In this document: positions 1-29,691 of the stretch, in pieces
How the letters are laid out: the number at the start of each line of letters is the position of its first letter
How positions within the stretch are numbered: position 1 is the stretch's first letter
Virus record (IMG/VR): IMGVR_UViG_3300038701_000530
Span: 1 to 29,691 of that record
From: a virus
DNA: 29,691 bases
Strand: one strand, 5' to 3'
The notes under the pieces: generated by a model
Database searches by the model: none
Told to the model about the DNA's origin: nothing
What the model saw: only the letters and a program-made list of their open reading frames with translations
Translations under genes and position numbers: made by a program

Positions 1-604
1 AAGAACTCTCATCATAAGAAAATAATGTTGCGTCATTTATATTAGAAACGTCAGCACCATTACTATTAGTCACCTCAGTGCCGCCGTTAGCTGATATTGC
101 AACGGTTGTTCCGCTTCTTCTTGTCTTTAATATATTCCAGTCAGTCTCAGTAAGTCCTGTTATCCCTACACCTGCGCCAGATGGATTATTAAAGAATACC
201 GCCTGACCAACATTAGAAGAAAACTCTAACCCGTAATCCGAACTAAAAGCCGCAGTCATATTAATTATTCTCTGCTGCGTACTGTTGCTATTAGTCTTAG
301 CTACCACAAACATAGTATTAGGGCCGTTAGGTATAGAGTGTAAAGCGGTATTTAGCTTATAAGCATCACCACCGTCGCAACTAATAACACTGCGACCATT
401 TAATTGATTCGCTAACAGGTCAGCTCTTTTTGTCCCAGTCGATTGTGAGTCTGTATCGTAACCATTGCCTGATTTATCAAGTATTGAAGTTATATCCCCA
501 ATAGCCGCTGGGTTAAAATAAAGAATATCAGAGCCATCAGCCCAGAACATCAACCCTTCTCCTACGCCCAAACCGCCGCCTAATAACCTGCGTCTTCTGG
601 ACAT
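1..604 (-). CDS. LamG-like virion/tail adhesin, 3' part missing
   Basis: About 201 codons are visible from an ATG at 604, starting MSRRRRLLGGGLGVGEGLMF, and the frame stays open to the left edge, so the C-terminus lies outside. After the Arg-rich start come segments such as LMFWADGSDI and NGPNTMFVVAKTNS, which look like a concanavalin/LamG-type beta-sandwich of the kind phages use for surface or glycan binding. The start overlaps the stop of the upstream gene as TAATG, so translation is probably coupled. Its place at the distal end of the virion module, after the tail fibre, fits a tail-associated or receptor-binding protein. The fold is inferred from pattern only; the exact role is unknown. 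Confidence 0.75.
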   Translation of the reverse strand, partial: MSRRRRLLGGGLGVGEGLMFWADGSDILYFNPAAIGDITSILDKSGNGYDTDSQSTGTKRADLLANQLNGRSVISCDGGDAYKLNTALHSIPNGPNTMFVVAKTNSNSTQQRIINMTAAFSSDYGLEFSSNVGQAVFFNNPSGAGVGITGLTETDWNILKTRRSGTTVAISANGGTEVTNSNGADVSNINDATLFSYDESS

Positions 605-942
605 TACGCCCTCCTTAGTTGGACTATAACATCTATATCAGAGCTTGCACCAGAACCTAAAGACGGTCTTATATATTTAGGGGCTTCTGCTATTAACCTA
701 CCCCCTGCGGCAGTAAGGGCTATAGATAGGCCATTGTTATCAGTTAATGTAAACCAAGTAGAGCCATCATTAGAACCTTGCATAGTAAGTGTATTACTGT
801 CAAAAGTTCCTGTAACTGTAACTGTATTGTCGTTATAGTCATGCAGATTATAAGTCTGCCCAACATCACTGCCGTCTATAGTTTCCCATAAAACTTCAGC
901 ATGGTCTCCGTCTTGTGTAAATTGAAATGGTATTGTAGCCAT
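604..942 (-). CDS. Small beta-rich virion-associated protein
   Basis: This 112-residue protein is not recognised. It is acidic, rich in Thr, Asp, Ser and Gly, and has alternating hydrophobic patterns (TVTVTGTF, STWFTLTD) typical of a small beta-sandwich; it ends in IDVIVQLRRA. There is no signal peptide or membrane segment. A GGAG ribosome site lies in the end of the upstream gene, and the stop overlaps the LamG-like gene as TAATG. Its position between tail-fibre-region genes suggests a small tail or decoration component. That is inference from context; a chaperone or spacer protein is equally possible. Confidence 0.75.
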   Translation of the reverse strand: MATIPFQFTQDGDHAEVLWETIDGSDVGQTYNLHDYNDNTVTVTGTFDSNTLTMQGSNDGSTWFTLTDNNGLSIALTAAGGRLIAEAPKYIRPSLGSGASSDIDVIVQLRRA

Positions 943-945
943 TGT

Positions 946-1509
946 TTAGTCTCCTAGTTTGTTACGTTCAATTGTGATTAAAGATTCCTGATTAGCAAGC
1001 CAACCGTTATCAGCTCCAAGTACAGCTTCTCTTATTCTACGTGGCGTTATTTCAGATTCAAGTCTTGTTATTTCTGCTAAAGCTGCGTTTCTTACGTCTT
1101 CGGCTAATTCCTCTGCATTTTTGTCTCTGTATTCCCATACTTGCACACCATCAACAACTTTAAAGCCAGTCGGTATGCCTTGATTATTATCAATGGGGCT
1201 TGGCGTCATTCCGTCTAATTCGAGATAAGCCTCAACTGGAATATCCAAAGGGTAAACTTTACCTTCTGTCGGCTTTGGTGGGCTTTTAAATGCGTTTACA
1301 AGGTCTGCATAATCTTCGAGTTTAGCTAAGTTGCCCTCGCCTTTCTCATTCATGATGATAAGCCTGTCCTCGTCTAATTGGAAGAACTCACCATCAACTA
1401 AAGGTACAGTTGGGTTTGCTATTCTAAAATCTCCCAAAGACACACCCATCTCACTTTTGCCTCCGCGGCGTATGTGGTTATCGGGGTGAAATGCTGCTAT
1501 AAATGTCAT
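946..1509 (-). CDS. Tail-fibre-region protein of unknown function
   Basis: 187 residues from an ATG with AAGGATATATT in front. The N-terminal half is a compact acidic domain (for example DEDRLIIMNEKGEGN). The C-terminal 50 residues are helical and charged, with ITPRRIREAVLGADNGWLAN. Phage proteins placed just after a collar-type fibre often end in a similar Leu/Arg-rich helix and are annotated as tail-fibre assembly or fibre-associated proteins; that similarity is weak and from memory. It lies 15 bases after the fibre gene in the leftward operon. The role is unproven: assembly chaperone or minor fibre component. Confidence 0.75.
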   Translation of the reverse strand: MTFIAAFHPDNHIRRGGKSEMGVSLGDFRIANPTVPLVDGEFFQLDEDRLIIMNEKGEGNLAKLEDYADLVNAFKSPPKPTEGKVYPLDIPVEAYLELDGMTPSPIDNNQGIPTGFKVVDGVQVWEYRDKNAEELAEDVRNAALAEITRLESEITPRRIREAVLGADNGWLANQESLITIERNKLGD

Positions 1510-1524
1510 AATATATCCTTTAAA

Positions 1525-3255
1525 TTAAGCTGTTCTTTCCCAAGCATAAATAGCCTGATATGGTGGTATAATACTAAATGCAGTTCCTGAGCCAGATGAA
1601 CTTGTTGTGATTGTTCCGTTAGCACTTCCGTCTGTTGCGTTTTCTACTGTATTCGTCGCAGGGGTTGAAACTGTCGAACCTGTTGGAAATGTGTGTGTAT
1701 GCGGGCCATTATTAGCACTAGTTAAACTTTGTGTTGCCGCCCCGCCTGTTGATGTGTATGTACTACCACGCCCAACAAGGAATTTATCTTCTATCGCTGT
1801 CCACGTTCCAAAACCTAGTAATGTAGCTGGATTTGTACTGCTAGTTTTATTAAGGTAAACAGAACCTATAGGGTAGGCAGCGTCCAATATATCAGCTTGC
1901 GCTAAAGTAATAATAGAGGCAATCGTAGAGCTTTTTGTGGCATTGCTATCATCAACATCGTCAAATATAACCTTATCGGAAGTTGTTATAGTTCCCGCTG
2001 GCACTCCAGATAAATCACTAATCGAACCCGTCTCTCCTTGAGTGCCGCGCTCACCAGTTAAATACATAGTCCAGTCCGCTAGCGTCCCTGAGCCTCCAAC
2101 CGCTTCAACTGTTACCGTTAAAGTTGTTCCTGAGTAACTAGCTATTTGACCCCACATATAATTAGTGTCTGGGTTTGCATCACTAGTAATTAATATAAAC
2201 TGCCCCGCATTTAGTGATAAATCAGCCGCCACTGTAAACACCTTTGAACCCGTTCCTATAGCTAAACTAGTAGTTGAAACTATAGTCAATTGTCCTGCAT
2301 AAGCTCCTGCTTGTTGCTCACTTGCTAAAGCTGCTGCCGCACTAGTGGCCGCATCTGCTGCTGAACTTGATGCAGCGCCAACCAGTAATGATGGAGCTGA
2401 AACGTATATATTATTAGTGCCAGTTGCGGGCGCTGTGGCGAAGGTTAAAGTTGTTCCTGATATAGTGTAAGCGTTAGGGTTTTGTATCTCGAAACCTTCT
2501 TCCGTGGCTGGTGTGACACTCACATTGTCAAGAGTTCCTGTAAAACCGTTACCAGTCCATGCTAGCGTTTCATTGCTGCCAGCAATAATAACTTCGGTAT
2601 ATGTGCCAGACGCTGTTTGCTCAGTGCCGTCATTACCACCCACCGATGGAATCAACCCACCTGCCGAACGTGTTATTGTATAAGTTACTGAGTAAGCCTG
2701 CCCTTCAATCAAAGTAATAGCTGAAGTTTGCTCAATAGCCGTTGAGATTGCACCCGTTGCTGTGGCTACTCCAGAGCCAATAGTCCAGCCAGTACCTTTT
2801 GTCCAGCCAGTATCTGTCGCAAATGAACCATTAGTTACATTCTCATTTAGGCCGTTTTTAACCCATACGTATATAGCCTTTTCGTCAGTTCCAAGGTCTT
2901 CAGATGTTGTAAAAGAAGTTTGTGAGCCTGTGCCCGAAAATGACTCGAAATAAGAATCACTTGAAGATGCTAAAGCTGTAAAAGCTGTAACCGCTAACTG
3001 TGAGTAAACCTGAACATCGTTAGAGTCTGTAACGTTAAAGTCGTAACTTCCCTCAATCCAAATATTAGCACGTCCAGCCGCATCCAAGATTATAGGGTTA
3101 GCATTAGCGACATCGCCAGCTTGCGTTGTATATGTAGCCTTGGGCGTTGCAAAAGTGCCACCCGTAGCAGCGTAAGTATAAACTTTACCAAATGCTAATG
3201 GGTCACCATTATTGTCAAAAAATTGTAGTTTTGGTGGTGTTAATAATACGGCCAT
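1525..3255 (-). CDS. Tail fibre with virion-attachment head and collar-type C-terminus
   Basis: 576 residues. Residues 1-90 (start MAVLLTPPKLQFFDNNGDPL, then DAAGRANIWIEGSYDFNVTD) match a head domain seen on many podoviral fibres and spikes, which docks them to the tail. The middle is low-complexity Thr/Ser/Ala/Gly beta-rich sequence with a short Ala-rich helix (SSAADAATSAAAALASEQQ). From about residue 456 the tail has the phage collar/fibre-tip signature: PIGSVYLNK at 462, LLGFGTW, then HTHTF at 519-523 and the ending IIPPYQAIYAWERTA. It probably recognises the host surface. Its ATG overlaps the stop of the preceding gene as TAATG. Metal binding by the HTH histidines is family knowledge, not shown here. 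Confidence 0.88.
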   Translation of the reverse strand: MAVLLTPPKLQFFDNNGDPLAFGKVYTYAATGGTFATPKATYTTQAGDVANANPIILDAAGRANIWIEGSYDFNVTDSNDVQVYSQLAVTAFTALASSSDSYFESFSGTGSQTSFTTSEDLGTDEKAIYVWVKNGLNENVTNGSFATDTGWTKGTGWTIGSGVATATGAISTAIEQTSAITLIEGQAYSVTYTITRSAGGLIPSVGGNDGTEQTASGTYTEVIIAGSNETLAWTGNGFTGTLDNVSVTPATEEGFEIQNPNAYTISGTTLTFATAPATGTNNIYVSAPSLLVGAASSSAADAATSAAAALASEQQAGAYAGQLTIVSTTSLAIGTGSKVFTVAADLSLNAGQFILITSDANPDTNYMWGQIASYSGTTLTVTVEAVGGSGTLADWTMYLTGERGTQGETGSISDLSGVPAGTITTSDKVIFDDVDDSNATKSSTIASIITLAQADILDAAYPIGSVYLNKTSSTNPATLLGFGTWTAIEDKFLVGRGSTYTSTGGAATQSLTSANNGPHTHTFPTGSTVSTPATNTVENATDGSANGTITTSSSGSGTAFSIIPPYQAIYAWERTA

Positions 3256-4709
3256 TATTTATTTCCTCTTTTCTTTAATGCTTTTTCTATAGCAGCATCT
3301 ATTACATTTTGGTTACGCAATAAACCTGATTGCATTGCTCTATTTCCTGATAAAACAGCGCCAGTAGTTAAAGGCTCTACATACCCACCACCTAATGCAG
3401 CACCAGCATATAACCCTTTTTGAACTGTGTCACTACCACCTAATTCCCCTAATAACTCACTACCTATTCTTGCAAGGTCGCCAATTTCACCAGACTTGCC
3501 GATAGTGTGCTGTCTACCATATATACGTGCAGCTCTTGTGTTCAACTGCGTTGGGTTAATATAGCCGCCTTTTGCTTTTTGCGCCAGTGGTTCTAGTACA
3601 ATTAAATTTTTATATCGGCTCTTGGCTTGCTGTAGGGCTTGCGGGGCATCACGTCCTATCATATCGACCAACACGCTTTCGAAGTCCTTTGCCAATTGTT
3701 GGGCATCCACGTTTGTTCCGGTGCGTGCTGTTTTAGATAGTTTATTTCTTAAGCTAACTAAATTTTCACCAGAAAGGGAGTCTCCCTTTACCCTAGAAAA
3801 CAACTCATTGGTATGTCTTTGAAGTAATTTACCAGCCTCAGCGCCATACACCCCATCTCTTACTGCCTCTTCTATATTAGATAAAGACTCTAGCGCCTCA
3901 TTATTAACAACGAAGTTTTTACCTTTCGTTAGGTCGTCAAACTCTTTACCCACTTTTTTAAAGGCAAAATCCATAGTTACTGGGTTAAATTTATTTGCCT
4001 TAACTCCAATTGTTTTGAATATTTCCTTTTGCCAAGCGTCTCTTTGTAAATCCTTAAACTTTTCAGCGCCTGAAAATGGCATCTCTTGACTTAACTTTTG
4101 AACATTTCCCAGTGCCCTGCTATCAGAAACTTGTGGAAGCGACAAAGGTATGTCGTATTTTCTTGCAAGAGTACTTATATCTAACGAACCCTCAGGTATA
4201 GTTGGTGTAAGGGCACTTCTAGCTGGCGCAGTAGCTACATCAACGCCCCTACCAACCGCCTTGCCACCAACGCCCATAGAGCCCATAGATAAAGCTCCTT
4301 CAGCGACATCCATAACGTCAGGCGCAAACTCTTTAGCTGCTCCATAAGCCTCTCCAGCCATTTGCGCTGGCTTAGTGCCTGCTATGTATTCCATAGCCTG
4401 CCCCGCATATTTCTTAATGGGCTCTTCAATTACATCGGGAGTTATGGCACTCAGTGCCTGACCACCAACATCACCCACTAACTCAGCTGACTCTTTAGCA
4501 TATCTAAATGGAAGGGTCGTTAACGGCTTTTCTCCCGAAGCTGTTCTGGCCACTTGCTCCAGTACGCCACTTTGAAAATTCTCAAAAGCGCTTGGCTCAC
4601 TAGGCGAGACGATGGCATCCATTTCAGCTATCCTTGCAGGCGTTAAGGTTGACTCTTTAACATTAGCCACCTTGTCCATTTGTGCAATCATCTCAGGGGT
4701 TAGTACCAT
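3255..4709 (-). CDS. Probable ejection protein (third of three)
   Basis: 484 residues, mostly helical. The N-terminus carries a short internal repeat: LTPEMIAQMDKV and LTPARIAEMDAI (residues 3-14 and 22-33). Glycine/alanine-rich hydrophobic stretches follow near 120-160 and 415-450, which could cross or perturb a membrane, separated by a long Lys/Glu-rich helical region. No enzyme motif was seen. It is the last of three consecutive large Ala/Gly-rich proteins between head completion and fibre, the position of gp7, gp20 and gp16 of P22, which are packaged in the head and released into the host during DNA injection. Which P22 protein it matches cannot be told by eye. Confidence 0.75.
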   Translation of the reverse strand: MVLTPEMIAQMDKVANVKESTLTPARIAEMDAIVSPSEPSAFENFQSGVLEQVARTASGEKPLTTLPFRYAKESAELVGDVGGQALSAITPDVIEEPIKKYAGQAMEYIAGTKPAQMAGEAYGAAKEFAPDVMDVAEGALSMGSMGVGGKAVGRGVDVATAPARSALTPTIPEGSLDISTLARKYDIPLSLPQVSDSRALGNVQKLSQEMPFSGAEKFKDLQRDAWQKEIFKTIGVKANKFNPVTMDFAFKKVGKEFDDLTKGKNFVVNNEALESLSNIEEAVRDGVYGAEAGKLLQRHTNELFSRVKGDSLSGENLVSLRNKLSKTARTGTNVDAQQLAKDFESVLVDMIGRDAPQALQQAKSRYKNLIVLEPLAQKAKGGYINPTQLNTRAARIYGRQHTIGKSGEIGDLARIGSELLGELGGSDTVQKGLYAGAALGGGYVEPLTTGAVLSGNRAMQSGLLRNQNVIDAAIEKALKKRGNK

Positions 4710-4711
4710 TA

Positions 4712-5728
4712 TTATAAACCTTTAGATTTTAAATATTCAGCTATTTCTTCTTTGGAAAAACCAGCCTTACTTAATTTACTACGCATTTGCTGCAATTCCA
4801 TCTCTTTTCTTGCTCCACTTTTTGCAACTGGCTTAGTATAAGATGCGCCAGCAGAGCGTACCATAGCATCAATTGCTATCTGCCTGTTATTCTCTTTCTG
4901 CTTAATAACTTGTGGACTATCACCCGGTGTTGGAAAATATTGGCGTTCCGCATTTTTAAATTCTTCTGGACTAATGACGGCACCAGACTCTCTTCTTAAT
5001 TGAGCGTTAATAAAATCACGCTGCGCCTGACTAAAAGATTGGTAATCATCAGAAACAACGTAGTTCCCTAGAACTGGGATTTCATCTAACACCCTTTGAA
5101 GAGGGTCAAGTGCTGCGCTTGTCTTCTTAGGCTCCGCTATAATTCCACCAGATTCAAGCATTCTATCAGCAAAACCAGCGGCCTTCGACTCATCTACGCC
5201 AGGCTTCATTCTAGCTTTTGCATATTCTAATCTAATTTGTTGTTGTAGCTTTGGGTTATCTTTAGCAGCCTCTAACTGTTCTTGCATACCCCTCTCGAAG
5301 AAACCGACCTCTGAACTTTGTGACTCAATTGGTGGCGTTGGCATTGCAGTCTCCTGCGGCGCTTGCGCTACTTCCTCTGTGGCTCCAAACAATTCAACAG
5401 GTTTAACAGTTTGCTTATCTAATGGTATCTTATCTATTAAAGATGGCTTTTGAACCATAGCACCAGTAATAGGGTCAAACTGAACTCCACCGCTTTTAGC
5501 ATCTAAGAACTTTGCCGCTGCTCTCTCTCTTTCGGTCAAATCGATACCCTGGGCTGCTTTCAAGAATGCTTCTTGTCCTAATTTATTAACATTAACAGGT
5601 GCTGGCTGCATAGCTTTATTAATCTGAGCTTGTTTTAAAAGTTTGTTCTGCTCAAACTGCTCTTTAGCTTGTTTGTAATCTAAAGGAGAACGAACGCCAC
5701 CTATAACTTGGTCAAATCTAGTTACCAT
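4712..5728 (-). CDS. Probable ejection protein (second of three)
   Basis: 338 residues, Gln/Lys/Ala-rich and highly helical, with a Pro/Glu/Thr-rich linker around 110-140. Residues 229-290 carry a block I recognise from many phage internal-virion proteins: YQSFSQAQRDFINAQLRRES, followed by SPEEFKNAERQYFPTPGDSP. The ending EEIAEYLKSKGL is a short amphipathic helix. It lies three bases before the next gene and overlaps the preceding stop as TAATG, so the three ejection candidates form one tightly coupled block. In P22-like virions such proteins leave the particle with the DNA. The family link is from memory and the function is inferred. Confidence 0.75.
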   Translation of the reverse strand: MVTRFDQVIGGVRSPLDYKQAKEQFEQNKLLKQAQINKAMQPAPVNVNKLGQEAFLKAAQGIDLTERERAAAKFLDAKSGGVQFDPITGAMVQKPSLIDKIPLDKQTVKPVELFGATEEVAQAPQETAMPTPPIESQSSEVGFFERGMQEQLEAAKDNPKLQQQIRLEYAKARMKPGVDESKAAGFADRMLESGGIIAEPKKTSAALDPLQRVLDEIPVLGNYVVSDDYQSFSQAQRDFINAQLRRESGAVISPEEFKNAERQYFPTPGDSPQVIKQKENNRQIAIDAMVRSAGASYTKPVAKSGARKEMELQQMRSKLSKAGFSKEEIAEYLKSKGL

Positions 5729-6840
5729 TAAAATATACTCCCTATCATTTGACTTAGTGAGTTATCCCTAGCTGCTTGAGTTGCCGCCTTAGCTAAAGCC
5801 TCTTCACGCATCGTATCAGCTATAGAGCCAGCAACGTTTCTGCCTGCTGTTTGTTGGCCGTACAGCATATTATATAATTGGCTCTCTTCAGCACGCTTAC
5901 GGTCGGCTTCTTGTCCATAACGACTAAATGCATCACCATACTCTTGAGCCGCTAATCCACCACCATACTGTTGAGCCGCTTTTAATGCATCACCAGAGAA
6001 ATAATTACCACTAGCCGCCAACTTTCTATTTAGAGCTTCTTCTTGTTGCTGTTTTCTAAACTCATAACCCGGGTCAGCCTCAAATGCATCCATGCTGAAT
6101 GATTCAGTAGGCGCTCCAAAATCGCTACCTTCACTAAGTAGACCACTTAACCGCTCATTAGCAGCTAATCCAGTTTCTCTGTAAGGTTCATATTCACTCC
6201 TGATATTTCCTAGCTGATTTAATATTTCGTCTTTTTGCTTGTCAGCGCTTCTTCTTTGTAATATTCCACCAAATATTGATGATAATGGTGCAGACATGCC
6301 GCTACCTCCTGTTGATTTTGCGTTTTGTGTTAATGCAGAACCTATTGACGATAAGCCCGGCACTTTAGATGCAGCTTCCGTTACACCTCCTAATATTCCC
6401 GTTCCTGCAGTGGGACCAACCCCACCAGCTAGAGGCGTTCCAGCACTTGTACCTAGCATACTTGATAATGAACCAGTAGCACCCGATAAGGCGTTTCCAG
6501 CGCTCATTAAGCCACTACCTATAGATGGGACAGCCCTTGTTAAACCGCCAATCAATCCACTTCCTGCCGCTGGTCCTACACCACCTGATAAGGGTGCACC
6601 TGCTACTGTTCCTAATAATTTTGAACCTAAGCCGCTACCAGCACTTGCTGCACTACCTAAAGCCCCAGCCGCTAATCCACCTGCGCCACCAAGTAAACCA
6701 CTTAGCGCTATATCTTTACCACTACCGCCTGTAGCAGCAGAACTTAAAGCCCCACCTGCGGCAGCCCCTAGTGGACCACCAAAAATACCACCCAACACAG
6801 GCGCTGCAACTCTAACTACCGGCTTCCAAATCTTACTCAT
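5728..6840 (-). CDS. Glycine-zipper ejection protein with tandem internal repeat
   Basis: 370 residues. Residues 10-170 are almost only Gly, Ala, Ser, Leu and Pro with GxxxG-like spacing (GGIFGGPLGAAAGGALSSAA), as in proteins that enter or oligomerise in membranes. A duplicated unit is clear: LLGTVAGAPLSGGVGPAAGS at 75 and MLGTSAGTPLAGGVGPTAGT at 128, offset by 53 residues. The C-terminal half is soluble, helical and charged, with FEADPGYEFRKQQQEEAL near 230-260. It is first of the three ejection candidates and overlaps the acetyltransferase-like gene by 8 bases. A DNA-transfer role like P22 gp7/gp20 is inferred from position and composition. Confidence 0.78.
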   Translation of the reverse strand: MSKIWKPVVRVAAPVLGGIFGGPLGAAAGGALSSAATGGSGKDIALSGLLGGAGGLAAGALGSAASAGSGLGSKLLGTVAGAPLSGGVGPAAGSGLIGGLTRAVPSIGSGLMSAGNALSGATGSLSSMLGTSAGTPLAGGVGPTAGTGILGGVTEAASKVPGLSSIGSALTQNAKSTGGSGMSAPLSSIFGGILQRRSADKQKDEILNQLGNIRSEYEPYRETGLAANERLSGLLSEGSDFGAPTESFSMDAFEADPGYEFRKQQQEEALNRKLAASGNYFSGDALKAAQQYGGGLAAQEYGDAFSRYGQEADRKRAEESQLYNMLYGQQTAGRNVAGSIADTMREEALAKAATQAARDNSLSQMIGSIF

Positions 6841-7279
6841 TTCTCATCGTCCATAATGTATGCGTTGGCTTCATACCAACTCTCTTTAACAATTTACCAA
6901 TTCTTTCATCTTTAATCATATAAGCTATCTCGCTTACGCCTTTTTCTAATAACTCTTTATTTATCCATCTTAAAAACTTAATCGTAATCTTTGCCCTGTA
7001 TTCAGGATAAGTGTACATCGTAACATTCATAGCGTCTAGATGTGTCTTATGGTTTAAGTTCGGGGTTACAACAAAAACCGAATACGCAACTAAATTCCCC
7101 TCATCATAAACACAAAAAGCCAAACAAGAACCTTGTGAGCTTAACTCTAAATATGCACCCCAATCCGCATCAACCTCACCATAACTATCTTTATCTTTTA
7201 TCTCGTTATAATGCCTCTTCATGTTCGAAGCTATCTCGTGTCCTACTTCATGAAAAGGTAAACATTTAAACTCCACCAT
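6833..7279 (-). CDS. GNAT-like acetyltransferase in the virion operon
   Basis: 148 residues. The order of elements resembles a GNAT N-acetyltransferase: helical N-terminus, strands CLAFCVYDEGNLVAYSVFVV, a region with AMNVTMYTYPEYRAKITIKF (strand 4 and the start of the acetyl-CoA site), then a final EIAYMIKDERIGKLLKRVGM, the usual ending in which the protein is one member of an aligned set. The classical Q/RxxGxG/A loop is degenerate (YPEYRAKI), so activity is uncertain. I take ATG 7279; a longer frame from TTG at 7309 has no good ribosome site, and GTG at 7276 is better spaced from AGGAGG. Similar proteins occur in other podoviral morphogenesis modules; substrate unknown. Confidence 0.72.
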   Translation of the reverse strand: MVEFKCLPFHEVGHEIASNMKRHYNEIKDKDSYGEVDADWGAYLELSSQGSCLAFCVYDEGNLVAYSVFVVTPNLNHKTHLDAMNVTMYTYPEYRAKITIKFLRWINKELLEKGVSEIAYMIKDERIGKLLKRVGMKPTHTLWTMRNE

Positions 7280-7445
7280 TACCTCCTGCAACCGCAAATG
7301 GGTTACCAAAATAAGGCATACTACCTAGCATTTGTGATAATTGTGGATTATTCATCATTGGCATCATTTGCTGGGGTGCTTGTTGCATCTGCTGATATGG
7401 CATCTGCTGCTGCATTCCCTGCCCTAACATTTGACTTAATGGCAT
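7266..7445 (-). CDS. Met/Gln-rich 59-residue protein
   Basis: This very biased protein begins MPLSQMLGQGMQQQMPYQQM and carries about a dozen methionines and as many glutamines in 59 residues. The motif LSQML occurs twice, near 3-7 and 34-38. I place the start at ATG 7445: TGGAGG lies seven bases upstream and the ATG overlaps the preceding stop as TAATG. A longer frame from TTG at 7499 lacks this support. It lies between a probable virion protein and the acetyltransferase, overlapping the latter by 14 bases. Not recognised; low-complexity proteins of this kind in ejection modules may be structural, but nothing here proves it. Confidence 0.65.
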   Translation of the reverse strand: MPLSQMLGQGMQQQMPYQQMQQAPQQMMPMMNNPQLSQMLGSMPYFGNPFAVAGGNGGV

Positions 7446-7876
7446 TATGATGCCTCCACTATACCTAAAATTGTCACCGTGTCCGTTACCGTTGTCCAAG
7501 TCGGAGCATATATTCTACTATCATCAGCACTAACTATACCTAATGAGCCACCCAAATTACCAGATACTGACATGCACACGCCATTTGCATTTATTTGCAA
7601 TGGAAAGTTATCAATGTAGGTTGTGCCTGCTGTTGCGCTTGTATTTGTCGCTGGAATAACGTCTATTCTAAAGAAAGCTAAACCCTTGGTTATTTGGTAG
7701 TATCTACCATTAATAGTAGCATCCCCTCCAACCTCAGTTAAACTTGTAAAATCTGGGTTCCAAACATCACCTAAATCACCTTGATACATTTGATTAAAGA
7801 ATAGCGTCCAAGGTAGGCGAGCCTTTCCGTCTTCCTCTGTTAAGGCTTCAATGATTGGTGGTTGCTGGGTAGTCAT
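7445..7876 (-). CDS. Virion-region protein of unknown function
   Basis: 143 residues. The N-terminus has PWTLFFNQMYQGDLGDVW followed by FTSLTEVGG and RYYQITKGLAFFRIDV, a pattern I recall from small phage structural proteins but cannot name. The rest is beta-rich with many Thr, Gly and Asn residues. It follows the gp10-like gene, overlapping as ATGA, where P22 has its tail-needle gene 26. It shows none of the long coiled coil a needle would need, so it is not a simple equivalent. A tail-tip or capsid-surface component is possible. Function unknown. Confidence 0.75.
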   Translation of the reverse strand: MTTQQPPIIEALTEEDGKARLPWTLFFNQMYQGDLGDVWNPDFTSLTEVGGDATINGRYYQITKGLAFFRIDVIPATNTSATAGTTYIDNFPLQINANGVCMSVSGNLGGSLGIVSADDSRIYAPTWTTVTDTVTILGIVEAS

Positions 7877-9282
7877 GTAAGATAACTCCCCGTTATTGCA
7901 ACTTTTACTCTGGATGAGATGCGTATTCTAAATGTCATTTGGTCGGCTACCCCTAATCTTCTAAAAGTAACTTTTGTCTGATATTTCCCCACCGCACCTA
8001 TGCTTTTAGTGTAGGAATTCGACCATGTTCTTGCGCCATCTTTACTCAGCCGCAATGATATCTGTGGGTTTGCATCATCACCTGATTGAGTCCCCACTCC
8101 CGTCTCAACACCGATATCCAAAGCATTAAAACGTATTCTTGTGTCTTCATTCGATATATGGGTGTAAATCCTATCCCTGACTATCTCTTCTCCATTGTCA
8201 GAGTAGTAATCCATACTCATTTCATATATCTTACCATTTCTTCTATCACCAATCAAGTGTTTATTAAACGCGAAAGTGCAAGATATTCCAAGGTGTTGTT
8301 CTAACAAACCATCGTCATTTAAAAAGGCTCGCTCATGCCATTGTTGAGTACTTACATCATAGACAAATGTGGTTTCTAAACCACCACCAGTCAACACATA
8401 AAATAAATGCCCTTGCTGTTGATAAGCGTAAGCGGTTACTTCAGCTAAATTAGCAACCTCTTGTAGTTTTAGTTCTATGGCCTCAGTTGATATTCTAACA
8501 GGTGAAAACCCATTAGTACGATAAACAAAGCCACGACCATATTCATCACCACCTAGCCAAAATAATGAGTTATCAGCATTAACCGTTGTATTGCCAGCTA
8601 ATATTCCTATGTCGATTCTTGCGCCATTCACCCTTTGGAATGGGAATGTGGAAACCGCACTGCCGCCTGTGTTATTCCATATTTCTATAGTTCTTTCGCC
8701 CATAAGCCACAACTGACCCAATGCTGCGAATACTCTTACTAGATTATCAGGAGAGCCTTCCGCTGTTGCGAAATCTAACGCACCCCACGATAAACCATCA
8801 AATAAAGCTGATATATAGAAACGTGCAGTGTTAGGCTCGTTAACAATAAAATATCCATCTAGAAATGTAACCGAAGCAGCACCCGGAAAATCAGAGTCCG
8901 TCACCTCTGAATAAGCATTTGTTGAATAGGTTAATATATAAAGGGTCGAGCCATCACAAATAGCAAGTTGAAGGCCATTCTCCGCAAACGTGACGTTACC
9001 AGACGATTGGTTTAATGAACCCCTTGAGGTTGTTACACCAGCGGAATCAATCTCATAAAGAGTTGAGCCAGCCACAAAAAAGCAACGCCCATTATCGGCA
9101 GTAAAGCAACCTCTATTAGCTCCTGCACCCGTGTCAGCAAACTCTAGTAAACCCGGTGTCATATATAAAGAAGAAACTTCCTTACCCATCTCATCTAAAA
9201 CAGGAAATAGGTTTATTGTACGCTGCGCATCAAACGGCAATGAGAACATTTGATATGATGGCCCTACTAACCCTACTCTCAT
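7873..9282 (-). CDS. P22 gp10-like packaged-DNA stabilisation / tail hub protein
   Basis: 469 residues. In P22, gp10 forms a ring on the portal-gp4 assembly and keeps packaged DNA in the head. The hallmark start is present: MRVGLVGPSYQMFSLPFDAQ followed by RTINLFPVLDE, then a long beta-propeller-like body with repeated strand pairs (GRCFFVAGSTLYEIDSAGV, GLQLAICDGSTLYIL) and the late RLGVADQMTFRIRISS. Length is close to P22 gp10. I choose ATG 9282, which overlaps the upstream stop as ATGA with AGGA eight bases before it; ATG 9291, three codons earlier, has its SD too close. It follows the gp4-like gene as in P22. Confidence 0.9.
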   Translation of the reverse strand: MRVGLVGPSYQMFSLPFDAQRTINLFPVLDEMGKEVSSLYMTPGLLEFADTGAGANRGCFTADNGRCFFVAGSTLYEIDSAGVTTSRGSLNQSSGNVTFAENGLQLAICDGSTLYILTYSTNAYSEVTDSDFPGAASVTFLDGYFIVNEPNTARFYISALFDGLSWGALDFATAEGSPDNLVRVFAALGQLWLMGERTIEIWNNTGGSAVSTFPFQRVNGARIDIGILAGNTTVNADNSLFWLGGDEYGRGFVYRTNGFSPVRISTEAIELKLQEVANLAEVTAYAYQQQGHLFYVLTGGGLETTFVYDVSTQQWHERAFLNDDGLLEQHLGISCTFAFNKHLIGDRRNGKIYEMSMDYYSDNGEEIVRDRIYTHISNEDTRIRFNALDIGVETGVGTQSGDDANPQISLRLSKDGARTWSNSYTKSIGAVGKYQTKVTFRRLGVADQMTFRIRISSRVKVAITGSYLT

Positions 9283-9968
9283 TGATTCCATCCTGTATAA
9301 ATATTGCTATTATTTATCATTTGAGGGTATGCGTTTTTTCCTCTTTCTTTTGACACTGTTCTTTTTATAGCTGCCAAAGAAGATAACGCCTGACCTGCTA
9401 GTTCAGGACTAAGTGGCTGCCCAAATAGAGGAGCCATCCTTGCGGCTAGATTGTATCTTATTGCACTTTTCCATCCTGGTGGCAGTGAAATATCTGTAGT
9501 AAGCGATGCAATGTTTGTAATAGCTTTGTCGCTGTATATATGGATTTCATACGCCGATGTTGGATATGGATAGAACGTCAAAAGACCCAGTGGAAAGGCG
9601 TTGTTATAGTTGTAAAAGTCTGGTGTGCCTGGCGTTGCCTTTGTTTGTATAAGGCTATAATTCTCATCGCTTATCTCGCCCATTGGATAGTCCGTACTAC
9701 CAATTCTTGCAAAAACACTTCTTATATTTAGTGGGCGTATTGTATCGAAGTCGCCCCCACTTCCTATAGTATAACTAACCGCACCCGTGGAAGGAAAAGA
9801 CTCACGAACCCTTGATACAATCATCAGGGAGTCGTTAGACCATTCGTCCAGCATATTATTAAGCTCATCTAGTGCATCTGATGACTCATCAGCGTCTGGA
9901 GTTTCACTTTTATACAAAATTCCAGCAGACTGGAGAGCTTGCGTAATTAAATCGAGTGCGGTTGTCAT
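9279..9968 (-). CDS. P22 gp4-like tail accessory / head completion protein
   Basis: 229 residues, longer than P22 gp4 (about 166). The opening MTTALDLITQALQSAGILYK, followed by SDALDELNNMLDEWSNDSL, is the characteristic helical signature of this family. In P22, gp4 binds the bottom of the portal dodecamer, plugs it after packaging and receives gp10. The middle part (TIRPLNIRSVFARIGSTDYP) is beta-rich; the last 60 residues are helical and contain PPGWKSAIRYNLAARMAPLF, also typical. It lies between coat-linked small genes and the gp10-like gene, exactly as expected. P22 gp4 also has a reported peptidoglycan-hydrolysing activity; I see no basis to claim that here. Confidence 0.87.
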   Translation of the reverse strand: MTTALDLITQALQSAGILYKSETPDADESSDALDELNNMLDEWSNDSLMIVSRVRESFPSTGAVSYTIGSGGDFDTIRPLNIRSVFARIGSTDYPMGEISDENYSLIQTKATPGTPDFYNYNNAFPLGLLTFYPYPTSAYEIHIYSDKAITNIASLTTDISLPPGWKSAIRYNLAARMAPLFGQPLSPELAGQALSSLAAIKRTVSKERGKNAYPQMINNSNIYTGWNQ

Positions 9969-9975
9969 AATTTAC

Positions 9976-10119
9976 CTATTTCTTTTTCTTAGGTTTAGTT
10001 TCTTCTTTAGAGGTTTTTTTATCAACCTCTAGTTTCCAGCCCTCAGCCTCAATAATGGGAATAAGTTTACTATTCTCATTAAGATATTTAACTGAATCGC
10101 CTTTTTTAAACGTTAACAT
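9976..10119 (-). CDS. 47-residue Lys-rich protein
   Basis: A short gene with a strong ribosome site, AGGAGG four bases before the ATG. It starts MLTFKKGDSVKYLNENSKLI, continues with a small EAEGWKLEV segment and ends in a run of lysines (KPKKKK). Small proteins with a GW-K core and a basic tail occur next to coat genes in several P22-like phages; that comparison is from memory. It fills the space between the 107-residue coat-linked gene and the gp4-like gene, with eight bases on each side, so the operon has no real gap here. The basic tail could touch nucleic acid. Function unknown. Confidence 0.7.
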   Translation of the reverse strand: MLTFKKGDSVKYLNENSKLIPIIEAEGWKLEVDKKTSKEETKPKKKK

Positions 10120-10127
10120 AAAACCTC

Positions 10128-10451
10128 CTAAACAATTACTTTTCCAGAGCCAGTCAAACCTTCATGGCGTATAACTGTAATCTTATGAGTTCCAGCCGCT
10201 GGAGTTAATGCGCCAGCCGTTGGGTTTGTAAATTGGATGGAAATTGTATCAGCGGCACTAACATAAGCGTTAGCGATTGCCACGTTAGCAGTTTGACCTG
10301 GTGGAGTTACAATAATAGTATCTCCAGTTTTCACACCAGTAACAGTGAATGTTTGAGCTGGAGCAACGTTAGCCGCCACTTCTGCTGGAGTTAAAGATAC
10401 TTCAACCACTGTGATTGTTGCAGCATTACCTGCGATTATACCTGTAGACAT
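10128..10451 (-). CDS. Small beta-sandwich protein after coat (decoration-like)
   Basis: 107 residues, rich in Ala, Thr, Val and Pro, with almost no charged residues until the C-terminus. Alternating segments (AQTFTVTGVKTGDTIIVTPP, HKITVIRHEGLTGSGKVIV) suggest one small all-beta domain. It is the first gene after coat, separated by a stem-loop, and has its own AAGGA ribosome site. Genes at this place often encode capsid decoration or head-stabilising proteins made in large amounts, so that is the leading guess. There is no export signal. A tail or head-fibre fragment would be the alternative. Confidence 0.75.
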   Translation of the reverse strand: MSTGIIAGNAATITVVEVSLTPAEVAANVAPAQTFTVTGVKTGDTIIVTPPGQTANVAIANAYVSAADTISIQFTNPTAGALTPAAGTHKITVIRHEGLTGSGKVIV

Positions 10452-10471
10452 TTTATATTCCTTGTATAGAA

Positions 10472-10491
10472 GGGGTGAGTTTCCCCACCCC
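10472..10491 (-). terminator. Stem-loop between coat and the next gene
   Basis: On the leftward transcript GGGGTG pairs with CACCCC around an 8-base loop just after the coat stop codon, followed by TTCTATAC. The stem is strong but the T tract is weak, so it is more likely a partial terminator or an RNA-stabilising hairpin than a full stop. It would give more coat than downstream protein. Confidence 0.4.
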
Positions 10492-10497
10492 AGTTAA

Positions 10498-11739
10498 TTA
10501 TGCAACTAAACGACAAGCCCACTCAGGACGGTCAGCAGTAATACCACCTAAGAAGTCCAAACGAGTTATCATCTTACGAGTGTTAACATCGAAATCACGA
10601 ATGATAGCAACACTAATACCTTGATAAGATTCTTGCACAGCAAATTCAGCCTTAGTTGGCATAACAAGCGGAGCTGAAACCATACGGAACGCATCTTTAT
10701 GGAAAGCTAGGTTGTTAGTGTAGCCAGTTGAAGCTGTACCAGTTTTAACGTTACAAGTGTCACCATCAACAGGGAATGCTGAAATGTTTTGTAGGCCGTT
10801 AGAAGCTGAAGTGTAAAGCGCTGGTGAAATGCTAAGTGTAGCATAACCAGAGCCATCAGCCGTAGCGTCAGCAGTTACAACAAACTCTTGTAAGTTAGGT
10901 AGAGTTGTTTTAGTGATTGGGTGTACCGCAAACACAGTATCGATTGTGAAAGTTGTACCCTTAGTAACTGTACCAGTAGTAGTAGTTAACCCTTCAACAA
11001 CTAGAGTTGATTGGCCTTCGGTTGAAACAGTAGTTCTAACTTCGAAAGAAGTATCATTACCGTTAGTGTGAGTTGGTAGTAACTCATTTTCCAACCATTT
11101 AAAGCCATCAGACATACCAATGAAACCTTGCTTGTATTGCTTAGAAATTTCATCAGAAGATTGAAATAGACCTTTACGAGCATTTACAGCAGAACGCATT
11201 GCAGTTGAATTAAATAGCAATGAACGCTGGTCATCTTTAGGGCATAAGAATTGATTCATTTTCTCACGAGCCGAAAGAACAGTGTCAGTATCAAATACCG
11301 TAGAACCCGGTGTACCAACAACGTTGTAAGTTGCGTCCATAGCTTTATCTAGGAAACGACTCTCAACATCTTGAGCGATAGCTTGTACAGCAGGTTTAAC
11401 TACTCTGCGCAAAGTTTCTTTCATTTGAATTTCAGTTGCAAACTCAAGAGTGTCAATATTAACACCAACTGTTGAGATAGTGTCAAGAGTTAGAGCGACC
11501 TTCTCTTCAACGATATCTTGTTGAGAAGAGCTGATATCAAATGTAGTTTGTGGTAGGAAACGAGCAGGTTTAGAGATGTAGATTGTATCTCCTGCACTGT
11601 AACCGTTTTTACCGTTGTAATCACTCTCATCTGCTTTAGCAATAGACTTGCAAAATTGCAATTCATCAGCAAGCATTTTAGCAGCAGCTTTTGCTACTAT
11701 ACCCGGAGCGTCTTTGTTAGTATTAAAAGTATTAGCCAT
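10498..11739 (-). CDS. P22 gp5-like major capsid (coat) protein
   Basis: 413 residues, close to P22 coat (430). The N-terminus MANTFNTNKDAPGIVAKAAA, then LQFCKSIAKADESDY and GYSAGDTIYISKPARF, is typical of the P22 coat family, and DQRSLLFNSTAMRSAVNARK, GLFQSSDEISKQYKQG and LAFHKDAFRMVSAPLVMP continue the HK97-type fold. The Thr/Ser-rich middle (about 225-325) corresponds to the inserted domain of the P22 protein. No protease is encoded nearby, which suits this family: P22 coat matures with scaffold and without cleavage. Upstream lies the scaffold gene, 14 bases away, with AAGGAAC as ribosome site. Confidence 0.93.
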   Translation of the reverse strand: MANTFNTNKDAPGIVAKAAAKMLADELQFCKSIAKADESDYNGKNGYSAGDTIYISKPARFLPQTTFDISSSQQDIVEEKVALTLDTISTVGVNIDTLEFATEIQMKETLRRVVKPAVQAIAQDVESRFLDKAMDATYNVVGTPGSTVFDTDTVLSAREKMNQFLCPKDDQRSLLFNSTAMRSAVNARKGLFQSSDEISKQYKQGFIGMSDGFKWLENELLPTHTNGNDTSFEVRTTVSTEGQSTLVVEGLTTTTGTVTKGTTFTIDTVFAVHPITKTTLPNLQEFVVTADATADGSGYATLSISPALYTSASNGLQNISAFPVDGDTCNVKTGTASTGYTNNLAFHKDAFRMVSAPLVMPTKAEFAVQESYQGISVAIIRDFDVNTRKMITRLDFLGGITADRPEWACRLVA

Positions 11740-11753
11740 TTTTTAGTTCCTTT

Positions 11754-12575
11754 TTATGAATTTACCCAGTTGACGATTTCGTCAGCTGACATGTTATTTA
11801 ATGATTTTGAATTATGCGAAACACCTTTTACACCTCTAATCGGTGCTGGCGCTGCGCTTGGCTTCCTTTGTAAATATTGCTGCCCTTTGACTTCCGCTTT
11901 GGCTAACTCCATAGCTGCCTTAGTCGGACTCATCGATGCTAACGATTCCAATCTACCTTCTTTTGCTAATGCATAAAGAGCTAGTGGTGCGTCATCCATC
12001 TCATATACAGCTTTTACAATATCGGCTGAAAAACTTGTTAATATGTCAGAGTTCTCGTTCTTAACTTGCTCATAGTCTGGCAGCTTACTAACTAACTCTG
12101 CATCTCTATTGTCCACAGCTACCGCACGTTGCTGGTAGTGGACTTGCTCTTGTATCTGCTCTGGCGTATATTGCTCTTGTGCTGGCTGCTCGTCAGTTTT
12201 TGGCTGACCATGCTTCCAATCAACAAGCGCTTCAATGTAGTCATCAAACGTATCAAAGCTATCTGCATCAGGCCTTTGTGGCGCTTCCGCTTTTGCCTCA
12301 GTTTGTTTTTTGAACTCCGCAAGCTCTTGCATTAAACGTTGGTTTTCTGCCCTTGCCTGCGCTATCTTTTTATCACGCCTTGAGATAGCATTTACTGCCT
12401 TCTTTGGAAATACAACTTCATCTTCTACATTAGCGTCTTCTTCTTTCGTTTCTGACTGCTCCTGCTCCGAATCCTCTGCAACTTCTTCAGTGGCCTCTTG
12501 TAACGGCTCGTTTGAAACCTCCTCCGCTGGCGCTTCGTTAGCTTCATTTATTGCCTGTTCAATAATGTCTTCCAT
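11754..12575 (-). CDS. Scaffolding protein
   Basis: 273 residues. The first 55 are extremely acidic (many Glu, for example ATEEVAEDSEQEQSETKEED), the middle is helical and coiled-coil-like (RRDKKIAQARAENQRLMQEL), and the last 40 include a basic stretch with QQYLQRKPSAAPAPIRGVKG. This layout, its length near P22 gp8 (303), and its place between portal and coat identify the internal scaffold that guides procapsid assembly and then leaves. In P22 the basic C-terminal helix-turn-helix binds coat; here the basic segment sits slightly before the end. The ATG has AAGG upstream. Confidence 0.85.
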   Translation of the reverse strand: MEDIIEQAINEANEAPAEEVSNEPLQEATEEVAEDSEQEQSETKEEDANVEDEVVFPKKAVNAISRRDKKIAQARAENQRLMQELAEFKKQTEAKAEAPQRPDADSFDTFDDYIEALVDWKHGQPKTDEQPAQEQYTPEQIQEQVHYQQRAVAVDNRDAELVSKLPDYEQVKNENSDILTSFSADIVKAVYEMDDAPLALYALAKEGRLESLASMSPTKAAMELAKAEVKGQQYLQRKPSAAPAPIRGVKGVSHNSKSLNNMSADEIVNWVNS

Positions 12576-12614
12576 AGTATAACCTTTTTTTAATTAATTG
12601 ACAAATGTCTAATT

Positions 12615-12633
12615 ATTAACAGTTATTGTTAAT
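12615..12633. repeat. Inverted repeat between portal and scaffold genes
   Basis: ATTAACA and TGTTAAT form perfect 7-base arms around GTTAT. It lies in the 120-base gap before the scaffold start. The stem is AT-only, so it is weak as RNA; an RNase-processing site or protein-binding dyad are options. No T run marks it as a terminator. Confidence 0.4.
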
Positions 12634-12636
12634 TCT

Positions 12637-12702
12637 TTATAAATCCTCGTACCACGCCACAGTTATGTTAAAATTGGAGTTTGAGCCACCATTGGTCATC
12701 AT
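12637..12702 (-). CDS. Possible 21-residue peptide coupled to portal
   Basis: A reading frame begins ATGATG on top of the portal stop (ATGA overlap), with GAGG seven bases before it, and encodes a peptide starting MMTNGGSNSNFNITVAWYED before TAA. The spacing and coupling look like real translation, and the peptide fills part of the otherwise empty gap before the scaffold gene. Length is too small to judge coding bias. It may simply be re-initiation without function. Confidence 0.3.
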   Translation of the reverse strand: MMTNGGSNSNFNITVAWYEDL

Positions 12703-14714
12703 AGGATAACCTCATCAACTTCATTAACTTGTCGCTCATTTAGCTCACGCTCTTTTAAGGCAAGGGCTGTCATTTTGTATTGACTCTCGCGCTCTATTTT
12801 TGTGCGCTCAGTTTCCATACGCTCACGCTCTAATAATAATTTTTGCTGCTCTATTTGTAGTTTAAGCTTATCAACCTCAATCTTAGCCCTGTCGTATTCA
12901 GCGTCGTTTTCCTCTGCTTTAGCTTTAATCATCAAGTCAGCTTGCTTACTCTTAAGCTCTTGCTCCATTTGCCCTATCTTAGCATTAAGCTCTTGTATAG
13001 CTACCTCTCCTTGTTGGATAATAGCCGCCATTTGCTCTTTCTCTGGGTCAACTTCATTCTCTTCGTCTAGTAATTTAGGGTCAACCAGTTTCTTCATTCT
13101 TTCAGCCAGCGCAGGTGCTCCTGCTATGTCCATATTTTGGAATAATATATCACCAGCTATTTGCATGAACTCTGGAGAGCGAGCTACTAAAGTATTTAAG
13201 AACTCAGCAGTTTCTTGGCGCTTAGTGGAGAATGACGCACCAGTGACAACCTTTACGTCATATGAGCCTTGTGTTAAATCGAACTCTTGCTCTTGGTCTG
13301 GTTCCATCTTACCATTAATGCCAACGCTTTTAGTTTCTTCCTCTTTGCCAATTATTCTAATAATCCTAGGGGTATCGTATATTTCAGGAATGGCTGACAC
13401 AAGAATCCTACCAACTTGCGCTATAGACTTGTTTAAGTTGTCTGAGAAATGGAATGTAGCAACATCGCCCTCTTCTTTCCTGCGAGTGATTGCTATACCA
13501 CTAGTTTCATTAGACACCTGCCCTAAGGCAGCGTTGTATATTCCCATAGTGGCTTTGATATCATCTACAGCGCCACGACTTGCATTAATAACGCCAACAG
13601 GTATAGGTGATGGATTAAGCATTTGCGGAGGTGCAATTGGGTTGCCCTCTAAATCCTTAGTTTTATATGTTAGAGCAACCGCCTTATCTGGATTTTCCCA
13701 GTCATCAATATAATCTTCAATCTGCCCCTCAGCAACCATAGTGTAAGCTTTAGGTTGGCGTTGCAATAACTCAGTTTCTGTGGATTTCCAGTAGTTAAAC
13801 ATACGCTGGGCGTCTTTAGACTTGCGTATTAAGCTAAATAAATGCCTCTTACCTTCAATCCAAGCTTCCTCGCCATATACAGGCACAATAGGGATATATT
13901 TACCGGGAAATGTAGTCTCTTCTAAAGTCTCTTTACCCGATAAGGTGCAACGCTTAACGGTGCGCCTCTTCATGGTGCGAGTTTTCTTGTATTCTTTTCC
14001 TTCTTGTAACTCCTCTGGCTCACCATCTTCTAGCATGCCATATTGCTTGTCAGATTCCACTATCTCATAATACTCGCATATAGAAACTTTATCATCACCT
14101 TCATATTGAGCCTTTTGCTCCTCCGCCTCAAAGCATGACACTTCTTTACCAGGATATCTGGATTTAAACTCATCAACAGTAATAGTCTCAATTACGTAGC
14201 CACGCTTGGCATCCGAACCATCAACTTCAATAGACTCTGCGTCTATCATGATGGAAAATGGATTAACCACACGCTTTATGCAAAGCTCTTGATTAAATGA
14301 TTCATCATCTATGTAATCATGGTCAACACGTATAAAACCTATAGAACCTTTAATAGACGAAAGGGAGGCTGTGTCGTAAGCGTCATCTGCAGCAGATACA
14401 TACTCAATATTTCTAATTAACCCTTTAAATACATCAGCGGTTTCTTCATCACCTGTGTTTGATGGTATCACGTTAATTGAGGGGGTGTTTTGCCTGATAT
14501 CATTGGCTACTTGGTGCACGAATTGTGAAAGTTGGTCGATTGTTAGTATAGGACGGCCTGTATCAGCTCTTGCCTTCGCCTCTTTACCATTCCATTGAGC
14601 AAATTCATCATCACTTAAGAAAAATAAATCATCTTTACCTTTTTGGTAAATATCAGACCACGCCTGTGAATCAGATTTATAATTCTTTCTTGCGCTCTCA
14701 ACTATCTTATCCAT
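12699..14714 (-). CDS. P22 gp1-like portal protein
   Basis: 671 residues, near the 725 of P22 gp1. It forms the dodecameric ring through which DNA enters and leaves the head and to which terminase and gp4 bind. The opening WSDIYQKGKDDLFFLSDDEF with GRPILTIDQLSQFVHQVAND is the family hallmark; NPFSIMIDAES and ASRGAVDDIKATMGIYNAAL (the wing/stem region) follow. The last 110 residues are a strong charged coiled coil (roughly 560-660, rich in Glu, Lys and Gln), equivalent to the P22 barrel region. It is the first gene after a consensus promoter on the terL stop, followed by scaffold and coat as in P22. Confidence 0.92.
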   Translation of the reverse strand: MDKIVESARKNYKSDSQAWSDIYQKGKDDLFFLSDDEFAQWNGKEAKARADTGRPILTIDQLSQFVHQVANDIRQNTPSINVIPSNTGDEETADVFKGLIRNIEYVSAADDAYDTASLSSIKGSIGFIRVDHDYIDDESFNQELCIKRVVNPFSIMIDAESIEVDGSDAKRGYVIETITVDEFKSRYPGKEVSCFEAEEQKAQYEGDDKVSICEYYEIVESDKQYGMLEDGEPEELQEGKEYKKTRTMKRRTVKRCTLSGKETLEETTFPGKYIPIVPVYGEEAWIEGKRHLFSLIRKSKDAQRMFNYWKSTETELLQRQPKAYTMVAEGQIEDYIDDWENPDKAVALTYKTKDLEGNPIAPPQMLNPSPIPVGVINASRGAVDDIKATMGIYNAALGQVSNETSGIAITRRKEEGDVATFHFSDNLNKSIAQVGRILVSAIPEIYDTPRIIRIIGKEEETKSVGINGKMEPDQEQEFDLTQGSYDVKVVTGASFSTKRQETAEFLNTLVARSPEFMQIAGDILFQNMDIAGAPALAERMKKLVDPKLLDEENEVDPEKEQMAAIIQQGEVAIQELNAKIGQMEQELKSKQADLMIKAKAEENDAEYDRAKIEVDKLKLQIEQQKLLLERERMETERTKIERESQYKMTALALKERELNERQVNEVDEVIL

Positions 14715-14792
14715 GTATCACCTTATGAAGTCATGATAGCTATCTTAAAGATGCTTAAATTGCCCTGCCTAAGCTAGGGAAAGTTATCTTGT

Positions 14793-14820
14793 ATTATAAA
14801 CTATTGTTTAAACTTGTCAA
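14793..14820 (-). promoter_or_regulatory. Near-perfect sigma70-type promoter for portal and virion genes
   Basis: Leftward TTGACA (14820-14815), a 16-base spacer holding the palindrome GTTTAAAC, and TATAAT (14798-14793). The -35 box overlaps the terL stop codon. The leader to the portal start is about 70 bases and contains the perfect palindrome GATAGCTATC (14735-14744) and a CCCTAGC...GCAGGG dyad, either of which could be an operator. This would give the virion genes transcription independent of the terminase genes. Confidence 0.75.
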
Positions 14821-16205
14821 TTGCCCATCCAACCGCCAGATGAACCTTTTCTTTGTAAACTCTTCTTCTTTGTTGTTTTTATTGATATTACAGACTGCAA
14901 TGTGCGAACTAAGTAACGCAAAGCATCCATAATGTGGTCATGTTGCTTAACAATCTTTCCTTTCTCATCCCTGCGATATAACCGATATTCTTCAAGTAAT
15001 TTAGTGCAAGTATTAAATACTTTCAGCCTATTAGTTGTTAGCCTTTCATATACATCAAATAAACCAGCTTCTACCGTATTATCGGCAAGTGATATCTTCA
15101 AGCCTTGTTGTTCGTATAATTTAATCAGTTGCTCACCGTCTTTTTGAGACCTACCCCTTGAGGCTGGGTCAATAGCGCCGCGTATCCAGTCACCACGAGC
15201 TTTAATAGCGGCTGCATGAACAGCAGGCTCTTTTTGCCCTTCCTTGTAGTCAGCGAATATATATAGCGTGTCTGTATCTCTATCTAAAGCGCCCCAACAA
15301 GCAGCCGTATTATTCCAACCAACGTCGAATCCATAAGCAATAGGCCAATGTGCTGGTATTGCAATAGGGTCAATAACAAACTCTTGCTCTAATATAGGGT
15401 AAATAGCACCCGAACCAAGCGCTGGAATACCCTTAGACCTTGCATCCCTTTGGTGTGGTGGTAGCGTCTCGAATAATTCTTTCTTATCTTCTTCGCTTAA
15501 ATGCGGAGCGTCATCCCATGTAGCAGAAATAATAGAGGCTTTCCCTTCCTCAGCTTGCGCTTGCAAATGAAGTACAGTTTCAGATACGCCTTTTAGCGGG
15601 GTAAATGTTGATAACACTATACCGCTTGTGGTCATAGTTCTGATAAGCTGCTCGGTGTAAACATCCAAAGGCGGCTCTTCATCATCCCAAATAACGTCAC
15701 GTTCAGTTGCTTGGAACGCTTCACGGCCTTGGTCATATGACTGAAATTGTATAATTGATGTGCCACCAGATTTGTGAGTAACAAGAACAGTATCAATTGC
15801 ATTGGGTATACCGGCTTTTGGGGAGGTGGTTTGTATAAACTCTTTAGGGATAGAGCCAGTGCCTAAGTGTCCAACATCACCGAGTAACTTCTTTTGAATA
15901 GAGTCACGAACCAATTTACCAGTCTCACCAGCTACCAAGATATTAACAGGCTTATTAAACACTTTCCCATTCCACCACCAAGGATATATACCAGTAGCCC
16001 ATGCAGCGACCATGTAAGCGCCTAACTCTGACTTGCCAACACGGTTAGCAGCCATCATGCAAACTTGCCTCAATGAAGATGTGGCCTTAATAATAGCCAT
16101 ATGCTTAATATAATCATCACGCACATCATCAGTAAACGTTAGGTCAAACTTATTAAACCTCCTGCGTTCTAATTCTCTGCGTATATCTTCAGTAGTTATT
16201 TTCAA
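14817..16205 (-). CDS. terL: Terminase large subunit
   Basis: 462 residues: ATPase motor and nuclease for headful DNA packaging. ATPase domain: Walker A-like AANRVGKSE (residues 52-60), Walker B plus catalytic acid VIWDDEE (171-177), coupling motif STFTP (199-203). Nuclease domain, RNase H-like: GFDVGWNN with D294, AIDPAS with D346, and the C-terminal DHIMDALRY with D423/D427. The tail is Lys-rich. The start is odd: the frame opens at TTG 16205 directly after an in-frame TAA, which itself forms ATGTAA, and no clear Shine-Dalgarno precedes it; the next in-frame ATG (codon 36) would remove conserved N-terminal sequence. It lies 43 bases after the small subunit. Confidence 0.93.
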   Translation of the reverse strand: MKITTEDIRRELERRRFNKFDLTFTDDVRDDYIKHMAIIKATSSLRQVCMMAANRVGKSELGAYMVAAWATGIYPWWWNGKVFNKPVNILVAGETGKLVRDSIQKKLLGDVGHLGTGSIPKEFIQTTSPKAGIPNAIDTVLVTHKSGGTSIIQFQSYDQGREAFQATERDVIWDDEEPPLDVYTEQLIRTMTTSGIVLSTFTPLKGVSETVLHLQAQAEEGKASIISATWDDAPHLSEEDKKELFETLPPHQRDARSKGIPALGSGAIYPILEQEFVIDPIAIPAHWPIAYGFDVGWNNTAACWGALDRDTDTLYIFADYKEGQKEPAVHAAAIKARGDWIRGAIDPASRGRSQKDGEQLIKLYEQQGLKISLADNTVEAGLFDVYERLTTNRLKVFNTCTKLLEEYRLYRRDEKGKIVKQHDHIMDALRYLVRTLQSVISIKTTKKKSLQRKGSSGGWMGN

Positions 16206-16248
16206 TTACATTACACAATTAAGTGGTTTTCACGGGTTTTTACTTGCT

Positions 16249-16698
16249 TTATGTATCCTTAGTGCTACTTTCAGCCTCCCTTAGCGCATCTTCTAAATCT
16301 TTCTGCGGAACCTTCCCTAGTAAGATAGTTGTTGCATCCTTAATAGCCTCACCTTTAGACGTAATATCCTGCTCTGTCTTGTCTTTCCAGCCAAAGTTTT
16401 TAAGCGCAAATATAGCTCCAGTGGCGTTATTACCAAACAATCTTTTCTCTGCGTAATTTTCTATAACTGTCTTGGCTCTTTTTACTGTGTCAGTAAATTC
16501 GTCACGTTCCTGATAATCCATTAGCGTCTGCCTTGTTGTATCTAATGCCAACGCTAATCCTGTTATCGTTAGTGGGGCTTGGTGTATTATTCCGTTAGAG
16601 TCTTTCTGGAAGTCTTTAGCCACCTCATCAAAATAAGCTTGTATGGCTTTCTCTAACTCTTCAACTGTTTTAAATTTTAATGGTCTACCTGCTGTCAT
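16249..16698 (-). CDS. terS: Terminase small subunit, P22 gp3 type
   Basis: 149 residues, close to P22 gp3 (162). It recognises the packaging start on concatemeric DNA and regulates the large subunit. The signature is clear: MTAGRPLKFKTVEELEKAIQ, then APLTITGLALALDTTRQTLM (helix-turn-helix-like), IENYAEKRLFGNNATGAIFA and LKNFGWKDKTEQDI. The C-terminal 30 residues are a charged helix for contact with the large subunit. Start ATG 16698 has AGGA seven bases before it, formed by the end of the upstream membrane-protein gene. The gene order terS-terL-portal is as in P22. Confidence 0.92.
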   Translation of the reverse strand: MTAGRPLKFKTVEELEKAIQAYFDEVAKDFQKDSNGIIHQAPLTITGLALALDTTRQTLMDYQERDEFTDTVKRAKTVIENYAEKRLFGNNATGAIFALKNFGWKDKTEQDITSKGEAIKDATTILLGKVPQKDLEDALREAESSTKDT

Positions 16699-16702
16699 AA
16701 TA

Positions 16703-16849
16703 CTATCCTAACCATATAATTAAATAAGCCAACCCTATTAGGCTGCCCCACACCATGAAACACGCTATTAAAGCACAGTATATCATATAAGCTGTTGTTT
16801 TAATAGGTTTTATTATTTTCTTTTTTAATTCTGCGTTATTATCTAACAT
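16703..16849 (-). CDS. 48-residue membrane protein next to terminase
   Basis: Starts MLDNNAELKKKIIKPIKTTA, a charged cytoplasmic-looking head with five lysines, followed by about 28 hydrophobic residues (YMIYCALIACFMVWGSLIGL onward). That is long for one helix and could be a hairpin of two, as in small holins and pinholins, or one tilted helix. Its AGAGG site is six bases before ATG, and its stop is four bases before terS. No lysin is seen nearby, so a lysis role is only a possibility; a superinfection-exclusion or inner-membrane regulator is equally open. Confidence 0.65.
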   Translation of the reverse strand: MLDNNAELKKKIIKPIKTTAYMIYCALIACFMVWGSLIGLAYLIIWLG

Positions 16850-16904
16850 TATTTACCTCTTTAATATTTAATTTCACCAATAAACACTTTATCAGTAAAG
16901 CGCC

Positions 16905-17273
16905 TTACTCCTTATCTTGTAGGGTAGCTCTATATAAATTAACGTATCTTTGACATTCTCGGTACCACCTATCCGAAGCCTCCCTTAATCCTTCGTTTTC
17001 GAGTTGGAGGGCTTGGATTTTATCCTGCAACTCGAGAATATATTTTGCGTGAGCGCCCTTAAACGACAACCATTCACCACCTGCAAATATGGATATATTA
17101 CCATCAGCTCTATGAGTCATGTTGAATATAGTTGTGCCTTTTTTACTAACTTTCTGCTTTATATCATCCACAACTTGCCCTTTATGTTGGTGTTTATCGC
17201 ATCTATATGAGTGAGTATATTCATTGCCATCATGACACTCTTCGCATTTAATTATCTCTGGAGAATAGAACAT
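16905..17273 (-). CDS. Zinc-finger plus coiled-coil protein
   Basis: 122 residues from ATG 17273 (an overlapping GTG at 17276 is also possible). The N-terminus has C10-x2-C13 and then C25-x2-H28 (KCEECHDG...YRCDKH), a plausible single zinc site. The middle segment has RADGNISIFAGGEWLSFKG, and the last 50 residues form a coiled coil (KYILELQDKIQALQLENEGL). The start shares TGATG with the preceding small gene. Such small zinc-binding proteins are frequent in phage early regions as DNA- or RNA-polymerase-binding factors; no specific role is supported. Confidence 0.7.
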   Translation of the reverse strand: MFYSPEIIKCEECHDGNEYTHSYRCDKHQHKGQVVDDIKQKVSKKGTTIFNMTHRADGNISIFAGGEWLSFKGAHAKYILELQDKIQALQLENEGLREASDRWYRECQRYVNLYRATLQDKE

Positions 17274-17380
17274 CACTCAAACCCACCTTCTGCTATTAAA
17301 TCACTAAGAACAGCTGACTTAATAGTATCCATTATTTCTCTTGCTTGCTCTATATCTTTATCAGTGCTACTAGCTTCCAT
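17273..17380 (-). CDS. 35-residue acidic protein, possibly the second half of a split gene
   Basis: The frame begins MEASSTDKDIEQAREIMDTI and ends with IAEGGFE; its stop overlaps the next ATG as TGATG. It is well formed as a helical peptide but has no ribosome site of its own. It overlaps the 25-residue frame upstream in a different frame. The two together read like one protein of about 57 residues interrupted by a one-base shift. It is either a separate coupled peptide or the tail of that broken gene. Confidence 0.45.
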   Translation of the reverse strand: MEASSTDKDIEQAREIMDTIKSAVLSDLIAEGGFE

Positions 17381-17427
17381 GTATTTATCATGTCAAGTCC
17401 TAATTCGTTAATTAAGTCTTTCATCAT
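17350..17427 (-). CDS. 25-residue peptide preceded by a nine-G tract
   Basis: Starts MMKDLINELGLDMINTWKLV and stops at TAG 17350. Directly before its ATGATG are nine guanines on the coding strand, which serve as the only Shine-Dalgarno-like sequence. The next frame continues as a helical acidic peptide, so a frameshift (natural or assembly error) around 17380-17400 may have split one gene. Function unknown. Confidence 0.4.
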   Translation of the reverse strand: MMKDLINELGLDMINTWKLVALIKI

Positions 17428-17436
17428 CCCCCCCCC
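17428..17436. repeat. Homopolymer C9/G9 tract at a ribosome site
   Basis: Nine cytosines on the given strand, nine guanines on the coding strand, just before a start codon in otherwise AT-rich DNA. Long G tracts slip during replication, so SD length and spacing could vary between phage copies. It is also a place where sequencing errors arise. Confidence 0.8.
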
Positions 17437-17444
17437 TTTACTAT

Positions 17445-17681
17445 TTAACCCATCATCCAGCTATCGTCGCCATTGCTAGGGGAATCATACCCTCGCTCTC
17501 TTAAATTAGCTTCCTTTGTGGCTTTTTCTTTCCGCTTACTATATATATTATCATAATTCTCTTTTTGCTTTTTTCTCTGCCAGTGCCATGCACAACTATT
17601 TCTCACTCCTTGACTGCCATGCAATATCTTGCGAGGGTCTTTAGCTATTACAGGCTCAAAGCAATATAGACAATACTTCAT
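17445..17681 (-). CDS. 78-residue zinc-ribbon-like basic protein
   Basis: Starts MKYCLYCFEPVIAKDPRKIL. C4-x2-C7 and C30-x2-H33 (SCAWHWQRKK) make a plausible zinc site, as in short HNH-like or zinc-ribbon proteins in phages, followed by a strongly basic helix (RKKQKENYDNIYSKRKEKA) that could bind nucleic acid. I use ATG 17681, with GGGAGG nine bases upstream; a longer frame from GTG 17711 overlaps the upstream gene and lacks an SD. No catalytic HNH histidine-asparagine pair is evident. It follows the 45-residue membrane protein by one base. Confidence 0.65.
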   Translation of the reverse strand: MKYCLYCFEPVIAKDPRKILHGSQGVRNSCAWHWQRKKQKENYDNIYSKRKEKATKEANLRERGYDSPSNGDDSWMMG

Positions 17682-17682
17682 A

Positions 17683-17820
17683 CTAATGCGCCTCCCCATA
17701 TTGATATTCACTCATACTGCGCTTATGACTATCCATCTCTTTCAGGTGCGCTCCTATAGCAGCCCATGCTAGATAAGCTGACATTAAACCTATTATTAGT
17801 GACCATAAAAATGTTTTCAT
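17683..17820 (-). CDS. 45-residue single-span membrane protein
   Basis: Starts MKTFLWSLIIGLMSAYLAWA, one strong transmembrane helix (about residues 3-24) or an uncleaved signal anchor, then a polar tail with KEMDSHKRSMSEYQYG. Its ribosome site is excellent (GAGGAG, seven bases). It is tightly packed between the DUF551-like gene and the zinc-ribbon gene. With one lysine in front of the helix and a charged tail, the tail may face the periplasm. Function unknown; exclusion or lysis accessory roles are only guesses. Confidence 0.65.
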   Translation of the reverse strand: MKTFLWSLIIGLMSAYLAWAAIGAHLKEMDSHKRSMSEYQYGEAH

Positions 17821-17821
17821 G

Positions 17822-18151
17822 TTATTTCTCCTCTATGGGTGGGTTAGGAAGGGGCATCCAATGGGTCGGGTTCTTAAATCTGCTGAACATTCCAACAACT
17901 ACCCAATCACCTTCTATGTAATTACACTGGTGAACCGCACCAATGTTATCTTCACTGGCTGCCCTACCTATCAAGCACTCAAATAAATTTTTCTTTGGCG
18001 CAGTCTCTATCGGCCTCCACTCTTGGCGCTCTTGCTCTGCTGCTTGGAGGGCTGCTATAACTATTTCTTTAAGTGATGATGCTACCGACCTATCATCTTG
18101 CATAGCGTAGGCCTTATTAGTTGCAGCTTCTATTTCTCTTTCACTCGGCAT
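17822..18151 (-). CDS. DUF551-domain protein
   Basis: 109 residues. The C-terminal half matches the DUF551 pattern common in phage and prophage early regions: WRPIETAPKKNLFECLIG (about 45-62), DWVVVGMFSRF, and the closing PTHWMPLPNPP. The N-terminal 44 residues are helical (REIEAATNKAYAMQ, LKEIVIAALQAAEQERQ), as in several fusions of this family. The function of DUF551 is not known to me. It overlaps the upstream gene by 11 bases and is part of the small-gene run between methyltransferase and terminase. No regulatory signal of its own was seen. Confidence 0.82.
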   Translation of the reverse strand: MPSEREIEAATNKAYAMQDDRSVASSLKEIVIAALQAAEQERQEWRPIETAPKKNLFECLIGRAASEDNIGAVHQCNYIEGDWVVVGMFSRFKNPTHWMPLPNPPIEEK

Positions 18152-18407
18152 TGTCGGACTCCTTTTGTTTAATTGTTAATGGAATGTAGTCAACATTAAT
18201 CCGCCCTCCCTTTGCCATTGCATCAGCTATAAACAAAGCATCGCACTTACTCCTTGTTACGCAATATGCTAACGTATCTTCATATGGACTAGGACATATT
18301 GGCACATTATCCAGGTGCGTAATATACTCCACAACCCAATCTGTATGCTCTTCCTGCCTTGCGGGATGCACTTTTATATAATCTTCACAATCAATCGCTT
18401 TTTTCAT
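18141..18407 (-). CDS. Unrecognised 88-residue early protein
   Basis: Starts MKKAIDCEDYIKVHPARQEE. Three cysteines occur (in DCED, PICPS and AYCVTRSKC groups there are four in all), but spacing gives no clear zinc motif. The middle VTRSKCDALFIADAMAKGGR suggests a small alpha/beta fold. The last 11 bases overlap the DUF551-like gene, implying coupled expression. It has GAGGG upstream of ATG. No function can be assigned; proteins of this size and place in phages often modulate host enzymes. Confidence 0.65.
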   Translation of the reverse strand: MKKAIDCEDYIKVHPARQEEHTDWVVEYITHLDNVPICPSPYEDTLAYCVTRSKCDALFIADAMAKGGRINVDYIPLTIKQKESDNAE

Positions 18408-18425
18408 ATTTCCCTCTCTATAGTG

Positions 18426-18668
18426 TTAGTCGTTAAGTTTAAAATCTTCATCGTCCTCGCTACTAAACATTTCGTAATACGCGTCATAGGGGTCTGTCTC
18501 ACCCTCAAACCACTCTTGCATAACCTCATTCTGCTTGATTAGTGTTAAAGTCTTTTGTGCAATTTTAAGGTTTTTAATTCGCGCCTCAACCATTGATGCT
18601 CTGTCGAATAAACCTCGCCTAATAGCCAACAAACGTGTGTTCTCAAGTTCTTTAATCTTCTTTTTCAC
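18426..18668 (-). CDS. Small helical protein with acidic tail, GTG start
   Basis: 80 residues, starting at GTG 18668 with GAGG five to six bases before it. The first 45 residues are basic and helical (KKKIKELENTRLLAIRRGLF), then the charge reverses: the end is strongly acidic with SSEDDEDFKLND and aromatic residues (YDAYYEMF). Basic-helix plus acidic-tail designs occur in DNA-mimic and anti-host phage proteins, but this alone proves nothing. An operator-like 14-mer lies about 80 bases upstream. Function unknown. Confidence 0.6.
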   Translation of the reverse strand: MKKKIKELENTRLLAIRRGLFDRASMVEARIKNLKIAQKTLTLIKQNEVMQEWFEGETDPYDAYYEMFSSEDDEDFKLND

Positions 18669-18744
18669 GTCTTACCTCTCCTTAGTTAGTATCGATAACC
18701 TATTTTTAACATATAACTAAATACAGCACAAGTATTATTTGAGA

Positions 18745-18758
18745 TATTACTCAATTTT
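18745..18758. promoter_or_regulatory. Degenerate copy of the regulator operator
   Basis: TATTACTCAATTTT matches 12 of 14 positions of the element found in the three early promoters and sits within TTGAGATATTACTCAA, a 5-base-arm dyad. It lies in the 88-base gap ahead of the 80-residue gene. It could let the XRE regulator act here, but no convincing promoter was seen beside it, and AT-rich DNA gives chance matches. Confidence 0.3.
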
Positions 18759-18954
18759 ATTTCCCCCTATATTGACTTAACGCCCTTAACATCATCATTT
18801 CCGCCTGCTTCCTAGTGTAACCTCTATCCTGTAATTTCTCTAGTACATCTCTTTTAGCCTCCTTTCTGGAATCATATAATGTTTGATGTTGGTCAAAGTG
18901 CTGTATAGCTTCTCTTTCTGCATACCTGTAATGTATATCTTCAAAGCTTATCAT
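18757..18954 (-). CDS. 65-residue helical protein
   Basis: Starts MISFEDIHYRYAEREAIQHF and ends MMMLRALSQYRGK. It is entirely helical and charged, with AKRDVLEKLQDRGYTRKQAE in the middle, suggesting a two- or three-helix bundle. The ribosome site AAAGGAAAGAAC is good and is nearly the same as the one used by the peptide ahead of the methyltransferase. It lies 14 bases after the methyltransferase. A small DNA-binding or partner protein for the methyltransferase is possible but not shown. Confidence 0.65.
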   Translation of the reverse strand: MISFEDIHYRYAEREAIQHFDQHQTLYDSRKEAKRDVLEKLQDRGYTRKQAEMMMLRALSQYRGK

Positions 18955-18968
18955 GTTCTTTCCTTTAG

Positions 18969-19682
18969 TTAATCCAAAAAACTGTCTTGCTCTGGCTTCT
19001 TTGCAGCCTCAATAAACATATCAGGGCTTTTATAGGCCTCTTCTATTCTCTTACAAGCAATATTAAAGTAATCCTCATCTAGCTCAATACCGATAAACTT
19101 ACGCCCCATCTTTGCACATGCAACTCCTGTTGTTCCACTGCCCATGAAGGGGTCAAGAATTGTTGGAGTGTCTTTAGGTAGGTGGGTTATACACCACTGC
19201 ATTATTGCAATTGGCTTTTGTGTTGGGTGTAGGACTTTTTGCCCCATCTCGCTAGCTCTTTTGAACCCATGCCATAGGTGAGATATATGTTTTGTGCTTC
19301 CAAGAAAGTTTGTGTACGCCAACTCAACCTCACTCATATTAAAGCCCTTTATACCCCCGTCTTTGTGCCAGCATAACCAGCCATTACTGTCCGTTAGCTT
19401 TGATGCAAAGTTATTAGCTCCCCATATGATGCAAGGAACACCCATTAAATGGCTAGGGTCAAAAGGCTTGTCGTCTCCTATAATATTTTTATGGTTTTGT
19501 GCGTAATGCCCCCCCGCATACTTATCGTCTCTCTTTGTTGAGCGAGTCTTTCCCTTAAAGTTTATCCCATACGGCGGGTCTGTAACCACAGCATCAACCC
19601 TATCAAGCAGCGGCATAATCTCCATGCAATCACCCAACAGTAATCTACAATCCCCAATTGTTACTTCTTTCTTAATTCCCAT
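18969..19682 (-). CDS. Beta-class DNA methyltransferase (N6-adenine or N4-cytosine)
   Basis: 237 residues. The catalytic motif TDPPYG is near the N-terminus (DPPY 35-38) and the S-adenosylmethionine site LDPFMGSGTTGVA follows near the C-terminus (177-189); this order is that of the beta class, with the target-recognition part between. LHPTQKP (151-157), typical of the same family, is intact. DPPY indicates methylation of an exocyclic amino group, usually adenine N6. No restriction enzyme is adjacent, so it is an orphan enzyme likely protecting phage DNA or setting methylation-dependent control. The start has GAGG seven bases upstream inside a 13-codon peptide. Target sequence unknown. Confidence 0.92.
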   Translation of the reverse strand: MGIKKEVTIGDCRLLLGDCMEIMPLLDRVDAVVTDPPYGINFKGKTRSTKRDDKYAGGHYAQNHKNIIGDDKPFDPSHLMGVPCIIWGANNFASKLTDSNGWLCWHKDGGIKGFNMSEVELAYTNFLGSTKHISHLWHGFKRASEMGQKVLHPTQKPIAIMQWCITHLPKDTPTILDPFMGSGTTGVACAKMGRKFIGIELDEDYFNIACKRIEEAYKSPDMFIEAAKKPEQDSFLD

Positions 19683-19713
19683 TCGTAAGCCTCATAAGTT
19701 TTTTGTTTATCAT
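19672..19713 (-). CDS. Possible 13-residue coupling peptide before the methyltransferase
   Basis: ATG 19713 has a good SD (AAGGAAAGG) and encodes MINKKLMRLTNGN, stopping ten bases inside the methyltransferase start. The methyltransferase SD lies within it. Its likely effect, if translated, is to open the methyltransferase start by coupling rather than to make a useful peptide. Confidence 0.25.
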   Translation of the reverse strand: MINKKLMRLTNGN

Positions 19714-19760
19714 AATCCTTTCCTTTAGTTATAATTAACAGTTGTGTTTCTGCCTTAGTT

Positions 19761-20366
19761 CTATAAGGCGTTTAACGCGTCCATTAGTGACATAGTTTTA
19801 TTCTCGCGACCTTGTACAGGCTCGCTGCACAAACCAAGTATCTGATTTATCCTTTTTCGCATAAACTTCATCTTACTGTATTTACCTTGCATCAAGCTAA
19901 TTAGCTTTCCAGAGCTAGGTAAAAAGTTGTTGCCCTCTGGTAACTTCCTATAAGTCGCGCAAGCCTCGTTAATTAGTACGACTGGATATTCTGCTAGGTC
20001 GTGGCAATAATCGAGGAACATATATTGCACCTCTTCTGGCGCTTTACCCTGAAGACCGCAATGTAAGGCTAACTTTTTAATTGCCAGAGCAATCTGGTCA
20101 CCTGTTGCAGGTTGCATAATTGAGCTTAGCAGCCTATCCGCCTCAAAAGCATCGCGCATCACGGCATCCGTCTTTGGTACTGGGCGCATACGATAATGAT
20201 TACTAGATGATTGTGTTTTAAACTCCACCACCTTTCCATCCTCATCAAATACACAATTACCATCCCAATCAATATCTCGATTGTTTATCAAGCTCAGCAA
20301 GGCCGAGGGCAATTCCTTTCGTGAAGTCGTCATGGACGCTTGATTTGTTGTTATTTCGTTTTCCAT
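19761..20366 (-). CDS. Replication-linked protein, possible helicase-loader-like
   Basis: 201 residues. After a polar N-terminus come a helical block with QIALAIKKLALHCGLQGKAP and EVQYMFLDYCHDLAEYPVVL, then INEACATYRKLPEGNNFLPS and LISLMQGKYSKMKFMRKRIN. This arrangement (helices, then a PxxGxL-type turn and a basic helix) resembles proteins that follow O-like genes in prophages, which often work with the host helicase; that is a recollection, and there is no ATPase motif. Its first 98 bases are shared, in another frame, with the end of the O-like gene. The ATG has GAGG eight bases upstream. Confidence 0.72.
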   Translation of the reverse strand: MENEITTNQASMTTSRKELPSALLSLINNRDIDWDGNCVFDEDGKVVEFKTQSSSNHYRMRPVPKTDAVMRDAFEADRLLSSIMQPATGDQIALAIKKLALHCGLQGKAPEEVQYMFLDYCHDLAEYPVVLINEACATYRKLPEGNNFLPSSGKLISLMQGKYSKMKFMRKRINQILGLCSEPVQGRENKTMSLMDALNAL

Positions 20367-20982
20367 AATTATTACCTCTTGAGTTGTTATACCAATCAGC
20401 TTTAAAGCTAGTCCAGCCTCTTTCGCAACATTCCTGCAAAGCCTCTTCTAAACTTATGCCAGCGTTATCTGCTTCTCCTAATATTCGGGTTATCACTAAA
20501 TCTGTTATCGGTGATTTCTTAGCAGCTCTTAGTTTTTTAAAATTATCCCAAGTCTCATTAGAAACAACATCTGGTTTTGTTTGTTTTTTTATTACTTTTT
20601 TACTCTGTTCTGTATCTGTATCTGTATCTGTATCTGGGGGCGTTACAACCTTGTTTCTCTTGGCGTTTCTGAAACGTTTCACTCTATCGGTGGAAACATC
20701 TGATTTATATTGCCTTTTGTGCCATGAGTGAGGTGCTAACCACTTGCTATGTTGGTTGGTGAACTCTTGGAGAAGCTGAGCCTCAAGCAAGGCATCAACG
20801 AGGCATTGAGTTGCTGAAACGGAGGCTCGGACGTGGTAACTAATAGCCTCTATCGAGGGTAATTTACCATCGTTTTTACTCGCTATACATAATATGTTCA
20901 CCCAAAACTTAAACAGCTCTGGTGATAATGTTTGGACTTTAGGGTCGTCCAATACCTCGTTATAAAATCGGAACCACTTCAT
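20269..20982 (-). CDS. O-like phage replication initiation protein
   Basis: 237 residues. Residues 1-100 look like the winged-helix head of phage replisome organisers: MKWFRFYNEVLDDPKVQTLS, FKFWVNILCIASKNDGKLPS and then PHSWHKRQYKSDVSTDRVKR. A linker with TPPDTDTDTDTEQSKK follows, encoded by a hexanucleotide repeat. The C-terminal domain has ERGWTSFKADWYNN, which recurs in such proteins. By analogy with lambda O it binds origin repeats and recruits the helicase. Translation is favoured by a very long SD (TAAGGAGGTGATC, seven bases from ATG by its core) after a structured leader. The 3' end overlaps the next gene by 98 bases. Confidence 0.85.
   Translation of the reverse strand: MKWFRFYNEVLDDPKVQTLSPELFKFWVNILCIASKNDGKLPSIEAISYHVRASVSATQCLVDALLEAQLLQEFTNQHSKWLAPHSWHKRQYKSDVSTDRVKRFRNAKRNKVVTPPDTDTDTDTEQSKKVIKKQTKPDVVSNETWDNFKKLRAAKKSPITDLVITRILGEADNAGISLEEALQECCERGWTSFKADWYNNSRGNNYGKRNNNKSSVHDDFTKGIALGLAELDKQSRY
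20611..20634. repeat. Hexanucleotide tandem repeat coding for Thr-Asp
   Basis: Four exact copies of TGTATC on the given strand, reading as GATACA on the coding strand and giving the Asp-Thr linker of the O-like protein. Copy changes keep the frame, so linker length can vary without damage. Confidence 0.85.
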
Positions 20983-21008
20983 GCGATCACCTCCTTACAG
21001 GTTAAAGA

Positions 21009-21075
21009 TTACACTTTTAGGCGTGACGGGCGGAGTGTAAGGAAACCGCCCATTATCCCCTCAGAGCTACCGAGG
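21009..21075 (-). promoter_or_regulatory. Structured mRNA leader: hairpin plus H-type pseudoknot
   Basis: On the leftward transcript CCTCGG-TAGCT-CTGAGG (21075-21059) forms a 6-pair hairpin. Then GGGCGG (21051-21046) pairs with CCGCCC (21033-21028), and TTACACT (21040-21034), lying in that loop, pairs with AGTGTAA (21015-21009) beyond it. Loop 1 is 5 bases, the two stems abut with no base between, and loop 3 is 12 bases: the geometry of a compact H-type pseudoknot. It ends 10 bases before the extended SD of the O-like gene, so folding could gate ribosome access. Confidence 0.55.
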
Positions 21076-21097
21076 TTAAGTCACTAGTAAGAATACT

Positions 21098-21125
21098 ATA
21101 ATAGCACCTATTTTACAACTTGCAA
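21098..21125 (-). promoter_or_regulatory. Leftward promoter for the replication operon
   Basis: TTGCAA (21125-21120), a 16-base spacer and TATTAT (21103-21098) with TGC just before the -10, i.e. an extended -10. Predicted start near 21091. The TGCAAC repeats overlap and lie upstream of the -35 and could bind an activator or repressor. Confidence 0.6.
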
Positions 21126-21205
21126 CTATGTACTTTTGCAACACTTGGTATGATATTTATGCAACAATGAGGTATATTTACCGCAGTAGCCAAGCCCTTA
21201 GCCAA

Positions 21206-21294
21206 CTATTGATTTAACCCGGGCTGCTCCATTGAAATATAAGCATAAATTGCATTTAAGGCGTTAATTTTAACCCGGTCTATTGATTTAACCC
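21206..21294. repeat. Iteron-like direct repeats, possible replication origin
   Basis: CTATTGATTTAACCC occurs exactly at 21206-21220 and 21280-21294; a third partial copy, AATTTTAACCCGGTC, is at 21266-21280. They lie about 220 bases upstream of the O-like gene rather than inside it as in lambda. O-type proteins bind iterons of this size, but repeats could equally be operators. Confidence 0.45.
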
Positions 21295-21320
21295 AATTAC
21301 CCAATTAAGGGAATTAAGTG

Positions 21321-21348
21321 TTGACTTGTAGGTTTATTACTATATATT
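21321..21348 (+). promoter_or_regulatory. Rightward promoter in the non-coding region
   Basis: TTGACT (21321-21326), 16 bases, TATATT (21343-21348). It points against the flanking leftward genes, and no plus-strand protein gene follows for over 2 kb, so it would make an untranslated RNA. TTGCTGAG at the -10 edge is repeated inverted as CTCAGCAA at 21370-21377. Confidence 0.55.
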
Positions 21349-21620
21349 GCTGAGTGAGGTTGTTTGATGCTCAGCAAACTGGAGAGGCAAATAAAACACC
21401 CCTCCTTTTACTTCCTTAGGGTTCTAGTCTAGAAAGTAAAATACAAGCTTGCTGAACAACATAATTATTTTCCTTATAATTAATTGTTTTTATAGACGAA
21501 CTTAGGTGATTGGCTCTTCAATTCCTTCACTTAAGTTAAATAAGCTCACACTACGCCAAGACAGGTAGTCTTGTGGAGAGCGGTTAGCTTGGTGGCCTCC
21601 AGAACCTATTTACGTTTTTT
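21349..21620 (+). ncRNA. Candidate structured antisense RNA, OOP-like position
   Basis: Downstream of the rightward promoter the + strand can fold repeatedly: TTTTACT and AGTAAAA enclose TTCTAG-T-CTAGAA (21422-21434); TCAGCAA (21371-21377) can pair with TTGCTGA (21449-21455), and CAAGAC-AGGTA-GTCTTG forms a hairpin near 21557-21573. A GGTT...AACC stem and a run of seven T (about 21614-21621) could end it, inside the 57-residue minus-strand gene. The exact ends are inferred. Lambda OOP RNA lies at the equivalent place, between the early gene cII and O, opposite to the operon. Confidence 0.4.
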
Positions 21621-21757
21621 TCTACACAAGCTCTTGTAACCCCATGCGGCTCATACTCTCTAAATAACTTTTGAATTCTAGTATCGACAAATTTATTGTA
21701 TTGGTGTTTTGTTAGTAGAAACCTAAGAATTTTAATCTTTAACGACTCCAGTGTCAC
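21584..21757 (-). CDS. 57-residue basic protein at the end of the leftward early operon
   Basis: I use GTG 21757, which has AGGAG seven bases upstream; a TTG six codons earlier overlaps that site. The protein starts with TLESLKIKILRFLLTKHQYN after the initiator, is basic and mostly helical, and ends with NRFWRPPS. The position, last before the origin-like region, is that of cII in lambda, but no helix-turn-helix is evident, and it is not recognised. Its 3' end would be covered by the candidate rightward RNA. Low-to-moderate support because it is short and starts with GTG. Confidence 0.5.
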   Translation of the reverse strand: MTLESLKIKILRFLLTKHQYNKFVDTRIQKLFREYEPHGVTRACVEKNVNRFWRPPS

Positions 21758-21781
21758 ATCCTTTCTCCTTATCAATTTAGT

Positions 21782-21795
21782 TTCATGTACATGAA
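21782..21795. repeat. 14-base perfect palindrome
   Basis: TTCATGTACATGAA reads the same on both strands and lies 25 bases before the 57-residue gene. The part TGTACATGAACGTG recurs as TGTATATGAGCGTG at 21836-21849, exactly 50 bases away. Operator or regulator site is the simplest reading. Confidence 0.55.
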
Positions 21796-21850
21796 CGTGT
21801 AGTTTTTACCCATATTTTAGATTTATGAGCATTAATGTATATGAGCGTGG

Positions 21851-22126
21851 TTATTTACGCATGTCTAGGAGTTGTTGATAGAGCTTCCTTGCATCAGTAA
21901 TAACTATTTTACCCTCAATAAAGCCAGTTCCAATTTCTTGAACAATTTTAGGCTCTTCTAGCTCACCTAGTAGTGCATCAAGGGCTGCTTCTTGTTTTTG
22001 AAGTATATCTTCTGCTAGTTTTGGCTTCTTTAATTTAAACTCCTCCCAAGTTAAAGTATCACTAGCACTTTCAACACACTTTAAGTACCAAGCCTCTGCC
22101 ATCTTATTAATTAGTTTATCTCTCAT
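21851..22126 (-). CDS. 91-residue helical early protein
   Basis: Starts MRDKLINKMAEAWYLKCVES at ATG 22126 with GGAGG five bases upstream; a GTG four codons earlier falls on the SD itself. It is almost wholly helical: LTWEEFKLKKPKLAEDILQK in the middle and DARKLYQQLLDMRK at the end. There are no membrane segments or metal motifs. It is a member of the run of small genes downstream of the regulator. Not recognised; helical proteins of this size in early operons frequently bind host targets. Confidence 0.65.
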   Translation of the reverse strand: MRDKLINKMAEAWYLKCVESASDTLTWEEFKLKKPKLAEDILQKQEAALDALLGELEEPKIVQEIGTGFIEGKIVITDARKLYQQLLDMRK

Positions 22127-22164
22127 TACCACCTCCACCTAAATATACGCTCCCAGAGAGTCAT

Positions 22165-22317
22165 TTATAGCAACTCCATCTTCAACTCATGGTGCTTAAT
22201 ACCGTCTTCGATAAGCTTTTTATAAAACCCTTCACTAACTAACGTGAATCCATCAAGGAACTCGTCAGTAGTCATTTTCCTATCAGTTTTTGGTTTAAAA
22301 TCTATTACATCACCCAT
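22165..22317 (-). CDS. 50-residue early protein
   Basis: ATG 22317 has GAGAG upstream and opens a frame MGDVIDFKPKTDRKMTTDEF that ends HHELKMELL. Codon use and spacing match its neighbours: 9 bases after the 77-residue gene and 38 before the next. The sequence has a polar start followed by one or two helices (FLDGFTLVSEGFYKKLIEDG), resembling short phage proteins that open with a xVVDFKPK motif and then a helix pair. No function can be named. Confidence 0.6.
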   Translation of the reverse strand: MGDVIDFKPKTDRKMTTDEFLDGFTLVSEGFYKKLIEDGIKHHELKMELL

Positions 22318-22326
22318 AATTATCTC

Positions 22327-22560
22327 TCATTGTGATTCCTTAATTTTGTACATCCGCATAACTGGTATAGTTTTAAAAGTCACCTTATCGTCTTTAAGTT
22401 CAGTCTTAACGTAGGCATATTCTTCCCACACTCTATCCATAGCGTCATTGAACGCCTTCTCAACATCTTCGTAAGGTTTCTCAATAGTTGATGTGCAAAT
22501 CGGCTTTACAGACGGCTTAAGCCATTTATCATGTAACTGCGGTAATTTAAACTTTCTCAT
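22327..22560 (-). CDS. 77-residue basic early protein
   Basis: Starts MRKFKLPQLHDKWLKPSVKP at ATG 22560, four bases past the stop of the tail-anchored protein, with GGAG eight bases upstream. A frame extending to ATG 22641 would overlap that gene by 77 bases and has no ribosome site, so I do not use it. Residues 30-50 are acidic and helical (KPYEDVEKAFNDAMDRVWEE) and the end is beta-like (DKVTFKTIPVMRMYKI). Not recognised. Co-expression with two membrane proteins suggests a shared role. Confidence 0.6.
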   Translation of the reverse strand: MRKFKLPQLHDKWLKPSVKPICTSTIEKPYEDVEKAFNDAMDRVWEEYAYVKTELKDDKVTFKTIPVMRMYKIKESQ

Positions 22561-22564
22561 ACCC

Positions 22565-22825
22565 CTAACTCCAAACCAACCATATAGCTGAAAAAGCTGC
22601 GCCAAGATACGACACAATAAACCAGCAATTAACTTGTGCATTCATTCGCGAAACCCTAGCAAGAAAATAATCACTCGCAATATCAATAAATTGTTTAGCG
22701 AAACTCAAGGAGTTTTGGTTTACTTCTAGCTCATCATCGTCTTTTAAATCATCAAGCTCATCCTTTAACTTCTTAGCTTGCTCTTTATTGAATAATTTAA
22801 TAATATTATTTTTTTGTTCAGCCAT
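22565..22825 (-). CDS. Tail-anchored membrane protein, 86 residues
   Basis: The N-terminal 60 residues are highly charged and helical (KEQAKKLKDELDDLKDDDEL), and residues 67-85 (CWFIVSYLGAAFSAIWLVW) form one transmembrane helix at the very end, so the bulk should stay in the cytoplasm with the tail in the inner membrane. It lies two bases after the two-span protein, in the operon headed by the XRE regulator. Membrane proteins at this place in temperate phages often block superinfection or sense infection, but no known family is visible. Start ATG 22825. Confidence 0.68.
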   Translation of the reverse strand: MAEQKNNIIKLFNKEQAKKLKDELDDLKDDDELEVNQNSLSFAKQFIDIASDYFLARVSRMNAQVNCWFIVSYLGAAFSAIWLVWS

Positions 22826-22827
22826 GG

Positions 22828-23025
22828 TTAGTTACCTAAATTAGAATAAACAAGACATATCATGACAACTGTGATGATAATTCCGTGAGTAAAATGTAGC
22901 ACTCTTTCTCTCTTAGTAGTTCCACTTTCGCTTGCGCATACTCTCCCTATCCCCGTATAACAATGAAGGTAGAGAAGCAGCCAAAAAAGTATCAAGGCGC
23001 ACACTGGTATTAAAACATCAATCAT
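22828..23025 (-). CDS. Two-span small membrane protein
   Basis: 65 residues from ATG 23025, with AGGAG upstream; a frame to ATG 23055 lacks a ribosome site. Helix 1 covers about residues 3-22 (DVLIPVCALILFWLLLYLHC), a polar loop with SESGTTKRER follows, and helix 2 spans about 46-61 (THGIIITVVMICLVYS). Size and topology (two helices joined by a charged loop) fit class II holins as well as exclusion proteins. It lies in an early operon and not near a lysin, so exclusion or membrane signalling is at least as likely. A nested dyad lies just upstream. Confidence 0.65.
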   Translation of the reverse strand: MIDVLIPVCALILFWLLLYLHCYTGIGRVCASESGTTKRERVLHFTHGIIITVVMICLVYSNLGN

Positions 23026-23042
23026 ATCATCTCCTATATATA

Positions 23043-23126
23043 AGGGGTGGCGCATTGTATTTACATATCACTGGAGAGATACAAACCCTACTGCGCAGTC
23101 AATTACCAGCGCTCTACACCACCCCT
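23043..23126 (-). promoter_or_regulatory. Nested dyad in the leader of the membrane-protein genes
   Basis: On the leftward transcript AGGGGTGG (23126-23119) pairs with CCACCCCT (23050-23043); inside, GCGCA (23096-23092) pairs with TGCGC (23054-23050, sharing one base) and TTGTAT (23084-23079) with ATACAA (23060-23055). The 3' arm is continuous; the 5' arm has bulges of 22 and 7 bases. It ends 10 bases before the AGGAG of the two-span protein. There is no T run, so it is not a standard terminator. Confidence 0.45.
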
Positions 23127-23130
23127 CCGC

Positions 23131-23322
23131 CTAAGCGTCCTTTTTACTAAGCTCTCTAACAGCTCGAATAATCTTATTCAGCGTTTGATAGCCTACATTG
23201 TCGGTACTAAAGTAATACGATACAGCCGAAGGAGTAACGTCTAACTTTTCAGCTAAAGCGGTTTGAGTGATACCGTGTCTAGCCATATATTCCTGTATTT
23301 TTTTGGGATTAATTTGTCTCAT
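23131..23322 (-). CDS. XRE-family helix-turn-helix regulator (Cro/repressor-like)
   Basis: 63 residues, a single DNA-binding domain. The helix-turn-helix is GITQTALAEKLDVTPSAVSY (about 17-36), with the recognition helix near TPSAVSYYF. No dimerisation or peptidase domain, so it is closer in size to Cro than to a full CI. I start at ATG 23322 (MRQINPKKIQ): the longer frame to TTG 23382 runs through its own promoter. It probably binds TATTACTYAAYATT in its own promoter and in two rightward promoters, regulating itself and both operons. Which state it favours, lysis or lysogeny, cannot be told. Confidence 0.85.
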   Translation of the reverse strand: MRQINPKKIQEYMARHGITQTALAEKLDVTPSAVSYYFSTDNVGYQTLNKIIRAVRELSKKDA

Positions 23323-23353
23323 CTTTTTACCGTATAATATTTCATATACACTC

Positions 23354-23382
23354 AGTATAAATATATTACTCAATATTGTCAA
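23354..23382 (-). promoter_or_regulatory. Consensus promoter of the XRE regulator
   Basis: Leftward TTGACA (23382-23377), 17 bases, TATACT (23359-23354). Start expected near 23347, 25 bases before the ATG. The operator-like TATTACTCAATATT (23364-23377) fills the spacer, as expected for autoregulation. Confidence 0.75.
23364..23377. promoter_or_regulatory. Operator O1
   Basis: TATTACTCAATATT, one of three exact matches to TATTACTYAAYATT; the others lie at 23422-23435 and 27863-27876. All three occupy the -35/-10 spacer of a promoter, so a bound regulator would block RNA polymerase. Confidence 0.6.
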
Positions 23383-23415
23383 TTATAAAAATTAAGCTTT
23401 AACTTAAAATAATTG

Positions 23416-23444
23416 TTGACTTATTACTTAACATTAGATATTGT
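23416..23444 (+). promoter_or_regulatory. Rightward early promoter for the recombination operon
   Basis: TTGACT (23416-23421), 17-base spacer containing operator TATTACTTAACATT, TATTGT (23439-23444). The 45 bases from -45 to +18 closely match the promoter at 27857. Divergent from the regulator promoter; the two -35 boxes are 33 bases apart. Confidence 0.7.
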
Positions 23445-23469
23445 GGGGTTACCAACAACGGAGGTTAAT

Positions 23470-23556
23470 ATGGAAGAATATGAAGACATACTAGCTGAAC
23501 AGTTAGAGTATGAGAATTGGTATTATGGTTCAATGTGGAGTGAAGAAAATGAGTAA
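23470..23556 (+). CDS. 28-residue acidic peptide at the head of the rightward operon
   Basis: First frame after the rightward promoter, with GGAGG five bases before ATG. It starts MEEYEDILAEQLEYENWYYG and ends WSEENE: about a third acidic residues, with several Tyr and Trp and no Lys or Arg. The stop overlaps the start of the annealing-protein gene by eight bases, and the SD of that gene is inside it. It may be a coupling leader, or a short acidic effector that mimics DNA or binds a basic host protein. The strong ribosome site suggests it is translated. Confidence 0.55.
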   Translation: MEEYEDILAEQLEYENWYYGSMWSEENE

Positions 23557-24175
23557 CATGGATGTGTGGAATAAAGTGTGCCAAACAGACCCGAAACATA
23601 CCAAGCATGTAGCGCAGAGGGGCGGTTTTACGGCTATAGGCGCTATGTACCAAATACAAAGAGCAACGGAAGTTTTCGGTGCTGCTGGCGATGGCTGGGG
23701 GTGGAGTTATGGAGAGCCTCACTTCTTACCCAATGGCACGGTAGCTATTAAATGCACATTGTGGCACGGCAAGAGGGAAAATACAGTTGAGCAATACGGT
23801 CAAAAAAAGATGGGGGATAACGCTAGACCTGATGAAGACGCTTTTAAAAAAGCTTGCACTGATGGGTTAACTAAATGCTTGTCCTACCTTGGCTTTAGTG
23901 CTGATGTATTCTTAGGGAAGTTTGACGATAATAAATATGTTGAGTCGCTATTAAAAGCAGAGCGAGCGTCCAGTGATTACTTAATAAAGTTAACAAAGAT
24001 TAAAACTGCGCAGGAACTGTCACAGCTTAAAAAAGATAACGCTGATGTGTTAAAGAGATTTAAGGACTCTTATGTAAGCTTGCATGAGACAATAGAGCGA
24101 GTGACTAACTCACTGGAGCTTGAGATTTGTCCTGATGTTAATGAAAAACCAAATAAGGAGTTTAAAAATGATTGA
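23549..24175 (+). CDS. Rad52-type single-strand annealing protein
   Basis: 208 residues from ATG 23549 (GGAG eight bases upstream inside the 28-residue gene); the frame extends to ATG 23510 but without SD. The block GGFTAIGAMYQIQRATEVFG (25-44), GWGW near 50, and DAFKKACTDGLTKCLSYLGF then SADVFLGKFDDNKY (97-130) is the pattern I recall from phage annealing proteins of the Rad52-like superfamily. They coat single strands and promote annealing during recombination. Residues 135-208 are a helical tail. SSB and NinB downstream support this. The subfamily is not certain. Confidence 0.72.
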   Translation: MSNMDVWNKVCQTDPKHTKHVAQRGGFTAIGAMYQIQRATEVFGAAGDGWGWSYGEPHFLPNGTVAIKCTLWHGKRENTVEQYGQKKMGDNARPDEDAFKKACTDGLTKCLSYLGFSADVFLGKFDDNKYVESLLKAERASSDYLIKLTKIKTAQELSQLKKDNADVLKRFKDSYVSLHETIERVTNSLELEICPDVNEKPNKEFKND

Positions 24176-24368
24176 ATGGCTTGATAAATCAGGTAGAAAA
24201 TGGGGTGTAACCTACAATCTATCACATTGCGGTAATTATGTTGACCGCACCACATACCCACCAAGGGGTAATTATGGCGATACAGTGCAGATGACTATTG
24301 CTGCATTTAAGGAATTAAGATTAGAAATTTGCAATTTAAAAACAGAGGAACAAAATGAGTGTAAATAA
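24168..24368 (+). CDS. 66-residue protein between annealing protein and SSB
   Basis: Starts [20 protein letters not shown] at ATG 24168 with AAGGAG seven bases upstream. It overlaps the previous gene by eight bases and the SSB gene by fourteen, so the three are translationally coupled. The first half looks like a small beta unit ([20 protein letters not shown]) and the rest is helical ([19 protein letters not shown]). No zinc or nucleic-acid motif is clear. Its close coupling with two single-strand DNA proteins suggests an accessory function in the same process. Confidence 0.65.
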
Positions 24369-24792
24369 AGTGATAATTGTCGGCAATGTTGGCAAAGACC
24401 CAGAAATAAGAGCTATGCAAAATGGCAATGAGATTGCTAACTTGACTGTGGCGACTTCCGAAAAGTGGAAAGATAAGAACACTGGAGAGCAAAAGGAAAA
24501 AACCGAATGGCATCGTGTAGTAGTGTTTAGTGCCGGGCTTGTAAGTGTGGTTAAGAACTACGTTAAGAAAGGCTCAAAGCTATACATAGAAGGCGCATTG
24601 CAAACTAGAAAATGGCAAGGGCAAGACGGTAAGGATAATTATAGCACTGAGGTTGTATTGCAGGGTTTTGGCAGTAGCATACAAATGCTAGATAGTCGAG
24701 GCAACACAGCACAAGAGCAACACAGCCAAGATAAAGGTAATGCTTACCAAGCGCAGCCTATAGACGATTTAGACGATGAGATTCCATTTTAA
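24355..24792 (+). CDS. ssb: Single-stranded DNA-binding protein
   Basis: 145 residues. OB-fold of the bacterial SSB type over residues 1-105: [20 protein letters not shown], then [25 protein letters not shown] and [21 protein letters not shown] flexible Gln/Asp/Ser linker follows and the end is DLDDEIPF, the acidic tip that binds partner proteins in SSB. It protects single strands in replication and recombination and probably works with the annealing protein two genes upstream. Length is typical for phage-encoded SSB. GAGG is placed six bases before the ATG. Confidence 0.95.
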
Positions 24793-24818
24793 CTATTAAC
24801 AACTAAGGAGAAAAGACT

Positions 24819-25481
24819 ATGTTCTTAAAAGACTATACAGGACAAGAAGTTGAGCAGCTAACTGACGCTCAAGTGCAAAAGATAATTAATTTTGAATGCG
24901 CTGACGCTGGTGCGCCAATGTTGCCAGAGCGCCCAGAGCAACCAGAAAAGCCGACTCATAAGCCCGACATGCAACTATATCAAGTGGGCGGATATTATGG
25001 GTGGCACGTTCGAACCCCGGAGGAGGCGGCCACAGTATTGGGTGCGCTTGCAAAGGTGGTACTTTGGGACACTGATTATGCTGGAAGCAACTACAACAAT
25101 AAGAAGGCGGTAAAAAAAGATTTTAATTCTGCACAAGAAAAGGTTGAGGCTACTAATGTATTTTCACCGGAGCTGTGGGACAAGGTGAAATCAGAGATGG
25201 AGGCTTATGACCAAAAGAAAAAGGCATACGATACCGCTATCGAATCCTACAATAAGGCTGACCGCGCAAGAAATGAAATTTCTAGTTGGGTGTGGGGGGT
25301 TGTATCGGAAGCTAGAAGCTTTGCATATAAAAGAACAGAATTAGAAGGTTTTAAGCAGAACTACATTGACCTTGCGGAGGGTGATTTAGAGTTGGGTGAG
25401 AAGTTTTTTATAAAAGCCTATCCTGACAGCAACCAATATCTTGGTAAACACTTCCAACATGATGACCTTAAACAAGATTAA
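24819..25481 (+). CDS. 220-residue protein of unknown function
   Basis: The N-terminus MFLKDYTGQEVEQLTDAQVQ is followed by a Pro/Glu-rich linker (LPERPEQPEKPTHKPDMQLY), then an aromatic segment (VGGYYGWHVRTPEEAATVLG) and a long helical region that includes YDQKKKAYDTAIESYNKADR, likely coiled coil. The rest is mixed with SYAYKRT-type charged stretches. No membrane helix, catalytic motif or signal was seen. It shares a 17-base ribosome-site block with the following gene and lies in the recombination operon after ssb. A DNA-metabolism accessory role is only inferred. Confidence 0.78.
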   Translation: MFLKDYTGQEVEQLTDAQVQKIINFECADAGAPMLPERPEQPEKPTHKPDMQLYQVGGYYGWHVRTPEEAATVLGALAKVVLWDTDYAGSNYNNKKAVKKDFNSAQEKVEATNVFSPELWDKVKSEMEAYDQKKKAYDTAIESYNKADRARNEISSWVWGVVSEARSFAYKRTELEGFKQNYIDLAEGDLELGEKFFIKAYPDSNQYLGKHFQHDDLKQD

Positions 25482-25505
25482 TTTAACAACTAAGGAGAAT
25501 ATAAC

Positions 25506-25763
25506 ATGACTAATTACGGTGGACTATCAGCAGAGCAACTAAGACAATTCATAGAGAGGCTTGAACGGCTCGAAGAAGAAAAGAAAAACATCAGTGAAGG
25601 TATTAAGGAAGTCTTTGCCGAAGCTAAGGCTAATGGCTTTGATGTTAAAATTATGCGTGAAATATTAAAGCTCCGCAAAAAAGAAGATACAGAGCTTAAA
25701 GAGGAAGAGTACTTAATTGAAGTTTATAAACGCGCATTAGGAATGTTACCGCAGGAGGATTAA
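25506..25763 (+). CDS. DUF2312 / GapR-like nucleoid protein
   Basis: 85 residues in the form of this family: [20 protein letters not shown], then [29 protein letters not shown], and a helical end [13 protein letters not shown]. In Caulobacter, GapR is an essential small protein that clamps overtwisted DNA ahead of moving polymerases and replication forks and helps topoisomerases. The family is mostly alphaproteobacterial and occurs in their phages. Here it sits with ssb and the annealing protein, so it probably assists phage replication or packaging-length DNA handling. The length and the core helices appear intact. The same ribosome-site block as upstream is used. Confidence 0.9.
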
Positions 25764-25765
25764 TT

Positions 25766-25933
25766 GTGTTTAATTTTATTAAAAGATTACTATTACGCAA
25801 GTTGCCACCTAGGAAGTTGCTAAAGCCACGCACTGAGGGTAAGTACAGAGAGCTTAATAAATGGGAGCGGCTAGCTAATAAAGACCGCTTATGCATGGAG
25901 AGGTTAAAGCTTGAGGGTAAAATTGATGCCTAA
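25766..25933 (+). CDS. 55-residue basic protein, GTG start
   Basis: GTG 25766 has AGGAGG seven bases upstream, three bases after the GapR-like stop. The protein (after initiator) reads FNFIKRLLLRKLPPRKLLKP near its start, strongly basic, and ends in a helix with LCMERLKLEGKIDA. It contains 17 or so Lys/Arg, with an amphipathic N-terminus that could touch membrane or nucleic acid. It overlaps the HNH-like gene by eight bases. Function unknown; its placement between a DNA-binding protein and a nuclease points to DNA processing. Confidence 0.6.
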   Translation: MFNFIKRLLLRKLPPRKLLKPRTEGKYRELNKWERLANKDRLCMERLKLEGKIDA

Positions 25934-26219
25934 ACGCCCAGCTAAGGCAGAGCGTGAATATAGAAGGTGGGTAGCTAGCCATCCATGTCAAGGCTGTGGT
26001 TGTGAAGATGATACAAGAGTTGCTCACCATCTAACTTTCTGTGGCACTATGATGGGCGGTAAGCCAAAGGAGTGTTACTTAGTGTGCCTTTGTTACTGGT
26101 GTCATATTGAAGATTTACACCGTCATGGTGAAAAGACATTCTGGGCTAAGTATGGCTTTGAATTAGACCAAGTTAAGGAATACGCAGAGAATTTATATAG
26201 GAAGTACCATGACTTATAA
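25926..26219 (+). CDS. HNH-like nuclease (YbcO/Ref/NinG type)
   Basis: 97 residues from ATG 25926. The pattern is that of compact phage HNH-fold nucleases: C21-x2-C24 in PCQGCGCE, the AHH motif at 33-35 (RVAHHLTF), GGKP, then LCYWCHIEDLHR with C56, C59, H60 and H65, followed by FWAKYGFEL. Two zinc-binding cysteine pairs plus catalytic His are thus visible. Related proteins act in phage recombination as structure-specific or RecA-dependent nucleases. A TTG frame starting five codons earlier is less likely. It ends by overlapping the next gene by 11 bases. Confidence 0.8.
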   Translation: MPKRPAKAEREYRRWVASHPCQGCGCEDDTRVAHHLTFCGTMMGGKPKECYLVCLCYWCHIEDLHRHGEKTFWAKYGFELDQVKEYAENLYRKYHDL

Positions 26220-26658
26220 AAAAGATAGTGAGCGCATAGAGGACGCAATTATACCCTCCATACTTGAGGCATTAATGTTATCACATGTTGCGCAAATACC
26301 ACAAAACAAGAAGCACTTTGAGAAACATTTGCAGTTACTCAAGTCTGATATATTCTTAGAGGCAAATAGCATCAAACTACTTAAAAGATTGGAGCGCATA
26401 GAAAAGAAGGTATTGAAACATTTCGAGCAGAATAAAATATTAATACCTAAGGCTTACATGATAATTACATTTCTAGCCGACCAGTTAAACGAATTAGAGG
26501 CTATACAATTAAACGGCAACACAAGACAAGTTATATCAGAAATTAGCCACGAGATTAAAAAAGGATATAAAGACGAAAGTATAAAACAGATGGATTATGA
26601 GGCAGAGCAGGAAGTTCCGCAGGTTTTAACATTACTACAGCAGGAGGGTTTATTTTGA
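26209..26658 (+). CDS. 149-residue helical protein
   Basis: Starts MTYKKDSERIEDAIIPSILE. Predicted to be nearly all helix, with repeated Leu/Lys/Glu heptad-like stretches (KLLKRLERIEKKVLKHFEQN) that may form a coiled coil, and a hydrophobic segment IPKAYMIITFLADQL that is too short for a membrane span. The end is acidic (DYEAEQEVPQVLTLLQQ). No match is recognised. It is coupled on both sides, overlapping the HNH-like and ninB-like genes, so it likely belongs to the recombination functions. Confidence 0.72.
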   Translation: MTYKKDSERIEDAIIPSILEALMLSHVAQIPQNKKHFEKHLQLLKSDIFLEANSIKLLKRLERIEKKVLKHFEQNKILIPKAYMIITFLADQLNELEAIQLNGNTRQVISEISHEIKKGYKDESIKQMDYEAEQEVPQVLTLLQQEGLF

Positions 26659-27068
26659 AGTTTATAATACTAAATGAAAAGGTACGCACTAACGCTATTG
26701 AGTATATCAAACAGCAAAATATCGATAAACCCCTGCAGATGGATATAAAGCCCTATAAGCGTAATCGCACTTTATCACAAAATAATCTTTATTGGATGTG
26801 GATACCATACCTTGCGGAGCATTTCGGATACACAGAAGAAGAAATGCACGATGAGTTAAAATACGCTTTCCTTGGTGAGACCACTTATATTAACCGTAAA
26901 GGCATAGAAAGAGTGAAGCCGATAAGCACAACAACACTAAAAACAAAAGGCATGGCGGACTACTTAACTAAAGTTGAAGTTCTGGCCAATAAAGAGGAAA
27001 TTAAACTTCCTATCCCCGATGATTATAAATTCGCTATGATGCATGATAAAGACAACTTGGAGAGATAA
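26655..27068 (+). CDS. ninB: NinB-like recombination protein
   Basis: 137 residues. The family mark KRNRTLSQNNLYWMWIPYLA (35-54), with RNR-x2-SQN, is present and is followed by FGYTEEEMHDELKYAFLG and later a KGMADYLTKVE segment; typical NinB/Orf proteins have the SxxQN...W core and a closing helix. Lambda NinB (Orf) binds SSB-coated single-stranded DNA and helps load recombinases. The start is TTG 26655 overlapping the preceding TGA, with GGAGG six bases away. An SSB and an annealing protein upstream fit this role. Confidence 0.87.
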   Translation: MKFIILNEKVRTNAIEYIKQQNIDKPLQMDIKPYKRNRTLSQNNLYWMWIPYLAEHFGYTEEEMHDELKYAFLGETTYINRKGIERVKPISTTTLKTKGMADYLTKVEVLANKEEIKLPIPDDYKFAMMHDKDNLER

Positions 27069-27069
27069 C

Positions 27070-27390
27070 ATGAAAAGACCAGATAAAATAAAAGTAGCTT
27101 GCTTTGATATAACCATAGAAGACTACACACATTTAAAAGCAACGGTAGACCAGAATTACGGCAGGTTCTCTTCGATGGAGATGCTGATTAATATTGACCC
27201 AGAGATTAAAGGGAAGATTAAAGAGGTAGATACTTTAATCCACGAGATTAACCATGCTATTTATTGGGCTTATGGAATAGAGGATGCGGACAAGGAAGAG
27301 CGTATAGTTGGAACTTTTGCTACTGCATGGACTCAGGTTTACAGGGATAATCCAGAGCTATTGGCGTTTATAACAGAATCATTAAAGTAA
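27070..27390 (+). CDS. Putative zinc metallopeptidase, HExxH type
   Basis: 106 residues from ATG 27070 (GGAGAG upstream). LIHEINHAIYWAYG contains H58-E59-x2-H62, the zinc/catalytic motif of short zincins such as the ImmA/IrrE-like and SprT-like groups; E76 or E77 in DKEERIVGTF, 14 residues on, may be the third ligand. The N-terminus (KVACFDITIEDYTHLKATVD) is a small beta unit that commonly precedes the active helix. ImmA-type peptidases cleave repressors, which would be notable in this operon, but no helix-turn-helix partner is adjacent. It overlaps the nuclease gene on the other strand by nine bases. Confidence 0.72.
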   Translation: MKRPDKIKVACFDITIEDYTHLKATVDQNYGRFSSMEMLINIDPEIKGKIKEVDTLIHEINHAIYWAYGIEDADKEERIVGTFATAWTQVYRDNPELLAFITESLK

Positions 27391-27753
27391 CTCTTTATCA
27401 CACCAATCTTGAAACTCTGCCAGTGAGTATATCTTAATTGTATTCACTGGTGTACACTCAAACATTTCAGCCACTTCTTTCTGCTCGACAGTATAATCAT
27501 TTTTCCCATATTTAAACTCGATTAACCAGACTTTCACAATATCACCCTTTACATGGACAATATTCATATCAAAAACGCCTTTTTCATAACCGTCTTTTTT
27601 AAGTGCAGCTATTCTCCAGCCCTCAGCAACAAAGCCTAAGTCGGGCGGTGATACAACATAAACCTTACCTTTAACGTAAGGCTTAATCCCTCGCATATAA
27701 TCAACACAAGGCCTCCTTACTAAATCACGCTCATTATTTTTTCTTTTAGCCAC
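27382..27753 (-). CDS. VRR-NUC-type nuclease
   Basis: 123 residues. The PD-(D/E)xK-like core of the VRR-NUC group appears as GVFDMNIVH (D62), WLIEFKYGKN (E79-x-K81) and the following DYTVEQKEVAEM, where Gln often follows in this family; ERDLVRRPCVDYM is the leading helix. Members of the group act as structure-specific nucleases in repair or as single-domain phage enzymes. It runs leftward, opposite to the flanking rightward operon, starts at GTG and has a strong own promoter. That makes it an independent moron-like unit. Its substrate is unknown. Confidence 0.8.
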   Translation of the reverse strand: MAKRKNNERDLVRRPCVDYMRGIKPYVKGKVYVVSPPDLGFVAEGWRIAALKKDGYEKGVFDMNIVHVKGDIVKVWLIEFKYGKNDYTVEQKEVAEMFECTPVNTIKIYSLAEFQDWCDKELL

Positions 27754-27791
27754 TACGCCTGATATTATTGTTTTTATACAACTACTTATAT

Positions 27792-27820
27792 AGTATAGTG
27801 CTAACTGCGTTGTTTGTAAA
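27792..27820 (-). promoter_or_regulatory. Promoter of the VRR-NUC-type gene
   Basis: Leftward TTTACA (27820-27815), 17 bases, TATACT (27797-27792). Start expected about 27785, some 30 bases before the GTG. The -10 matches that of the XRE regulator promoter, but no operator-like 14-mer is in this spacer. Confidence 0.65.
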
Positions 27821-27856
27821 GGTGAAAGAAAATTAAGTAATAGGTTAAATTAATTG

Positions 27857-27885
27857 TTGACTTATTACTCAACATTAATTACTAT
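27857..27885 (+). promoter_or_regulatory. Second rightward early promoter, twin of the first
   Basis: TTGACT (27857-27862), 17 bases holding TATTACTCAACATT, and TACTAT (27880-27885). The upstream TTAA(A/T)TAATTG, the spacer and the leader GATTACCAACAA match the promoter at 23416 with few changes, so both should respond alike to the XRE regulator. Confidence 0.72.
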
Positions 27886-27913
27886 GGGATTACCAACAAT
27901 ATAGGAGTTTAAC

Positions 27914-28228
27914 ATGGCTAAAATATTCGAATCATCAATAAAAGCACATCTTTACATAAATATGTGGGAGAGTAAAGATGAAGCGCATCATTTTTACGAA
28001 CATGACGCTGTTTACAGCATTGAAGACGCTATAAAAGATTACCATGAGTGGGACTGGACTGACGACACTTATGCATTAACTCTAAAGTTAGATTTAGTTA
28101 ATGGAACTTTTGAGCGTATCGATATTACTGATTATATTGAAGAAGAAGATGAAGATGAAGACTCTGTGGGTGAAGAATACGAGCGTTTAACTGGTCATGA
28201 AATGGGCGTTTGCCCTGGGAGAGTTTAA
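27914..28228 (+). CDS. 104-residue acidic protein, first gene of second rightward operon
   Basis: Starts MAKIFESSIKAHLYINMWES after AGGAG. The sequence is acidic, with YHEWDWTDDTYALTLKLD in the middle and an intense acid cluster DYIEEEDEDEDSVGEEYE near 75-93. Ends GMCPGRV-like with GVCPGRV. A beta-strand pair (ALTLKLDLVNGTFERIDI) followed by an acid tail is compatible with a DNA-mimic or host-enzyme inhibitor, as are many leading early phage genes. That is only a suggestion. No metal, membrane or enzyme motif is visible. Confidence 0.75.
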   Translation: MAKIFESSIKAHLYINMWESKDEAHHFYEHDAVYSIEDAIKDYHEWDWTDDTYALTLKLDLVNGTFERIDITDYIEEEDEDEDSVGEEYERLTGHEMGVCPGRV

Positions 28229-28230
28229 TT

Positions 28231-28476
28231 ATGTTTTACAGTAAAAAAAGGTCTGAGCTACTAAACGAGTTAAGGGAAGCCAATCAGCAACTAAAGGTTT
28301 TGGAGGATAGGCTTATCAATAAAACTTTAGAGTTGGATTTATTAAGGTCAGAAACGGAGCTTTTACTTGGTGCGGAGTATATACTCGGTGAAGGCTTTAG
28401 AAAGAAGTACGACAACACTAGTAACTTAATCGTTAGAGATGATGTTAAGCTATGGAATAAAAGGAGGGTTAATTAG
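28231..28476 (+). CDS. 81-residue coiled-coil protein
   Basis: From ATG 28231 (GGGAG upstream; a TTG frame begins seven codons earlier but is less likely). The first 50 residues form an obvious coiled coil: SELLNELREANQQLKVLEDR, then LINKTLELDLLRSETELLLG. The end is basic (KLWNKRRVN). Probably a small oligomeric protein; nothing shows its partner. It is two bases after the acidic gene and likely translated with it. No membrane or catalytic features. Confidence 0.68.
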   Translation: MFYSKKRSELLNELREANQQLKVLEDRLINKTLELDLLRSETELLLGAEYILGEGFRKKYDNTSNLIVRDDVKLWNKRRVN

Positions 28477-28524
28477 ATGGTAGAGAAACTAAGGAGGGAT
28501 GAGACATGGTATTTGAATATATAA
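28477..28524 (+). CDS. Possible 15-residue coupling peptide
   Basis: ATG 28477, with AGGAGGG nine bases before it, encodes MVEKLRRDETWYLNI and stops inside the next gene, whose AAGGAGGG site is inside this frame. The layout resembles the short peptide ahead of the methyltransferase. If translated, it would feed ribosomes to the Cys-rich protein. Confidence 0.25.
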   Translation: MVEKLRRDETWYLNI

Positions 28525-28760
28525 CAAAGACCGAGGCGCAAGAGAAGTCTGGAATAAAAAAACTAGATGGACGTAGGAAGTATTTTATCTGGGAAGGTGA
28601 GGTTTGCATTGATAAAAAGTACACACACCCTTGTTCTGGATGTGCGTGTAATTGTTGTCATACACGAGGTGCTGGCTGTTTTGAATGTGGATTTACTGGA
28701 AAGAGAGTTGGTAGCGTTCCTGTTCCTATTAAATATCTAAACACTAACCAAGGAGAATAG
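28506..28760 (+). CDS. Cysteine-rich zinc-finger protein
   Basis: 84 residues. Eight cysteines, seven of them between 43 and 61: PCSGCACNCCHTRGAGCFEC followed by GFTGKRVG. The C-x2-C / C-x2-C-G-x-T-G arrangement recalls the CxxCxGxG repeats of the DnaJ zinc centre and small phage zinc fingers, so one or two zinc ions are likely. The N-terminal 33 residues include YFIWEGEV. It may bind a nucleic acid or a host protein. No standard family is certain. GGAGG lies about ten bases before the ATG. Confidence 0.7.
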   Translation: MVFEYITKTEAQEKSGIKKLDGRRKYFIWEGEVCIDKKYTHPCSGCACNCCHTRGAGCFECGFTGKRVGSVPVPIKYLNTNQGE

Positions 28761-28763
28761 ATT

Positions 28764-28955
28764 ATGGCTGAAACTGAAATAAAAGCTCGCATAGACGAAT
28801 CAAGGGCTAGGATGCAAAAGTTCTATGGCAAGCTAATTAACCAAAACGAGTATGCCGTGCAGTGTGATTATATAGATGGCTTAACAGCTATCAGAGGCAT
28901 GTTTACAATTGATAAGGATTTATTAGAGAGGATAAAAAGCTATGAGAGTAATTAA
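28764..28955 (+). CDS. 63-residue helical protein
   Basis: Starts MAETEIKARIDESRARMQKF and is helical throughout, ending KDLLERIKSYESN. AAGGAGAA precedes the ATG. The middle with NEYAVQCDYIDGLTAIRGMF suggests a helical hairpin. It overlaps the protease gene by 14 bases. Not recognised, and with nothing but context available no function can be given. Confidence 0.66.
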   Translation: MAETEIKARIDESRARMQKFYGKLINQNEYAVQCDYIDGLTAIRGMFTIDKDLLERIKSYESN

Positions 28956-29427
28956 TATATTTATAGAGGCTTGGCTATACGGTATAGCTATACTTGCAGT
29001 ATGTGCAGTTGTGTTGCTAAGTGCTTTACCTGCTAATGCTAATCAGTTTCAAGGCATGCTTGATGATGTGCTGGAAAGGCAACCAATACAATGGAACTTT
29101 GATAGACAATTTACTGTTGATGATATAAAGGAAGCGCTTAACCAAACTCCAGCCTTAAACTATAAGAACGATGAAATTGAAAATTTTGCCACACCAAAGG
29201 AGCTAGAGTACAATTCAGGGGATTGTGAAGATATAGCAATTTGGAGGGCTTATAAACTAGCAGAGAAGGGTACTGGGCGCTTGCAATTATATTTAGGTAA
29301 TCAAGGCTATACTTCCCATGCTGTGCTTGTAGCTAACGGAAAATGGGTTTTAGACAACCTTAAGAGCTATCCATATGATATCAAGCACTTGAATATGGAA
29401 GTAATTTATAAACTAGAGATAATTTAA
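28942..29427 (+). CDS. Exported transglutaminase-like cysteine protease (BTLCP/LapG type)
   Basis: 161 residues. Residues 1-34 are a signal sequence or anchor (LYGIAILAVCAVVLLSALPA then NANQ), so the enzyme acts in the periplasm. The active-site triad of the bacterial transglutaminase-like cysteine protease group is visible: C95 in SGDCEDIAIWRAYKL, H126 in SHAVLVANG and D138 in WVLDNLKSY. LapG of this group clips a large biofilm adhesin. In a phage such an enzyme might release the host from surfaces, alter receptors or weaken the envelope. The regulator and adhesin partners of LapG are not in this window. Length is short for the family. Confidence 0.82.
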   Translation: MRVINIFIEAWLYGIAILAVCAVVLLSALPANANQFQGMLDDVLERQPIQWNFDRQFTVDDIKEALNQTPALNYKNDEIENFATPKELEYNSGDCEDIAIWRAYKLAEKGTGRLQLYLGNQGYTSHAVLVANGKWVLDNLKSYPYDIKHLNMEVIYKLEII

Positions 29428-29438
29428 AGGATTATATT

Positions 29439-29691
29439 ATGACAGAGAAACTATGGGAATGCTTCTTAGACGAATCCTATTATCACATGTTTTGCGTTAT
29501 GAATAAAAAGCACAGGGGATTTGATGACTCTATTCACGTAAAAACAAAAGAAGAAGCTGAGTATATACGTGATAAATTTAACATGCACACAGAGCTTGTA
29601 GAGGCGTTGGAAGATGTGCTTTTACAATTTGATTCATGCACGATACGACAGGATAATCTTAAAACTAAAATTAGAAATTTAATCAACATTC
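29439..29691 (+). CDS. Unrecognised protein, truncated by the window edge
   Basis: At least 84 codons from ATG 29439 with AAGG eight bases upstream; no stop before the right edge. Starts MTEKLWECFLDESYYHMFCV, then a polar segment IHVKTKEEAEYIRDKFNMHT and a helix TELVEALEDVLLQFDSCT. The pattern (short beta start, then HVKTKEEAEYIRD helix, then LVEALEDVL) resembles small phage proteins with an L-E-A-L helix of unknown function. It continues the second rightward operon. Confidence 0.65.
   Translation, partial: MTEKLWECFLDESYYHMFCVMNKKHRGFDDSIHVKTKEEAEYIRDKFNMHTELVEALEDVLLQFDSCTIRQDNLKTKIRNLINI

Follow-up and report, generated by a model that had tools for sequence, protein, structure and literature searches.

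A candidate two-pseudoknot leader upstream of an O-like replication initiation gene in a viral genome

To our knowledge, control of a phage replication initiator by the structure of the mRNA that encodes it has been described in few cases. Two mutually exclusive folds around a ribosome-binding site are seen in the E. coli rpsO leader, which adopts alternative hairpin and pseudoknot folds and in which S15 traps the ribosome on the pseudoknot; the leader described here likewise has two exclusive folds around its ribosome-binding site, but we know of no comparable protein for it. Other described systems resemble it in particular aspects: 1) In plasmid ColIb-P9 (IncI-alpha), by the account in PMC8383071 (citing Asano & Mizobuchi 1998), the Inc antisense RNA controls a pseudoknot step in the leader of the repZ mRNA, which codes for a replication initiator. 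2) In preQ1-I riboswitches an H-type pseudoknot is formed by an anti-Shine-Dalgarno hairpin loop that masks the Shine-Dalgarno sequence (SD) (PMC11625349). 3) Gene 32 of T4 and RB69, a phage DNA-replication gene, has an autoregulatory leader with a pseudoknot 5' of the SD; that of T4 nucleates gp32 binding, and pairing with the SD is not described (PMC535899).

The window, by which we mean the whole stretch of 29,691 nucleotides analyzed here (IMG/VR record IMGVR_UViG_3300038701_000530), codes on its minus strand for a protein matching PHROG 678 ("replication initiation O-like"; E 9.5e-18). The approximately 600 nt 5' of this gene contain no clear gene, and the features of interest lie in the last 109 nt. 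An original prediction, made from the sequence, had placed a translation-controlling pseudoknot leader here, a proposal that is supported both by the PHROG 678 assignment of the gene and by the retention of the architecture in a diverged relative, L135. The features are as follows:

20269..20982, minus strand: O-like replication initiation gene (MKWFRFYNEV...), 237 aa, ATG at 20982; PHROG 678, 3926 and 186.
21098..21125, minus strand: candidate promoter TTGCAA-N16-TATTAT with a TG extended -10 (consensus scan).
21080..21084, minus strand: 5' strand of P1, GTGAC, partner GTCAC at 21027-21023 (minimum free energy, MFE, folding).
21059..21075, minus strand: upstream hairpin CCTCGG-TAGCT-CTGAGG (21075-21070 / 21064-21059, one G-T; sequence and MFE).
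21028..21051, minus strand: S1 hairpin, GGGCGG (21051-21046), loop TTTCCTTACACT, CCGCCC (21033-21028) (sequence and MFE).
21036..21043, minus strand: anti-SD loop segment TCCTTACA, partner TGTAAGGA at 20999-20992 in the putative SD-masked state B (pairing tests, L135 counterpart).
21034..21040, minus strand: 5' strand of S2, TTACACT, paired in the putative SD-open state A (sequence).
21009..21015, minus strand: 3' strand of S2, AGTGTAA (sequence; L135 counterpart AGTGGCA).
20985..20997, minus strand: extended SD TAAGGAGGTGATC, complementary to 13 nt of the 16S 3' end (duplex -22.8 kcal/mol).

S1 and S2 occur on the minus strand in the interleaved order that had been claimed, with an L1 of 5 bases (TTTCC), no base between the 5' strand of S2 and the 3' strand of S1, and an L3 of 12 bases. 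The six-pair upstream hairpin with its single G-T and the 13-base SD had also been read correctly; the SD, said to follow S2 within 10 bases, is separated from it by 11. The S1 hairpin alone has a predicted energy of -12.1 kcal/mol. When the leader was shuffled with dinucleotides preserved, a Watson-Crick H-type pseudoknot with stems this long (at least 6+7 pairs) arose in only 1 of 3000 shuffles. In the whole window such a pseudoknot occurs once, as S1/S2 itself, where shuffles of the window yield about 0.4 per strand. Likewise, 59 of 20000 shuffled spacers match the S2 pairing. The nested MFE of the leader is only mildly better than that of shuffles (z -1.4), and in the nested fold the GTGT of the S2 3' strand pairs instead with the GCAT adjoining the start codon. 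The original prediction had missed P1, which in MFE folding can form the closing helix of a three-way junction whose other arms are the upstream hairpin and S1. The candidate promoter would start the RNA just 5' of the structure and give a leader of about 109 nt, though sites of this kind have a similar density by chance.

The gap 5' of the O-like gene contains two exact copies of an iteron-like repeat, GGGTTAAATCAATAG (21206-21220 and 21280-21294, minus strand). A third, partial repeat, CCGGGTTAAAATTAACG, lies just downstream of the first copy, and a degenerate copy in inverted orientation overlaps the leader (21073-21087, plus strand). These are candidates for an origin or an operator; the L135 contig has no copy within 3 mismatches.

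Examination of the 12-nt loop of S1 (UUUCCUUACACU as RNA) revealed a second complementarity that the original prediction had overlooked: the segment UCCUUACA can pair with UGUAAGGA in the SD region through 8 Watson-Crick pairs, or 10 including two G-U. This loop-SD pairing and S2 are mutually exclusive, and by duplex energies computed without pseudoknot penalties it is the more stable of the two (-11.4 vs -6.8 kcal/mol), an ordering that recurs in L135 (-12.1 vs -8.1 kcal/mol, likewise without such penalties). Of 1742 SD-bearing starts taken from the window and from phage loci, 4 are preceded by a hairpin (5 pairs or more) whose loop matches 8 or more bases over the SD; the leaders of the window and of L135 are two of these four. 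Shuffled loops reach 8 pairs with the SD in 114 of 20000 trials for the window and 93 of 20000 for L135, the CCUU/AAGG half of the match being partly expected from SD composition.

To obtain relatives we searched with an alignment of O-like proteins, which yielded 80 loci; the closest gene among them is that of L135, a 19.3-kb IMG/VR contig. The two proteins are 60% identical in pairwise alignment (about 77% at the N-terminus by tblastx) and the first 375 nt of the genes are 80% identical, while identity is 59% over the leaders and, in the 200 nt further upstream, 54% vs 53% for shuffles. In the part compared, the L135 phage has TerS in common with the window and little else. Its contig also carries a long simple-repeat ORF (L237, 9866-10337) that reads GSGYGYG and MALAMA in two frames, the second frame being fused to sequence of a Cro-like regulator.

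The L135 leader retains a counterpart of S1, a GGGGG/CCCCC hairpin, with the loop UUACCUUGUCACA, the spacer AAAGUGGCAUC and the SD CUGACAAGGAGG. Its loop segment CCUUGUCA has UGACAAGG at the SD as its partner (as DNA, CCTTGTCA and TGACAAGG). In a base-by-base reading from a hand alignment (MAFFT puts the loop indel elsewhere), an A of the loop has become GU and a U before the SD has become AC, such that 8 Watson-Crick loop-SD pairs are found in both phages through a compensating one-base insertion. S2 has as its counterpart the loop UGUCAC with GUGGCA: the UA of the 3' strand is replaced by GC and 6 pairs are kept in the same register, one of them now G-U and one a full compensatory change from U-A to G-C, with loss of the terminal pair. 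Of the two stems that were expected to persist in homologous leaders, S1 is kept, and S2 is kept at a level that 1953 of 20000 shuffled spacers equal (p ~0.1). As the controlling partner of the loop, the role given to it in the original prediction, S2 is less conserved and weaker than the loop-SD pairing. P1 is absent from L135 and the upstream hairpin has only a weak counterpart there (GTCG/CGAC), and both were rejected as conserved parts. A promoter-like site in L135 (TTGACT-N17-TACAGT at 1860-1888; consensus scan) would give a leader of about 105 nt, and the SD, which lacks the extension, forms a weaker duplex with 16S rRNA (-12.2 vs -22.8 kcal/mol).

We then let the window leader drift in simulation, with 40% substitutions and with the SD core and start codon fixed. 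In 20000 trials the S1 hairpin and loop-SD pairing were kept 14 times, and S2 along with them twice. Since drift so rarely keeps the loop-SD pairing and S2 in L135 falls short of significance, we regard the former as well supported and the latter as plausible.

The architecture is present in two leaders, those of the window and of L135. The motif is missing from about 50 other O-like leaders examined. SD accessibility by nested folding gave a mixed picture among other O-like leaders; pattern scans of viral contigs recovered no homologue besides L135, and the matches to GGGCGG...CCGCCCGTCAC in these contigs were set aside as mostly GC-rich chance hairpins. The terminase relatives L007-L010 have no O-like gene in the parts compared, the genome contigs searched yielded no relatives, and searches of phages and plasmids returned distant O-like proteins only. 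Other structures are seen next to some of the more distant genes. In L137, L139 and L144, whose O-like genes are 47-48% identical, an apparent SD-masking hairpin TCTCC...GGAGA lies right before the ATG, upstream of 2001, with a nested SD accessibility of 0.23-0.35; it may be a different solution that also restricts translation of the initiator. In L136 and L167, upstream of 2001, an ATGCCT...AGGCAT stem encloses the SD and adjoins the TTG start of the O-like gene, with GC-rich hairpins 5' of it.

Taken together, these sequence comparisons lead us to propose, with moderate confidence, that the O-like initiator mRNA has a cis-acting, pseudoknotted 5' leader, about 109 nt long, which acts as a two-pseudoknot switch on translation of the initiator. 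The stable S1 hairpin would present its 12-nt loop to two mutually exclusive partners. In state B, pairing of UCCUUACA with UGUAAGGA would cover the first part of the SD and block initiation. In state A, the loop UUACACU would pair with AGUGUAA just upstream, leaving the SD free. A weak local hairpin in both phages pairs the S2 3' strand with bases adjoining the AUG (-7.2 kcal/mol in the window, with 108 of 1000 shuffles doing as well, and -9.3 kcal/mol in L135, with 57 of 1000), and state A would also undo the outer pairs of this hairpin around the SD and AUG. The switch as a whole would then have a single open state and either one or two closed ones. During transcription the loop would meet AGUGUAA first and the SD later; given this order, the nascent RNA is expected to pass through the open state and then into the more stable closed one, possibly resulting in a pulse of initiator early on, provided that no trans factor alters the balance between the two. 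In the window phage, the uncovered SD half GGUGAUC could receive the 16S tail, and the full 13-nt duplex at -22.8 kcal/mol could displace the loop and may override the masking. With just two such leaders found, the occupancy of both states in the cell, their effects on translation, the role in timing and any trigger are inferences. The leader probably serves as an on/off or timing switch for synthesis of the replication protein.

The strongest alternative, which we nevertheless consider unlikely, is that the SD-masking pseudoknot alone matters and tunes initiation down, S2 being a by-product of the chance recurrence, in the spacer, of the UGUAA found just before the SD. Such a reading draws on the better support for the loop-SD pairing in both phages and on the simulated drift, in which S2 survives in about one in seven of the cases that retain the loop-SD pairing; however, the S2 of the window is itself improbable by the spacer shuffles, and L135 preserves it in register with a full compensatory pair. 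An ordinary strong ribosome-binding site with inverted matches arising by chance and no regulation would fit the strong SD, the unremarkable nested folding energy and the presence of the structure in two leaders only, but it is made distinctly improbable by the shuffle, control-gene and drift tests.

Comparison with the described systems bears on the remaining alternatives. As in gene 32 of T4 and RB69, the pseudoknot lies in the leader of a phage DNA-replication gene, and the leader co-occurs with the N-terminal region of the O-like protein in both phages, as might be expected if it were an operator bound by the O-like protein itself or another phage protein, in the manner of gp32. We think an operator of this kind rather doubtful: in the window the SD itself is the pairing partner, which differs from the description of T4, and the loop sequence has changed between the two phages despite their similar N-termini. 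A metabolite riboswitch of an undescribed class is highly unlikely, for although an H-type pseudoknot with an anti-SD loop, as in state B, is the layout of preQ1-I and of SAM/SAH riboswitches (PMC7367207), the leader differs from preQ1-I in its longer S1, much longer L3 (28 nt), alternative loop partner and association with a gene that is neither metabolic nor linked to queuosine, covariance models of Rfam cis-regulatory families including preQ1 and SAM have no match in the window at the gathering cut-off, Rfam models give no more than chance-level matches on the two leaders, and these differ in their junction bases, with no invariant unpaired block suggestive of a binding pocket recognizable from the two sequences.

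S2 recalls repZ, as it pairs the loop with a site between the hairpin and the ribosome-binding site of an initiator gene, and by analogy an antisense RNA might pair with the loop and decide pseudoknot formation; this appears very improbable, since a simple consensus scan for an OOP- or Inc-like RNA found no promoter-plus-terminator opposite the leader and no near match to the loop beyond chance occurs elsewhere in the window or the L135 contig. The window loop further differs from repZ in having the SD as an alternative partner, and we found no sequence relation between them. These likenesses do not place the leader in the repZ, preQ1-I or gene 32 systems.

The suggestion that 16S rRNA itself sets the timing is unsupported. 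The stretch TACACtCCGCCCGTCACgCC resembles E. coli 16S nt 1393-1412 at 18 of 20 positions, which is unusual for the leader (0 of 300 shuffles), but we rejected this mimicry as coincidence because other parts of the window contain equally good matches and because the stretch is missing from L135, where the pairings are kept; gapped alignment of the leader to 16S rRNA was no better than background. Separately, many Klebsiella KP32-like phages have an exact 19-base match that includes the same extended SD, located under annotated tail and host-range genes (matches H38-H53; query bases 106-124 of window 20960-21110, minus strand).

It is possible, and we put this forward tentatively, that the leader is the first of a new class of bistable leaders: a single hairpin loop would choose between a pseudoknot that opens the SD and another that masks it, with folding order or a phage factor timing the start of replication. 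If this is true, it would be a compact way to time replication, in about 70 nt and with no known ligand, and a single loop would combine two known logics, activation as in repZ and anti-SD masking.
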